DNA from: Gammaproteobacteria bacterium
GTDB lineage: Bacteria; Pseudomonadota; Gammaproteobacteria; Steroidobacterales; Steroidobacteraceae
DNA length: 64,000 nucleotides
Direction: 5' to 3'
NCBI GenBank assembly: GCA_016874555.1
Contig: VGTW01000001.1
Coordinates: forward strand, 1 to 64,000
Under the pieces are notes generated by a model. The model was not told where the DNA came from. It made no database searches and saw only the letters and a program-made list of their open reading frames with translations. Below, piece after piece: positions 1 through 64,000 of this stretch. Position 1 is the first letter of the stretch. Each line of letters begins with the position of its first letter. Both the position numbers and the translations under genes were made by a program.

Positions 1-111
1 GGATGGCGGACACGACGATCAGTACAGCAACCACGAGCGGCACCCAAACGAGACTGCGGTGTTCCCAGGTCTCGCGGCGCAGCAGCATGATGAAAGACTT
101 GGCGTTCATTG
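1..111 (-). CDS. ABC transporter permease, N-terminal fragment (continues beyond window start)
   Basis: Minus-strand reading MNAKSFIMLLRRETWEHRSLVWVPLVVAVLIVVSAI; overlaps the upstream ATPase stop; membrane-like N-terminus. Confidence 0.7.
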
Positions 112-969
112 CACGCCCCCGCTCATCTTGGCGACGAATAAGTCCGAGACCGAAGGTGTTCGCAATTCACCGAGACCGTCTAGTTCGCCTGCGGCTTTGT
201 TTTCATAGATGAACACGGTGCGACCAAACACCTCGCGCTCGTGGATCGGTCGTAGTCCGCGGGCGGCGAGAACATGCTCGCTGCTCGTGATCAGTTGCAC
301 GTAGCGAGTCGCGATCGCCTCGATGGAGGAGTCGAGGACGATGCGCCCGTGATTGATCAGCAGCACGTCGGTGAGCAGGTTTTCGACTTCCTCCACCTGA
401 TGCGTGGTCACCAAAATCGTTCGTTCGTGATCGAAATAATCGTTCAGCAACATTTCATAGAACGAACGTCGATACAGTAAATCGAGACCGATGGTCGGCT
501 CATCGAGCACCAGCAGTTTGGCATCGATGGCCATGATCAACGCGAGATGCAACTGGGTGATCATGCCCTTCGAGAGTTCGCCGACCTTGCTGCGCTGGCG
601 GATCTCGGTCTTGCCAAGTACGGCCTCGGCGCGACTTCGATCGAAGCGCGGATGGACAGCGGCGACGTACTCGAGCGCCTGCGATACACGCAACCACTTC
701 GGCAATACCGCCACGTCGGCGATGAAGCAGACATCTTGCATCAGCGCATCGCGCTCGCGGCGGGGGTCGAATCCGAGTACCGTAAGCTCGCCGTCGAACG
801 GCGTGAGTCCGAGCAAGGCCTTGAGCGCCGTCGTCTTGCCGGCACCGTTCGGCCCCATCAAACCGACGATGCGTCCGGTACCGATGGTGAAACTCGCGCC
901 ATCGAGGGCAACGCCGCCCTTGCCATAGCGCTTGTGCAAATTGCTTGCGCAAATGATCGGGGTGGTCAT
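106..969 (-). CDS. ABC transporter ATP-binding protein
   Basis: Walker A GPNGAGKTT, signature LSKGM, Walker B LLVLDEPTIGLD; start placed at MTTPIICASNLHKRYG. Confidence 0.93.
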   Translation of the reverse strand: MTTPIICASNLHKRYGKGGVALDGASFTIGTGRIVGLMGPNGAGKTTALKALLGLTPFDGELTVLGFDPRRERDALMQDVCFIADVAVLPKWLRVSQALEYVAAVHPRFDRSRAEAVLGKTEIRQRSKVGELSKGMITQLHLALIMAIDAKLLVLDEPTIGLDLLYRRSFYEMLLNDYFDHERTILVTTHQVEEVENLLTDVLLINHGRIVLDSSIEAIATRYVQLITSSEHVLAARGLRPIHEREVFGRTVFIYENKAAGELDGLGELRTPSVSDLFVAKMSGGVQ

Positions 970-1352
970 TTCTTTGATCCTGGAGGAGCGGTCGACTCGG
1001 TGGTCGCCGCTGGTGCAAACAAGTCTTCGACGGTGAAACCGAGTCGCTGAATGGTGGCGCGGGTGCGTGGCCACTCGTCGCGCAGAAAGCGCGCCCGCTC
1101 ATCGGCGAGCAACGCGACCCGCGCACCCACGTTGACGAACATGCCACGGCCGCGACGCTTTTCGACGAGATTTTCGTCGGCAAGCTCCTGATAGGCCTTG
1201 AGCACAGTCAGTGGATTGATACGAAATTCCGCGGCGACGTTGCGGACCGAAGGCAAAGGATCACCCTCTTTGAGCACCCCTTCGAGAATCATCGCAACCA
1301 CGCGGTCACGCAGTTGGCGGTAGATCGGGGCGTTGTCGTTCCACTGTGACAT
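966..1352 (-). CDS. GntR-family transcriptional regulator, short YtrA-like form
   Basis: PIYRQLRDRVVAMILEGVLKEGDPLPSVRNVAAEFRINPLTVLKAYQELADENLVEKRRGRGMFV; overlaps the ABC ATPase gene. Confidence 0.92.
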   Translation of the reverse strand: MSQWNDNAPIYRQLRDRVVAMILEGVLKEGDPLPSVRNVAAEFRINPLTVLKAYQELADENLVEKRRGRGMFVNVGARVALLADERARFLRDEWPRTRATIQRLGFTVEDLFAPAATTESTAPPGSKK

Positions 1353-1582
1353 TCGCGGGGGTCTCGCGTCAGTTGGCGCGGGCGCACGTCAGTTGGTTAG
1401 CGCAGTCGCCACCGGCGCGACACGCGGCAGCTGCAAGTGTTTGGAAGAATGGCCGAGTCCCCAGAACAACAGCATCGTCAGCGCGACGGCGGCGAGGCCG
1501 GCGGTCAAGCTCGAAGCGGTGGCGGGGGGACAGGGAATGGCGGGGCATGTGCTCGCGTTACTGTCTCCTGTTAAAACCTTAT

Positions 1583-1606
1583 AGTGTTATAAATAACTAT
1601 AACACT
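1583..1606. promoter_or_regulatory. Inverted repeat AGTGTTAT-N8-ATAACACT upstream of the GntR/ABC operon (candidate operator)
   Basis: Perfect 8-bp arms read in agtgttataaataactataacact, in an AT-rich promoter-like region. Confidence 0.6.
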
Positions 1607-1690
1607 CAGACGGAGTCAAGGGGGGCCTGATCACGTAGAATTCGCGCGCTATTTTTTGGCCCTGCGCCCCCTTTTCGGAGATGAACTGGA

Positions 1691-2671
1691 ATGAAGCAGC
1701 CCTTGAATGTCGCGATCACCGGTGCCGCCGGTCAGATCGGCTATGCCCTCGCCTTCCGCGTGGCCTCCGGTGCCATGCTCGGTGCCGATCAGCCGATTAA
1801 CCTGCACCTGCTCGAAGTCACGCCGGCCCTGCCGACGCTGCAGGGCGTGGTGATGGAACTCAACGACTGCGCCTTCCCGACCCTCAACAAGGTGGTGGCC
1901 ACCGACGATGCGCGCGTTGCGTTCAAGGATTGCCATGCCGCACTGCTCGTCGGCGCCCGCCCGCGCGGCCCCGGCATGGAACGCAAAGATCTGTTGCTCG
2001 CCAACGCGCAGATTTTTTCGGCACAGGGCAAGGCGCTCAATGATGTTGCCGCCCGTGACGTGCGCGTGCTGGTGGTCGGAAACCCGGCCAATACCAACGC
2101 GCTCATCGCCATGAAGAATGCGCCGTCGCTGAAGCCGCAGAGCTTTACGGCGATGACGCGTCTCGATCACAACCGTGCGTTGTCGCAGCTCGCCGAAAAA
2201 ACCGGCAACCACGTGAACGATATTCAAAAGATGATCATCTGGGGCAACCACTCGGCGACCCAGTATCCCGACCTCAATCATTGCTTCGTGAAGGGTCAGC
2301 CGGCGCGATCGCTGGTCGATGGCGACTGGATCGAAAAAACCTTTATCCCGACCGTGCAGCAGCGCGGGGCCGCGATCATCAAAGCCCGCGGTGCCTCGTC
2401 GGCGGCCTCGGCAGGCTCCGCCGCCATCGCTCACATCCGCGACTGGTTCCGCGGTTCCACGCAGGGTGACTGGGTGTCGATGGGCATCCCCTCGGATGGC
2501 AGTTACGGTATCCCCGAAGGCGTAATCTATTCCTATCCGGTCGTCTGTCGCGGTGGTCGTTGCGTAATCATCCCGGGTCTCGCCATCGACGAGGACAGCC
2601 GCAAACGTATGGACACCACGCATCAGGAGCTGCTCGAAGAGCGCGATGGCGTGAAGAACCTACTCGGCTGA
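1691..2671 (+). CDS. mdh: Malate dehydrogenase
   Basis: N-terminal [51 protein letters not shown]. Confidence 0.97.
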
Positions 2672-2680
2672 CTTTCCTGG

Positions 2681-2703
2681 GCGGCAGGTTTCGGACCTGC
2701 CGC
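2681..2703 (+). terminator. Rho-independent-type terminator after mdh
   Basis: GCGGCAGGT-TTCGG-ACCTGCCGC stem-loop followed by TCTTTAT. Confidence 0.7.
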
Positions 2704-2740
2704 TCTTTATCCTTGAGCGCGGCACCAGTAGGCTGTACCC

Positions 2741-5287
2741 ATGAGCCACTTTCTCGTAGCCCTCGCCCTGGTGGCATTGACTGCCTGGGCACTGACGCTC
2801 AAGGGCGGCGTCATCGGAATCGTGTTCGTCGCCGCACTGCTGTACCTCGCGTACAAGCGGCTGAGTCTACTCGCCTATACGACGACCTTCGGCGTGCTGC
2901 TGGTTGCCTACTCGGTGATCGGCGAACCCGCAGGTCTCTGGAAGGGATTTCTTTGGTTGCTGTTCGCGACACTGGCGCTGATCAATGTCGTGCCGCTACG
3001 TCAGCGCTTGCTGACCCGTCCTTTCATGCGCATCTACCGACGCATGCTGCCGGCGATGTCATCGACCGAGCGCGAAGCACTCGAAGCCGGTACCGTGTGG
3101 TGGGACGGCGAACTCTTCACCGGTAAACCCAACTGGTCAAAGTTACTCGGGGCAAAAACGCCGGTACTCACCGCCGAAGAACAGGCCTTTCTCGATGGGC
3201 CATGCGAAGAACTCTGCCGGATGGTCGACGATTTTGACATCACGCATCGTCGTGGCGATATGCCGCCGGAAGTCTGGGACTTCCTCAAGCGCAAGGGCTT
3301 CTTCGCGATGATCATCCAGAAGAAGTATGGCGGCCTAGAATTCTCGGCCTATGCCCATTCCTGCGTGCTGGCCAAACTCTCGACTCGTAGTGCGACCGTG
3401 TCGTCGACGGTTGCCGTGCCCAACTCGCTGGGTCCCGGCGAACTTTTGCAACACTACGGCACCGAAGACCAAAAAAATCACTACCTGCCACGGCTCGCCT
3501 GCGGCGAAGATATTCCCTGCTTCGCACTGACCGGGCCGCGCGCGGGCTCGGATGCGGCCTCGCTGCCGGATTTCGGCATCGTCTGTCGCGGTCAATGGCA
3601 AGGGCGAGAAATCATTGGTCTGCGGCTTAATTTTTCGAAGCGCTATATCACCCTCGCACCAGTCGCTACGGTGATCGGGCTGGCCTTTCGCATGTTCGAT
3701 CCTGATCGCCTGCTCGGCGGCAAAAACGACCTCGGCATCAGCTGCGCACTAATTCCGCGGGAAACAGCGGGGATCACCATTGGCCGTCGACACTTTCCGC
3801 TCAATGTGCCCTTTCAGAACGGGCCCATTCAGGGTCGCGACGTATTCGTGCCTCTCGACTTCATCATCGGTGGTCCCGCGATGGCGGGTCAGGGCTGGCG
3901 CATGTTGGTCGAGCAGCTCTCGGTTGGTCGCTGCATTTCTTTGCCCTCGAGTGGTACAGGTGGCGGCAAGGCAGCGGTGTTCGCCACGGGTGCCTACGCG
4001 CGCATCCGCCGTCAGTTCAACATGCCAATCGGCAAATTCGAGGGTATCGAGAGCGTGATCGCGCGCATGGTCGGGCTCACGTACACCATGGATGCTGCGC
4101 GCTCGGTGACGGCGGGTGCCATCGATGGCGGTGAGAAACCCTCTGTCCCCTCGGCCATGCTCAAGTACCACGTCACCGAGATGAGTCGACAAGTTGCCAA
4201 CGATGCGATGGATGTCCACGGCGGCAAGGGCATCTGCCTCGGACCGCGTAACTATCTCGGTCGCGGTTATCAGGTAGTACCGGTAGCAATCACCGTGGAA
4301 GGGGCGAACATACTCACCCGCAGCCTCATCATCTTCGGTCAGGGTGCCATTCGCTGTCATCCCTATGTTCTCAAAGAAATGGAGGCGGCACGCAATCCGG
4401 ACCGCGTGCAGGGCGTGCGCGACTTCGACGATGCACTGCTCGGCCATGTCGGCTTTACGCTGAGCAATGCGGTGCGCTCTTTGATCATGGCGCTCACCAA
4501 CGCCCGTTTCACGGCCGCACCCGTCGACGGTCCGGTCGCCCGCTACTACCAACATATCGTGCGTTTCTCGGCGAGTTTCGCGTTCGCGGTCGATGTCGCC
4601 ATGTTGAGTCTCGGCGGCTATCTCAAGAAAAAAGAGAACCTCTCGTCTCGCCTCGGCGATGTGCTCTCTTGCATGTACCTCGCCTCGATGGTGCTAAAGC
4701 ACTACGAAAACCAGGGTCGTCGCCCCGAAGATCTGCCTATCGTCGAGTGGGCCTGCCGCAACCTGCTTTATAAAGCTCAGGAGCAGTTACACGGCTTCTT
4801 GCGCAATTTTCCCAATCGCTTCTTGGGTGGGGTCATGCGTTTTTTGATCTTCCCGCGCGGTCTGCAGTACTCCGCACCAGATGATCGTCTGGGCCGTACG
4901 CTGGCGGAACTGGTGCTCGCACCGGGTGCGGTGCGCGATCGACTCTGCTATCCGGTCTATCGCCGGGTTGAAGCGGGCAACGCCCTCGGTCTGCTGCAAG
5001 AAGTACTCGAGATGGCCGAGCAGGCAGAGACCCTCGAGAAGCGACTGCGTGTAGAGGGCGTCAAAACCGGTCGCGTCACGGCACTCGATCTACCCGGGCA
5101 AATTGAGGAGGGCGAGCGGACGGGTCTGCTCTCGCGCGACGAGGCGGCCTGGCTCCGTAACTATGATCGCAAGGTCATGGATCTCATCCATGTCGATGAC
5201 TTTGCCCCGCACGAACTCGGCACCAACGGCAAGCCGCGGCTCCGCGTCGACGCAGCTGTGCAGGAACAGAACGAACTGTTCGTGTGA
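2741..5287 (+). CDS. fadE: Acyl-CoA dehydrogenase (FadE-type, 848 aa)
   Basis: N-terminal TM segments, CFALTGPRAGSDAASLPD, IGKFEGIESVIARM, DVHGGKGICLGPRNYLGRGYQ. Confidence 0.93.
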   Translation: MSHFLVALALVALTAWALTLKGGVIGIVFVAALLYLAYKRLSLLAYTTTFGVLLVAYSVIGEPAGLWKGFLWLLFATLALINVVPLRQRLLTRPFMRIYRRMLPAMSSTEREALEAGTVWWDGELFTGKPNWSKLLGAKTPVLTAEEQAFLDGPCEELCRMVDDFDITHRRGDMPPEVWDFLKRKGFFAMIIQKKYGGLEFSAYAHSCVLAKLSTRSATVSSTVAVPNSLGPGELLQHYGTEDQKNHYLPRLACGEDIPCFALTGPRAGSDAASLPDFGIVCRGQWQGREIIGLRLNFSKRYITLAPVATVIGLAFRMFDPDRLLGGKNDLGISCALIPRETAGITIGRRHFPLNVPFQNGPIQGRDVFVPLDFIIGGPAMAGQGWRMLVEQLSVGRCISLPSSGTGGGKAAVFATGAYARIRRQFNMPIGKFEGIESVIARMVGLTYTMDAARSVTAGAIDGGEKPSVPSAMLKYHVTEMSRQVANDAMDVHGGKGICLGPRNYLGRGYQVVPVAITVEGANILTRSLIIFGQGAIRCHPYVLKEMEAARNPDRVQGVRDFDDALLGHVGFTLSNAVRSLIMALTNARFTAAPVDGPVARYYQHIVRFSASFAFAVDVAMLSLGGYLKKKENLSSRLGDVLSCMYLASMVLKHYENQGRRPEDLPIVEWACRNLLYKAQEQLHGFLRNFPNRFLGGVMRFLIFPRGLQYSAPDDRLGRTLAELVLAPGAVRDRLCYPVYRRVEAGNALGLLQEVLEMAEQAETLEKRLRVEGVKTGRVTALDLPGQIEEGERTGLLSRDEAAWLRNYDRKVMDLIHVDDFAPHELGTNGKPRLRVDAAVQEQNELFV

Positions 5288-5406
5288 ACTGCCAGAGCGG
5301 GGATGCGGCGGCTCTGTCCACGTTAACTGCACTCGCGCTTCTCTACCTGTTCGGCGCAGTACTAATGCTGATGCTGACGGGAATCGCGGCCGGGCTGGTG
5401 AGCTGA
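5284..5406 (+). CDS. Putative 40-aa single-TM small protein
   Basis: GTG start overlapping the fadE stop; reads VNCQSGDAAALSTLTALALLYLFGAVLMLMLTGIAAGLVS*; below the ORF track threshold. Confidence 0.3.
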   Translation: MNCQSGDAAALSTLTALALLYLFGAVLMLMLTGIAAGLVS

Positions 5407-5424
5407 CGAGGGTCGCCGCTACAA

Positions 5425-6597
5425 ATGCTCGAGGATCGCGCCATTCTTCATGTCGACATGGATGCGTTCTATGCCTCCGTCGAACAGCGCGACAATCCGC
5501 AGCTACGTGGCAAACCGCTGATCGTCGGCGGCACGAGCGGACGCGGCGTGGTGGCGGCGGCAAGCTACGAAGTGCGCAAATACGGGGTGCGCTCTGCCAT
5601 GTCGATCCGCCGTGCGCTGGCGCTGTGTCCCGACGCCGTCTGCGTCAGGCCGCAAATCGGGCGCTATGCAGAAGTTTCAGCACAGGTATTCGATATTTTT
5701 CGGCAATATACGCCGCTCGTGGAGGGTCTTTCTCTCGATGAGGCGTATCTCGATGTCACGGCCAGCCGCGCTCTCAAAGGGGACGCCGTCACGATTGCCG
5801 GGGACATCAAAAACCAAATCCGCACGCGTATAGCCCTTAGTGCATCGGTCGGGGTCGCGGCCAACAAACTCGTGGCCAAAATCGCATCGGATCTACGAAA
5901 ACCCGACGGACTCACGGTGGTGGCACCCGCACGTGTCAACGAAATACTCGATCCGCTGCCAATCAAACGTCTTCCTGGACTCGGTCGCAAGAAAGGCGAG
6001 CAGGTGGTCGCCGCCGGACTGCATACCCTAGGCGAACTGCGTCTCGCCGACGAAGAACGCCTGCGGCCGCTGTTCGGTGAACACTGGCAGGAGTGGCGCG
6101 ACCGCGCCGCCGGTATCGATGATCGCGAGGTTATCCCCGAGCATGACGAGAAGTCAGTCAGCAACGAACGTACCTTTGGCGAAGACTTGACCGATAGCGC
6201 CGCCATGCGTGCGCAGCTCTCAGCACTCGCCGATAAGGTCGCAGCGCGACTGCGAACCAAGCAACTGCAGGCCAACTGCATCGGCATCAAGATCCGACTG
6301 CATAACTTTCGCACCCTTACCCGACAGATGACCTTAAGTAAGCCAACATCTGAAAGTCGCGTCATCGCCGAATGTGCACTCTCGTTGTTCGCGGTTTGGT
6401 TGACGGGTACTCGCAAGCCACGAGTTCGACTGCTTGGAGTATCCACGACGGATTTCGTTGAGGGAGCACAGCAGGATCTTTTTGTCGATGTCGAGCGCAT
6501 CCAAAACGAAAAACTGGATGCCACGCTCGATGCGATTCGCGAGAAGTTTGGTGGCGCTGCCTTGGGCCGTGCAAGTCTGCTCAAGCGCGGTCGCTAA
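5425..6597 (+). CDS. dinB: DNA polymerase IV
   Basis: ILHVDMDAFYASVEQRDNPQLRGKPLIVGG, SLDEAYLDVT, SVGVAANKLVAKIASD. Confidence 0.96.
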   Translation: MLEDRAILHVDMDAFYASVEQRDNPQLRGKPLIVGGTSGRGVVAAASYEVRKYGVRSAMSIRRALALCPDAVCVRPQIGRYAEVSAQVFDIFRQYTPLVEGLSLDEAYLDVTASRALKGDAVTIAGDIKNQIRTRIALSASVGVAANKLVAKIASDLRKPDGLTVVAPARVNEILDPLPIKRLPGLGRKKGEQVVAAGLHTLGELRLADEERLRPLFGEHWQEWRDRAAGIDDREVIPEHDEKSVSNERTFGEDLTDSAAMRAQLSALADKVAARLRTKQLQANCIGIKIRLHNFRTLTRQMTLSKPTSESRVIAECALSLFAVWLTGTRKPRVRLLGVSTTDFVEGAQQDLFVDVERIQNEKLDATLDAIREKFGGAALGRASLLKRGR

Positions 6598-7094
6598 CTA
6601 CGCACGGCGGGTAACATTAGCCCCATCACCATGCCGGCAAGTACGCCAAAAAGATGGGCATCAGTCACGACCGCAGCGGTGTTTGTCGAGACGGGCAGCG
6701 CACCCCAGAGGTTTTCCCATACGATTTTGCCGAGCCCGAAAATCGCGACGATCCAAGCGATCGCGTAATAGCGGTCGTGATCAATGAGCAGTCTGACCAC
6801 CGCAGCGGCAGCCCAAGCATGTAACAGCCCCGATAGGCCTACATACCAATCGATCTCACTCAGCCACCAGAGACCGGCATCGATCGCTGCAATACCGAGG
6901 AGCACAATCGCAAGCACATGTCGCAGTGCAAACACCCGACCAAACAGTCGCCACAGCAACAACATAGCAGCGACGTTAAGGCAGGCATGCGCAAGATCGA
7001 GGTGTACAAGATGACTGGTCAGGAGCCGCCACCACTCGCCCGCAGCAATGGCCTCTCGCGACCATTGCAAAGAATCGATGAGCCGATCGCTCAT
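6594..7094 (-). CDS. Rhomboid-family intramembrane protease, rhombosortase-like
   Basis: Multi-TM; WWRLLTSHLVHLDLAHACLN, GLSGLLHAW (GxSG), C-terminal DAHLFGVLAGM. Confidence 0.78.
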   Translation of the reverse strand: MSDRLIDSLQWSREAIAAGEWWRLLTSHLVHLDLAHACLNVAAMLLLWRLFGRVFALRHVLAIVLLGIAAIDAGLWWLSEIDWYVGLSGLLHAWAAAAVVRLLIDHDRYYAIAWIVAIFGLGKIVWENLWGALPVSTNTAAVVTDAHLFGVLAGMVMGLMLPAVRS

Positions 7095-7124
7095 GCGGCA
7101 AGAATGCTCATACTACAAACATAC

Positions 7125-7892
7125 TCATGCTTCGACTAAAAAAAATTCACTGTTAGTAAAGTCCGTCTCGGTTGACAGCGTAGCGACCGCAGCCTGCCCC
7201 TCGATCGGCAGATCCAACGAAGAGACGCTCGCTACTTGACCGGGCAGCCTAGGCAAAGAAACCCGTTGGATGCCGCGCCCAGTGCCCACCTGTAATTCGC
7301 GCGCGTTCCAAGTGAAACCACTACCGGTAGCCTTGAGCACAGCTTCTTTACGCGTCCAGCCGCGTAAAAAAATAACATCCTCGGAATCAGCCTCTGTGGT
7401 TGCACGCTGCGCAGCAGTGAGTTCAGCGCGTTCGGTATCGGTAAACACTCGCTCGGCCAAGCGACGCGCATTGGGTACCGTTCGTCGCGTCTCCAGATCC
7501 ACGCCGATCGCCGTCTCGAATCCGAGACCTAGCAGCCACGCGCCATGACTGTGGCTTTGGTTGAAGTGCAGGAGGGGCTGACCCGCCGCCGAAGAAATCA
7601 GCGGCTTGCCATACTCACTTAGCACAAACGACAAGGCGCTACCTGCGACGCCGAGTCGAGTCGCCAGCACGCTCCGCAGCAAAATTCTCGACACCGTAAA
7701 ATCGCGGCGGGCCTGCGCCGAGGTCATCAAGTCAGCACGGTCGCGCTCGGCTCTCGAGAGCAGCTCGCAGTTAGCCGGGCTGGACAGCAATGAGGAAAAC
7801 GCTGCGAGATTGGCGAAATACAGTTCGATGCCACGCGGGGGCTCGCGATGCCGAAGTGCACAAAAGGCGAGCGGCGACCAGATGGGTGACAC
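7125..7892 (-). CDS. 4'-phosphopantetheinyl transferase superfamily protein
   Basis: RRDFTVSRILLRSVLA, GVDLETRRTV, FLRGWTRKEAVLKATGSGF; exact start uncertain (ORF extends to 7991). Confidence 0.88.
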   Translation of the reverse strand: MSPIWSPLAFCALRHREPPRGIELYFANLAAFSSLLSSPANCELLSRAERDRADLMTSAQARRDFTVSRILLRSVLATRLGVAGSALSFVLSEYGKPLISSAAGQPLLHFNQSHSHGAWLLGLGFETAIGVDLETRRTVPNARRLAERVFTDTERAELTAAQRATTEADSEDVIFLRGWTRKEAVLKATGSGFTWNARELQVGTGRGIQRVSLPRLPGQVASVSSLDLPIEGQAAVATLSTETDFTNSEFFLVEA

Positions 7893-7980
7893 GATGCAGC
7901 CGACTATGCCCGGGCGGGTCCCGCCCGTGCAATACTTGGCCGCTGCGGGGAAGTTTCGCCTGGCAAGGCACTGGCGCGAT

Positions 7981-8577
7981 ATGTCGATCATTCTCGATGC
8001 GCTGAGAAAATCTGAAAATTCGCGACTGCGACAAGATCATCCGGTGATCTTCGTAGCGCGCACCGCGCCGCGGCGATCACAGCTGCCGACCTGGGCGCTG
8101 GTGCTTGTCGCGCTGCTGGCGATCAATTTTCTGGTGATTGCTTGGGCACTACTGCGTAACGAAGACCGTGGCCCAGCTGCGGCGCGGATTGAGGCCCCCG
8201 CAGCCGTGCCCAAATCCGCAGCGGCGCCCGCATCCGTATCGGCAGCGGTAACGACCGATACACCAGCAGTCGTGCCACCGCCCGCCGCCGCAACGACGGC
8301 GCGTACCACAGCGGTACGTGCTCCCCCACCCGCGGCCGTTGCGCTACCGCGAACGCCAAGCCGTGATGAGCTACTCGCCCGCGGCTCGACGATCCCGCCT
8401 GTCGAACTCAACATGCACGTTTACGACGCGAACCCTCAAGCGCGCTTCGTACTACTCAATGGTCAAAGATTGCGCGAAGGCGAGAGCTCACGCGAGGGCA
8501 TTGCCATCGAGCGCATTACTCCCGAGGGCGTCATCCTTCGCTTCGGCAGTGCTACGTTTGCAGTCAATCTGCAATGA
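7981..8577 (+). CDS. gspB: General secretion pathway protein GspB-like
   Basis: MSIILDALRKSENSRLRQ start, one TM, Pro/Ala-rich linker, C-terminal LNMHVYDANPQARFVLLNGQRLREGE. Confidence 0.82.
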   Translation: MSIILDALRKSENSRLRQDHPVIFVARTAPRRSQLPTWALVLVALLAINFLVIAWALLRNEDRGPAAARIEAPAAVPKSAAAPASVSAAVTTDTPAVVPPPAAATTARTTAVRAPPPAAVALPRTPSRDELLARGSTIPPVELNMHVYDANPQARFVLLNGQRLREGESSREGIAIERITPEGVILRFGSATFAVNLQ

Positions 8578-10406
8578 ATGAACCGACCGAGCTCGATGGC
8601 CTACAATTGGCTGATGTGCTGCGCTCTGGCATATACCGGTTATTCGAGCAAACCGATCATCTCAATAAAATAAATGTTTTTCCGGTCCCGGATGGCGATA
8701 CCGGCACCAATATGTCGCTGACGCTGTCTGCCGTGCTCGCGGCGCTGGATCGTACGCCAGAATCGCATGCGGGTAGCGTACTGGTACGCGCCGCAGACGC
8801 CGCACTCGATGGTGCACGCGGTAATTCAGGAACAATCCTCGCGCAGTTTTTGTTCGGACTGGGCGATGGCGTGGGCCATCTGGCGCGTATTTCCACCGGA
8901 GAGTTCGCGATCGCCTTGCGTATGGGTGCCAACTACGCCCGCGATGCCCTCGCCCAGCCGCGCGAGGGTACCATCCTCACTGTGCTGCACGAATTTTCAC
9001 TGGCTGCTGAAGCACAGGTGCCACACTCGAGCGGCTTTCCCAGCTTGTTCAGCAATTCATTGATTCGGGCACGCGAGGCGCTTGAAGCGACGCGTGGACA
9101 ACTGGAGGAACTGCACGCGGCAAATGTCGTTGATGCCGGCGCTCTCGGATTCGTCGAAGTTTTGGAGGGTATGTGCCGCTTTCTACACACCGGTGAACTC
9201 GGCAAGGTCGTTGCCCCAGTTCACTCCGGCGATGAGTCGATGGTAGGAACGTCCCCGCCTGCCGCTGATCAGGATTATCGTTTTTGCACCGAGTGCTTGA
9301 TCAACGCCTCCGTCGGGCGGGAAATCGATCTGCGACACCTGCGCGAAACACTCTCCACGATCGGTACCAGCCTCGTGGTCAGTGGTAGCAAGCGCAAGGC
9401 TAAGATTCATGTGCATGTCAACGATCCGAAGCAAGTCTTCCGTATTGCTGAAAACTTCGGTGTCGTCAGTGGTCAAAAGGCGGACGACATGCGCATGCAG
9501 CAAAGCGCGGCGCACCACCGCAAGACGCAACGCATCGCGGTAGTCACGGATTCGGGGGCAGATGTTCCCGAGGAATTCATCGAGCGACTCGGGATACATG
9601 TGGTTCCCGTGCGCATCCACTTCGCCAACCATTCCTACCTCGACAAGGTGAGCATGACGCCCACCGAGTTCTACCGGGAACTTGTGAGCAATCCGGCACA
9701 CCCCAAGACCTCGCAACCGCCGCCGGGCGACTTCCGCCGCATGTTCGAATTTTTGGCTTCGCATTACGACGCCGTGGTATCCGTGAATCTGACCTCGCGG
9801 CACAGCGGAACCTGGGACGCCGCCAACAAGGCGGCACAAAGGGTCGGCGCCGAGGGTAAGCCGGTCTCAGCGATCGACAGTCGTAACGCCTCGGTCGGTC
9901 AGGGACTGATCACGGTGGCCGCCGCGGAGGCGGCACTTGCCGGCGCCAGTCCGCAGGATGTCACGGCGGCCATCCACGCAGCTGCCGAACGTACCCAGAC
10001 ATTCGCGCTCCTCGGCAGCATCGATTTTGCGGTGCGCGGGGGTCGCGTGCCGGCGATCATCGGCAAGGTAGCGCGGCTGCTGTCGCTCAACGTCATCCTG
10101 CGAACCTATCCGGATGGTCGAATTCGCGCCGGTGGCGGCCTGATGGGCACACATCGCCGGCGTAGTCGATTCGCACGATTCGTGACTCGACGCTGTCGTT
10201 TCGATGCAAGCCGTGAATCGCTGCGGATCTTCGTCGGGCATGGCGGCAAGATCGAGGAAGGTCGACTACTGACGCAGGAGCTGGAAGAAAGATTTCCGAC
10301 AGGTAGCGTGGAATTTTGTGCGCTCACCGACATGGGCCCCGCCATCGGGGTGCATGGCGGGCCGGGGACGCTGATCGTCGCCGTACACCGCAAGTCCAAG
10401 ATTTAG
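8574..10406 (+). CDS. DhaL/FakA-like kinase domain fused to DegV/FakB-like fatty-acid-binding domain
   Basis: N-terminal [18 protein letters not shown] and [14 protein letters not shown] (DAK2); C-terminal [30 protein letters not shown]...[17 protein letters not shown] (DegV). Confidence 0.92.
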
Positions 10407-10879
10407 CCGAGCGCTGCAATCACCTCGGATGGCGCCTGCACTAGTTCAACCAGTACGCCTTCGCCAGCGATCGGAAATTCTTCGTTCGCCCTCGGGTGCA
10501 GAAAACAAATATCGTGACCTGCGGCGCCCTTGCGTACGCCACCCGGCGCAAAGCGCACGCCGCGCGACGTCAACCATTCAACCGCTTTTGGCAGATCGTC
10601 GACCCACAGTCCGATGTGATTGAGCGGCATGGCATGGACCGCAGGTTTTTTCTCGGGGTCCAGTGGTTGCATGAGATCGATCTCGACGCGCATCGCGCCG
10701 CGTCCCATGACGCAAATGTCCTCATCGACATTCTCACGCTCGCTGACGAAGTTGCCGGTAACTTCGAGGCCTAGCATGTCGATCCAGAGTTTGCGCAAGC
10801 GCTGCTTGTCGGGGCCACCAATCGCCACCTGCTGTATGCCCAGCACGCGGAACGGTCTTTTTATTACAGATTCACTCAT
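10403..10879 (-). CDS. VOC-family protein, methylmalonyl-CoA epimerase-like
   Basis: Glyoxalase-fold motifs ([27 protein letters not shown]); located in the propionyl-CoA module. Confidence 0.78.
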
Positions 10880-12906
10880 TGGAATTTGATGATCACCTGA
10901 TCGACGGCAACACTGTCGCCTTTCGCAGCCAGCACCTCGGAGACTACGCAGTCCTGGGTGGCAAAGAGAATGTTTTCCATCTTCATAGCTTCGATCGCAG
11001 CGAGCCGCTCGCCGGCACGCACCGTCTGCCCGGGTTGTACCGAAATATCGACCAGAAGCCCGGGCATCGGCGAGAGCAGAACCTTCGACAGATCGGGCGG
11101 CGCCTTGAAGGGCATCAGTGCCTCGAGCCGCGCCTGACGAGGCGAGAACACTTTGACAAACAAACTCGAGCCGTTGTGCGAAATCCGATAGCCGAGCCCG
11201 ATGCGTTCGATTTGTGCGCAGAATGCTTTTCCGTCGAAGTGACCGTGCACGGCGATATCGCGCAAGTTATCCTCGAACGAAACCTCATGAGTACGGTCAC
11301 CGATGCCTACATGAAAAATCGAACCGATCGGTCGTACGGTTACCGGAATCTCTTCACGACCTCCATGATCATCGCGTAACACGATCACGAAGTCCTCGCG
11401 AATACGAACCTCGCGGTGACGCAGCTGTCCGGTGAGACGGGCTGCGCGTTCGCGCGAGCGACGGTGGGAGACTGCTGCGAAAGAAAGCAGAAGTCCTGCT
11501 TCTTCGTGCGGTACAGCCGCCGCAGAAAAGCCCTTCGGATATTGCTCGGCGATGAAGCTGGTGTTGAAGTCGCCGGCGATAAAACGCGGATGAGCGAGCA
11601 AGGCCGCCTGAAACGGGATATTACTGGCGATACCGCGAATCACGAAGCCGTTCAAAGCTTCGCGCATGCGCGCGATCGCTTCATTTCGATCAGCCCCATA
11701 CGTGATGAGCTTGGCGATCATCGAGTCGTAGAACATCGGGATCTCGCCGCCCTCGTATACACCGGTATCGACTCGAACACCGCCTTCGGCGGGAACAGGC
11801 TGCGACGCTTCCATCGTCGGCATCGGCGGTCGATATTTGACCAGTCTGCCGGTTGAAGGCAGGAAATTACGAAACGGATCTTCGGCATTGATGCGGCACT
11901 CGATCGCCCAGCCTTTACGCCGGAGATCGCTCTGACCAAAAGCGAGTCGCTCGCCCGCTGCAATACGAATCATCTGCTCGACCAGATCGAGTCCAGTGAT
12001 GCACTCGGTGACCGGATGCTCCACCTGCAGACGAGTATTCATCTCGAGGAAATAAAAGCTGCGATCTTTACCGACTACGAACTCGACCGTGCCTGCGCTT
12101 TGATAGTCGACGGCCTTGGCGAGGGCAACCGCCTGCTCGCCCATAGCCTTACGCATCTTGTCATTGAGGAAAGGGCTGGGCGCCTCCTCGAGCACTTTTT
12201 GGTGACGACGTTGAATTGAGCACTCACGCTCCCAAAGATATACACAGTTTCCATGGCCATCGCCGAGCACCTGAATCTCGATATGGCGCGGCTCTTCGAC
12301 GAATTTCTCGATGAATACGCGATCGTCACCGAAGCTGTTTCGCGCCTCGTTGCGACATGACACGAAGCCCTCGTGCGCATCCTTATCGTTCCAGGCGACA
12401 CGCAGGCCCTTGCCGCCGCCACCGGCACTCGCCTTGATCATCACGGGATAGCCGATGTCGCGGGCGATCTGGACGGCACGCTCTGGTAAATCGATCGGCT
12501 TGTTCCAGCCCGGGATGGTGTTCACCTTCGCCTTGGCGGCCAGCTCTTTGGAGGCGATCTTGTCGCCCATGGCCGCGATCGACTTGTACTTCGGGCCGAT
12601 GAAGATTATGCCCTCCTCTTCCACACGCCGCGAAAACTCAGCGTTTTCAGAGAGAAAACCGTAGCCCGGATGCACGGCCTCGGCACCCGTTTTCTTGCAG
12701 GCTTCAATGATGCGATCGGCGACGAGGTAAGACTCGCGTGAGGGTGCTGGCCCGATCGGCACTGCCTCGTCCGCAAGCTCGACATGGCGTGCGTCTTTGT
12801 CGGCTTCCGAATGGACGGCTACCGTCTTGATACCCATGCGTTGCGCGGTCTTGATGACACGGCAGGCGATTTCACCACGATTGGCGATCAGTATTTTTTT
12901 AAACAT
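10876..12906 (-). CDS. pccA: Acetyl/propionyl-CoA carboxylase alpha subunit (biotin carboxylase plus BCCP)
   Basis: [37 protein letters not shown]-like loop, C-terminal biotinyl EAMKME. Confidence 0.94.
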
Positions 12907-12932
12907 GATTCTTCAGACCCCGTGGCGTGCGC

Positions 12933-14465
12933 TCAAAGGGGGATGTTGCCGTGCTTGCGCCACGGCTCCTCAATTTTTTTGTCGCGCAACACCGTCAACG
13001 CCCGACAAATTCTTCGACGAGTGCCGTGCGGCATGATGACGTCGTCGATGTAACCGCGGGCACTAGCAACAAAGGGGTTGGCGAACTTCTGGCGATACTC
13101 GGCTTCTCTCGCTGTAAGTTTGGCGGGGTCAGACTTCTCTTCACGGAAAATGATTTCGACCGCACCCTTTGCACCCATGACAGCGATTTCAGCATTCGGC
13201 CAGGCGAAGTTGATGTCACCGCGCAGATGTTTCGAAGCCATGACGTCGTAGGCGCCGCCATAGGCTTTGCGAGTGATGACGGTGATTTTCGGCACCGTGC
13301 ACTCGGCGTAGGCATAGAGCAACTTGGCGCCATGCTTGATAATGCCGCCATACTCCTGCGAGGTGCCTGGCATGAAGCCCGGCACATCGACGAAGGTTAC
13401 GACAGCAATGCTGAACGCATCGCAAAAACGTACGAAGCGCGCCGCCTTAATGCTGCTCTTAATATCGAGGCAGCCCGCCAGCACCAGCGGCTGGTTGGCA
13501 ACGATACCCACCACCTGACCATCCAGCCGTGCGAAGCCGATGATGATGTTCTTTGCGTAGTCGGGCTGCAGCTCAAAGAATTCACCGTCGTCGATGACCT
13601 TGTTTATCAGCTCTTTCATGTCGTACGGCTTATTCGGGTTATCGGGGACCAGTGTGTCGAGCGAGTACTCGTCTCGATCAGGCGGATCGAAGGCCTCGCG
13701 CATCGGCGGCTTCTGCCGGTTGTTCGCGGGTAAATAGTTGAAGAAGCGGCGCAGCATCAACAGCGCCTCGACGTCATTATCGAACGCGAGATCGGCAACC
13801 CCGCTGCGCGTAGTGTGCGTTACGGCACCGCCGAGGTCCTCGGCTGTCACCTCTTCGTGCGTCACAGTCTTCACCACCTCAGGTCCGGTAACGAACATGT
13901 ACGAACTGTCCTTCACCATGAAAATGAAATCGGTGAGTGCCGGGCTATAGACGGCACCACCTGCCGAAGGACCCATGATCAGACTGATCTGCGGGACTAC
14001 ACCCGAGGCCGTCACGTTACGCTGGAACACCTCGGCGTAGCCGCCTAGCGAGGCGACGCCCTCCTGAATGCGTGCGCCACCGGAGTCATTGATGCCGATC
14101 ACCGGCGCACCGACCTTCATAGCGGTGTCCATGACCTTGCAGATTTTTTGCGCATGCGCCTCGGACAGCGAGCCGCCGAACACCGTGAAATCTTGACTGA
14201 ATACGAAGACGAGGCGCCCGTTAATAAAGCCGCAGCCCGTCACCACGCCATCGCCCGGAACTTTTTGATCCTGCATACCGAAGTCGCTACAGCGGTGCTC
14301 GACAAACATATCCCATTCCTCGAACGTGCCCTCATCGAGTAACAGTTCGACACGCTCACGCGCCGTCAGCTTACCTTTGGCATGTTGCGCAGCGATGCGC
14401 TTCTCGCCACCACCCTGTCGCGCCTGTGCGCGCTTGTTCTCGAGTTGATGAATGATGTCGTGCAT
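12933..14465 (-). CDS. pccB: Propionyl-CoA carboxylase beta subunit
   Basis: Carboxyltransferase motifs [67 protein letters not shown]. Confidence 0.95.
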
Positions 14466-14493
14466 GGCAAGCCTTCCTGTGAGTACAAATCGG

Positions 14494-15507
14494 TCAGTGG
14501 GCTTCGAAGAGATCGAGCAATCGGCGTGCAGCAGATGAAGGCGCTACCCGACCTTGGCTTACATCCTCTAGTGCCTTGGGTAACGCAGTGCGCACGGCTG
14601 CACTTTCACGAAAATCCGCAACCAATTGCGCGTGTACCTGATCCCACATCCAGGTGAGCGCCTGGTGGCGTCGACGTTCAGAGAATTCACCGCTTTGCTC
14701 GCGCAGACGTATGAAATTGGTCGCATGCGACCAGAAAGCTTCAAGCCCGAGCGACTTGAGCGCGCTACCGCGCATAACGCGGGTTTGCCAACGTTCCTCG
14801 CCATGGCTACCCGGCGCTCCAGTAAAGCGCAGCACGCGCAAGGCCGAGGTGATCTGCGCCTCGGCGCGCGCCGCCGCATCAGGATCGAGATCGGCTTTAT
14901 TGATGACAATCAGATCGGCGAGTTCCATGATGCCTTTCTTCATGGCTTGCAGATCGTCACCGGCGTTCGGCAACTGCAACAGCACGAACATATCAGTCAT
15001 GCCCGCCACCGTAGTCTCGGACTGACCGACACCGACTGTCTCGACGATCACTACGTCGTATCCGGCCGCTTCACAAACCAGTATTGCTTCGCGGGTTTTT
15101 TCAGCGACGCCGCCAAGCGTACCCGATGACGGGCTAGGTCGAATATAGGCGTTTTCTTGGACCGAGAGACGCTCCATACGCGTCTTGTCACCGAGGATTG
15201 AACCGCCCGAAATCCCTGATGACGGGTCGACCGCGAGCACGGCAACCTTATGACCCTGCGCCAACAAAAACATGCCGAGCGCTTCGATGAAGGTCGACTT
15301 GCCAACGCCGGGCACACCCGAAATACCGAGACGTAGCGCTTTGCCGGTGAAAGGTAGCAAAGCATCGAGCAAAGCATCGCCGCGCTTGCGATGATCGCTG
15401 CGCGTCGATTCGAGCAACGTGATTGTCTTGGCTAGCGCACGCCGATCGTAGGCACGCACGCCTTCAATCAAGCGAGCATCGTCCTGCTCAGGCAAGGTCA
15501 CACGCAC
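14494..15507 (-). CDS. meaB: Methylmalonyl-CoA mutase-associated GTPase MeaB
   Basis: [51 protein letters not shown]. Confidence 0.95.
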
Positions 15508-17647
15508 GCTTTATATTGTTAAGTACGTCGCGCGCACTGTCAGGAATCGGCGTGCCGGGTCCGTAAATGCCTTTGACGCCAGCGTCGTACAGGAACTGGT
15601 AGTCCTGTTGCGGGATCACACCACCTACGAAGACGATGATCTCGCCCGAGCCCTGCTCGCGCAGCGAACGAATGATCTCCGGAACCAAAGTTTTATGGCC
15701 GGCGGCGAGGGTGCTGACACCCACCGCGTGCACGTCGTTTTCGATCGCCTGCCGCGCACATTCTTCGGGGGTCTGAAACAGCGGCCCAACATCGACATCA
15801 AAACCGAGATCAGCGAAGGCACTGGCTACCACCTTGGCACCGCGGTCATGACCGTCTTGGCCCAGCTTGGCGATCAACACGCGCGGCCGACGACCATGAT
15901 CTGCAGCGAACGCCGCGATGTCGCCTTGCAGTTTGGTCCAATCCTCCTGCGATTCGTAGGCTCCTGCGTACACGCCGCTCACCTCCTGCGAATTGGCACG
16001 ATGTCGCCCCCAAACTTGCTCGAGCGCATCGCTGACTTCACCGACTGTCGCGCGCAATCGCATAGCCCCAACGGCAAGTGCGAGCAGATTGCCTTCACCC
16101 GATGTCGCAGCGGACGTTATCGCGGCCAGAGCCGCATCGACCTTGGCGGCATCGCGCGTCGTGCGCACCTGCTGCAGTCTCGCGATCTGGTTGTCACGGA
16201 CCACGACATTGTCGATCTCGAGAATCTCAACTGGCTCTTCTTTCTCGAGCTTGAATTTATTGACGCCGATGATGACGTCACGACCAGAATCGATCCGGGC
16301 CTGCTTCTCGGCAGCACTCGCCTCAATGCGCAACTTAGCCCAGCCACTTTCGACTGCGCGGGTCATACCACCCATGGCATCGACTTCTTCAATGATGGTC
16401 CAGGCCTTGTCGGCCATTTCCTGCGTGAGCTTTTCCATCAGGTAGCTGCCGGCCCAGGGGTCTACGACCTGCGTGATATGCGTTTCTTCTTGTAGGATGA
16501 GCTGGGTGTTGCGCGCGATTCGCGCGCTGAACTCGGTCGGCAGCGCAATTGCCTCGTCAAAAGAATTGGTATGCAGGCTTTGCGTACCACCAAAAACGGC
16601 CGCCATGGCCTCGATAGTGGTACGAACGACGTTATTGTACGGATCTTGCTCAGTGAGGCTCCAGCCTGAAGTCTGACAGTGCGTGCGTAACATCAAGCTC
16701 TTCGGATTCTTTGCCCCGAATCCTGTCATGATCTTCCACCACAAAAGCCGCGCCGCACGCATTTTTGCGATCTCGAGATAGAAGTTCATGCCGATCGCCC
16801 AGAAAAAACTGAGCCGACCGGCGAACTCGTCGACATCGAGGCCCTTAGCAAGCGCAGTTTTCACATACTCCTTGCCGTCGGCCAGCGTAAAGGCGAGTTC
16901 CAGCGCCTGATTCGCCCCCGCCTCCTGCATGTGATAACCCGAAATCGAAATCGAGTTAAACTTCGGCATGTTGTGCGCCGTGTACTCGATGATGTCACCG
17001 ACGATACGCATCGACGGCCCGGGTGCGTAGATGTAGGTGTTGCGCACCATGAATTCTTTGAGAATATCATTCTGGATTGTGCCGGAGAGTGCCGCCTGCG
17101 CCACACCCTGCTCTTCGCCGGCGACGACGAACGCCGCCAGCACCGGCAGCACCGCACCGTTCATCGTCATCGACACCGAAACCTTGTCGAGCGGGATACC
17201 GTCGAATAGGATCTTCATGTCCTCGACGGAATCGATCGCCACGCCCGCTTTGCCGACATCGCCACGCACTCGCGGGTGATCGCTGTCGTAGCCGCGATGA
17301 GTCGCCAGGTCGAAAGCAACCGATACGCCCTGGCCGCCTGCGGCCAGCGACTTGCGGTAGAACGCATTCGAGGCCTCGGCCGTCGAGAATCCCGCGTACT
17401 GACGAATGGTCCACGGCCGTACCGCATACATGGTGGCTTGCGGACCGCGCAGGAAGGGTGCAAAGCCCGGCAGGGTGTCGGCGTACTGCAAACCGTGCAG
17501 GTCTGCCGCGGTATAAAGCGGCTTGACCTCGAGACCCTCGGGCGTCTTCCAGGTAAGTTTGGTGACGTCACCGCCCGGCGCTGCCTTCGCGGCAGCCTTC
17601 GCCCAAACCTCGAGTTTGGCGGATGTCAGGAGGTCATCACGATCCAT
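15488..17647 (-). CDS. scpA: Methylmalonyl-CoA mutase
   Basis: [39 protein letters not shown]12-binding [19 protein letters not shown] reaches 17662 via TTG, ATG at 17647 preferred. Confidence 0.95.
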
Positions 17648-17766
17648 GGCGTCCCTGTCCAAGTCCGTCTCGCCCGCCCCCGGCGGGCGGGCCTAGGAAG
17701 CCTGTTGGAGTGTACCCACCATGAACCTCCCCGGCGAGTCCAGCGCCCGGGGTGGCCGCGCGCAGG

Positions 17767-18738
17767 TCAGGGCGTGGCGACCCAAGCCGTGTAGTCGCCC
17801 TCAAGGTGCTTCAGGTTGGAGTAGCCGGCGTCGCGCAGCGCCTCGATCGCCATGGCGGCCCGTCGGCCGCTCGCGCAATAGACGATGATCTCGGCGTCTT
17901 TGGCAGCACCCACGGCAGTCGCCGGGCTTACAAGCACGGCGTTGTGGGCGACGTTGATCGCGCCGTCCACATGACCCGCGGCGAATTCCTCGGCGCGTCG
18001 TACATCGAGCACTACGGGCTGCGCACCGCCCTGAGCCAGTCTGGCCCTGAGTTCGGCGGGCTTCACGGCCGACACTAAGGCAAGAATTTCGGCGACGCGC
18101 TCGGGCGATGGCAGCGGCGGTGAGGCCGCGGGAGCCGCCGATGCAGCGGGCGCCGCAGTCGGCGCACTCGCGCGCTGCGGTACCTTTACCAGTTTGCCGA
18201 CGTTGTATCCCATGTCAGCGACTTTTATGACGAGTTCTGCATAGCGCGCGTCGTCGATCGTCGGGGTGCGCGCCATGATCCACACATAGTCGCGAGCGCT
18301 GCGCGCGATAATGGTCTCGGTGTAATTGGCATCGACGTGCGAAATGACGTACTCGGCCTTTACCGGCCAGATGAACTGCATACCCCAGATGGCATTGTTG
18401 GTGCCGGGGATCACGAAGCCCTTCGGCTCCATGCGCTTGGCTGGCCCGTCGAAAGCACCTTTATTGAAAGTGAAGGTGGTCTTGATCGTACCGTCGGACG
18501 CGAGCTCATAGGATTCAACCGCGTTGTAGATGTCTTTTTCGATGAACGTCGGAATGACGCCGATGACGTACCACGGGCCCATAAACCGTGGCAGATCGAT
18601 GGCGGACACCACGGGAACTGTGACTTTCTGCGGCGAAACTCCGCAGGCCGCGAGCAAGCCCAGCAGCAATGCAGCAAATATCGCTCGCAAGCACTTGCAC
18701 GCCGTACAGCGGATCACCAACGAATTTTCTTGGATCAT
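17767..18738 (-). CDS. Lipocalin (Blc-like lipoprotein) fused to rhodanese domain
   Basis: Lipobox-like GLLAACG, lipocalin FMGPWYVIGVIPTF...; Ala/Pro linker; rhodanese VVLDVRRAEEFAAGHVDGAINVAH, active-site-like VYCASGRRA. Confidence 0.87.
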   Translation of the reverse strand: MIQENSLVIRCTACKCLRAIFAALLLGLLAACGVSPQKVTVPVVSAIDLPRFMGPWYVIGVIPTFIEKDIYNAVESYELASDGTIKTTFTFNKGAFDGPAKRMEPKGFVIPGTNNAIWGMQFIWPVKAEYVISHVDANYTETIIARSARDYVWIMARTPTIDDARYAELVIKVADMGYNVGKLVKVPQRASAPTAAPAASAAPAASPPLPSPERVAEILALVSAVKPAELRARLAQGGAQPVVLDVRRAEEFAAGHVDGAINVAHNAVLVSPATAVGAAKDAEIIVYCASGRRAAMAIEALRDAGYSNLKHLEGDYTAWVATP

Positions 18739-18767
18739 GTCGATGCCTCCTTGTCGATTCGGGATAA

Positions 18768-19730
18768 TCACTCCGCGATATACCAACGCCCGTCAATCCG
18801 CTCGAGCACATAACGATCAAAGGGCAGCCCCTGACCTTCGACATCGTACACGGCACGATTACCCTCCCGCTCAAGAGCAGGTGCCGTGCGCCGCACGATG
18901 CGTAGCGCGGCAATTAGCAACTCGCGGCTTGCGATGCTGCGATTGCATCCACTCACCAAAGAATCGAGCGTACGCGATGACAAGCTGCGCCGCAGTTCCG
19001 GACTGAGATAGTCGCGATAGTAACGATCGCACTTTCCGTCAACGAGCGCTTTTTCTGCCTGTTCCAGCAAGGCGAGAATCTCCGGAGTGTTGCGCCCAGT
19101 CGCTACCGGCGCCGCTCGCTCCACGGCTGTCGGCCCGGTACTTGGAGTAGTCGTGTCGCGCGTACGCCCGTTCAGCAGATCGTCGATCTGCGCCTCGAGC
19201 TCAGGGGCAACCGCAGCCTTCCATTCTTTGCCGTAGGGCAGCAGAGTCACGAGTTCGATAACTTCGAGTCGCCCTCGATCGCGCGGCGGTTTACCTTTGA
19301 CGATCACGTGCAACTGATTGTTATCACGTACTGCGATCAGACCCTCGAGCTTTTCATAGAATCGGCTACGCACACTCAGTTTGCGCGCGAGGCTACGAAA
19401 CAGATTGACGCTGGTCGATCGCTCGATTTCGCCCATCGGCATTCCATCGCCGAACAGACGAATGCGCATCGCCGATTCGCCGCGGGCTGCTTCTTCACGA
19501 AGTTTTTGCACGATCATAATCCGTAGCCGATCGAGCTCGGTTGGGTGGATGGCAAAGGCGACGGCCTGCGTATCACCCGCGGCGACCGCAGCGAGATACT
19601 CGGCTGCCGCGCGCTCCTGACCAGCGGTGACACTTTCCGCCGCCTGAACCGGCCACAACAACAGTGTGCTCGCGATAACCATCCATACCGTCACCAACAA
19701 GGACAAAGTTTTTCTCGACTTAGGCCTCAT
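18768..19730 (-). CDS. Hypothetical secreted protein
   Basis: N-terminal signal-like LSLLVTVWMVIASTLLLWPVQA; no recognised domain. Confidence 0.7.
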   Translation of the reverse strand: MRPKSRKTLSLLVTVWMVIASTLLLWPVQAAESVTAGQERAAAEYLAAVAAGDTQAVAFAIHPTELDRLRIMIVQKLREEAARGESAMRIRLFGDGMPMGEIERSTSVNLFRSLARKLSVRSRFYEKLEGLIAVRDNNQLHVIVKGKPPRDRGRLEVIELVTLLPYGKEWKAAVAPELEAQIDDLLNGRTRDTTTPSTGPTAVERAAPVATGRNTPEILALLEQAEKALVDGKCDRYYRDYLSPELRRSLSSRTLDSLVSGCNRSIASRELLIAALRIVRRTAPALEREGNRAVYDVEGQGLPFDRYVLERIDGRWYIAE

Positions 19731-21046
19731 TGGCGAGACCCCAGCTCGTTCGCGTCATCGTGTTTACGACCCAGGATCCAGCCATTGACGGCCCAGGGGA
19801 CAGCAAGCGCGGCGCCGATTAGCGCCGCTCCAGCAGGCGACGCCCCTACTGCATCGAGCGCACTCTTCGCTTGCGCGCCGACGTAATCGGCAGCGCGATA
19901 CACTGGTACATCGACAAAACTTTTGGCTTTGTACTTTGACTCGGTATCAAGCGAGCCCCAAAGCATTTCGCGACCTGGCCTGATGAAGGCGTATTCACCC
20001 CACCGACGCAGTATAAGCAACGCCGCAATCATGCCGAATACGTTGACCACGGAGAGCGCCACGAAACCGAGGAACATCAGCACTGGCACGAAAGTGAGCA
20101 GTGTGCGCACCCCGAGTCGCGAGGCAATGCGACCGGTAAGAAAAAGTTGCGAAAAGATCGTCAGTCCCTGCACGATGAAATCGATATTAGCGAATACCTC
20201 GGTTCGACGGGTCGTATCGGCGAAAGTTTCACTAACGATTCGTAGTTGCTCGAAATAAAGAAATGTATTGACCGCCGACAGCAGCACTACGAACGAAGCA
20301 ATGCCAAGTAAATAAGGCGAACGCAACACGATAAAAATACCGGCGAACGGATTGCCGCCGAGACCCGTATCGTCACTTGTAGATTCTTTGCTCGCTGCAG
20401 CCGATACAGCGACATCCGCATCGCGCTTGCGATTCCAGATGCCGATCAGCACACGCTGGCAAATGATCGCGCCTAGAAACCCTACAGTCCCAAGATACAG
20501 TACACCGGAATTACCGATCGAGTCGACCAACAGGCGAGCGGTGAGCGGGCCGACTAGGGCGCCGAACGTACCGCCGGCCGCAATGAAACCGAACAGGCGC
20601 TTTGATTGCTCTGCGGAGAACATCTCGAGCAGAAAACTCCAGAATACCGATACCAGCATCAAGTTGATGACGCTGATCCACACATAGAAAAAAGTTCCGA
20701 CTAGAAGGTTGGACTCATCGACCTGAATCGACGAGCCGATGAAAGCGAGGATGATCGCCACCACGCCGTAGAGCACAGGCAGTAACAGGCTGCGACGCAG
20801 CCGGGCCACCAGCCATCCCCAAAGTGGCACGATCGCGATCGAAAACAAGGCGGTGTAAAGCCAGAGATCAGCGACCCGATCGCGCCCCAGCAGCGTTGCT
20901 ACAGTCTCGCGCACCGGGCGCACAGCGAAATAACTGCCAAGCACAAAGAAAAACAAACAAAATGCCGCGAGCACGGCGGTCGACTCGCGCGGCTCGACGC
21001 GCGCGAAACGGGCCAACCGACGCTGCAACATGGTCTCAGCGCTCAT
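19727..21046 (-). CDS. MFS-type transporter
   Basis: About 12 hydrophobic segments; FFFVLGSYFAVRPVRETVATLLG, ends overlapping neighbours. Confidence 0.8.
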   Translation of the reverse strand: MSAETMLQRRLARFARVEPRESTAVLAAFCLFFFVLGSYFAVRPVRETVATLLGRDRVADLWLYTALFSIAIVPLWGWLVARLRRSLLLPVLYGVVAIILAFIGSSIQVDESNLLVGTFFYVWISVINLMLVSVFWSFLLEMFSAEQSKRLFGFIAAGGTFGALVGPLTARLLVDSIGNSGVLYLGTVGFLGAIICQRVLIGIWNRKRDADVAVSAAASKESTSDDTGLGGNPFAGIFIVLRSPYLLGIASFVVLLSAVNTFLYFEQLRIVSETFADTTRRTEVFANIDFIVQGLTIFSQLFLTGRIASRLGVRTLLTFVPVLMFLGFVALSVVNVFGMIAALLILRRWGEYAFIRPGREMLWGSLDTESKYKAKSFVDVPVYRAADYVGAQAKSALDAVGASPAGAALIGAALAVPWAVNGWILGRKHDDANELGSRQ

Positions 21047-21848
21047 CAGCGGCAAGCCCAGAGAACATGGCGGTGAAATCGGTTCGCGTCCCAGGGCTAT
21101 CACCGATCAACTCGAACGTCTTACTACGCGCCGCCGCGTTGCCGAGGGCTTCTAGACAAACGGTCGCCACGTCCGCACGCGAAATGCGACCTTGATTACG
21201 TCGATTGTCGCCCTGAAAAACTTTGACGCCTGCGCTACCGCCCGGCGCATCAAGGAGTCCGCCGGGTCGTACGATCGTGTAGGGTACGCCCGAGGATCGC
21301 AGCGCGCCCTCACCTTTTTCCTTCCAGACAAGAATATTACCGAACATGCGATTGAGGGGGTGATCGGTATGCGTCGCGCCCATCGACGATACCAGTACGA
21401 AATGTTTGACCTTGGCCGCCGCCGAGGCCTCAGCAATTACTTTGACACCGCCGTAATCCACTCGCTCTGGTGTATTCTCCGGGTCATTACGGATATTCGA
21501 ACCTAGTGCCGAGACCACGTAGTCAACCCCCTTCACTGCGGACTCTACGCCTGTACCGTTACGCACATCGCCGGCAACATACTGCACGGCATCACCGAGT
21601 TGGGCCCGTGCCTTCGCTTCGTCGCGTACCAAGGCACGTACCTGCAGACCACGCGCGAGCGCCTGCCTCACGACCTCGCGGCCAGTGCCGCCGGTCGCTC
21701 CGACCACCAGCAGGAGCGGGATGGATTTTTTCTCCGCTGCGAATGACGGGACGGCAGCGCTCCCCAGCAGCAGCGCAAAGCTGACGGCAACCACTGACGA
21801 TGAAAAAAGAAATCGGCGGCGATCGACCTGCTGCATGACTTGGTTCAT
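21036..21848 (-). CDS. NAD(P)-binding SDR/NmrA-like protein with Tat-like leader
   Basis: DRRRFLFSSSVVAVSFALLLGSA leader; VVGATGGTGREVVRQALARGLQVRALVRDEAKA. Confidence 0.88.
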   Translation of the reverse strand: MNQVMQQVDRRRFLFSSSVVAVSFALLLGSAAVPSFAAEKKSIPLLLVVGATGGTGREVVRQALARGLQVRALVRDEAKARAQLGDAVQYVAGDVRNGTGVESAVKGVDYVVSALGSNIRNDPENTPERVDYGGVKVIAEASAAAKVKHFVLVSSMGATHTDHPLNRMFGNILVWKEKGEGALRSSGVPYTIVRPGGLLDAPGGSAGVKVFQGDNRRNQGRISRADVATVCLEALGNAAARSKTFELIGDSPGTRTDFTAMFSGLAADER

Positions 21849-21905
21849 GGCGATGACTCCTGTTCGGCTATTCGTCGACGATTGACCGAGAATATTCCTG
21901 GACCT

Positions 21906-22257
21906 TCAGCTAGACAGTGTGATGCTGGCGAGACCCCGCCGCGCTCCCGGTCGCGGCGAGTGAACTTTAGCGCCCTGCACCTCGATTTTTTGCACGAGCG
22001 CCTGCGCCGCCTGCCGCTCGTAGTGCATTAAGCACTCGGACGGATGGTTGGCAAACAAACCGTACCATCGCAGCAAGTCCGCTTGATCACCATGGGCCGA
22101 CAGTCCGCCGACGGTGTGCACTTTGGCCACGGGACGGATAAGTTGACCGTGGATGTGCACCTGCGGCTCGCCATCGACACGAGCTCGACCGAGGGTACCG
22201 CGGGCCTGAACGCCAGTCATCATCACATGGCAGTCCGGGCGTTCGAGATTGTGCACA
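21906..22257 (-). pseudogene. C-terminal remnant of beta-CASP metallo-beta-lactamase-fold exonuclease
   Basis: HNLERPDCHVMMTGVQARGTLGRARVDG...KVHTVGGLSAHGDQADLLRWYG; remainder of gene found at 26441-27437. Confidence 0.82.
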
Positions 22258-22494
22258 GGCGCTCGAGAGCGCGAAACGTCTGGCCGATCAAAATCGGGTT
22301 ACTCGAGTCGCGGTGCCCGACATCTCGATGGGCATTTATGGTTATCCCGTCGAGGAGGCGGTCCCCATGCTCGCTGAAAAAGCGCTTTGGCTTACGAGTG
22401 CGATGGTTCATCTATAAAGAGATCCGCTTCATGCTCTTTGAGTCCGCGCTATGCGACCTCTTCGAGCGGACGCTGCGCGGGCTCCTCGAACCAG
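22256..22494 (+). pseudogene. C-terminal remnant of macro-domain (ADP-ribose-binding) protein
   Basis: QALESAKRLADQNRVTRVAVPDISMGIYGYPVEEAVPMLAEKAL, then frameshift into EIRFMLFESALCDLFERTLRGL. Confidence 0.7.
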
Positions 22495-23532
22495 TCGATG
22501 ACGGGTCGCCGAGTAAATCGCTGCTCTCTGATCTCTGATTTGCCGAGCGCTTCCCAAAGCTCACCGTTCGGGCCGATGAGAGCGTCGGGTGCGACTACTG
22601 TACGCATGATGGCATCGCCGGATTCGGGCACCTCTACGATCGCAAGTCCCTACGATAACCAAACTTTGTATTCGCCTGGTACTTGCCACCGCGCGCACCG
22701 CGGTGAGTCTTTCGTCGCAGGGCGACTCTCAAAGTCCGTCGCCGTCGTGAGTGTCTCGAAAGTGTCGGTCATGAGGCGGACCCACTCACGGTCGTGTCGT
22801 AGTAAGCCTTGAATGAATCGCTCGTAGCAGTGTCCGGTAGCGATAAGCGGTAACGGAGTCTTGCTGCGTGGCGAGCGATGATGGCACCGCTCTATAGAGA
22901 AACACATCAGGTGATAGAGGTCATCGTTTTCGTGGGTTGCAACAAACCCCTGCGCTGATTTTTTTTTAGGGCCGGCGAGGATGACTCGACCCTCACCAAA
23001 CAGGGCGAGCAGATCGGCGTGGGTTTGCCGAACACGAGGTCCAAACCGACGCGGATTTCGTTGGATTTTCCAATTCGTCCGGCGTTCATCGACTCGACGG
23101 TCTTCGGCGCGTCGCAGACCGCGGGTGTGGGTGTCGGTGACGCTGCAATCGGGGAGGTGAATCATCGGAGCCTCCGGGGGTAAGCGTGACAGAGCTAATA
23201 GTCAATCGGGATACCCCTCGGCTGGATCAAAGAATGACCCAGCCGAGGGATTTTGGTTGGCCGTTACGGGTGAAGGCGCTGAGATGAACCACCTGACCCT
23301 CGTGGATCAGCACAGCGCCCAGGGTGTCCTCGCTTTCGATGCGCTAGTCTTCGCCAAAGCCGAGCGCGGGTTTGCGCAACACGGGAAGCTTCTCCAAGGT
23401 CGCCAAGAACTGCTGGATCTCGGCGGCGGTGGCCATACCGCGCTGCACAAATGGCTCAAGCCTTTGCCGCCGACAAGACGAGGATGACAAAATGAAACAA
23501 TCTCTTTTATAGCGGTTTGCAGGGGCGTGCGA

Positions 23533-23658
23533 CCCGGAGTAGACAGTAGTTCAGTGCCAACATCAGGCGCGATGATAAAAAGCATTGTGAAATCAGGCTT
23601 GCTGGCAAAACACCCTGCCAGATCCTTTTTCTTCCTGCCGTCTACCGTCTACTCCGGG
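23533..23658. repeat. Inverted repeat, 17-bp arms (CCCGGAGTAGAC[A/G]GTAG), 23533-23549 and 23642-23658
   Basis: One mismatch between arms; lies just upstream of the three-gene operon. Confidence 0.75.
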
Positions 23659-23716
23659 CCGCATGGACCTGATATTCGCTATATGTTGCGCGTGAGCTTC
23701 AAGTGAGGAAACCAGG

Positions 23717-24499
23717 ATGGACTATTTTATTGTCAGATCGTTCGATCACGTGGGCTATTACGAAACGCGCCTGGTGTTGTTGCTCATTGGTCTCGCGCTG
23801 GTGACGTATGCCGCCGTACGCAAGCGCGATTATCGTTACGCCCTCGCCTTTGCCAGCGGCGTGGTGTTTCAGAGCTTGCTGGAATGGCTTCTGGCGGCGC
23901 TGGGCTTGCGCGGCAGGAATTACAGCCTGTCGCTTTTGGGCGTAACGTTTTCCGCGACGTGGTCGATTGTCTGGCAGGGGCTGGCCGAAGGCGGCATCCT
24001 GAGTTTGATGGCGTTCTGGTTCGCTGACTTGTTTCATTTTTCCAAAGATCAGGCCGCCTTGCCGCGCCGCGCGTTTTACGCCGTGTGCGTCGTGATCGTC
24101 GTCCTGGCTGGCGCGGTAGGCGTCATGGCGCGCGGGCTGCCCATCAGTTCGCCGCGTCCGATGTTTGCGCCGCTGCCGATGACCATCTCTGTCGTGACCA
24201 TCGCGGTTTCGGCGCTGTTGATCTCCCTCAAGGGCTGCACGGGTTGGCGCGCTCTCGGCTGGTTTTATCTGGGTCTGCTGGTTTATGTCGTGCTGACGTT
24301 TGAACCGCTGCATGTGCTGGGCGCGCGATACGTCGCGGTGCGCACCGCCGAAGGCGGTTTCGCCGCCGCGCCGTGGTTGCCGCAAATCGGCCTGATGCTC
24401 TATTCCCATCTTTACGAAGTCGCGGGCGGGAAGATTTATTACTTCGTTGTCCCGTATGTGCTGGGTCTGCTGAACAGTAAAGGAGGAAAACATGCCTGA
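23717..24499 (+). CDS. Multi-pass membrane protein of unknown function
   Basis: 260 aa, about 7 hydrophobic segments; overlaps the downstream hydrolase start. Confidence 0.75.
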   Translation: MDYFIVRSFDHVGYYETRLVLLLIGLALVTYAAVRKRDYRYALAFASGVVFQSLLEWLLAALGLRGRNYSLSLLGVTFSATWSIVWQGLAEGGILSLMAFWFADLFHFSKDQAALPRRAFYAVCVVIVVLAGAVGVMARGLPISSPRPMFAPLPMTISVVTIAVSALLISLKGCTGWRALGWFYLGLLVYVVLTFEPLHVLGARYVAVRTAEGGFAAAPWLPQIGLMLYSHLYEVAGGKIYYFVVPYVLGLLNSKGGKHA

Positions 24500-25364
24500 A
24501 TTCAGGTTTCAAAACTGGCGAATCAATTACGTCGAAGCCGGGCAGGGCGAGCCGCTCGTCTTTTTGCACAACGGCGGTAACGATCATCAAATCTGGGAAC
24601 ATCAGCTTGCGCATTTTGCCGCGACACATCGCGTTATCGCCACCGATCATCTGGGCTTTGGCGCATCCGACAAGCCGCGGGTTGAATTGACGTTGCCGCT
24701 GTATGGTGAAATGGTGGCGGCATTGGTGGACGAACTCGCGCTTGCGCCGGTCACGCTGATTGGCAATTGCATGGGCAGCGCGATGGCCTTTCATTACACG
24801 CTGCAACATCCTGACAAAGTAAGGCGATTGATCTTGTGCAACATTACATCGGAAAAGATTCTGCTGGCAGGGCCACTCGGCGCCGTGTATCAGCAATTCG
24901 CCGCCAGCAGGGAAGGCCGCGATGCTTACAGTGCGCAGGTCGAAGCAACAGGCTTGCCGCGTGAGGAAACCGACCGGCAATTGCGTTCGCAATACGGCGC
25001 AACGCCGCCCGACGATCCGGCGTTCAGCGATTACATCTTTGCCTTGTGTAACAGTCCGGGACAACAACGTTCGCTGTTCAATGTACTCTCGAATTTCGAT
25101 GATTACCGCACGCCGGATGCATTCATCCTGCCCGCCAACTTTCCACCAGCCTGCGTGATCTGGGGGCAGGAGAACTTCATTCTGCCAGCCACGGCGGGCG
25201 AAGAGTTCTGCACTCGGTTACAACCCGCGCGGCAGGAATTTCTGCCGGGTTGCGGGCATTTGCTGATGCGCGAAAAACCGGCAGAGGTGAATCAACTCAT
25301 GGCCGCTTTTCTGGCAACTCCTGCCACCCAGGCTGCTGATATGACCAGCGGCCTGAAAGGATAG
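24492..25364 (+). CDS. Alpha/beta hydrolase
   Basis: GEPLVFLHNGGNDHQIWEHQL, DHLGFGASDKP, LIGNCMGSAMAFHY (nucleophile elbow with Cys), C-terminal GCGHLLMREKP. Confidence 0.88.
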   Translation: MPEFRFQNWRINYVEAGQGEPLVFLHNGGNDHQIWEHQLAHFAATHRVIATDHLGFGASDKPRVELTLPLYGEMVAALVDELALAPVTLIGNCMGSAMAFHYTLQHPDKVRRLILCNITSEKILLAGPLGAVYQQFAASREGRDAYSAQVEATGLPREETDRQLRSQYGATPPDDPAFSDYIFALCNSPGQQRSLFNVLSNFDDYRTPDAFILPANFPPACVIWGQENFILPATAGEEFCTRLQPARQEFLPGCGHLLMREKPAEVNQLMAAFLATPATQAADMTSGLKG

Positions 25365-25368
25365 CTCC

Positions 25369-26310
25369 ATGAAAAGTCATGTTTTGCGCCTATTGTCGCT
25401 GGGGCTTGGTTGTGCGCTTTATGGCCTGACGTTGCAGGCACAGCAAACTGCCGAGGTCACAGGCGAAATCGAATCCGGCGGAATAAAACGCACGTTCCTC
25501 TTACATCTGCCTGCGTCATCGCCGAAAGGAAAACCGCTGCCGCTGGTCATTGCGCTGCACGGTGGCGGTGGACAAGGCAAAGGCATTGTCAAACTGACGG
25601 GACTCAATGAACTCGCGGATCGGAACAACTTCATTGTCGTCTATCCCGACGGCATCGAGCGCAATTGGAACGATGGCCGTTCGACCGTGCGGCGCAGAGA
25701 CGTAGACGACGTGAAATTCCTCGGCGAACTGATCGAGCATCTGGCGAAAACTTATGGCATTGACCGGCAGCGTGTGTATGCGACGGGTATCTCAAACGGC
25801 GGGATGATGAGCCTGCGTCTGGCCTGCGAGTTGTCCGACAAGATCGCCGCCATCGCCAGCATCGCGGCCAATCTGCCTGCCGAATTGCAGCCGCGCTGTC
25901 GCCCCGCACGACCGGTTTCTGTGCTGATGATTTCCGGCACGGCTGATCCGCTGATGCCGTTTGGTGGCGGCGACATCGGGACGATGGGGGGACGTGGGAT
26001 GGGCGGCAAAGTGATTTCGGCACAGGAAACCGTCGCGTTCTGGGCCAAAGTAAATCGTACCGCAACGAAACCCGTCGTCACTGATTTGCCCGACGTTGAT
26101 CCAAACGACGGCATGCGCGTGCGCCGCGAAGTATTCGGCAAGGGCGCGCTGAACAGCGAGGTCGTTTTCTACACGATCACCAACGGCGGGCATACGTGGC
26201 CGGGTGGATTTCAATATCTGGGCGAAGCGATCATCGGCAAAACGTCGCGCGAGCTGAACGCTTCCGCCACAATGGGGGAATTTTTCGCGCGGCACAAACG
26301 CACGTCATAA
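25369..26310 (+). CDS. PHB depolymerase/feruloyl esterase-like secreted hydrolase (LpqC-like)
   Basis: Signal peptide; PLPLVIALHGGGGQG, YATGISNGGMMSLRLACELSDKIAAIASIA, TNGGHTWPGG. Confidence 0.9.
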   Translation: MKSHVLRLLSLGLGCALYGLTLQAQQTAEVTGEIESGGIKRTFLLHLPASSPKGKPLPLVIALHGGGGQGKGIVKLTGLNELADRNNFIVVYPDGIERNWNDGRSTVRRRDVDDVKFLGELIEHLAKTYGIDRQRVYATGISNGGMMSLRLACELSDKIAAIASIAANLPAELQPRCRPARPVSVLMISGTADPLMPFGGGDIGTMGGRGMGGKVISAQETVAFWAKVNRTATKPVVTDLPDVDPNDGMRVRREVFGKGALNSEVVFYTITNGGHTWPGGFQYLGEAIIGKTSRELNASATMGEFFARHKRTS

Positions 26311-26336
26311 CAGCACCCCGATTATGGGTAGATTGT

Positions 26337-26359
26337 GGGACAAGATGGCATCTTGTCCC
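26337..26359. repeat. Near-perfect palindrome GGGACAAGATG-G-CATCTTGTCCC
   Basis: 11-bp arms directly after the hydrolase operon; possible terminator or dispersed repeat. Confidence 0.6.
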
Positions 26360-26377
26360 GTCAGGGACTAAACCAAT

Positions 26378-26440
26378 ATGCCAACCTGCTCTTCTCTTTC
26401 TCGTCGCCAAATGCTCGGCTTGACAAGCGGCGCATTGGGC
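26378..26440 (+). pseudogene. Truncated 5' end of a Tat-signal protein gene
   Basis: MPTCSSLSRRQMLGLTSGALG then reading enters sequence antisense to the beta-CASP pseudogene at the GTGCACA junction. Confidence 0.6.
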
Positions 26441-27437
26441 GTGCACAAATTGATAAAGAATTCGACCACCCTTGCACATCCTGCTGCCCGCAATGATGAA
26501 GGCGTGCGAACGCACACCGTTGATCTCATAACGATTGCAGCGCCTTCCGACTCAAGGTCGGATTCGGCAGCGTCGGCGTGGACTCGAAGTTCGCGCGCAG
26601 GCATCTAGCCTCTTCGTCGTAGCGGTAGGTGTGTACCCAATAAACTTTGCTCGCTTCGATAGCCGTCGGACTGCCGGGAAGAATCTGTCAGCGCTGCAAG
26701 CCCCACTCCGCGAAATGTTGACCGACTAGATAAAGGATTTCCTGACTACGACCGACGGCAAAGGCCGGCACCAGCACATTGGCGCCATCTTCGTCTGCGG
26801 TGCGAATCACCTCGCCGATCTCGGCGAGGGTATCGGCGCGGCAGCGAGGCAGGCGGTCACCGTAGGTGCTCTCCATGGGCACCAAATCCCGCGGATTCGA
26901 AACGATGGGCATAGAGCAAGGTCGGCGAGTCGTGTTGGCCAGGATCACCACTGAACACCACTCATTGGCTGATACCCGCTGTGCTGTACTCGAGCTCAAT
27001 GCTGCTCAAGCCGGGAGTATGCAAGGCATCCCGTACCTGCAAAAAATACTAGGTAGCGGCGCGTAGTGTGTGTCATAACGCACGATGCGCAGCAGCTTGA
27101 GCGTGCGCTCGATGTCATCGGCCGTGAACAAGGGTTCTTTCGGGAGCGTTCCGTCATGTTACGCTCGGCGCTGCACCTCGGGCTTGGCGAGATCGGTGGT
27201 TTCGTGCAGCAGCAGCGGTAACAGATCGCGCCACGCGGCGTTGGTGTAGATCGGACCGCGAAAGCTGCGCTTCACGAGCAGGGACAAACGCTCGCAGGTT
27301 GCGGCGCTGCGCCTCGCGCCCTCCCTGCACCATGCCACAGTCGAGCAGCAAGACCCTTCCACCGACCCGCAATATGCAATATGTGGCAGGAGCCGGTGAC
27401 CGCGTCTGCTGCACGGAAGAGGTCGATCTTCACACCG
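26441..27437 (-). pseudogene. N-terminal and central part of decayed beta-CASP metallo-beta-lactamase-fold exonuclease
   Basis: VKIDLFRAADAVTGSCHILHIAG / VLLLDCGMVQGGREAQRRNL / FRGPIYTNAAWRDLLPLLLHE / PLFTADDIERTLKLLRIVRYDTHYA / VVFSGDPGQHD / LVPMESTYGDR...VLVPAFAVGRSQEILYLVGQHFAEWGLQR*Q / AFIIAGSRMCKGGRILYQFVH across several frames; HxHxDH motif missing. Confidence 0.85.
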
Positions 27438-27515
27438 AACCTCGCGTAACGCCGACTTAGGGCGCCAACTTGGGTATATTCTGCCCACCCCTCAGATGTT
27501 AATCGGAGATCTGTC

Positions 27516-27989
27516 GTGATCAGCCTCAAAGTCAATGGCGTCGAGCGCCAAATCGATGCCGACCCCGACATGCCTCTACTCTGGGCCGTGCGCGACCTGC
27601 TTAAGCTCACCGGGACCAAGTATGGCTGTGGCATCGCGCAATGTGGCGCCTGCACGGTTCATCTCGACGGGCAACCCGCGCGCTCCTGCGTTACGCCAGT
27701 TTCGGCCGTGGGCAGCGCGGAGATCCGTACGGTCGAAGGTCTCTCGGGCGAAGCGGCAACGCATCCAGTTCAACAGGCCTGGATCGAGCTCGACGTGGTG
27801 CAATGCGGCTACTGCCAGTCCGGGCAAGTCATGGCGGCGGCAGCCCTGATCGAGCAGAACCCCGCACCGACCGATGCCGATATCGACGCTGCGATGAACG
27901 GCAACATCTGTCGTTGCGGAACCTATCCGCGAATCCGCGCCGCCGTTAAGCGTGCCGCCGAAATCAAACGCGCTGCTACCGCGGCATGA
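27516..27989 (+). CDS. (2Fe-2S)-binding subunit of molybdenum hydroxylase (isoquinoline 1-oxidoreductase alpha-like)
   Basis: [47 protein letters not shown]. Confidence 0.93.
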
Positions 27990-30154
27990 GCACCGACAGC
28001 AGCACCCCGGCGATCGGCCGCCGACATTTTTTGATTGGTGCCGGTGTGGTGGCGGGCGGGCTAGCGGCCGGTGCGCTGCTACGACCCTATCTCATCGGTG
28101 GCCACGGCAGCGCTGCGCCCAAAGAATTCAAGCCACATGCCTTCTTGCGCATCGCCGACGACGATACGGTGACCGTGATCATCGGAAAGAGCGAGATGGG
28201 CCAAGGCGTCTACACAGGGCTGCCGATGATCCTCGCCGAGGAACTCGATTTCGATCTGCAGCGCCTCAAAGTGGAAATCGCGCCGGTTGACCCAGTGTTC
28301 AATCATCCCTTCCTGCCTGCCCAGTTCACGGGTGGCAGCATGAGCACCAATACCACCTATGAATCTTTGCGCCATGTCGGCGCGACGGCGCGCAGTATGC
28401 TCATGACTGCAGCCGCAGCACGCTGGGGGGTCGATATATCGACGCTGCGTACCGAGGTCGGCAAGGTCATCGATACCACGGGGCGCGAGCTGCGCTACGG
28501 CGAACTCGCCGAGTCGGCCTCAGCTCTACCGCTGCCTACCAAAGAAACCGTCCGTCTCAAAGATCCGAAAACCTTCAGCTATATCGGCAAACCGCAAAAG
28601 CGTCTTGACAGTCGGATCAAGGTCACGGGCGAGGCCGTGTTCGGAATCGATGTCGAATTGCCGGGGATGCTGATTGCAACCGTGGCCCGCGCACCCGTAT
28701 TCGGCGCTAGCGTCAAATCGTTCGATGGCACCCGTGCACGCGGTGTTCCGGGCGTGGTCGAAATCAAGCAGGTGTCGAGTGGCGTCGCCGTGATCGCCAA
28801 GCACACCTGGGCGGCACTAAAAGGTCGCGAAGCACTGAGCGTCGAGTGGAATGACGCCGACGGCAAAAAACTTTCGACCGAAGCGCTGCGGCGTAGTTGG
28901 CAGGCACTCGCCGCAAAGCCCGGTATCGTCGGTCAAAATATCGGCGATGCCGCTAAGGTATTGGCGAGTGAATCGCAATGTATCGAGGTGGAATACGAGT
29001 TGCCTTATCTCGCGCACGCGTGCATGGAACCGATGAACGCGACCGCTCTCGTCAAAGAAGATAGCTGTGATCTTTGGCTCGGCACCCAAAGCCAATCGCA
29101 AGATGCGCAATTCGTCGCAGCTGCGTTGGGTATCGACCCCAAAAACGTTCGTGTGCACACCACTTTTCTCGGCGGTGGTTTCGGGCGTCGCGCTAGTGCA
29201 GATTCCGATTTCGCCGTCGAAGCGGCCCATGTGGCCAAAGGTATCGGCAAGCCGGTCAAGGTGTTTTGGACACGCGAAGACGACATGCGTCGGGGTTATT
29301 ACCGACCGTACAGCATCAGCAAAGTCCGCGCAGCCATTGGCGTCGACGGACTGCCCTCGGCATTTCATCAAGTGATCGTCGGCAAGCCAGTGCTCGCCAA
29401 CACCGCCATGGGCAAGATGGCAGTGAGCAAGGAAGGTCTCGATCCCTCGTCGGTCGAGGGTACAGCAAATATGGCCTATCCCATCCCGAATCTTCGCGTC
29501 GAGGTCCACAACACCACTGAAGTCGTCCCCATTCTTTGGTGGCGTTCCGTAGGTCATTCGATCAACGGTTTCGTTGCCAATGGCGTGATCGACGAATTGG
29601 CGGCGCTGGCCAAACGCGACCCGTACGAATACCGACAGGCGATGCTCGCCGGCAAGCCCCGTTATCGCGCCGTACTCGATGCGGCAGCGGAGCTTGCGGA
29701 TTGGGGCCAGCCGCTACCCGCTGGCCGGCATCGTGGTATCGCGCTACAAGAAAGCTTCGGGAGTATCGTCGCGCAGGTGGCGGAAGTTTCGGTAACCGGC
29801 GGGAAAGTACGCGTGCATCGCGTCAGTTGTGCCGTCGATTGCGGTATTGCAGTTAACCCTGATCAAGTTGTTGCACAAATGGAAAGCGCCATCAACTACG
29901 GACTATGTGCCGTACTCGAGAGCGAGATCACGATCCGCGACGGTGTGGCCGTTCAGGGCAACTTCGACAGCTACCCCGTGCTGCGTATTGCCGCTGCGCC
30001 ACAGATTGATGTGCGCATTGTGAACAGCGACGGACCGATAGGCGGCATTGGCGAGCCCGGTACGCCACCGATCGCACCCGCGGTCTGCGGAGCTATTTTT
30101 GCAGCGACCGGCAAAAGAATTCGCCGTCTGCCGCTCAGTGCCTCACTGAGCTGA
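27986..30154 (+). CDS. Molybdopterin-binding subunit of xanthine dehydrogenase family (isoquinoline 1-oxidoreductase beta-like), Tat leader
   Basis: [75 protein letters not shown]. Confidence 0.93.
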
Positions 30155-31474
30155 GTCGCCCTCAAGGTAATCGAGCGCCAGATTGGCGAAAGTTCGGCTC
30201 GCCATCGGGATAGCCATCTCGTCCACGAAAAAGAGCGGCGAGTGGTTCGACGCCGCCGTCAACATGTTCTGGTCGCGCGGCGTAACCCCCACAAAGTAGA
30301 AAAAGCTCGGCACTTTTTGTCCGAAAAAGGCGAAATCTTCGGCGCCCGTAACCAGCGGTACCGGCCGCACGTTAGCAGCTCCCGCTACACGTCGCAGCGA
30401 CGGCAGCACGCGCTCGGTCAACGCCGGATCATTACGCACCACGGGATTACTGCCTGGGTCGAGCTCGAAACTGGCACTTGCGCCGTTCGCTGCAGCGATA
30501 TTGACCACCATGCGCTCGATATTCTTGACAATCGATTCGCGCTGCTGCGAATCGAAGGTGCGAATGGTACCCACCATTTCGACGTCATCGGGGATGATGT
30601 TGTGACGAATGCCGCCTTTGATGGCGCCGACAGTGACAATCGCCGGATTCGCCGTGATATCCACCTGACGACTCACCACGGTCTGCAAAGCGTTGACGAT
30701 CTGCGCTGAAACCACGATCGGATCGACGCCGCTCCATGGCCGTGCACCATGGGTTTGCCGACCTTTGACGACGATGCGATACGAGTCGGAGCCCGCCATC
30801 AGCGGGCCACCGCGATAACCCACCATGCCGGACGGCATGTTGGCAAAAACATGCAGGCCAAAGACCGCCTCGGGGCGATATTTTTCGAGTACCCCTTCTT
30901 TGATCATCAACGATGCCCCTCCCTCCTCACCCGCTGGCGCACCTTCTTCGGCGGGCTGGAAGAAAAACACCACCGAACCCGAGAGCTCGGTCTTGAGGCC
31001 AGCGAACGCTTCGGCAATGCCCATCAGTACCGAAGTGTGCACATCGTGACCGCAGGCATGCATCACGCCGACGGTCTCGTTGCGATAGGTGGTGGTGACG
31101 CGCGAGCGAAAGGGCAGCTCGTTCTGCTCGAGGACCGGGAGGCCGTCCATGTCGGCACGCAAAGCGATCGTCGGTCCAGGCTTACCGCCGCGCAGAACGC
31201 CGACCACACCGGTTTTGGCCACACCCGTCTGCACTTCCATGCCGAGCTTCTTCAGGTGCTCGGCCACGATCTTCGAGGTACGGAATTCGCGATTGGAGAG
31301 TTCGGGATTTTGATGGAAATCGCGACGCCAGTCGATCACCTGCAACTCAAGTTTACTGATCGCGGCATTGAGTCGTGCGTGCAAATCTTGCGCTGCAGCT
31401 TCACCCACCGCGAAACTCAGGGCAGCGACCACACCAAAGAACAGAAATACTGGCAATTGCGATAGGCGCGTCAT
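30143..31474 (-). CDS. M20-family amidohydrolase (peptidase)
   Basis: WRRDFHQNPELSNREFRTSKIVAEHL, HACGHDVHTSVLMGIAEAF, FFFQPAEEGAPAGEEGGA, signal peptide. Confidence 0.94.
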   Translation of the reverse strand: MTRLSQLPVFLFFGVVAALSFAVGEAAAQDLHARLNAAISKLELQVIDWRRDFHQNPELSNREFRTSKIVAEHLKKLGMEVQTGVAKTGVVGVLRGGKPGPTIALRADMDGLPVLEQNELPFRSRVTTTYRNETVGVMHACGHDVHTSVLMGIAEAFAGLKTELSGSVVFFFQPAEEGAPAGEEGGASLMIKEGVLEKYRPEAVFGLHVFANMPSGMVGYRGGPLMAGSDSYRIVVKGRQTHGARPWSGVDPIVVSAQIVNALQTVVSRQVDITANPAIVTVGAIKGGIRHNIIPDDVEMVGTIRTFDSQQRESIVKNIERMVVNIAAANGASASFELDPGSNPVVRNDPALTERVLPSLRRVAGAANVRPVPLVTGAEDFAFFGQKVPSFFYFVGVTPRDQNMLTAASNHSPLFFVDEMAIPMASRTFANLALDYLEGDSAQ

Positions 31475-31484
31475 GGGAACCTCT

Positions 31485-32525
31485 TTAAAAAATGCGTACT
31501 AATTCGTAGATCGACAGTCGACCGTTACGCTCACCCGCTGCCACGAAGCGTCCGTCCGGCGACCAGCGCAAGCAAGTGGGCTCAGCCGCCGTCAGCTGTG
31601 CATCGAGCGCCGTGGTGGTCTTGCCCGGCAACCACAAAGATAATCGCCAATCGCGCCCACCCGTGACGAGATAGTTGCCGCCAGGCTGAAAAGCGAGACA
31701 CTCGATACGGTCAGTGTGCCCCCGAAGTTGCAAAGGACGCGAACCTTCCGGTCCCTTGTCGCCGAAATCCCAAAGCACGATCTGCTCGTGAGCGGCGGTG
31801 GCGAGATAACGCGAATCACCACTCCAACTCATGCCGTCAACTCGCCCTGGATAACCGCGCATCTGCGAATCACGCCCGGTGGACAAATACCAGAAATGTA
31901 CCGTGCCGTCCTGCGTGCCGGTCGCCAGAAAACGGCTGCTGGGACTGAATGCTGCCGTCAGGCATGGCGCGGACCACTTGTAATGCCGCAACTGAAAGCG
32001 TGGCGGCTCAACCCGATGTACGACCAGACCGCCGTTCATGGCCGCTGCGAGGTCACGTCCGGGTTTGTCCCACCCCAGCGCCGTTACCGTCGATGCGAGC
32101 GGCGCGAATGTATGTTCGACCACCAGCGACGACGCCCACAAAGAAATCTGCTTGCCCGTAGCGGTAGCCAGTCGCCTACCATCGGGCGACCAAGCAAGCG
32201 CCGTCGTCCAGTTCATCGATGGTCGCTGTTGAGCAACAAGAGCGCCCTCGGCATCAAATAGTGTGATCCGCGAATCTTGTCCGCTGCTCGCGAATGCGCT
32301 GCTACCGGGCCGCCAGGCCACGGCCAGCGTACCCATTCCGTGCTGGCCGATTTCGCGCGCCCCGAGTGCAGACTCGCTGCGCTTGACCAAAAAAACTTTC
32401 CCCTCACCACCCGCCACAGCGAGCCGCATCGTATCCGTCGACCAAGCGATATCAACAATATAATCGTCGAGCTTGAGCTCGCCGCGCAGTACAAGGATCG
32501 CGTTCGGCGTTTTCACGCGAGACAC
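31485..32525 (-). CDS. WD40-repeat protein
   Basis: Repeated beta-propeller blades (e.g. LQLRGHTDRIECLAFQPGGNYLVTGGRDWRLSLW); overlaps upstream COG0523 gene. Confidence 0.88.
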   Translation of the reverse strand: MSRVKTPNAILVLRGELKLDDYIVDIAWSTDTMRLAVAGGEGKVFLVKRSESALGAREIGQHGMGTLAVAWRPGSSAFASSGQDSRITLFDAEGALVAQQRPSMNWTTALAWSPDGRRLATATGKQISLWASSLVVEHTFAPLASTVTALGWDKPGRDLAAAMNGGLVVHRVEPPRFQLRHYKWSAPCLTAAFSPSSRFLATGTQDGTVHFWYLSTGRDSQMRGYPGRVDGMSWSGDSRYLATAAHEQIVLWDFGDKGPEGSRPLQLRGHTDRIECLAFQPGGNYLVTGGRDWRLSLWLPGKTTTALDAQLTAAEPTCLRWSPDGRFVAAGERNGRLSIYELVRIF

Positions 32526-33940
32526 GAGTGGAGTCCGGCTTCAAGTTTTTCACGATCGAGATTACGGCCAATGAACACCAAGGTATTTCGCCAGGTGGCT
32601 CCCGCAGCCCACAGCTGCTCGAGCTGGCCATCTAATATCATGTGTACGCCATGGAACACACAGCGTCGGGCTTCGCCCTCAAGCGAAATCACGCCTTTCA
32701 TGCGAAAAATATCGGTACCGCGGCTCTTCAGCAAATTAGACAGCCAATCATTGCGCTTCTGCGTTTCGAGTGAACGCAGATCGCTGATATCGATCGAGGA
32801 AATTTCCTCATCATGAGGATGCGAAGTAAAGGCCCGCTGCACGATGGGCTTCGCGCCTTCTGTGCGCAGATTGAACTCTGCAGGTGCATGCTCACAAAAA
32901 TTTGCATAGGTGCCAACAGCGGCAACATCGACAACGAAGTGATTACCCTTGTGATTCACATCGATGGGTTGCTGGGCGGGTGCGACTTTCAGCGAGCCCC
33001 CGCGAGCGACCGTCACCGCTTCTCCGGCAAACGCGCGGACTGGCGGCTCGATCGCTGCAGCGAGAGTTTGCTGGGTCGCTGCCGCGACTGTTAGCACTAC
33101 GAACCCAAGACTTTTGTCACGGGCATCCCCGTGATCGTCGTGGTTATCGCCACGCTTATGTTCGTACGAATGGTCATGACTGCAGCCGGGACCATGTTCA
33201 TGATGATGATGGGCCTGCGCCTCGGCGCCGGTGCGCAGCGTATGCTGTCCCACGGCCAGCTGATACACGCCCGCCCACTCGAGGGGATATTGCGGCCCTA
33301 GAAAAGAGCCGTCGACCGCCAGTGTACGCTGCAGGTCGGAAGCGCCGACATCCAGCACGCAATCGATGGATACATTCGCGTTTTGCGTACGGAAAATACG
33401 CGCGGTGCCGTTGATGGCGCGCACCTGACGCGCGACGCGCTCGAGTTCGGCTTCACCGACGGGGTCGGTTTTATTGAGCCTAATAACATCGACGAAGGCG
33501 ACCTGCTCACCCGCCTCTGTCATTTTATCGAAATGCTTCTCGATATATCGCGCATCGACCAGCGTGACGGTGGCATCGAGCAGAAACTGCTGCTTGAAGT
33601 TATCGTCCAAAAAAAATGTCTGTGCAACCGGACTTGAGTCGGCCATGCGGGTGGTTTCGATGATGTAGTCGAACTTGTCGCGACGCTTCAGCAGCTGTTC
33701 GAGAATGCGCAGCAAGTCGCTACGACCCGTGCAGCAGATGCGGCCATTGTTGGTCTCGACGATTTCTTCCTCGGCGACGATCACCAGCTGGTGAACCACG
33801 CCGACCTCACCGAATTCGTTTTCGATGACAGCGATGCGCTTGCTGTGATTCTCTGAAAGGACGCGATTGAGCAGGGTTACCTTTCCAGACTCCAAAAATC
33901 CCGTCAAGACGGTGACAGGCACCCTATCCATAGTAGTCAT
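32513..33940 (-). CDS. COG0523/CobW-family G3E GTPase (ZigA-like zinc-associated)
   Basis: VPVTVLTGFLESGKVTLLNRVL, VIENEFGEVG, NNGRICCTGRSDLL, His-rich HHHHEHGPGCSHDHSYEHKRGDNHDDH, C-terminal CobW domain. Confidence 0.9.
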   Translation of the reverse strand: MTTMDRVPVTVLTGFLESGKVTLLNRVLSENHSKRIAVIENEFGEVGVVHQLVIVAEEEIVETNNGRICCTGRSDLLRILEQLLKRRDKFDYIIETTRMADSSPVAQTFFLDDNFKQQFLLDATVTLVDARYIEKHFDKMTEAGEQVAFVDVIRLNKTDPVGEAELERVARQVRAINGTARIFRTQNANVSIDCVLDVGASDLQRTLAVDGSFLGPQYPLEWAGVYQLAVGQHTLRTGAEAQAHHHHEHGPGCSHDHSYEHKRGDNHDDHGDARDKSLGFVVLTVAAATQQTLAAAIEPPVRAFAGEAVTVARGGSLKVAPAQQPIDVNHKGNHFVVDVAAVGTYANFCEHAPAEFNLRTEGAKPIVQRAFTSHPHDEEISSIDISDLRSLETQKRNDWLSNLLKSRGTDIFRMKGVISLEGEARRCVFHGVHMILDGQLEQLWAAGATWRNTLVFIGRNLDREKLEAGLHSCLA

Positions 33941-33964
33941 ATCTGGTAGATGATAACTTAAGGT

Positions 33965-34459
33965 ATGGGCAAGCCTTTGGAGTACATGCCACACGATCAC
34001 ACAACACCCCATGATCATGCCGCCTGCATCGATCACGCGGTGCGCACAGCTGCGGACGTCTGCGTGCAGCGGGGTCTCAAGCTCACGCCCGTGCGTCGCC
34101 GTATTCTCGAGATTGTCTGGCGCGCGCACGGGCCGGTCGGCGCCTACGACATCCTGGCCGAGCTTGCCAAGGAGCGTGCTAAGGCAGCACCGCCCACCGT
34201 TTATCGCGCGCTCGACTTTCTGATCGATGCCGGGCTAGTACACCGCATCGATTCGATCAATGCCTTCATCGGCTGCGACAAACCGGCGCGCGCGCACATT
34301 GCGCAATTTCTAGTGTGCCGTAAATGTCACCGGGTCATGGAAATCGATGCGCCGGGCATCAATCGCTTGCTGGCAGAAAAATCTCTGGCCGCCGGATTTC
34401 GCATCGAACCGACGTCGCTTGAAATCAAGGGGTTATGCGGGGAGTGCGAAGACGCCTGA
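33965..34459 (+). CDS. zur: Fur-family transcriptional regulator, Zur-like
   Basis: LKLTPVRRRILEIVWRAHGPVGAYDILAEL, PPTVYRALDFLIDAGLVHRI, CRKCHRVMEI, GLCGEC; start could be 33989. Confidence 0.9.
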   Translation: MGKPLEYMPHDHTTPHDHAACIDHAVRTAADVCVQRGLKLTPVRRRILEIVWRAHGPVGAYDILAELAKERAKAAPPTVYRALDFLIDAGLVHRIDSINAFIGCDKPARAHIAQFLVCRKCHRVMEIDAPGINRLLAEKSLAAGFRIEPTSLEIKGLCGECEDA

Positions 34460-34460
34460 G

Positions 34461-34904
34461 TCAGCGCAGGGCCACCAGCCAAATGCCGAGAAGCAGCAGC
34501 GCGATCCCGACAAGTCGAGTCAGCGTCGCCGGGTGCTGCTGAAAGCCGAGCAAGCCGTAGTGATCGACGATCACGGAGGCGACCATCTGACCGCCCACCG
34601 TCAGCGCCAGCAGCAGCAAGGCGCCGAGTCGCGGGCCCGCAAACGTGGCAACGCCAACATAAGCCGCACCAAACAAACCACCCAACCACGCCCAAGCTGG
34701 CACCTGAGTAAAAGCGTCGCGTGCCGGTAATACATGCCGCGACATGACGAAGAATACGGCAAGCGCCGCAAGACCCACGACGAAGTTGGCGATCGTGCCG
34801 TAGAGGGCTCCGCCCAGCATCCGCCCCACGGCGGCATTGAGTCCGATCTGCACGACGAGGCCGACGCCAACCAGAAAAGTGAGCAGCATGGACAAGGATT
34901 GCAT
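34461..34904 (-). CDS. DMT/YdcZ-like (DUF606-type) small membrane transporter
   Basis: Multi-TM; LNAAVGRMLGGALYGTIANFVVGLAAL, VGGQMVASVIVDHYGLLGF. Confidence 0.8.
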   Translation of the reverse strand: MQSLSMLLTFLVGVGLVVQIGLNAAVGRMLGGALYGTIANFVVGLAALAVFFVMSRHVLPARDAFTQVPAWAWLGGLFGAAYVGVATFAGPRLGALLLLALTVGGQMVASVIVDHYGLLGFQQHPATLTRLVGIALLLLGIWLVALR

Positions 34905-35150
34905 GCGGTCAGCCTCCGTTTTTCGCGCCGTAGCGGGCCGCAATCCACGCACGACCCCGCGCACTCGACAACATCGCGAGTACGACGTGCCAAAACAGAC
35001 GTTTGGCGAGCGGGACACGGCGCGGCGGAATGGCAGCATAGACCGCCCTGCCCACATCTTCATGCACGAGCCGCTGCGGGCGTTGTTCGGAGATTGTCAC
35101 CTGCGGAAGGATAGCGGCGGAATTGCCCTCCGCGCTAGGCTTGGCAAACG

Positions 35151-35615
35151 GTGAACGAACTACCACAACATTCGCAGGCGCTGGTCGCCCGGCTGCTCGA
35201 TGCCTATTGCGCACGAATTTGCCCGCCACTCGCGCGCAACACGGTGCTGATCGGCTATCGCATCGAGGGCGAACAGGTGGTGATCCACGAGCTGCGTCGC
35301 ATTCTCGGCGTCGCGGGCACTTGGGAGCCCGTACCTGTTGCCAGGTTTCGATATCGATCGAGCAGTGGCGGTTGGCTGCTTGATTATTTTGAGAATGGCG
35401 TCTGGCAGCGTTATCGTCCGCTGTTACACAGTAAAAGTTTTCTCGAGTTGCTGCGCGAGTTCGACCGGGATCCCGCCGGGATTTTTTGGAGCCGCCTCGA
35501 CGGCAAGAGTCTGCGCTGGTGCAGTGCGCGTGGGCGTTGCATCGACTGCGACCTGCGTTATAAGCAGGTGCTGGGTCTCGCTGCCCCACTCGCCGCGGCG
35601 GTAACCCTGATCTAA
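35151..35615 (+). CDS. DUF3024-like protein
   Basis: RYKQ-type C-terminus WCSARGRCIDCDLRYKQVLGL; family assigned from memory. Confidence 0.6.
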   Translation: MNELPQHSQALVARLLDAYCARICPPLARNTVLIGYRIEGEQVVIHELRRILGVAGTWEPVPVARFRYRSSSGGWLLDYFENGVWQRYRPLLHSKSFLELLREFDRDPAGIFWSRLDGKSLRWCSARGRCIDCDLRYKQVLGLAAPLAAAVTLI

Positions 35616-35651
35616 GCGTACCGTCAGCTCGACGCTGACCAACTGCTTGCG

Positions 35652-35987
35652 CTAGCTGCACGCGAGCACGGCGCTAATCTTTGCTCCCGACGAGAAGGTC
35701 TTGAGTATTTCGGAAAATTCCGCAAGCTCTGCAACGACTTTGCCATCAATCTCAAGCAGCACGTCGCCCGCGACGAAGCCTGCCCAGGCGACCGGCGAGT
35801 CGGGAACCCCCGACTCCGCACGCACCCTGGCTCCCTGACGCGTACAATCCAAGATCACCGCGAAAAAGGACCCGACGTGGTGTTGTCGCGGTCGCGCCAT
35901 TACCGGTGTTGCTCGCGGCAGCACCACTGTGGCATCGTCGTCACCCTCCGTGGTGAAGTGATTGATACCGTCGAGCTTGCGTGTCAA
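35652..35987 (-). pseudogene. PDZ-domain remnant
   Basis: VAWAGFVAGDVLLEIDGKVVAELAEFSEILKTFSSGAKISAVL; in-frame stop upstream, no credible full-length N-terminus. Confidence 0.5.
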
Positions 35988-36152
35988 TTGCGCGATGTAC
36001 GCGTGCTATTCATCGGCGAGGAACATGGTGTAGAGCAGCTCGCGCGGGGCTGGGCGCAGGCCTCATGATGAGACGGCAGTCGTATGTCATGGATGTAGGC
36101 GCACTCGGTCTGGGTCCAAAGAAATAAATTTCTGTATCGGGGGTTATTAATC

Positions 36153-37364
36153 ATGCCGAAGAAAGTAGTAAAGTTTGATCGCCGCTCATTGATTACGGGT
36201 GTCGCCATGGCAAGTCTGGCGGCGGAAGCAGGCTCTACGACATCAAGCAATGCTGACACGCAAAATGCGCCTGGCCCTTCGGGTGGTACACACGCACTAG
36301 GTAATGGCATTCAGGTTTCGAATCGTGGCCAGTACGCCAAAGTGGCGCTCAAACAGGATTTCGTGAACGTTGCTGCTGTCCAGTCGCAGCTCTATTCGAT
36401 TGATGTACGTGATCGAGCCAATACGCTTAAGCACAATCTCAATCGTATCTTGCGCCTGATCGATCTCGCGCAGAACTCTCCCGAAGAGTGGGACGGCGAG
36501 CGGCGCTGGGGTTCTAAAGTCGATCTCGTCTCGATGCACGAATTCCCCATCCAAGGCTTTCAGCCATGGACACGCAAAGAACTTAATCAGGTGGCCTTCG
36601 AATTGCCTGGCCCCGAATCCGAGACTATCGGCGAACGGGCCAAGCGCTATGGTTGCTACATTTCCTGGGGGTGCTACGCCAAAGAAAAAGATTGGCCTGA
36701 TCATATCATCAACATGTCGGTGCTGACGGGCCCCGATGGCAAGATCGTCAGCAAGCAATGGAAAGCGCGGAACATTCTCGGACTCTTTGGTGATGGCGCG
36801 TTGATCGGCACGACGATTTACGACGTACTCGATCGTTACGTCGAGATGTACGGCTGGGATGCCGTACTCCCGGTCGCGCGTACCGATATCGGCAACATCG
36901 CAATCACGGCGGTCGGTGCCGAGCCCACGCTCTACACCTGCCTCGGGCTCAAGGGCGCAGAGATTCTGGTGTTGTCGGTCACAGGTGGCAGCAACTCAGA
37001 ATCTGCCATCACTACGGCGCGCGCCAACCGGCTCTATACGCTGGGGGTCGGCAATGCCGTCTCGCCAAACAATATAGGTTTCCCGGAATCTTCGGGCACG
37101 CGCGATGAGGGCACGGTGATTGTCGATCCCCGCGGGACGGTACTCGCGAAAACATCGAATCATCACGAAGACATCATTACGGCACGAATTCCGATTGCCG
37201 ACTTCCGCAAGACACGACGCGTGCAGGAATTACCCGTGGCAATCCTGCTGCCGGTGCTACAGCAATACCAGCCGCTCTTTCAACCGAATGCCTTCCTCGA
37301 AAAACTGCCGCAGACCTATCAGGAAGCCGGCGAGATCGTACGTAAACGCATGGGAATCAAATAG
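36153..37364 (+). CDS. Nitrilase-superfamily (carbon-nitrogen hydrolase-like) protein with Tat-like leader
   Basis: VDLVSMHEFPIQGF, GKIVSKQWKARN, IGNIAITAVGAEPTLYTCLGLKGAEILV. Confidence 0.8.
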   Translation: MPKKVVKFDRRSLITGVAMASLAAEAGSTTSSNADTQNAPGPSGGTHALGNGIQVSNRGQYAKVALKQDFVNVAAVQSQLYSIDVRDRANTLKHNLNRILRLIDLAQNSPEEWDGERRWGSKVDLVSMHEFPIQGFQPWTRKELNQVAFELPGPESETIGERAKRYGCYISWGCYAKEKDWPDHIINMSVLTGPDGKIVSKQWKARNILGLFGDGALIGTTIYDVLDRYVEMYGWDAVLPVARTDIGNIAITAVGAEPTLYTCLGLKGAEILVLSVTGGSNSESAITTARANRLYTLGVGNAVSPNNIGFPESSGTRDEGTVIVDPRGTVLAKTSNHHEDIITARIPIADFRKTRRVQELPVAILLPVLQQYQPLFQPNAFLEKLPQTYQEAGEIVRKRMGIK

Positions 37365-37375
37365 GGCGCTGACCG

Positions 37376-37855
37376 ATGAACCAATCTGCCCTCGCAGCGG
37401 CGCTCGCTACGCTGCAAACACGCATTGGTCAGGAAGTGCATGTCAGTGACTGGCTGACGATCACTCAAGAGCGTATCAACGTGTTCGCCGATGCCACGGG
37501 GGATCACCAGTGGATCCACGTCGATGTGCAAAGAGCAACACACGAGTCGCCCTACGGCGCTCCGATCGCACATGGGTATCTCACGCTATCTTTGAGTGTG
37601 CCTTTGCGCGGGCTGGTCGATGCGCAGAAGCCTATTGTTCCGGGCATCACCAACATCATCAACTATGGGCTCAACAAATTACGCTTTCCGAATGCGGTGC
37701 GTGTCGGCGCACGCATCCGCGGTCGCTTCGTACTGCAGGCGGTAACGCAGGTTGCGCCCTACGTACTGCAGATGACCGAGCAATACACCGCCGAGGTCGA
37801 AGGCGCGAGCAAACCTGCATGCATCGCCGAAAGCGTCATGCGTCTTATTTTTTGA
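37376..37855 (+). CDS. MaoC-family (R)-hydratase
   Basis: SDWLTITQERINVFADATGDHQWIHVD, PYGAPIAHGYLTLSL. Confidence 0.92.
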   Translation: MNQSALAAALATLQTRIGQEVHVSDWLTITQERINVFADATGDHQWIHVDVQRATHESPYGAPIAHGYLTLSLSVPLRGLVDAQKPIVPGITNIINYGLNKLRFPNAVRVGARIRGRFVLQAVTQVAPYVLQMTEQYTAEVEGASKPACIAESVMRLIF

Positions 37856-37870
37856 TCTCGCGACCGCCAG

Positions 37871-38827
37871 ATGAAATCGGTGTTTCTCGATTTTGCAACC
37901 ATCAGTAACGGTGACCTCGACACGCGCGCGCTGGCGCAGGCTGCACCGGAGCTCGCCCTGCTTGATGATGTGCAGCAGAACGAAATCATTGAATGTATCG
38001 GAAGTCGTACAATCGTCATGACCAACAAGCTGCGACTCGATCGCTCGATCATCGAGTCGGCGCCTATGCTGCGACTGATTGTGCTGTCAGCTACCGGTAC
38101 CAACAACGTCGATCTGGAAGCGGCCCGCGAGCGTGGGGTCACCGTGTGTAACGTCACTGACTACTGCACCCCCTCGGTGGTGCAGCATGTGCTCGGCGTG
38201 CTGTTGTTCCTCACCCACCAGCTCGCGGCATATTCCCGCGAGGCGATCGATGGCACTTGGGGCCAAGCCCGCCATTTCACCATACTGCAGCACCGTATTC
38301 GCGAATTGCGCGGTTGCACCTTGGGCGTAATCGGCTGGGGCGTGCTCGGTCAAGCCGTTGCGGCCGCTTGCGAACAAGCCTTGGGCATGCGGGTGATCAT
38401 CGCCAATCGTCTGGGCGGTGCGCCCACTGCGGACCGTGTCGAACTCGATGCGCTGCTGCGCAGGGCAGATGTCGTGACGCTCCATTGCCCGCTGACGCCG
38501 ACAACGACGGGTATGATTGATCGCCGCAGGCTTGAGCTGATGAAACGGGACGCCATTTTGATCAACACCGCGCGAGGCGGGCTGATCGATATCGCAGCCC
38601 TGGCAGACGCCCTACGTGAACGACGACTCGGCGGTGCCGCCATCGACGTGCTGCCGCAAGAGCCGCCAATCGATGGCAGCCCACTGTTCGCTCCGGACCT
38701 GCCAAACCTGATCGTGACGCCGCATATTGCCTGGAGTGCAGTCGAGTCGCGGCAGCGCTGTCTCGACGAAATGGCTCTCAATATCCACGACTGGCGAGCT
38801 GGGGGAACTCGACACCGGGTCGTCTGA
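37871..38827 (+). CDS. D-2-hydroxyacid dehydrogenase
   Basis: GCTLGVIGWGVLGQAVA, VTLHCPLTPTTTGMIDR, ILINTARGGLID, VTPHIAW. Confidence 0.93.
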   Translation: MKSVFLDFATISNGDLDTRALAQAAPELALLDDVQQNEIIECIGSRTIVMTNKLRLDRSIIESAPMLRLIVLSATGTNNVDLEAARERGVTVCNVTDYCTPSVVQHVLGVLLFLTHQLAAYSREAIDGTWGQARHFTILQHRIRELRGCTLGVIGWGVLGQAVAAACEQALGMRVIIANRLGGAPTADRVELDALLRRADVVTLHCPLTPTTTGMIDRRRLELMKRDAILINTARGGLIDIAALADALRERRLGGAAIDVLPQEPPIDGSPLFAPDLPNLIVTPHIAWSAVESRQRCLDEMALNIHDWRAGGTRHRVV

Positions 38828-38837
38828 TCAAACCGGC

Positions 38838-39548
38838 ATGTCAACACCCAAGCCGTCGCCAACGTGTCCCGAAAATCTTGGCGTGGGCTTGTGCCGCCCC
38901 ACTATAGCAAGTCTCGTCAGCATTCTTTGCACGGTTTTTTTGTGTGTGAACGTACAGAGCACGGCGCAGACTTCAAGCGCGCCTGCTGGGCTCATTACCC
39001 TGAAGCTCGACAATATCGATCAGGCGAGCTTTGACCCGCGTAGCCCCTGGGCCGAGGATGCAACTTGGCGCATCGCGCCTGTGGAAGTTCGTTTCAGTGC
39101 CGCCTGGGATCCACGACAGTTCGGAACTTTTGGCCTTGCTCTGAAAGATATCGAAAAAATTCGTAATGACCACGCCAAGCTGACGCAGCAAACTTTTGCC
39201 GAGACACTGCACGCACTTGGCGCCAAACCTGCAGGTAATGTGAATAACGGAAAAATACTCGAACTGCAGATCAAAATTGTCGATCTTTATCTCAATGCGC
39301 CGCCACGCTCTGAGATCAGTCCGCTATACATCTATGTATATGAATCAAGCGAGATGACGCTCGAACTCGAGGTGCGCGAGGCTGGCACGGGCCGGGTCCT
39401 GGCCACCTTGCGTGATCGCTATAGTGACCCGCGCGATAGCCAACTGACGCTGGATAATGAAATTACTCAACGTGCCGCTAACCGGCTGGCACTGCGTGAG
39501 TGGGCGACTCGACTACACAGCCTGCTGCGGCAGGCGGGCTTACGGTAG
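38838..39548 (+). CDS. Hypothetical secreted protein (DUF3313-like)
   Basis: Signal-like SLVSILCTVFLCVNVQS; no catalytic motifs; start tentative. Confidence 0.6.
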   Translation: MSTPKPSPTCPENLGVGLCRPTIASLVSILCTVFLCVNVQSTAQTSSAPAGLITLKLDNIDQASFDPRSPWAEDATWRIAPVEVRFSAAWDPRQFGTFGLALKDIEKIRNDHAKLTQQTFAETLHALGAKPAGNVNNGKILELQIKIVDLYLNAPPRSEISPLYIYVYESSEMTLELEVREAGTGRVLATLRDRYSDPRDSQLTLDNEITQRAANRLALREWATRLHSLLRQAGLR

Positions 39549-39591
39549 AATCCGCGGCCTCTTTGCCGCTCATCACATACGATCCTCAGCG

Positions 39592-40686
39592 ATGCCTTCA
39601 ATGATTACGCAGCGCAAGTTCGCGCTCGTTACCGCTCTGCTCGGTGCAGCCTTGGTGCTCGCCGCCTGCTCCGGCAAAGAGGCCGGCGGCCGGGACGGCG
39701 GGCAGCGCTCGGGCACCGGTGGCGGTCCGCCGCCGGTGACGGTCATCACCAGCAAAGTTGAGAGGCGCCCCTTCGGGCCCGTGATCGAAGCCGTGGGTAC
39801 TGCACTTGCCCGTGAATCGGTGGAAATCACCTCCAAGTCGACCAACACCGTCTCGACCATTCGCTTCGCAGAAGGTCAACACGTCGCTGCGGGGGCAATT
39901 CTGGTCGAACTCGACCGTGCACAAGTCGCTGCGGCGCTCGCCGAGGCCGAGGCCAATCTCGTCGAAGCGCGTAACCAGTTCAGTCGCGGTCGCGACCTAT
40001 CGGTGACCTCTGCGCTCTCGAAGGCGCAGCTCGATCAACTCGAGACCGCCGTCAAAACCGGCGAGTCGCGAGTCGCCGCGGCGCGTGCACGACTCGAAGA
40101 CACGGTGATACGTGCGCCATTCGCCGGACGTACCGGTTTTCGCAAAGTCAGCAGAGGGGGTCTCGTCAATCCAGGCACCGTCATCACCACCCTCGATGAT
40201 AGCTCGATGATCAAGCTCGAATTCACTGTGCCGCAATCCTTCCTCAATGATTTGGTACCCAGTCTGGCGGTCGAAGCGCGTGCCGAAGGACTCGGCAGTC
40301 GTGTCTTCAACGGTAAAATCACCACCATCGACTCGCGTATCGATCCTGTGACCCGTGCCATCGCCGTACGTGCCGAACTACCGAACGCCGACGCAGCACT
40401 GCGGCCAGGCCTGTTTATGAGCGTTCGGTTGCGTGGCAAACCGATCGAAACTTTGATGGTCCCTGAGGAGGCCATGGTGCCGGAAGAGGGCCGTAGCTTC
40501 GTATTCGTGGTCGAGGACGGCAAGGCGCTGCAGCGCGAGGTGCGTACCGGCGGACGCGAACCGGGTAGTGTTGCCATCATTGACGGACTGACCGGAGATG
40601 AAACGGTGATCGTCGAAGGCACGCAGCGCATACGCAATGGCGGCAAGGTCAACGCCCAGCCGCGCACTACCGCGCCTGGCGCCTGA
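39592..40686 (+). CDS. RND efflux periplasmic adaptor (membrane fusion protein)
   Basis: Lipobox VLAACSG; barrel-sandwich VEITSKSTNTVSTIRFAEGQHVAAGAILVELD; VIRAPFAGRTGFRKVSRGGLVNPGT. Confidence 0.94.
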   Translation: MPSMITQRKFALVTALLGAALVLAACSGKEAGGRDGGQRSGTGGGPPPVTVITSKVERRPFGPVIEAVGTALARESVEITSKSTNTVSTIRFAEGQHVAAGAILVELDRAQVAAALAEAEANLVEARNQFSRGRDLSVTSALSKAQLDQLETAVKTGESRVAAARARLEDTVIRAPFAGRTGFRKVSRGGLVNPGTVITTLDDSSMIKLEFTVPQSFLNDLVPSLAVEARAEGLGSRVFNGKITTIDSRIDPVTRAIAVRAELPNADAALRPGLFMSVRLRGKPIETLMVPEEAMVPEEGRSFVFVVEDGKALQREVRTGGREPGSVAIIDGLTGDETVIVEGTQRIRNGGKVNAQPRTTAPGA

Positions 40687-40697
40687 GCACGCACGCG

Positions 40698-43600
40698 ATG
40701 AGTCTCTCCGAACTCTGCATACGCCGTCCGGTCTTCGCAACAGTTCTCAGTCTGCTGCTTGTAATCTTTGGTCTGGTGGCACTCGAGCGCCTGCCGCTAC
40801 GCGAATATCCCGATATCAATCGACCGGTAGTCTCGATCACCACCAGCTATCGCGGTGCCTCGGCCAACGTAGTCGAGAACAAAGTCACGCAGGTCATCGA
40901 GGATCGTGTCGCCGGTATCGAGGGCATCGTCAAACTCGAATCGGACAGCGCCGACGAGCGCTCGAGCATCCGCGTTGAATTTGATGTCTCTCGCGATATC
41001 GACGACGCTGCAAACGACATCCGCGATCGCATCTCGCGCGTGGTCTCACAATTACCGCCGGAGGCGGACCCACCACAGGTCACAAAGTCCGACTCCAACG
41101 CTGAATCCATAATGTTTCTCAGCTTCAGCGCAGAGAATATGACAGCGCTGCAGGTGACCGATTACGCTGAGCGCTACATCGTCGATCGACTCTCGACGGT
41201 GCCCGGCGTATCTCGCGCTTCTATGTCTGGTGCACGTCGTGCCGCCATGCGGGTGTGGGTCGACCGGCAGGCGTTGGCCGCACGGGCTTTGACCGTCGGC
41301 GATATTGAATCGGCGCTGCGTCGCGAAAACGTACAATTGCCGGCGGGGCGTATCGAGTCCGAGCAGCGTGAGTTTTCTTTACGTACCGAAGTCGATCTTG
41401 ATAGTGCGGAAGACTTTCGCGATCTGGTGATCGGTCGTGGCCCAGAAGGCCATCTGGTGCGCCTCGGTGAAGTCGCCGAGGTCCGTATCGCTGCCGAGAA
41501 CGACCGTACGCTCATGCGTACAAACGGGCTGGCCGGTGTTGGTATCGGAATCGAAGCCAACTCCAAGGCGAACGTACTCGACGTCGTCCACGGCGTGCGC
41601 GAAGAAGTCGACCGACTGCAGAGAACTTTTCCCAAAGGCGCAATGCTGATGATCACCGTCGATAACGGCGTGGCGATCGAGGCGGCGCTGCGCGAGGTGC
41701 TAATCGCGGTTATCTTCGCGTTCATCTCGGTGCTCATCGTCATCTACGGTTTTCTGGGTACGCTGCGTACCACCATCATTCCGGCCGTCACCATTCCAGT
41801 ATCGGTGATTGCCGGATTCATATTTGTCTATGCACTCGATTATTCTTTGAACGTGATTACCTTGCTCGGGGTCGTACTGGCGATCGGGCTGGTGGTCGAC
41901 GACTCAATTGTGGTACTCGAGAATATCCATCGCCGCGCCGAACTCGACGAGCCCTCAATGGTCGCCGCGATTCGCGGCAGTCACGAAATCGCCTTTGCGG
42001 TAATCGCCACCACTCTGACCCTGGTCACAGTGTTCGTGCCGATCTCGTTCCTACCCGGTGACAACGGCCGCCTGTTCCGCGAGTTCGGTCTAACGCTCGC
42101 CGCCTCGGTGCTGTTTTCGGCGCTCGTCGCCCTGACGCTGACGCCAATGATGGCCTCGCGATTACCCCCAGAACGCGAAATGAAACATGGGCGTTTCGCC
42201 ATATGGATCGAAACCGTCTTCAAAAAAATGACGGTCGCCTACGAACTTTACCTGCGCCAACTGATGCGACGACCGTGGCTGATCGTTGGCGGGGTGCTCG
42301 GCCTTGGTTTCCTTGGAGCGCTGAGCTTTCGCGAACTGCCTGCGGAGTTCATGCCTGCGGCTGACGCCGGGCGAGTGATGGTGTCGCTGACTGCGCCCGA
42401 GGGTGCAAGTTTTGAATATACCTCCGAATATGGTCGGCGTCTCGAGGCAATTGCGCAAAGTGGTCTCGATTCCGGAGAAGTGCGCCGAGTCACCCTGCGT
42501 GTGCCCGGCAGCTATGACGGTACCGGGTCAGTGAACTCGGCGCGGCTCATTCTGACCCTCGAAGATTGGGGAGCTCGCGAGCGCTCTGCACAAGAAATCG
42601 CGGCATCGATTCAACGCGAGCTCGCCGGTCTTCCGGGTGTACGCACCAACACCATGGTGCCTGGCGGCATGCGCGGTGGCTGGGGTAAACCGGTCGAAGC
42701 TGTGCTCGGTGGTCCCGACTACGAAAGCCTCGCAGGCTGGTCCGAGAAACTGACCAAAATCGCCGAAGACAACCCGGGGCTCATGGGAGTCGACAGCAGC
42801 TACAAGCCACGCAAACCGCAAATCCGTATCGCCATCGATCGCAATCGCGCCGCCGATCTCGGTGTGTCGTTGCAGACCGTCGGCCGCACGCTGGAAACCG
42901 TGCTGGGTTCGCGCATCGTCACCACGTTCATCGATCGTGGTCGCGAATACAACGTCGTACTGCAGGGCCGCGCTGATGAGCGCGCCACCACCACCGATCT
43001 GACCAATCTTATGGTCCGCTCCGATCGTACCGGCCAGTTGGTACCCCTGGCAAGCGTAGTACGTCTCAATGAAACCGCCGGACCCACCGACCTCAGTCGC
43101 TTCAATCGTTTACGTTCCGTCGAAATCGGCGCTGGTCTTGCCGAGGGTTACACTATGGGCGAAGCGATCGAATGGTTCGCAGACACGGTCGCGCGCGAAT
43201 TGCCACCCGAAGCCACGCTGATGTGGGACGGCGAGTCAGGTGACTATGTGCGCAGCGGCGGCCAGATGTGGACCACCTTGCTGTTTGCTGTGATCATCGT
43301 ATTTTTGGTGCTGGCAGCGCAGTTCGAGAGCTTCGTACATCCGGCAATCATCATGGTCACAGTGCCGCTGGCGCTGCTCGGCGCAGTATTTGGATTACAG
43401 CTACATGACATGAGCGTGAATATCTTCAGCCAGATCGCCGTCATTATGTTGGTGGGCATCGCAGCAAAGAACGGTGTGCTTATCGTCGAGTTCGCCAATC
43501 AGTTACGCGAACGCGGCATCGAATTTCGCGAAGCGGTGGTGCAAGCAGCCGTCGTGCGCTTGCGCCCGGTGCTCATGACCAGCCTGTGTACCGCATTTGG

Positions 43601-43820
43601 CGCGGTGCCTTTCCTATTGGCGACCGGCGCCGGCGCTGAGCAGCGCGAACCCATCGGGGTCGTGGTTTTCTATGGCACCTTGGTATCGGTATTCCTCACC
43701 TTGCTCGTGGTTCCGGCCATTTATTCTTTGGTCGCACGCCATACGCGCTCGACGCAGTACACGACACGACTGGTCGATCGCCTGCTCGGCAACGATCCGA
43801 AAGAAGCGGAACAACCCTAA
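40698..43820 (+). CDS. RND efflux transporter permease
   Basis: 1040 aa; SLSELCIRRPVFATVLSLLLVIFGL, LGVVLAIGLVVDDSIVVLENIHR. Confidence 0.96.
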   Translation: MSLSELCIRRPVFATVLSLLLVIFGLVALERLPLREYPDINRPVVSITTSYRGASANVVENKVTQVIEDRVAGIEGIVKLESDSADERSSIRVEFDVSRDIDDAANDIRDRISRVVSQLPPEADPPQVTKSDSNAESIMFLSFSAENMTALQVTDYAERYIVDRLSTVPGVSRASMSGARRAAMRVWVDRQALAARALTVGDIESALRRENVQLPAGRIESEQREFSLRTEVDLDSAEDFRDLVIGRGPEGHLVRLGEVAEVRIAAENDRTLMRTNGLAGVGIGIEANSKANVLDVVHGVREEVDRLQRTFPKGAMLMITVDNGVAIEAALREVLIAVIFAFISVLIVIYGFLGTLRTTIIPAVTIPVSVIAGFIFVYALDYSLNVITLLGVVLAIGLVVDDSIVVLENIHRRAELDEPSMVAAIRGSHEIAFAVIATTLTLVTVFVPISFLPGDNGRLFREFGLTLAASVLFSALVALTLTPMMASRLPPEREMKHGRFAIWIETVFKKMTVAYELYLRQLMRRPWLIVGGVLGLGFLGALSFRELPAEFMPAADAGRVMVSLTAPEGASFEYTSEYGRRLEAIAQSGLDSGEVRRVTLRVPGSYDGTGSVNSARLILTLEDWGARERSAQEIAASIQRELAGLPGVRTNTMVPGGMRGGWGKPVEAVLGGPDYESLAGWSEKLTKIAEDNPGLMGVDSSYKPRKPQIRIAIDRNRAADLGVSLQTVGRTLETVLGSRIVTTFIDRGREYNVVLQGRADERATTTDLTNLMVRSDRTGQLVPLASVVRLNETAGPTDLSRFNRLRSVEIGAGLAEGYTMGEAIEWFADTVARELPPEATLMWDGESGDYVRSGGQMWTTLLFAVIIVFLVLAAQFESFVHPAIIMVTVPLALLGAVFGLQLHDMSVNIFSQIAVIMLVGIAAKNGVLIVEFANQLRERGIEFREAVVQAAVVRLRPVLMTSLCTAFGAVPFLLATGAGAEQREPIGVVVFYGTLVSVFLTLLVVPAIYSLVARHTRSTQYTTRLVDRLLGNDPKEAEQP

Positions 43821-43859
43821 AGCAGCGAATCCGCTCTTACGCCCAGCGCTGCAACGCTC

Positions 43860-44585
43860 TCAGAGCATGGGGTTCGGTAGCGCGTGGAACGCGTGCCGCA
43901 GGCTTTCGCCCCACCCACCCCTGATCATGCGGAAATAGTCATCGTCGGCCGCGATGCTACGGTGCGCGAGTACACGCAGCGCGTCGCGCTTGAGACAGAG
44001 CAGATCGAGTGGTAGGCCCACCGAAAGATTCGAGCGGATGGTGGAATCCATGGAGATGAGTGCGCACTTAGTCGCCTCGGCGATGCTCGATGAGCGCGTG
44101 ATCACGCGATCGATGATGGGCTTGCCGTATTTCGATTCGCCAATCTGGAAGTAGGGTGTATCGATGCTCGCTTCGATGAAATTGCCGGCCGAGTACACAT
44201 TGAAAAGACGCGGCTCTTCACCGCTGATTTGGCCGCCGAGAAGGAACGTCGCATTGAACTCGATACCGTGATCTTTGAACGCCTCGGCATCGCGTCGGTA
44301 CACAGCACGTAAGGCATCACCGACGAGCTCAGCAGCATCGAACATCGTCTCGACGCTGTATAGGCTGCGACGGTCGACATGTGCGGCGTCCTCTTGCAGC
44401 GTATGCACCACGGCCTGCGAAACCGCGAGATTACCCGCCGTCTGCAATACCAACACACGGTCACCCGGGTGCTCGAACACATGCATCTTGCGGAACGTGT
44501 TGATCTGGTCGACCCCAGCGTTGGTACGCGAGTCGGAGAGGAACACCATGCCGGTGTCGAGCAAGGTCGCTACGCAATAAGTCAT
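43860..44585 (-). CDS. Anbu (proteasome-like ancestral beta subunit) peptidase
   Basis: MTYCVATLLDTGMVFLSDSRTNAGVDQINTFRKMHVFEHPGDRVLVLQTAGNLA; neighbours match the known Anbu gene cluster. Confidence 0.9.
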   Translation of the reverse strand: MTYCVATLLDTGMVFLSDSRTNAGVDQINTFRKMHVFEHPGDRVLVLQTAGNLAVSQAVVHTLQEDAAHVDRRSLYSVETMFDAAELVGDALRAVYRRDAEAFKDHGIEFNATFLLGGQISGEEPRLFNVYSAGNFIEASIDTPYFQIGESKYGKPIIDRVITRSSSIAEATKCALISMDSTIRSNLSVGLPLDLLCLKRDALRVLAHRSIAADDDYFRMIRGGWGESLRHAFHALPNPML

Positions 44586-44593
44586 GACTGATT

Positions 44594-45451
44594 CTACTGC
44601 TGCACTGCGTGCTGCTGCAGCAATCGCAGTCTCGGTGTTGCCGGTCGACGTGGCAGACCGTCGCCCGAAACTTCGACCTTGGCGCTCATGGTCTCGGCGC
44701 CTCCGCCACGCCGAACACCCCGTACCGGACAGGCATCGAGGTAATCACTGCCAACTGCGAGACGGCAGTGCTGCAGCCCGCCCGGTACGCCGTTCGTGAC
44801 ATCGATCGCGAACCAGCGCTCGAACTGGGCAAGCCAGACATCGACCCAGGCGTGGCTCGCGATGTGATCATCGCGGCCGGTAAGTAAATAGCCGCTGACA
44901 TAACGCGCCGGTACACCCAGTGCGCGACAGCATGCAATCATCACGTGAGCATAGTCCTGGCAGACCCCGCGACCCAAAGAAAATGCCCGCGCAGCGGTAT
45001 CCGAAACCTCAGTCGCACCCGAGACGTAGTCCATGCGGTCACGCACGGCTTGCGCCAGTCTCATCACGTCATCGCGTCCGGGTTTTTGGCTACCGTGGCT
45101 TGCCGCAAACTCCAGCAGCGCCTCATCGGCGTGCGTCAGCGCGGTATCGAGGACATAGACAAGGGGCGATAAGCGCCCGCGATCCGCGGGTGCCGAATCG
45201 GGGACCTCCTCGGTTTCGACCGTGCCCGCTACGGTGATATAAATTTCCTCGTGCAGTACATCGAGGGTGAGCAGATGCATGAGATTGCCGTGCGCATCGA
45301 TCTGCTGCGACTGTCGTCCCGGCGCAGTGAGGCTCCAGGCCAGAACGCGTTGACCAGTCTCGGTACGCGGCGTCAGACGCAAGCTCTGTACGCTATGCTT
45401 TGCCGGGCGATCATATCGATAGAGCGTTTCGTGACGGATATGTAGCAACAT
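44594..45451 (-). CDS. Transglutaminase-like family protein
   Basis: GRGVCQDYAHVMIACCRALGVPARYVSGYLL, ASHAWVDVWL. Confidence 0.94.
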   Translation of the reverse strand: MLLHIRHETLYRYDRPAKHSVQSLRLTPRTETGQRVLAWSLTAPGRQSQQIDAHGNLMHLLTLDVLHEEIYITVAGTVETEEVPDSAPADRGRLSPLVYVLDTALTHADEALLEFAASHGSQKPGRDDVMRLAQAVRDRMDYVSGATEVSDTAARAFSLGRGVCQDYAHVMIACCRALGVPARYVSGYLLTGRDDHIASHAWVDVWLAQFERWFAIDVTNGVPGGLQHCRLAVGSDYLDACPVRGVRRGGGAETMSAKVEVSGDGLPRRPATPRLRLLQQHAVQQ

Positions 45452-45453
45452 GG

Positions 45454-46416
45454 TCAGCCTGTAGAGTCGGAAACGAGGAAGTCGCTGGCGATGCGTATAC
45501 CCAAGTCACCGTTTCGCTGCAAAAAATTGCTGAGATAGCACCGCAGGCCGCTCGCGATCATGTCTTCAATGCGGCTGTACTGCAGGCTGGCGTCGATTTC
45601 CCCGGCACGTCGCAATGTTTCGGACGAGCGATCATTCGCCACTTTGACCAACACCTGATGCACGCGGTTCATGCAGTGTCGCAAGGCGCGCGGCATGCTC
45701 TCGCGCAAGATGAGGAGTTCGGCAACCCGTCGCGGCGTGATCAGATCGCGATAGACCTTACGATAAATCTCAAAGGCCGACACCGAGCGCAGCAATGCAC
45801 TCCACTCGTAATAGTCGCCGGCATCATCGCTGTTGGCCGCGTCCTCGGCCAACATTTCGAAGCGGGCATCGAGAATGCGTGCTGTATTGTCGGCACGCTC
45901 GAGGTAAGTACCTAACAGGGTGAAATCGAGCGCGTCGTCGTGCAGCATCGTCCCCTGAATCACGCCACGCGCTAGATGCGAACGGAACTTCACCCACTCG
46001 AAGAAATTGGCTAGTGCCTGTGCCGAAACCGTGTCGCGTCTGAAGCCGCGGATCTCGAGCCAAGTCGAATTGAGGGTCTCCCAAGTCTCGGAGGTCAAAG
46101 TACCACGAACGGCATGCGCGTTTTCACGAGCACGGTCGAGGCACTGCTCGATACTACCGGGGTTGCTGTGCTCGAAAGAGATCCAGTCGATAGCTGCAGC
46201 CTGTATCACCGCACCGCGAGCCGCGAGGAAGGGCTCGAGTTGACCCACGGTGGCAAGCGTCGAGGTCCAGCGTCGACGCACGACGTCCTCTTCCTGGCGC
46301 AGTAGTGTCATACGACAGTTGACGTCGAGCATACGGGCCAAATTTTCCGCGCGCTCGGTATAGCGCGCCATCCAGTAAAGATGATCGGCTGTCCGACTCA
46401 GCATGTGAGCACCCAA
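45454..46416 (-). CDS. Alpha-E domain protein
   Basis: MLSRTADHLYWMARYTERAENLARMLDV. Confidence 0.93.
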   Translation of the reverse strand: MGAHMLSRTADHLYWMARYTERAENLARMLDVNCRMTLLRQEEDVVRRRWTSTLATVGQLEPFLAARGAVIQAAAIDWISFEHSNPGSIEQCLDRARENAHAVRGTLTSETWETLNSTWLEIRGFRRDTVSAQALANFFEWVKFRSHLARGVIQGTMLHDDALDFTLLGTYLERADNTARILDARFEMLAEDAANSDDAGDYYEWSALLRSVSAFEIYRKVYRDLITPRRVAELLILRESMPRALRHCMNRVHQVLVKVANDRSSETLRRAGEIDASLQYSRIEDMIASGLRCYLSNFLQRNGDLGIRIASDFLVSDSTG

Positions 46417-47810
46417 GTATCTTTGGTGCCGCCACCCTGAGACGAGTTGACGACCAGCGAGCCTTCACGCAAGGCAACGCGTGTCAGCCCGCCGGGTACC
46501 ATCATCACATCTCGACCAGACAACACGAATGGACGCAAATCAATATGGCGCGGCGCAAGCCCGCTATCGACGAACGTGGGGCAGGTCGATAGCGCGAGTG
46601 TCGGCTGGGCGATATAGCGCGCCGGATCGGCGACGATACGCTCGCGGAAGGCTGCGATCTCCGCCTGCGAAGCGAGCGGCCCGATCAGCATGCCATAGCC
46701 GCCGGCACCGTGAACCTCTTTGACAACCAGTTCGTCGAGATGTTCGAGCACATGAGCAAGATCTGCGGGCCGGCGCAGGATCCAGGTCGGCACGTTGGCG
46801 AGCACGGGCTCTTCACCGAGATAGAAGCGAATCATCTCGGGTACGTACGGAAAAATCGATTTGTCGTCGGCAATGCCGGTGCCCACCGCGTTCGAGATGG
46901 TCACCCGTCCCGCGCGATAGGCGGTCAGCAACCCCGGCACACCCAGCATCGACTCAGGTCTGAAGGCGAGCGGATCAATGAAATCGTCGTCGATGCGACG
47001 ATATATGACATCGACCCGATGCGGTCCCTGCGTAGTGCGAATGTAGACGATTTCATCGTCGACGAAGAGATCTTGCCCCTCGACAAGCTCGATGCCCATC
47101 TGCTGCGCGAGGAACGCATGCTCGAAATAGGCGCTGTTATGCGCGCCTGGCGTCAGCAACACCACGGTAGGATCGCGTACCCCCGCGGGAGCGACGCTGC
47201 GTAAGGTTTCGAGCAGCAAGTCGGGGTAGTGCTCGACGGGGGCCACGCTGTAGCGCGCAAACAGCTCGGGAAACAAACGCATCATTGCCTTGCGATCTTC
47301 GAGCATGTAAGAAACACCCGAGGGTACGCGCAGATTGTCCTCGAGCACGTAGTACTCGCCGGCACCCGCGCGTACGAGATCTATCCCCGCGATGTGCGCA
47401 TAGACATCCATCGGCACATCGATGCCCTGCATCCCCGGTCGATACTGCACATTGCACAGCACCTGCTCGGCAGGAATACGTCCGGCTTGCAGAATTTCCT
47501 GATCGTGATAACTGTCGTGCAGAAAAGCGTTCAGCGCTGTGACCCGCTGGCGCAAGCCACGCTGCAGAAACTCCCACTCGGCGGACGGGATGATCCGCGG
47601 CACGATATCGAACGGAATCAGCCGCTCGGTACCCGTCTCGTCACCGTATACGGCAAAGGTTATACCAGCACGCCGAAACAGCGTGTCGGCTTCGGTAAGT
47701 TTTTCGCGAATACGTTCGGGCGCAGTCGCCGCCAACCAGTCGGCGTACGGCGAGTAATGCGTACGCACGGTCCTGTTATCCGCATACATTTCATTGAAGA
47801 TCTCGGTCAT
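46398..47810 (-). CDS. Circularly permuted type 2 ATP-grasp protein
   Basis: EYYVLEDNLRVPSGVSYMLEDRKAMMR, VKEVHGAGGYGMLIGP; start MTEIFNEMYADNRTVRTHY. Confidence 0.93.
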   Translation of the reverse strand: MTEIFNEMYADNRTVRTHYSPYADWLAATAPERIREKLTEADTLFRRAGITFAVYGDETGTERLIPFDIVPRIIPSAEWEFLQRGLRQRVTALNAFLHDSYHDQEILQAGRIPAEQVLCNVQYRPGMQGIDVPMDVYAHIAGIDLVRAGAGEYYVLEDNLRVPSGVSYMLEDRKAMMRLFPELFARYSVAPVEHYPDLLLETLRSVAPAGVRDPTVVLLTPGAHNSAYFEHAFLAQQMGIELVEGQDLFVDDEIVYIRTTQGPHRVDVIYRRIDDDFIDPLAFRPESMLGVPGLLTAYRAGRVTISNAVGTGIADDKSIFPYVPEMIRFYLGEEPVLANVPTWILRRPADLAHVLEHLDELVVKEVHGAGGYGMLIGPLASQAEIAAFRERIVADPARYIAQPTLALSTCPTFVDSGLAPRHIDLRPFVLSGRDVMMVPGGLTRVALREGSLVVNSSQGGGTKDTWVLTC

Positions 47811-47847
47811 CGAAGATCTTGCGCTCGCCCCGCGGTACTGCCTACCC

Positions 47848-48186
47848 TCACCAGACCTTGCCACCGATCCAGCGGCCTGCGGCAGGCACGTGTGGAAAGA
47901 ATTCCATGGACGCGAAAGCGCCATGTCTGGCGTACGGATCATTTTCGATGATCTCGCGGGCACGATCCAGACTTTTGGTGTGCAAGGAATAAAGGCTGCC
48001 GATCGGCCCACTGCCATCTGCAGCAAAAAGCGGCCCAGCAATGTTGAGCTCATCGAGCACCGTCTCGATGTATTGCAGGTGAGCCTGCGTTTGTGCCGAG
48101 CGTACGGCGGCACCCTGCGGACCGTCGCGGCAAACGACGACGCAGGCGGTCTTTTCGTATTTTGAAGGCGGAGTCTTAGCGGACAT
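47848..48186 (-). CDS. YciI-family protein
   Basis: LDELNIAGPLFAADGSGPIGSLYSL, AREIIENDPYARHGAFASMEFFPH. Confidence 0.85.
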   Translation of the reverse strand: MSAKTPPSKYEKTACVVVCRDGPQGAAVRSAQTQAHLQYIETVLDELNIAGPLFAADGSGPIGSLYSLHTKSLDRAREIIENDPYARHGAFASMEFFPHVPAAGRWIGGKVW

Positions 48187-48266
48187 GGCGGGCTGCTCCC
48201 GAATCGGGGGAAGAGAGTGGTGAGGACTCAGGATAGCAGCCCGCCTGTCGTTTCAGAGTGGATCGA

Positions 48267-48827
48267 TCAGTCAGCGAGACCCACCTCCGCTGCGGCCGGC
48301 AACTGCTCAAGCACGCGCGCCACGGCATGAATCACTGCTGCAATGCGTACAGCGCTCTGTATGCCCTCTTGGCTCACCTCGTGTTTGCGCAGCAGCTTCT
48401 CGTGCGATTCGATGCAAAGACCGCAGCCGTTCACGGCCGAAACCGCAAGCGAGTACAACTCGAAATCGAGTTTGTCGATGCCGGGATTCGCCATCACGTT
48501 CATACGCAAGCGCACCGGCATGCTCTGGTAGTCGGCATCGCCCACTAGGTGAACGAAGCGGTAATAGATATTGTTCATGCCCATGATCGCTACTGCCGCT
48601 TTTACACCGGTGATTCCAACTTCGTCGAGTTCGGCGCGCGCTGCGGCCTCCATCGCCTGCGCCAGCGGCAGGTGACGCGAAGCGATGGCACTCGCCACCG
48701 CCGTACCCCATATCTGCCGCGCCGTGAGCCCGGGCGCCCCTTGTACAGTGAGTACCGAGCCCAAGTTGAGTTTGAGATCGCGGGCGTAGTCCGGCAAAGA
48801 ATCCCGCAACTGCTCGAGAGCGCTCAC
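48267..48827 (-). CDS. Alkyl hydroperoxidase AhpD/carboxymuconolactone decarboxylase-like
   Basis: NGCGLCIESHEKLLRKHEVSQEGIQSAVRIAAVIHAVA (CxxC...H); start tentatively GTG. Confidence 0.88.
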   Translation of the reverse strand: MSALEQLRDSLPDYARDLKLNLGSVLTVQGAPGLTARQIWGTAVASAIASRHLPLAQAMEAAARAELDEVGITGVKAAVAIMGMNNIYYRFVHLVGDADYQSMPVRLRMNVMANPGIDKLDFELYSLAVSAVNGCGLCIESHEKLLRKHEVSQEGIQSAVRIAAVIHAVARVLEQLPAAAEVGLAD

Positions 48828-48829
48828 GA

Positions 48830-49369
48830 TCAAGCCGCCTTCAGGGTGTCTTCGCCCTTCCGCCAATTGCAGGGGCAAAGCTCATCGGTTTGCAGCGCAT
48901 CGAGAACGCGTAACACCTCCTCGGGCGAGCGGCCGACGTTGAGGTCGGTGACGTAAACAAAGCGGATCACGCCCTGCGGATCGACGAGGTAGGTCGCGCG
49001 CTGCGCCACGCCCGCTTCCGCATCGATGATGCCGAGGGCGGCAGACAGCTCGCGCTTGATGTCGGCGAGCATCGGAAACGGCAGATCCTTAAGTTCGGAC
49101 TTGGTACTGCGCCAGGCGAGGTGTACGAACTCGCTGTCGGTGCTCACTCCATAGACCTGCGTATCACGCACTGCGAATTCCTTATTGAGCTTACCGAAAG
49201 CCGCGATCTCGGTCGGACAGACGAAAGTGAAGTCCTTAGGCCAGAAGAACACCAGTTGCCACTTGCCCTTGGCCGACTCGTTGGTGAATGGCTGGAAAGC
49301 GGTCTTGATGTCGTTGCTCACCACGCCCGTGAGCGCAAACTTGGGAAACTGTTGGCCGATACCGATCAT
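48830..49369 (-). CDS. ahpC: Peroxiredoxin, AhpC-like
   Basis: FFWPKDFTFVCPTEIAAFGKL; VYGVSTDSEFVHLAWR. Confidence 0.94.
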   Translation of the reverse strand: MIGIGQQFPKFALTGVVSNDIKTAFQPFTNESAKGKWQLVFFWPKDFTFVCPTEIAAFGKLNKEFAVRDTQVYGVSTDSEFVHLAWRSTKSELKDLPFPMLADIKRELSAALGIIDAEAGVAQRATYLVDPQGVIRFVYVTDLNVGRSPEEVLRVLDALQTDELCPCNWRKGEDTLKAA

Positions 49370-49507
49370 GGGAAAACTCCTGCGGTGGATTTGGGATGCG
49401 CGTATCGTGCCGATCCCGTTCTCGACAATCCAATCGATTGATGTGATGATTTCCATAGACACAATAAATCGATAGCGCAACCCGATCGCCGGACAAAGGA
49501 GTGTCCT

Positions 49508-50428
49508 TTGATGACCGATATCAAACTCAAGGATTTGCGCTATCTGATCGCGGTCGCCGACACCGGGCACTTCGGCAAGGCCGCCGCACGTTGCTTCATC
49601 AGCCAGCCCACACTGTCGGCACAGCTCAAAAAACTCGAAGACTATCTTGGTGTGCCGCTTATCGAACGCCAGCCGCGCAAAGCGCTGCTGACGCCCGCCG
49701 GCGCGGAGATCATCCCCCGGGCGCGGCGCATCGTCGAGGCCAGCGACGATGTGGTCGCGATCGCACAAGCGCATCGTGAACCGCTGGCAGGCCGTCTGCG
49801 GCTTGCCTTCCTGCCGACCATCGGGCCCTATCTGCTGCCGGTGGTCGCACCGCGCCTACGCAAAGGATTCCCGCGTCTCGAGCTCATGTTGTACGAATAC
49901 CAAACGGCCACCATGCTCGAGCGTCTGCGTGCCGGCGATATCGACATGGGCGTGCTCGCATTGCCCATCGATATGGACGGACTCGGTGCTAAGCCGCTCT
50001 ACGACGAACCCTTCGTAGTCGCCGCTCATGCCAATCATGCGCTCGCCGCACGCAAGCAGATACGCATCGAAGATCTGCAGGGTGCGACATTATTGCTGCT
50101 CGAAGACGGCCACTGTCTGCGCGATCAGGCACTCGACGTCTGTAACCAAATCGATGTGCACGAGAAGCAGGACTTTCGCGCCACCAGCATCGAAACCTTG
50201 CGGCAAATGGTCGCCTCCGGCGCCGGTCTCACCCTTATGCCACAACTGGCCACGCAGGGTAGTCACGCAGCACCGCGCGGTCTCGTCTTCAGACCCTTTG
50301 CCAAACCGCTGCCGACCAGGCGTATTGGCGCGATCTGGCGCAAGCGTTCGCCACGCGCGGTCGCCATCGATGCCGTTGCACAATTAATCGTAACCCATGC
50401 GCTGCACGCGCTCGACAAGATGAAATAA
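49508..50428 (+). CDS. oxyR: LysR-family regulator OxyR
   Basis: LRYLIAVADTGHFGKAAARCFISQPTLSAQLKKLE; LLEDGHCLRDQALDVC redox pair; divergent to ahpC. Confidence 0.92.
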   Translation: MMTDIKLKDLRYLIAVADTGHFGKAAARCFISQPTLSAQLKKLEDYLGVPLIERQPRKALLTPAGAEIIPRARRIVEASDDVVAIAQAHREPLAGRLRLAFLPTIGPYLLPVVAPRLRKGFPRLELMLYEYQTATMLERLRAGDIDMGVLALPIDMDGLGAKPLYDEPFVVAAHANHALAARKQIRIEDLQGATLLLLEDGHCLRDQALDVCNQIDVHEKQDFRATSIETLRQMVASGAGLTLMPQLATQGSHAAPRGLVFRPFAKPLPTRRIGAIWRKRSPRAVAIDAVAQLIVTHALHALDKMK

Positions 50429-50430
50429 CC

Positions 50431-51777
50431 ATGACCGCGACACTACTCTGGTTCCGACAAGATTTACGGCTCACTGATCACCCGGCATTGCAGGCTGCGA
50501 TCGCGCGTGGTGAACCGGTGGTCCCGGTGTTTCTTTGGTGTCCTGATGAGGAAGGCGAATGGGCGCCAGGGGCAGCCGCGCGTTGGTGGCTACACCAGTC
50601 GCTTGGCATGCTGGCGCATGATCTCGAGCATCTAGGATCGAAACTCGTTATCCGCCAGGGTAAAGACTCGCTCGCTACGCTACGCAAGATAATCAAAGAA
50701 ATCGGCGCTACGGCAGTGTACTGGAGTCGTCGCTACGAGCCACTCATCATCGCCCGCGATCGTCATATCAAAGAAGTCTTGCATAAAGAGGGTTTGCAAG
50801 CACGCAGCTTCAACGCCGCACTGCTCATCGAGCCTTGGGATATGCGGAACCTCAGTGGTAAGCCTTTTCAGGTCTTCACACCTTTTTGGCGCCGAGTCAT
50901 GACTGATCTCGCTCCGCCTGCGCCACTACCCGCACCGAAAAAACTCATGCCACCGACGCGCTGGCCGACTGGAACCACCGTGGAGGCTCTGAGCCTGATG
51001 CCGAAAATTCACTGGTACGGCGGGCTGCAGCAAACCCAGTCGCCGGGGGAACGTGGCGCGGCGAAATTGCTCAATGCTTTTCTCGACGGACGAGTGAAGG
51101 ATTACAGCGATACTCGCAACCTGCCGGCGGTGAGCGGCACATCCAGACTTTCACCGCATCTGCACTTCGGCGAGCTCTCGCCGCGGCAGGTGTGGCACGC
51201 AGCTCCCAAATGGCGCAGCAGTCAGTTCATGACCGAGATCGGCTGGCGCGAATTTGCACACCATCTGCTCTATCACTTTCCGCGTACCACCAACGAGCCC
51301 TTACGCAGTGAGTTTGCACGTTTTCCGTGGCGGGACAACGAGCGTGAACTCGCCGCCTGGCAGCGCGGCCAGACGGGCATTCCCCTCGTCGATGCGGGCA
51401 TGCGTGAGCTTTGGGAAACCGGCTGGATGCATAATCGCGTGCGCATGGTGGTCGCGTCGTTTCTGGTCAAGAATTTGCGTATGCACTGGCTGCACGGTGC
51501 ACGCTGGTTCTGGGATACGCTGGTCGACGCGGATCTCGCCAGCAACACCCTTGGCTGGCAATGGGCCGCCGGATGCGGCGCCGATGCGGCGCCCTACTTT
51601 CGTGTCTTCAACCCCGCAAGTCAGGCCAAAAAATTCGATCCCGACAACGAGTATATTCGGCGTTGGATCCCGGAACTCGATGGTAAGTCAGCCATGGCCT
51701 ATCCACCACCCATCGTCGATTTGAAAGTCTCACGCGAGTCTGCCCTCGCAGCGTTCAAAACCCTGCGCGGTCAGTAG
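50431..51777 (+). CDS. phrB: Deoxyribodipyrimidine photolyase
   Basis: LLWFRQDLRLTDHPAL, WMHNRVRMVVASFLVKNL, GWQWAAGCGADAAPYFRVFNP. Confidence 0.95.
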   Translation: MTATLLWFRQDLRLTDHPALQAAIARGEPVVPVFLWCPDEEGEWAPGAAARWWLHQSLGMLAHDLEHLGSKLVIRQGKDSLATLRKIIKEIGATAVYWSRRYEPLIIARDRHIKEVLHKEGLQARSFNAALLIEPWDMRNLSGKPFQVFTPFWRRVMTDLAPPAPLPAPKKLMPPTRWPTGTTVEALSLMPKIHWYGGLQQTQSPGERGAAKLLNAFLDGRVKDYSDTRNLPAVSGTSRLSPHLHFGELSPRQVWHAAPKWRSSQFMTEIGWREFAHHLLYHFPRTTNEPLRSEFARFPWRDNERELAAWQRGQTGIPLVDAGMRELWETGWMHNRVRMVVASFLVKNLRMHWLHGARWFWDTLVDADLASNTLGWQWAAGCGADAAPYFRVFNPASQAKKFDPDNEYIRRWIPELDGKSAMAYPPPIVDLKVSRESALAAFKTLRGQ

Positions 51778-51803
51778 TCCCCCAAATCTCTGGCGTTGCA
51801 TGA

Positions 51804-52097
51804 ATGGTTAAACATATCGTCATGTGGCGGCTACGCGATAGCGCCTCCAAGGCGGCTGATGCTGCACGCATCAAAGTTTTGCTGGAGAGTCTTTCCGGGC
51901 GTATTCCGGGGCTACTAAAAATAGAAGTGGGTGCCAATTTCATCGCCGACCCGAATGCTGCCGACGTGGTGCTCTACAGCGAATTCACCGACGCGGCGGC
52001 TTTGGCCATCTATCAAGCGCATCCGCTACACCTCGAGATAGCGCCGCAGGTCAAAGTGCTGGCGGTGGAGCGGCGTTCGGCGGACTACGTGATTTAG
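51804..52097 (+). CDS. Dabb-family (stress-responsive alpha/beta barrel) protein
   Basis: VKHIVMWRLRDSA, DVVLYSEFTDAAALAIYQAHPLHLEI. Confidence 0.88.
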   Translation: MVKHIVMWRLRDSASKAADAARIKVLLESLSGRIPGLLKIEVGANFIADPNAADVVLYSEFTDAAALAIYQAHPLHLEIAPQVKVLAVERRSADYVI

Positions 52098-52125
52098 GGC
52101 AGCGGATTAAGACTGTTCGATCGAC

Positions 52126-53076
52126 TCAGGCGACTGCAGCACTTATCGCCTGGCGCTGCTGCGCATTGGGCAGTGGTCCGCGGCCCGCCGCGATATTGTC
52201 CTGCAGATTGCGCAACTTGCCGGTGGCGGGAATCACACAAGTCACGGCTGGGTGCGAAACCACGAACTTGAGTAGCAACTGCGCCCAAGTCGTGCAGGCA
52301 AGGTCGGCAGCCCACAACGGCAGCGGCCGATCTTTGAGTCGCGCGAATATTTTGCCGTCATCGAATGCGCGATTGACAATCACCGCCACACCCTTATCCG
52401 CGCAGAGCGGCAACAGCCGCGCTTCGGCGGCGGTGGTAGTTGCCGAATAATTGAGCTGCACGAAGTCGATTGGCTCGCGCTCGATGATCTCAAATAGTCG
52501 TGCCTGCGACTCGACCGTGTAGTGCGTAATACCGATGTAGCGGATGCGTCCTTCCTCCTTCCACTGTCGCAAGGTCGGCAGATGAGCACCGAGATCGAGC
52601 AAGTTATGTACCTGCATCAATTCGACTTTCTTACGGCGCAATAATTCCATCGAGCGCGTCATCTGCACAACGCCTTCACGCGCACCGCGAGTCCATACCT
52701 TGGTGGCAATAAATGCGCGCGACTGCATCTCGGTGGTGAGCAAATCACCGAGTACGGATTCAGCTGAGGAATACATCGGCGAAGTATCGATGACCGTTGC
52801 ACCACCCGCAAAGCAACCACGCAACACCGCGACGAGGGGCTCGCGATCACGTGGGTCGATACCCACTTCGAAAGGGCCGGACGTTCCAAGACCGATCACC
52901 GGCAGCATTTCACCCGAGGCGGGAATTCGGCGCTGGAGCAGCCCCGAGGTAGCCTCGCCGGCCGCGGCAGCAGCGCTCAAACCGTACAGTGAAACGCCTG
53001 CAGTTATCGCTACGGCAGCAGTAGCCGCCGTTGCCGCCGATGAATCGATGAACCGACGGCGATTCAAGGAAATCAT
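52126..53076 (-). CDS. Aldo/keto reductase with Tat-like leader
   Basis: NRRRFIDSSAATAATAAVAITAG; MLPVIGLGTSGPFEV, YIGITHYT, LQLNYS-like FVQLNYSATT. Confidence 0.88.
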   Translation of the reverse strand: MISLNRRRFIDSSAATAATAAVAITAGVSLYGLSAAAAAGEATSGLLQRRIPASGEMLPVIGLGTSGPFEVGIDPRDREPLVAVLRGCFAGGATVIDTSPMYSSAESVLGDLLTTEMQSRAFIATKVWTRGAREGVVQMTRSMELLRRKKVELMQVHNLLDLGAHLPTLRQWKEEGRIRYIGITHYTVESQARLFEIIEREPIDFVQLNYSATTTAAEARLLPLCADKGVAVIVNRAFDDGKIFARLKDRPLPLWAADLACTTWAQLLLKFVVSHPAVTCVIPATGKLRNLQDNIAAGRGPLPNAQQRQAISAAVA

Positions 53077-53077
53077 C

Positions 53078-54856
53078 TCAGACGATGGTCGCGTCGGTCT
53101 CGAGGACGCTGCCATCGCCATCGATCACGACACGAGACAGCGCCACGACCTGCGGCAGAACATGAGTAGCGTAGAAGCGCGCTGCAGCCAGCTTACCGCG
53201 CAAATAATCGGCATCGGTCGCGCCATCAGCTAGTTTGCCAGCTGCGATGGCAGCTGACTTGGCGAGCATCCAGCCGCCAAGCGCATACCCGGCGAGCCGC
53301 AACAAGGGCACGGCCACCGCCAGCGCGCGTTCGGGAGCCTGCGCATAGGCGCCGAGCGCGTGGCGGGCAGCATGCTCCAGCACATCGAGCGCCTCAAGTG
53401 CCGCTTTCTGGCTCGTCTGCACCGCCTGATCGTTTGTATCAGCTGCATTCAGCTCGCGGCGAGCATCGACTAATAGCGCCGTCAGTGCCGAACCGCGATC
53501 ACGCGCAATCTTGCGGCCAATGAAATCATTGGCCTGAATACCGGTTGTACCCTCATAGATGGTGGTTATGCGTACGTCGCGGTAGGGCTGAGCCGCACCC
53601 GTTTCTTCGATGAAGCCCATACCGCCGTGCACCTGCACACCCAGAGATGCCAGCTCGATACCCACTTCGGTACTGCAAGCTTTGACCACGGGGATCAACA
53701 ATTCACCGCGCGCCTTGGCGTCCGCACGCACCACCTCGTCAGGATGCTTACCACCGAGATCGAGCTGAAATGCTGCATACAACGCGACCGCGCGCAGCGC
53801 CTCGACTTGCGAGCGCATAGAAAGCAACGTGCGCTTGACATCAGGGTGATGAATGATTGGCGCGGGCGGAGCGACCCCCGGCGGCTTGCCCTGCACGCGG
53901 GTACGCGCCCACTCGGCTGCCTGCTGATATGCACGGTCGGCGATAGCATAACCTTCGAGTCCCACCGACAGTCGCGCTGCGTTCATCATCACGAACATGT
54001 ATTCGAGTCCGCGTCCCGCCACGCCCACAAGATACGCGATTGCACCCTGCTGCTGGCCGTAGGCCATCACGCAGGTCGGGCTGCCGTGAATGCCCAGCTT
54101 GTGCTCGATCGAAATGCACTGCACATCGTTGCGCTCGCTGAGCGAGCCGTCATCGTTAGCCAAAATCTTTGGCACGATGAACATCGAGATGCCTTTGACG
54201 CCCGGTGGCGCGCCATCGATACGCGCAAGCACCAAATGGATGATATTCGACGCGAGATCGTGCTCACCGTAAGTGATGAAAATCTTTTGACCAAATAACC
54301 GGTAGTGATCACCCTCAACGACTGCTCGAGTGCGCACCGCTCCAAGATCCGAGCCCGCCTGCGGCTCGGTGAGATTCATGGTGCCGGTCCATTCGCCGCT
54401 CGCCATGCGCGTCAGGAACAACGCCTTTTGTCGCTCGGTACCAAAATGTTCGAGGGCTTCGACGGCACCCTGCGTGAGCATCGGGCAGAGCTTGAAAGAA
54501 AGATTAGACGCCGACCAAAGTTCTTCGACGGCCGTGCCAATGAAACTCGGTGCACCCTGCCCACCATAGTCCTGCGGCGCGCGCAAACCCGACCAGCCGC
54601 CCTCGGCAAACTGTTTGTAGGCTGCCTTGAACCCCTGCGGCGTCACCACGCCCTCGGGCGTCCAGCGCGCACCCTCTCGATCAGCACTCTTGTAGAGCGG
54701 ATCGAGCACATTTTCGGCGAACTTAGCGGCCTCGCCCAAAATGGCATCTGCGAGTTCGGGCGAGTAATCGGCAAAAGCCGGGCAGGCCTGCAAGGCAGAC
54801 TCATCGAGCAACTCGTGGATGACGAACTGCAAATCCTTCAGCGGCGCGCGATACAT
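53078..54856 (-). CDS. Acyl-CoA dehydrogenase
   Basis: MNLTEPQAGSDLGAVRTRA, QVHGGMGFIEETGAAQPYRDVRITTIYEGTTGIQANDFIGRK. Confidence 0.95.
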   Translation of the reverse strand: MYRAPLKDLQFVIHELLDESALQACPAFADYSPELADAILGEAAKFAENVLDPLYKSADREGARWTPEGVVTPQGFKAAYKQFAEGGWSGLRAPQDYGGQGAPSFIGTAVEELWSASNLSFKLCPMLTQGAVEALEHFGTERQKALFLTRMASGEWTGTMNLTEPQAGSDLGAVRTRAVVEGDHYRLFGQKIFITYGEHDLASNIIHLVLARIDGAPPGVKGISMFIVPKILANDDGSLSERNDVQCISIEHKLGIHGSPTCVMAYGQQQGAIAYLVGVAGRGLEYMFVMMNAARLSVGLEGYAIADRAYQQAAEWARTRVQGKPPGVAPPAPIIHHPDVKRTLLSMRSQVEALRAVALYAAFQLDLGGKHPDEVVRADAKARGELLIPVVKACSTEVGIELASLGVQVHGGMGFIEETGAAQPYRDVRITTIYEGTTGIQANDFIGRKIARDRGSALTALLVDARRELNAADTNDQAVQTSQKAALEALDVLEHAARHALGAYAQAPERALAVAVPLLRLAGYALGGWMLAKSAAIAAGKLADGATDADYLRGKLAAARFYATHVLPQVVALSRVVIDGDGSVLETDATIV

Positions 54857-54902
54857 GGCGTTCCTTCGTCGGGGGGAGGGCGAATGTTAGAACTTTTGAA
54901 CC

Positions 54903-55844
54903 CTAGGCGGCGAGCGCCGGCACGAGGTTGGCGGCGAGGAAATCGACGAACGCCTTAACCCTCTCATCGGCCGCAAGCTTTCCCGGGAATACCGCGCAGA
55001 GCGGTGCCTGCTCGGGCGGACGCCAATCAGGCAGCACACGTTTCAGGCGTTGCGCGGCCAGACCTTGTCGGCACAGGAACTCGGGGAGCACGCCGATACC
55101 GAGGCCCGCCGCCACCGACGCATGCAGCAATGCGGGATCATTGACCGCGAGCTTGGGGCATACAGCTAGCTCCTCCCGGCGCTGGCCGTTGGCCAGTCGA
55201 AGGAGGTAATTCGACCCGGGCGGCGTCTCGGGGGTAAGTAAGTCGAAGCGAACGAGGTCGGCCGGGGTCGCAGGTTCACCCGCCTTCTGCAAGTAGCTTG
55301 GCGTTGCACACAGCACAGCCGGCGGCGCACCGAGCACCCGCGACACCCGCTCGGCCGATGGGTGCTGACCCACCTGAATGACGATGTCATGGGCGAGGTC
55401 CGGCCCCCCCAGATTCGCATCTTCCAAGACCCCCTGGGCAGCGCTCACTTCACCGAGCTCCACGTCCAGTGGGATCTGCGGATAGCGTTCGAGAAAGCGG
55501 GGTACCAAAGGCGCCAGCAGCACCCGACCATAGGTCGTCTCGGCAAGGACCCGCAACGGTCCGCTGCGCGACTCGATGAGCTCGGCGGCAAGTCGCCGCG
55601 CCTCGTCGGTGGACTGCAGGATTGCACGCGCGGCCGGGAGCAATCGCTCCCCGGCCAGCGTCAGTCGCAGGCGCCGAGTGGTGCGGGTCATCAGCTGCAC
55701 CCCGAGCTCAGCCTCGAGCTCGGCGATCGCTCGACTGACCGCCGCTTTGGGTACGCCGAGGGCTCTGGCAGCCGCGGAAAAGCCGTTGAGATCGATGATC
55801 TTAGCGAAGGTCGCCATGTGGGCAGGAGACCAAAACTGCGGCAT
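54903..55844 (-). CDS. LysR-family transcriptional regulator
   Basis: IIDLNGFSAAARALGVPKAAVSRAIAELEAELGVQLMTRTTRRLRLT. Confidence 0.94.
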   Translation of the reverse strand: MPQFWSPAHMATFAKIIDLNGFSAAARALGVPKAAVSRAIAELEAELGVQLMTRTTRRLRLTLAGERLLPAARAILQSTDEARRLAAELIESRSGPLRVLAETTYGRVLLAPLVPRFLERYPQIPLDVELGEVSAAQGVLEDANLGGPDLAHDIVIQVGQHPSAERVSRVLGAPPAVLCATPSYLQKAGEPATPADLVRFDLLTPETPPGSNYLLRLANGQRREELAVCPKLAVNDPALLHASVAAGLGIGVLPEFLCRQGLAAQRLKRVLPDWRPPEQAPLCAVFPGKLAADERVKAFVDFLAANLVPALAA

Positions 55845-55910
55845 GGGTGAGACTCCGAACCCCTAATACGATTATATTGTTCTACTAAAGATTCAAAATT
55901 ACAACTAAAT

Positions 55911-55965
55911 ATCCTGCATGACCCAATCGTGGCTATGCCGAGGCACCCCTGCCCTGGTGCTCGGA
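55911..55965 (+). repeat. 55-bp repeat, copy A (inverted relative to 57604-57658)
   Basis: ATCCTGCATGACCCAATCGTGGCTATGCCGAGGCACCCCTGCCCTGGTGCTCGGA; 52/55 identical to the reverse complement of copy B. Confidence 0.9.
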
Positions 55966-56844
55966 GTGTTTACCACGACCCCGGTTTTAGCGACCGACGA
56001 CCTGCTGGGTCCTACCGCGACTCGCGAAGGGGAAGAGGCCCTCGTCTGGGCCTCCAAGGTGACCTGCGTCACCACCGAAGGCGGGGTCACACGCTACGGG
56101 ATTTGGGAAGGCAAGATATACAGCCGAGCGCCGGGCGAGAAGGATCGGCAAATCTTCAATGTCATCGGAATCAACACCCGCCTCTGCGAGCGCCATGTGG
56201 ACCCCGCTCGCGGCAACGGTTAACGCAGCGTCTCGCGCGAGATCTTGATCTACCTCAACCTGCAGACCGGCGAGATTCTCAACCGCTGGCAGAACCCGTG
56301 GACCGGCGAAACCGTCGGGGTCATCCATGTGGCCAACGACCCCGTCAACGTGCGCCTGCCGCGGTTCGCACGCGAGCCCGACGGCAAGCCGATCGCGGTG
56401 ACGCTGCGCTAATACGATCAGTCGTTCGTGTCGTCGCGCGAGATTCCCTTTATTTACGAAATTCCGCTCGGCGGGTCCTACCAGGAGTACGTCGGTGGCA
56501 CTTACCCCGCAACGGAAATCTTCAGTGACTATTATCGAGCGAACGACTTCCTCGACCCCAACCGTACCCGCCTTGGCGAGTCGCGGATCTCACGGCAGCG
56601 TATCTCAAGCTGGCTACCCTGGATGAAGATGCATGACCTACCAGGTATCATAAGATTTAACGCCAACGGCTACTCGACCTTCGACAAGTCACGGATCCCG
56701 CCGCGGCTCACGCAGGTATTGATCATCCGCTATTCCGAATATCTCACTCCACCCCCGCTCGGCGACGGGCGCGAAAACGCCACCACCTGGACGGTTACCA
56801 AAAAGTGGATAGACGGGCGTCGATCGAATAAGGAGAACAAGTGA
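55918..56844 (+). pseudogene. DUF1838-like protein interrupted by two in-frame TAA codons
   Basis: Same frame throughout: ...DPARGNG*RSVSREILIYLNLQTGEILNRWQNPWTGETVGVIHVANDPVN...TLR*YDQSFVSSREIPFIYEIPLGGSYQEYVGGTYPA...SSWLPWMKM...; stops at 56221-56223 and 56410-56412. Confidence 0.75.
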
Positions 56845-57350
56845 TGTCACTCAGCGTCTTCGCCGCCACGGTCGAGTTGTTTCTGCCCATTTTGGCCAAC
56901 CTCGGCAAAATGCTCGAAAAGGCCAAGGCTCATGCTGAGGCCAAAAAACTGGATGTGGGCGTCATCGAAAATTTGCGAATCGCGCCCGACATGTTTCCGC
57001 TCAAGAGACAGGTGCAGCTCGCAACCGATTTCGCCAAGAACAGCACGGCAAGACTAGCGGGTATCGAAGCGCCCAAGTTTCCCGACGAAGAGCAAACGCT
57101 AGATGAGCTCGGCGTACGAGTGCACAGCACGATCGCTTGGCTGCAGACCATCACCCCTGCCCAGCTTGAGGGTGCCCTGCAGCGACACATCGTGCTGCCG
57201 CTGCGCACGCGTACCCTCGAATTGGATGGTCTGCCTTTCATCCAGCGCTGGGCGCTACCCAATTTCTATTTTCACGTCACCACCACCTACACGCTGCTGC
57301 GTGAAGCCGGCGTAGAAGTCGGCAAGCAGGATTTTTTGGGCGGGGTCTAA
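56841..57350 (+). CDS. DUF1993-like protein
   Basis: VFAATVELFLPILANLGKMLEKAKAHAEAKKLD...LAPDMFPL-like RIAPDMFPLKRQVQLATDFAKN. Confidence 0.85.
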   Translation: MMSLSVFAATVELFLPILANLGKMLEKAKAHAEAKKLDVGVIENLRIAPDMFPLKRQVQLATDFAKNSTARLAGIEAPKFPDEEQTLDELGVRVHSTIAWLQTITPAQLEGALQRHIVLPLRTRTLELDGLPFIQRWALPNFYFHVTTTYTLLREAGVEVGKQDFLGGV

Positions 57351-57465
57351 GCCAGGTCTCGGGCAGGCCCAGGCTGGGCGGAAACTCATCCCCCGCTGGC
57401 GACTGTCGGCGCTAAACGGGCTACCGCCCGTGTGATCGATCACCGCACGGCGACATCGCCTGCGA

Positions 57466-57651
57466 TCACGCGCAGCGGCATACGGTGGGCCGGAGCGTTA
57501 GCAACCACTCCAGAATATAAATGCGGCGCTCCCAACGATCGGCGAGCTCGCGGTCAAGATTGCCGGTCGGTTCGTCGGCTAACACCAGCGCCTTGGTCAA
57601 CAGTCCGAGCACCAGGGCAGAGGTGCCTCGGCATAGCCACGAGTGGGTCAT
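57466..57651 (-). pseudogene. Short ORF: copy B of the 55-bp repeat followed by an ABC-ATPase Walker B/D-loop fragment
   Basis: MTHSWLCRGTSALVLGLLTKALVLADEPTGNLDRELADR; ATG overlaps the permease TGA; no Walker A present. Confidence 0.55.
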
Positions 57652-57658
57652 GCAGAAT
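57604..57658 (-). repeat. 55-bp repeat, copy B
   Basis: Reverse complement ATTCTGCATGACCCACTCGTGGCTATGCCGAGGCACCTCTGCCCTGGTGCTCGGA. Confidence 0.9.
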
Positions 57659-60152
57659 CTCCACGTAGCGTACTCGCCGGCGGTTGCTGCAACACGCTGC
57701 GAGTCGCTAGCCAGCCACTCGTCGCTACCAACAGACCGCCGCCAAATAGACCGATCACCCAGATCAAAGGATCAAATGCGTAGCTCACTTGTAGGATCTG
57801 CCTGGCGAGAAAATAACCGGCGATCGATGCGCCGATCGCGGCTAGAAACCCCGACAACAAACCGAGGGCGCTGAACTCTGCAATGATGCCGCGAGCGACG
57901 GTGCCACGGCTCGCTCCGAGCGTGCGTAACATCGCGCTTTCGTAACGACGCTCGTCGCGCGAAGCCTGCACGGCGGCCAGCAACACCACGAGTCCGGCGA
58001 ACAAGGTAAATACGAAAACGCTCTGTACCGCGAACACCGCTTTGTCAATAACCGAGCGCACTTGCGATAGCAGGTCATCAAGGTCGAATACCGAGACACT
58101 CGGGAAACGTCGTACGAGATCGGCGATCACTCTGCCGTCGCCAGGCTTTAAGTAGGCGCTCGTCATCCAAGTCCCCGCGAGCTCATCAAGTAAGCCTGGC
58201 GGAAAGACGACGAAAAAGTTGGGTTGAAAACCGTCCCACTTGATCTTGCGGACGCTGGCGACTTCCGCTTCGATGGTTTCACCAGCGACGTCAAAGGTCA
58301 TCTTGTCGCCGATGCGCAGCCCGAGACCCTGCTGATACTCATCGGAGATCGAGACCAGCGGCCGACCATGCTCGGCCGCCGTCCACCACCGTCCATCGAC
58401 GATGACGTTGTCACTGCCGAGTTCTGCTTGCCAGGTGATATTTTGATCGCGTCGTGAATAACCCTCGCCTCGCGGATCACTGAAGACGATAGTCTCAACA
58501 GACTTGTCATTGAGTTGCGTGAGGCGCGCGCGGATCATCGGCAGCGCCCGAGAGCGACTGGCGCCACTCTCCCCCAGAAAATCGAAGAAGGCCTCACGTT
58601 CGTCGGGCGGAATATTGATGAAAAAGAAGTTGGGAAGATCCGCAGGTAGGCTGCGTCGCCAATCATTTAGCAGGTCGTTGCGCACCACAGCGAGCAGCAA
58701 TAACACCATGAGACCCAAACCGAAAGCGACGATCTGCACCACGCTTTCAGCGCGGCGACGACTGAGATTGGCAATGCCGTAGCGCCATGAGACGCCCACC
58801 GTGCCGCGCAAAGATCCTGCGATACGTACGAGTATCCAACCGGCGACGCCCAGTACCGCGGTGAATACCGCAAGTCCGATCACAAAGCCAAAGAATAGGC
58901 GTAGATCGCGCACCACGTACCAGACAAGAAAGACGACGGCAGTCACTGCAGGTCCGAACGCCAGCCAAATCACTGGCGGTGGCGGCTCCATGTCACGACG
59001 CAGCACGCGGATGGCTGGGACACGCGAAAGCTGTAACAGCGGCGGTAGCGCAAATCCGGCAAGTAAAGCCACCGAGGTCAGAAGTCCGAGCGCGAGCGGC
59101 ACCAGGTCGGGTGGCGGCAAATCTGCCACCAAGAGCCCCTGCAGCGCCTGCAGAAGCCACTCCTGCGCCAAAAAACCGAGGGCCGCACCGAGCACGGCGG
59201 CGGCGAGGGCGATGATCAGCAGTTGTAGCAAGCTCACCGCTAGAATCAGTCCGCGAGTCGCACCCAGAGTTTTGAGTAGCGCCACGGAGTCGAAGTGTCG
59301 CTGCACGTAGCGTCGCGCAGCCATCGCGACCGCGATCGCGCACAGCAGCACAGCGACGAGACTCGCGAGACTGAGAAAACGTCCCGCACGATCGATGGCG
59401 TTCTGGATTTGCGGGCTGGCTTCGGCAATATCGCGCAAACGTTCGCCGCGCTGCTTTTTTTTGTCGAGCCAAATCTTGAAGCGTTCGATTTGCTGACGAT
59501 CGCCAGCGAACAACAGCGCATGGGTGGCGCGGGAGCCAGGCTGCAGCAAGCGGGTCGAAGGCAGATCGTCGGCATGCATCAGCATGGACGGCGCGAGCTC
59601 GCCGAAGCCGCCGCCCTGGTCAGGACGAGTAATCAGCACCCGCGTGATGCGGAAGTTCGCTGCGCCGACCGAGGCGTTATCGCCAACCCGCGCATCGAGC
59701 GCCGCAAGCAGTTTGGAGTCGGGCCAGACCTCACCGGGACGAGGTCCGCCATCAACAGGTGTTGGCGTGCCAAACGCCTGCGGCGCAACGCCGACCACGC
59801 CGCGTAACGGGTATCCCTCGCCCACCGCACGCAGGTTGGCCAGCTGGTTACGATTATCGCGAAAGACGACGCTCAACACCGAAGTCGTGCGCGCCGTGCG
59901 CAGCCCCCGATTCTTTGCCTCGACTGCGTACCTCTCGTCGAGCGCAGCCGAGGCCGACTCGAGCCGCAGGTCGGCAGCCAGCACTTCATTGGCCTGCAGG
60001 GCTACCGACTGACTGATGCGATTGACCAGAAAACTGACGCCGGTCAGGGCGCCCACGGCCACCGTTAGTGCTACCAAAAGAATACCGAGCTCGCCCGACC
60101 TCCACTCACGACCGAGCAGGCGCACCCCAAGAATTGTAGCGCGGCGCAGCAT
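57648..60152 (-). CDS. FtsX-like ABC transporter permease (YbbP-like)
   Basis: 834 aa with two FtsX-type TM blocks (VAIAMAARRYVQRHFDSVALLKTLGATRG; SRDERRYESAMLRTLGASRG). Confidence 0.92.
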   Translation of the reverse strand: MLRRATILGVRLLGREWRSGELGILLVALTVAVGALTGVSFLVNRISQSVALQANEVLAADLRLESASAALDERYAVEAKNRGLRTARTTSVLSVVFRDNRNQLANLRAVGEGYPLRGVVGVAPQAFGTPTPVDGGPRPGEVWPDSKLLAALDARVGDNASVGAANFRITRVLITRPDQGGGFGELAPSMLMHADDLPSTRLLQPGSRATHALLFAGDRQQIERFKIWLDKKKQRGERLRDIAEASPQIQNAIDRAGRFLSLASLVAVLLCAIAVAMAARRYVQRHFDSVALLKTLGATRGLILAVSLLQLLIIALAAAVLGAALGFLAQEWLLQALQGLLVADLPPPDLVPLALGLLTSVALLAGFALPPLLQLSRVPAIRVLRRDMEPPPPVIWLAFGPAVTAVVFLVWYVVRDLRLFFGFVIGLAVFTAVLGVAGWILVRIAGSLRGTVGVSWRYGIANLSRRRAESVVQIVAFGLGLMVLLLLAVVRNDLLNDWRRSLPADLPNFFFINIPPDEREAFFDFLGESGASRSRALPMIRARLTQLNDKSVETIVFSDPRGEGYSRRDQNITWQAELGSDNVIVDGRWWTAAEHGRPLVSISDEYQQGLGLRIGDKMTFDVAGETIEAEVASVRKIKWDGFQPNFFVVFPPGLLDELAGTWMTSAYLKPGDGRVIADLVRRFPSVSVFDLDDLLSQVRSVIDKAVFAVQSVFVFTLFAGLVVLLAAVQASRDERRYESAMLRTLGASRGTVARGIIAEFSALGLLSGFLAAIGASIAGYFLARQILQVSYAFDPLIWVIGLFGGGLLVATSGWLATRSVLQQPPASTLRGDSA

Positions 60153-60154
60153 GA

Positions 60155-60832
60155 TCAGCCCGGCCCCATGCGCCCGGATTCCATGACCCAGACGCGACCG
60201 CAGCGCGCCGCAAGCGAGCGGTCATGGGTGACAAGTGCGAGCGTGGTGCCGGAGGTGGCGTTAAGATCAAACAGCAAATCAGCAATCTTTGCCCCCGTAC
60301 CGGTATCGAGATTACCCGTGGGTTCATCGGCGAATAGCACCGCAGGCCGCGTGACGAAAGCGCGCGCGATCGCCACGCGCTGCTGCTCACCGCCTGAAAG
60401 TTGCCTTGGATAGTGGTCAACTCGCTCGCGCAGGCCGACACGCTCGAGCGCTTCGAGTGCTCCGCCACGTGCATCGCGGCGATCCGCGAGCTCCAGCGGC
60501 AGCATCACGTTTTCGAGTGCAGTCAATGCCGGCACCAGATGAAACGACTGAAACACAAAACCTACCCGCTCGGCACGCAATCGCGCCCGCCCATCTTCAT
60601 CGAGCGAGGTGAGATCGACGCCATCGAGTAACACCTTGCCCTCGCTTGGCACGTCGAGTCCTGCCAGTAACGCCAACAAGGTCGATTTACCGGCTCCGGA
60701 AACGCCAACGATGGCGACCGACTCACCGGCATGCACCTGGAACGAGACCTGCTGAACGATGGTCAGCGTACCTTCTGGACTGCTAACCTGTTTGCTGAGG
60801 TCCCGAACTTCGAGGACGATATCTTTGGTCAC
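60155..60832 (-). CDS. ABC transporter ATP-binding protein (YbbA/LolD-like)
   Basis: VAIVGVSGAGKSTLLALLAGLD, LSGGEQQRVAIARAFVTRPAVLFADEPTGNLD; GTG start inferred (ORF extends to 60919). Confidence 0.93.
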   Translation of the reverse strand: MTKDIVLEVRDLSKQVSSPEGTLTIVQQVSFQVHAGESVAIVGVSGAGKSTLLALLAGLDVPSEGKVLLDGVDLTSLDEDGRARLRAERVGFVFQSFHLVPALTALENVMLPLELADRRDARGGALEALERVGLRERVDHYPRQLSGGEQQRVAIARAFVTRPAVLFADEPTGNLDTGTGAKIADLLFDLNATSGTTLALVTHDRSLAARCGRVWVMESGRMGPG

Positions 60833-61460
60833 AAAACGTTCCTTCGTCTTGGCGTCGCTACTAGCTAACCTGCCGACTTGGGCCTTGGGCAATGACGCGC
60901 GCGGCAAGTTCCCGACCATCCTGGTCCTGGGGGATAGCGTCAGCGCCGGTTACGGACTCACGAACGGCGAAGGCTGGGTGGCTGTGCTGCAGGCGCGACT
61001 CAAGGCTCAAGGTTACGGGTACCGCGTGGTCAATGCCAGCGTTAGCGGCGAAACCACAACCGGTGGACTTGCAAGACTTCCGCGAGCGCTCAGCGTGCAT
61101 CGACCCGAAATCGTCATCGTCGAACTCGGGGGCAACGACGGGCTCCGGGCGCTACCGCTGGAAACCTCCAGGGCCAATCTAGACAAAATCATCCAGTCCG
61201 CAAAAACGTCCGGTGCAAAAGTGCTGCTGCTCGGTATGAAGATCCCGCCAAATTATGGGCTGCGGTACTCGGCCGGCTTCGAGCAAGTCTTCAAAGACCT
61301 AGCACGCCAGCACAAGCTACCGTTCGAACCCTTTTTTCTCGAGAAAATCGCACTCGTTCCCGGCATGATTCAGGCTGACGGTTTACATCCTACGGCAAAG
61401 GCCCAACCGATCATGCTCGATACTATCTGGCCGGTGTTGAAGCCGATGTTACAGCGCTGA
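60825..61460 (+). CDS. tesA: Arylesterase / lysophospholipase TesA-like SGNH hydrolase
   Basis: ILVLGDSVSAGYGL, VELGGNDGLR, DGLHPTAKAQPIM; start uncertain (TTG 60825 or 60852). Confidence 0.9.
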   Translation: MVTKRSFVLASLLANLPTWALGNDARGKFPTILVLGDSVSAGYGLTNGEGWVAVLQARLKAQGYGYRVVNASVSGETTTGGLARLPRALSVHRPEIVIVELGGNDGLRALPLETSRANLDKIIQSAKTSGAKVLLLGMKIPPNYGLRYSAGFEQVFKDLARQHKLPFEPFFLEKIALVPGMIQADGLHPTAKAQPIMLDTIWPVLKPMLQR

Positions 61461-61507
61461 CTCGGACTCGATCGCGATAATTTTTGCAGTTTCGCTGAGG
61501 TTCTTGT

Positions 61508-63181
61508 ATGTCGAAAGTCTGGCTTGCTTCTTATCCGACTGGCGTAGCGGCTGAAATCGATCCGCAACAATACCGCTCGCTCGCCGACATGGCGGAGAGG
61601 AGCTTCTCGGAGTTCGCCTCGCGTCCGGCTTATGTACAGATGGACAAGTCAATCAACTACGGCGAACTGGATCGCGACTCGCAAGCCTTCGGCGCATGGT
61701 TGCAACAGCGGGCTGGCCTGAAGCGCGGTGATCGCGTCGCCATCATGATGCCTAACGTGCTGCAGTATCCGATCACTTTGTTCGGTGTGCTTCGCGCCGG
61801 CGGTACGGTGGTCAACACCAATCCGCTTTACACCGCCCGTGAACTCGAACACCAGCTACGCGACTCCGGCGCCGAAACCATCATCATCCTCGAAAACTTT
61901 GCCCACGTATTGCAGGAAGTGATCGGGAGCACGCGCGTGCGTACCGTGATCGTGACCAGCGTCGGCGAACTGCTCGGCTTTCCCAAAGGCAAGATCATCG
62001 ACTTTGTGGTCCGACGCGTTCGCAAAGCCGTTCCACCGTGGCAATTGTCTGGCGCCTTACGCTTCGCTGCAGTGCTGCGCGAGGGGCGCACGCTGCAGCT
62101 GACCAAGCTCGATCTGCATCATGGTGATCTGGCCTTCCTGCAATACACCGGCGGCACGACAGGCGTTTCGAAGGGCGCCATGTTGAGTCACGGCAATATG
62201 GTCGCCAACGTACTGCAGTCCACGGCCTGGACCGAGCCCGTGATGCCGCGCGGCGAAGTCGGCATTGCCATCACGGCGTTACCTCTTTACCACATCTTTG
62301 CCCTGACGGCGAACTGCATCCTCTTCCTGCGCTTGGGTTGGACTAATATATTGATCACCAACCCGCGTGATTTTCCAGGCTTCATCGCCGAGCTCAAAAA
62401 ATATCGCTTCACCTACATGTCGGGGGTCAACACGCTATTCAACGCGCTGCTGCATACGCCCGGCTTCGATCAACTCGACTTCACCAATCTGCGTTGCACA
62501 CTGGGCGGCGGTATGGCCGTGCAGCGCGCGGTCGCCGAGCGCTGGAAGCAAGTGACCGGCTGCATCCTCACTCAGGCCTGGGGTCTCACCGAAACGTCGC
62601 CCGCCGCCTGCATCAACCCGATCGCCGTCGACTTTAACGATTCGATCGGTTTACCGATCTCATCGACCGAGATCGGTATCGCCGATGACAACGGCAACAT
62701 GCTGCCGACCGGCGAACTCGGCGAGATCTGCGTGCGCGGTCCGCAAGTCATGCAGGGCTACTACAACCGCCCCGAAGAAACCGCAAAGGTGATGCTGCCC
62801 GGCGGTTGGCTACGGACAGGAGACATCGGCCACATGGACGACAAAGGCTTCGTCTACATCGAAGATCGCAAGAAGGACATGATCAACGTCTCGGGCTTCA
62901 ATGTTTACCCGAACGAAGTCGAGGGCGTCGCCGTCACCCACCCGGGCGTGCTCGAAGTGGCTGCAGTCGCCAAGACCGACGAGCGTTCCGGCGAAGCGGT
63001 AGCGCTTTTCGTGGTACGCAAAGATCCGAAGCTCACCGAGAACGACATCATCGAGTACTGCCGCGCCGCGCTCACTGGCTACAAGGTGCCGCACTACGTT
63101 TATTTCCGCAGCGAACTGCCGAAGACCAACGTCGGTAAGATTTTGCGGCGCGAGCTGCGCGACGAAGCGCAAAAACTCTAG
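61508..63181 (+). CDS. fadD: Long-chain fatty-acid-CoA ligase
   Basis: LQYTGGTTGVSKGAMLSHGNMVAN, WGLTETSPAACINP, GWLRTGDIGHMDDKGFVYIEDRKKDMINVSGFNVYPNEVE. Confidence 0.95.
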   Translation: MSKVWLASYPTGVAAEIDPQQYRSLADMAERSFSEFASRPAYVQMDKSINYGELDRDSQAFGAWLQQRAGLKRGDRVAIMMPNVLQYPITLFGVLRAGGTVVNTNPLYTARELEHQLRDSGAETIIILENFAHVLQEVIGSTRVRTVIVTSVGELLGFPKGKIIDFVVRRVRKAVPPWQLSGALRFAAVLREGRTLQLTKLDLHHGDLAFLQYTGGTTGVSKGAMLSHGNMVANVLQSTAWTEPVMPRGEVGIAITALPLYHIFALTANCILFLRLGWTNILITNPRDFPGFIAELKKYRFTYMSGVNTLFNALLHTPGFDQLDFTNLRCTLGGGMAVQRAVAERWKQVTGCILTQAWGLTETSPAACINPIAVDFNDSIGLPISSTEIGIADDNGNMLPTGELGEICVRGPQVMQGYYNRPEETAKVMLPGGWLRTGDIGHMDDKGFVYIEDRKKDMINVSGFNVYPNEVEGVAVTHPGVLEVAAVAKTDERSGEAVALFVVRKDPKLTENDIIEYCRAALTGYKVPHYVYFRSELPKTNVGKILRRELRDEAQKL

Positions 63182-64000
63182 AGCGGGTCATCGGCGCTGA
63201 ACAGGCGCCGATGCTCGCCGATGGCGTAACGATCCGTCATGCCGGCCACGTAGTCGGCCACCGCGCGCGCCCGACCCGCGAGCCCCGCGGCCGACTCTGC
63301 CGTTGCCGCTGCATCGCGATGCTCGCGTGGTAGCAGATCGATGTCGCGCATCAAGCCCGCGAACAACTCACGCAACACTTTGCGTGCCTTATCAGTCATG
63401 CCGAGTACGCGGTGGTGACGATACAGATTGGCATTCAAGAAACGCTTGAGTTCGAGATGCTCGGCGTAGGCAGCCTCACTCAAAGAAATCAAGGGTGATT
63501 CCTGGCTGCGTACGTCATCGATGCTGCGCACCCTCGCAGCGGCGATCTGAGCGCGGCTAGTGTTGACCACATCGACGACCACGCGATTGATCATGCGGCG
63601 GATGGTCTCGTGGATCACCCGGCGTCCGGTAAGTTGCGGATAGCGCTCGAGTACCGCCGCGTATTCGCGACCGAAAACGACCACCTCGCGAAGTGCATCG
63701 ATCTCCACGAGTCCAGAGCGCAGGCCATCGTCGACATCGTGATTGTTATAGGCAATCGCGTCGGCTAAGTTGGCGAGCTGCGCTTCGAGGCCGGGCTGTT
63801 GGCGCCGCAAAAAGCGCTCGCCGAGTTCACCGAGCAGTCGGGCATTGTTAGCCGAACAGTGCTTGAGAATACCCTCGCGAGTTTCGAAGGTCAGATTGAG
63901 TCCTGGGAAGTCTGCATAACGCTCCTCTAGCAAATCGACCACGCGCAGCGACTGCAGGTTGTGTTCAAAGCCGCCGTAGTCCCACATGCATTCATTGAGC
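63178..64000 (-). CDS. dgt: Deoxyguanosinetriphosphate triphosphohydrolase-like, C-terminal part (5' end beyond window)
   Basis: GGFEHNLQSLRVVDLLEERY, ANLADAIAYNNHDVDDGLRSGL. Confidence 0.9.
   Translation of the reverse strand, partial: LNECMWDYGGFEHNLQSLRVVDLLEERYADFPGLNLTFETREGILKHCSANNARLLGELGERFLRRQQPGLEAQLANLADAIAYNNHDVDDGLRSGLVEIDALREVVVFGREYAAVLERYPQLTGRRVIHETIRRMINRVVVDVVNTSRAQIAAARVRSIDDVRSQESPLISLSEAAYAEHLELKRFLNANLYRHHRVLGMTDKARKVLRELFAGLMRDIDLLPREHRDAAATAESAAGLAGRARAVADYVAGMTDRYAIGEHRRLFSADDPL

Follow-up and report, generated by a model that had tools for sequence, protein, structure and literature searches.

A WD40- and Zur-linked COG0523 gene with an open reading frame and lost constraint: a probable cryptic pseudogene in a gammaproteobacterial genome

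We analyzed a stretch of 64,000 nucleotides (the window) at the start of contig VGTW01000001.1 of a gammaproteobacterial assembly (GCA_016874555.1), a metagenome-assembled draft of 219 contigs with 86.75% completeness and 5.2% contamination. On the minus strand, an open reading frame of 475 aa with an ATG at 33940 and a TGA at 32515–32513, containing neither stops nor frameshifts, encodes a COG0523 protein. It lies between a WD40-repeat gene and a divergently transcribed gene for a Zur-like regulator. The features of the locus are as follows.

31485–32516, minus strand: WD40-repeat gene, constrained; likely start GTG, overlapping the stop of the COG0523 gene (GTGA)
32513–33940, minus strand: COG0523 gene (CobW family, YjiA/ZNG1-like, WD40/Zur-linked), based on Pfam, branch omega and motif comparison
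32519–32803, minus strand: CobW_C domain of the COG0523 gene (Pfam), with a branch nonsynonymous/synonymous ratio of about 1.4 by counting
33125–33214, minus strand: His-rich loop, partly eroded
33464–33475, minus strand: NKTD guanine-specificity motif, kept, flanked by L154R and L160P
33647–33664, minus strand: Walker B IIETTR, with G98R and in-frame loss of a Val codon before Glu (relatives IIVETTG)
33731–33745, minus strand: metal motif GRICC, with C67R (relatives GCICC)
33875–33901, minus strand: Walker A GFLESGKVT, with G17E and T21V (relatives GFLGSGKTT/GFLGAGKTT)
33950–33961, no strand assigned: conserved ATGATAACTTAA/TTAAGTTATCAT in the putative shared divergent promoter, intact (from alignment)
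33986–34459, plus strand: Zur-like Fur-family regulator, divergent and upstream of the COG0523 gene, with 1 of 73 genus-invariant positions changed

Descent from the COG0523 family was supported by both profile domains (cobW, PF02492, 150 bits; CobW_C, PF07683, 76 bits; both far above the cut-offs) and by a syntenic orthologue with 77% identity in the sister species. Each of the NCBIfam equivalog models for YjiA, ZigA and CobW matched the protein below its cut-off. The top match among solved structures was E. coli YjiA (PDB 1NIJ, 4IXM; E value 9e-44, over residues 5–199 and the C-terminal domain), a protein of 318 aa which lacks the long His-rich insert of the window protein and keeps GFLGAGKTT and GCICC, whereas the window copy does not. 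The closest described group is COG0523 subfamily 5, which is WD40- and Zur-linked and has members in eukaryotes as well (Haas et al. 2009, PMC2770081). The window gene resembles this subfamily in domain make-up, in the His-rich stretch and in its WD40 and Zur-like neighbors, but only in the window copy are the family-defining Walker A, Walker B and CxCC motifs broken.

A neighborhood of WD40 and Zur genes has been reported for subfamily 5 (PMC2770081), and we found that the Zur-like, COG0523 and WD40 genes were linked across the genus. The GTG was taken as the likely true start of the WD40 gene because the equivalent ATG or GTG is where the gene begins in congeners. The WD40 protein of the window was changed at 1 of 94 genus-invariant positions. 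The Zur-like gene is constrained too but appeared mildly relaxed on the window branch, with an omega of 0.31 versus 0.05 (p = 0.001), an estimate from few changes. Between the Zur-like and COG0523 genes, the conserved element reads TTA[C/A]GTTATCAT and, judged from the alignment, is a candidate operator or promoter. Orthologues of all three genes were undetected in two congeners with 1.4-Mb genomes (G002 and G008; at 83% completeness, absence is uncertain) that keep the other COG0523 subfamily, a pattern that suggests block loss of Zur, COG0523 and WD40 during genome reduction. The window lineage would then not be alone in its genus in having lost this function. In one congener (G006:C424:9837-10871), the WD40 match contained one in-frame TAG. 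Two congener contigs (G016:C105 and G019:C182) carried an extra COG0523 gene (approximately 44–45% identical) close to a second Zur-like gene; ZnuA and ZnuB lie on the same contig. ZnuA and ZnuB were undetected in the window's genome, as in most of the genus; since this included species with an intact COG0523 gene, loss of ZnuABC was rejected as a cause. Elsewhere in the window, approximately 4 kb (22256–26440) was absent from the sister contig (L111 around 2713–2717), where the flanks adjoin, apparently through an insertion in one species or a deletion in the other, and a small gene at 35151–35615 on the plus strand had a somewhat raised branch nonsynonymous/synonymous ratio (0.42, outgroup G007).

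The initial annotation had pointed to an altered Walker A motif and a damaged CxCC. Both were borne out on the minus-strand reading frame: Walker A reads TGFLESGKVTLLN, which departs from the canonical GxxGxGKT, and NNGRICCTGR replaces the GCICC context, leaving two of the three Cys. However, this description understated the damage. Walker B (YIIETTR) no longer fits hhhExxG, and the switch region reads GEVGVV where relatives have GEVGVD. NKxD is preserved as NKTD at residues 156–159. The His-rich loop, described as retained, survives in part but is eroded (H269D, H272D, H274R); the whole protein contains 22 His, compared with 24 in the sister and 28–38 in other congeners. Among 112 near-universal positions, at which at least 95% of 92 homologues agree, the window protein deviated at 16, the next-worst homologue at 6 and the median homologue at none. 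Motif departures in this protein are far beyond chance. With Walker A, switch I, CxCC and Walker B all damaged, GTPase activity, judged from the sequence, is very likely weak or absent, as had been proposed. The companion suggestion of a different set of metal ligands was unsupported, as no re-tooled site was seen, changes accumulated near the neutral rate (omega 0.94) and invariant positions were hit as often as variable ones.

These residues might have characterized a whole subfamily, but none was found: the altered motifs were absent from the 80 closest outside homologues and from every congener copy covering the motifs, including the sister, and the homologues inspected, with two additional copies read over their entire length, had G[FY]LG[SA]GKTT and GC[IL]CC. 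In the gene tree, the window copy was placed beside the sister (G009) on a branch eight times longer (0.117 vs 0.015). This pairing, together with the normal dS to the sister, was inconsistent with horizontal replacement by a diverged allele. The same orthologue was matched once in the window's genome, although a second copy could be missing from an assembly that is approximately 87% complete. The search for a second, canonical COG0523 paralogue did find one, but it belongs to a different subfamily that was present in 23 of 24 genomes and so is no new substitute; replacement by this gene was rejected.

We examined selection on the gene by comparison with its relatives. Counted from the start Met, the protein was 77% identical to that of the sister (78% when the longer open frame was used), versus 92–96% for flanking genes. 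Its dS to the sister (0.164) was similar to that of most neighbors (0.15–0.19), but its dN was approximately 3–4 times theirs. Pairwise omega was 0.55, compared with a 99th percentile of 0.29 among 77 sampled genes that passed a third-position codon-bias filter; this genome comparison used sampled stretches, also of the sister and outgroup genomes. A few frames failing the filter exceeded the ratio of the COG0523 gene; these probably represent antisense shadows or DNA free of constraint. By parsimony, approximately 80 nonsynonymous and 28 synonymous changes fell on the window branch, and 8 and 21, respectively, on the sister branch. In a purpose-written MG94-like codon model with five taxa, branch omega was 0.935 for the window lineage versus 0.059 for the background (log-likelihood gain 61.5; LRT p = 1.3e-28), and the former did not differ from 1 (p = 0.81). 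Counting with varied outgroups gave nonsynonymous/synonymous ratios of 0.84–1.09 on the same branch. Nonsynonymous changes affected 39 of 243 genus-invariant codons (16%) and 14–21% of variable codons, whereas on the sister branch none of the 243 was changed; these codons were defined from copies other than the window's, the sister's among them. G>A/C>T changes prevailed on both branches (58 of 108 in the window lineage, 18 of 29 in the sister). The number of nonsynonymous codons (77) was slightly above the simulated neutral interval of 56–75, but the maximum likelihood test showed no such excess. An omega indistinguishable from 1 on the window branch, with invariant and variable codons equally affected, indicates complete loss of constraint on the gene.

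The intact frame was compared with what drift might have produced. When 108 substitutions of the observed types were placed at random, a mean of 2.3 stops arose, and none in 9% of trials. Intergenic DNA showed 39 frameshifting indels per 1316 substitutions, and 39 of 40 intergenic indels were not multiples of three. At this rate, which comes from intergenic DNA aligned with blastn and is possibly an overestimate, approximately 3.2 frameshifts were expected in the COG0523 gene, with a probability of 0.04 for none. The joint probability of zero stops and zero frameshifts was approximately 0.4% (0.004), a rough calibration for a gene that was noticed because it is open. The sole indel in the blastn-aligned part of the gene was one whole codon, and the length of the His loop also differed in frame between the compared copies.

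Based on orthology, conserved position, an omega near 1 on the window branch only and equal damage to invariant and variable positions, we consider the gene a unitary cryptic pseudogene whose frame is still open, and not a new kind of enzyme, with a probability of roughly 0.86. Domain matches alone would annotate it as a zinc-chaperone GTPase, but the selection analysis indicates that it is dead. Its ancestor would have been an ordinary Zur-linked COG0523 zinc-chaperone GTPase whose function was probably lost in the lineage of the window species alone, when it separated from the sister or shortly afterwards. From then on, amino-acid replacements would have built up as fast as expected under neutrality and destroyed Walker A, switch I, CxCC and Walker B, while the decaying gene still has neither a stop nor a frameshift; the frame may have survived by luck or as a side effect of translational coupling to the overlapping WD40 gene. 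The protein, if made, would neither hydrolyze GTP nor chaperone zinc. In Sodalis-type symbionts, intact-frame genes with dN/dS of at least 0.3 are read as relaxed but undisrupted, compared with a normal dN/dS of 0.04–0.2 for functional bacterial genes (PMC3914690). The window gene resembles those cryptic pseudogenes in having an intact ORF and a raised dN/dS without a disrupting mutation (PMC3914690). However, in Sodalis-type symbionts many genes decay together, whereas the window gene is one outlier among 77 sampled genes and its organism is not known as a symbiont. Genome-wide decay was also unsupported: apparent breaks were seen in 14 of 57 codon-biased sister genes checked, mostly near gene ends or from the choice of start, and few were internal.

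An artifact of sequencing, assembly or binning, which the initial annotation had allowed for, might be suspected in a genome as fragmented, incomplete and contaminated as this one, but it is very improbable. Random error would raise synonymous differences too, yet synonymous change of the COG0523 gene on the window branch (0.065–0.086) was within the range of its neighbors (0.03–0.11), whose nonsynonymous change was far lower. Flanking genes on the same contig had normal omega, gene order matched the sister, and the mutation spectrum of the window branch resembled that of the sister. Errors would ignore gene boundaries, and it is implausible that they were limited to one gene and caused no frameshift. 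Somewhat less remote, though still improbable, is a functional, GTPase-dead COG0523 protein that acquired a new role, such as that of a scaffold or of a zinc buffer based on the His loop, under changed or positive selection. This could account for the frame being open against the joint expectation above and for the slight excess of nonsynonymous codons over simulation, and it has a possible parallel in Mycobacterium tuberculosis Rv0106, a COG0523-like protein without GTPase motifs and with an altered CXCC, which is Zur-regulated and expressed (PMC2770081). Both genes are COG0523-like and Zur-linked, with GTPase motifs lost or altered and an altered CXCC; however, Rv0106 is a recognized divergent protein, whereas the loss in the window is confined to one young branch. 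Against a new role, the maximum likelihood omega was indistinguishable from 1, conserved and variable positions changed alike, His residues were lost from the His loop itself, and a fold under selection is unlikely to tolerate such radical changes as L160P, F201S, G98R and L154R.

The missing stops and frameshifts are no more than suggestive of frame maintenance, and a dead protein whose frame is nevertheless selected to stay open, as translation through the COG0523 gene would be needed for the WD40 start at GTGA or against polarity, is a possibility that we regard as rather unlikely, if clearly less so than a new role. Frame maintenance is a refinement of the pseudogene interpretation and not an exclusive alternative to it. 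If it is real, the likeliest reason would be the GTGA overlap, with ribosomes passing through to the constrained WD40 gene. The overlap was found in the window species, the sister and four other congeners, and as ATGA in one more; the WD40 gene is still constrained; and the one aligned indel kept the frame, unlike nearly all intergenic indels. On the other hand, many congeners have a gap at this junction with no overlap, the coupling is deduced from the overlap alone, and the statistics come from one gene that was ascertained as open.

With the cryptic pseudogene as the preferred interpretation, the COG0523 gene shows cleanly, in an environmental genome, what gene loss looks like while still in progress. 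If frame maintenance is true, a coding gene would have been demoted to a translated leader, in which the amino acids are unselected but the frame is still selected. The COG0523/WD40 pair lends itself to testing whether translation coupling can hold the frame of a dead gene open.
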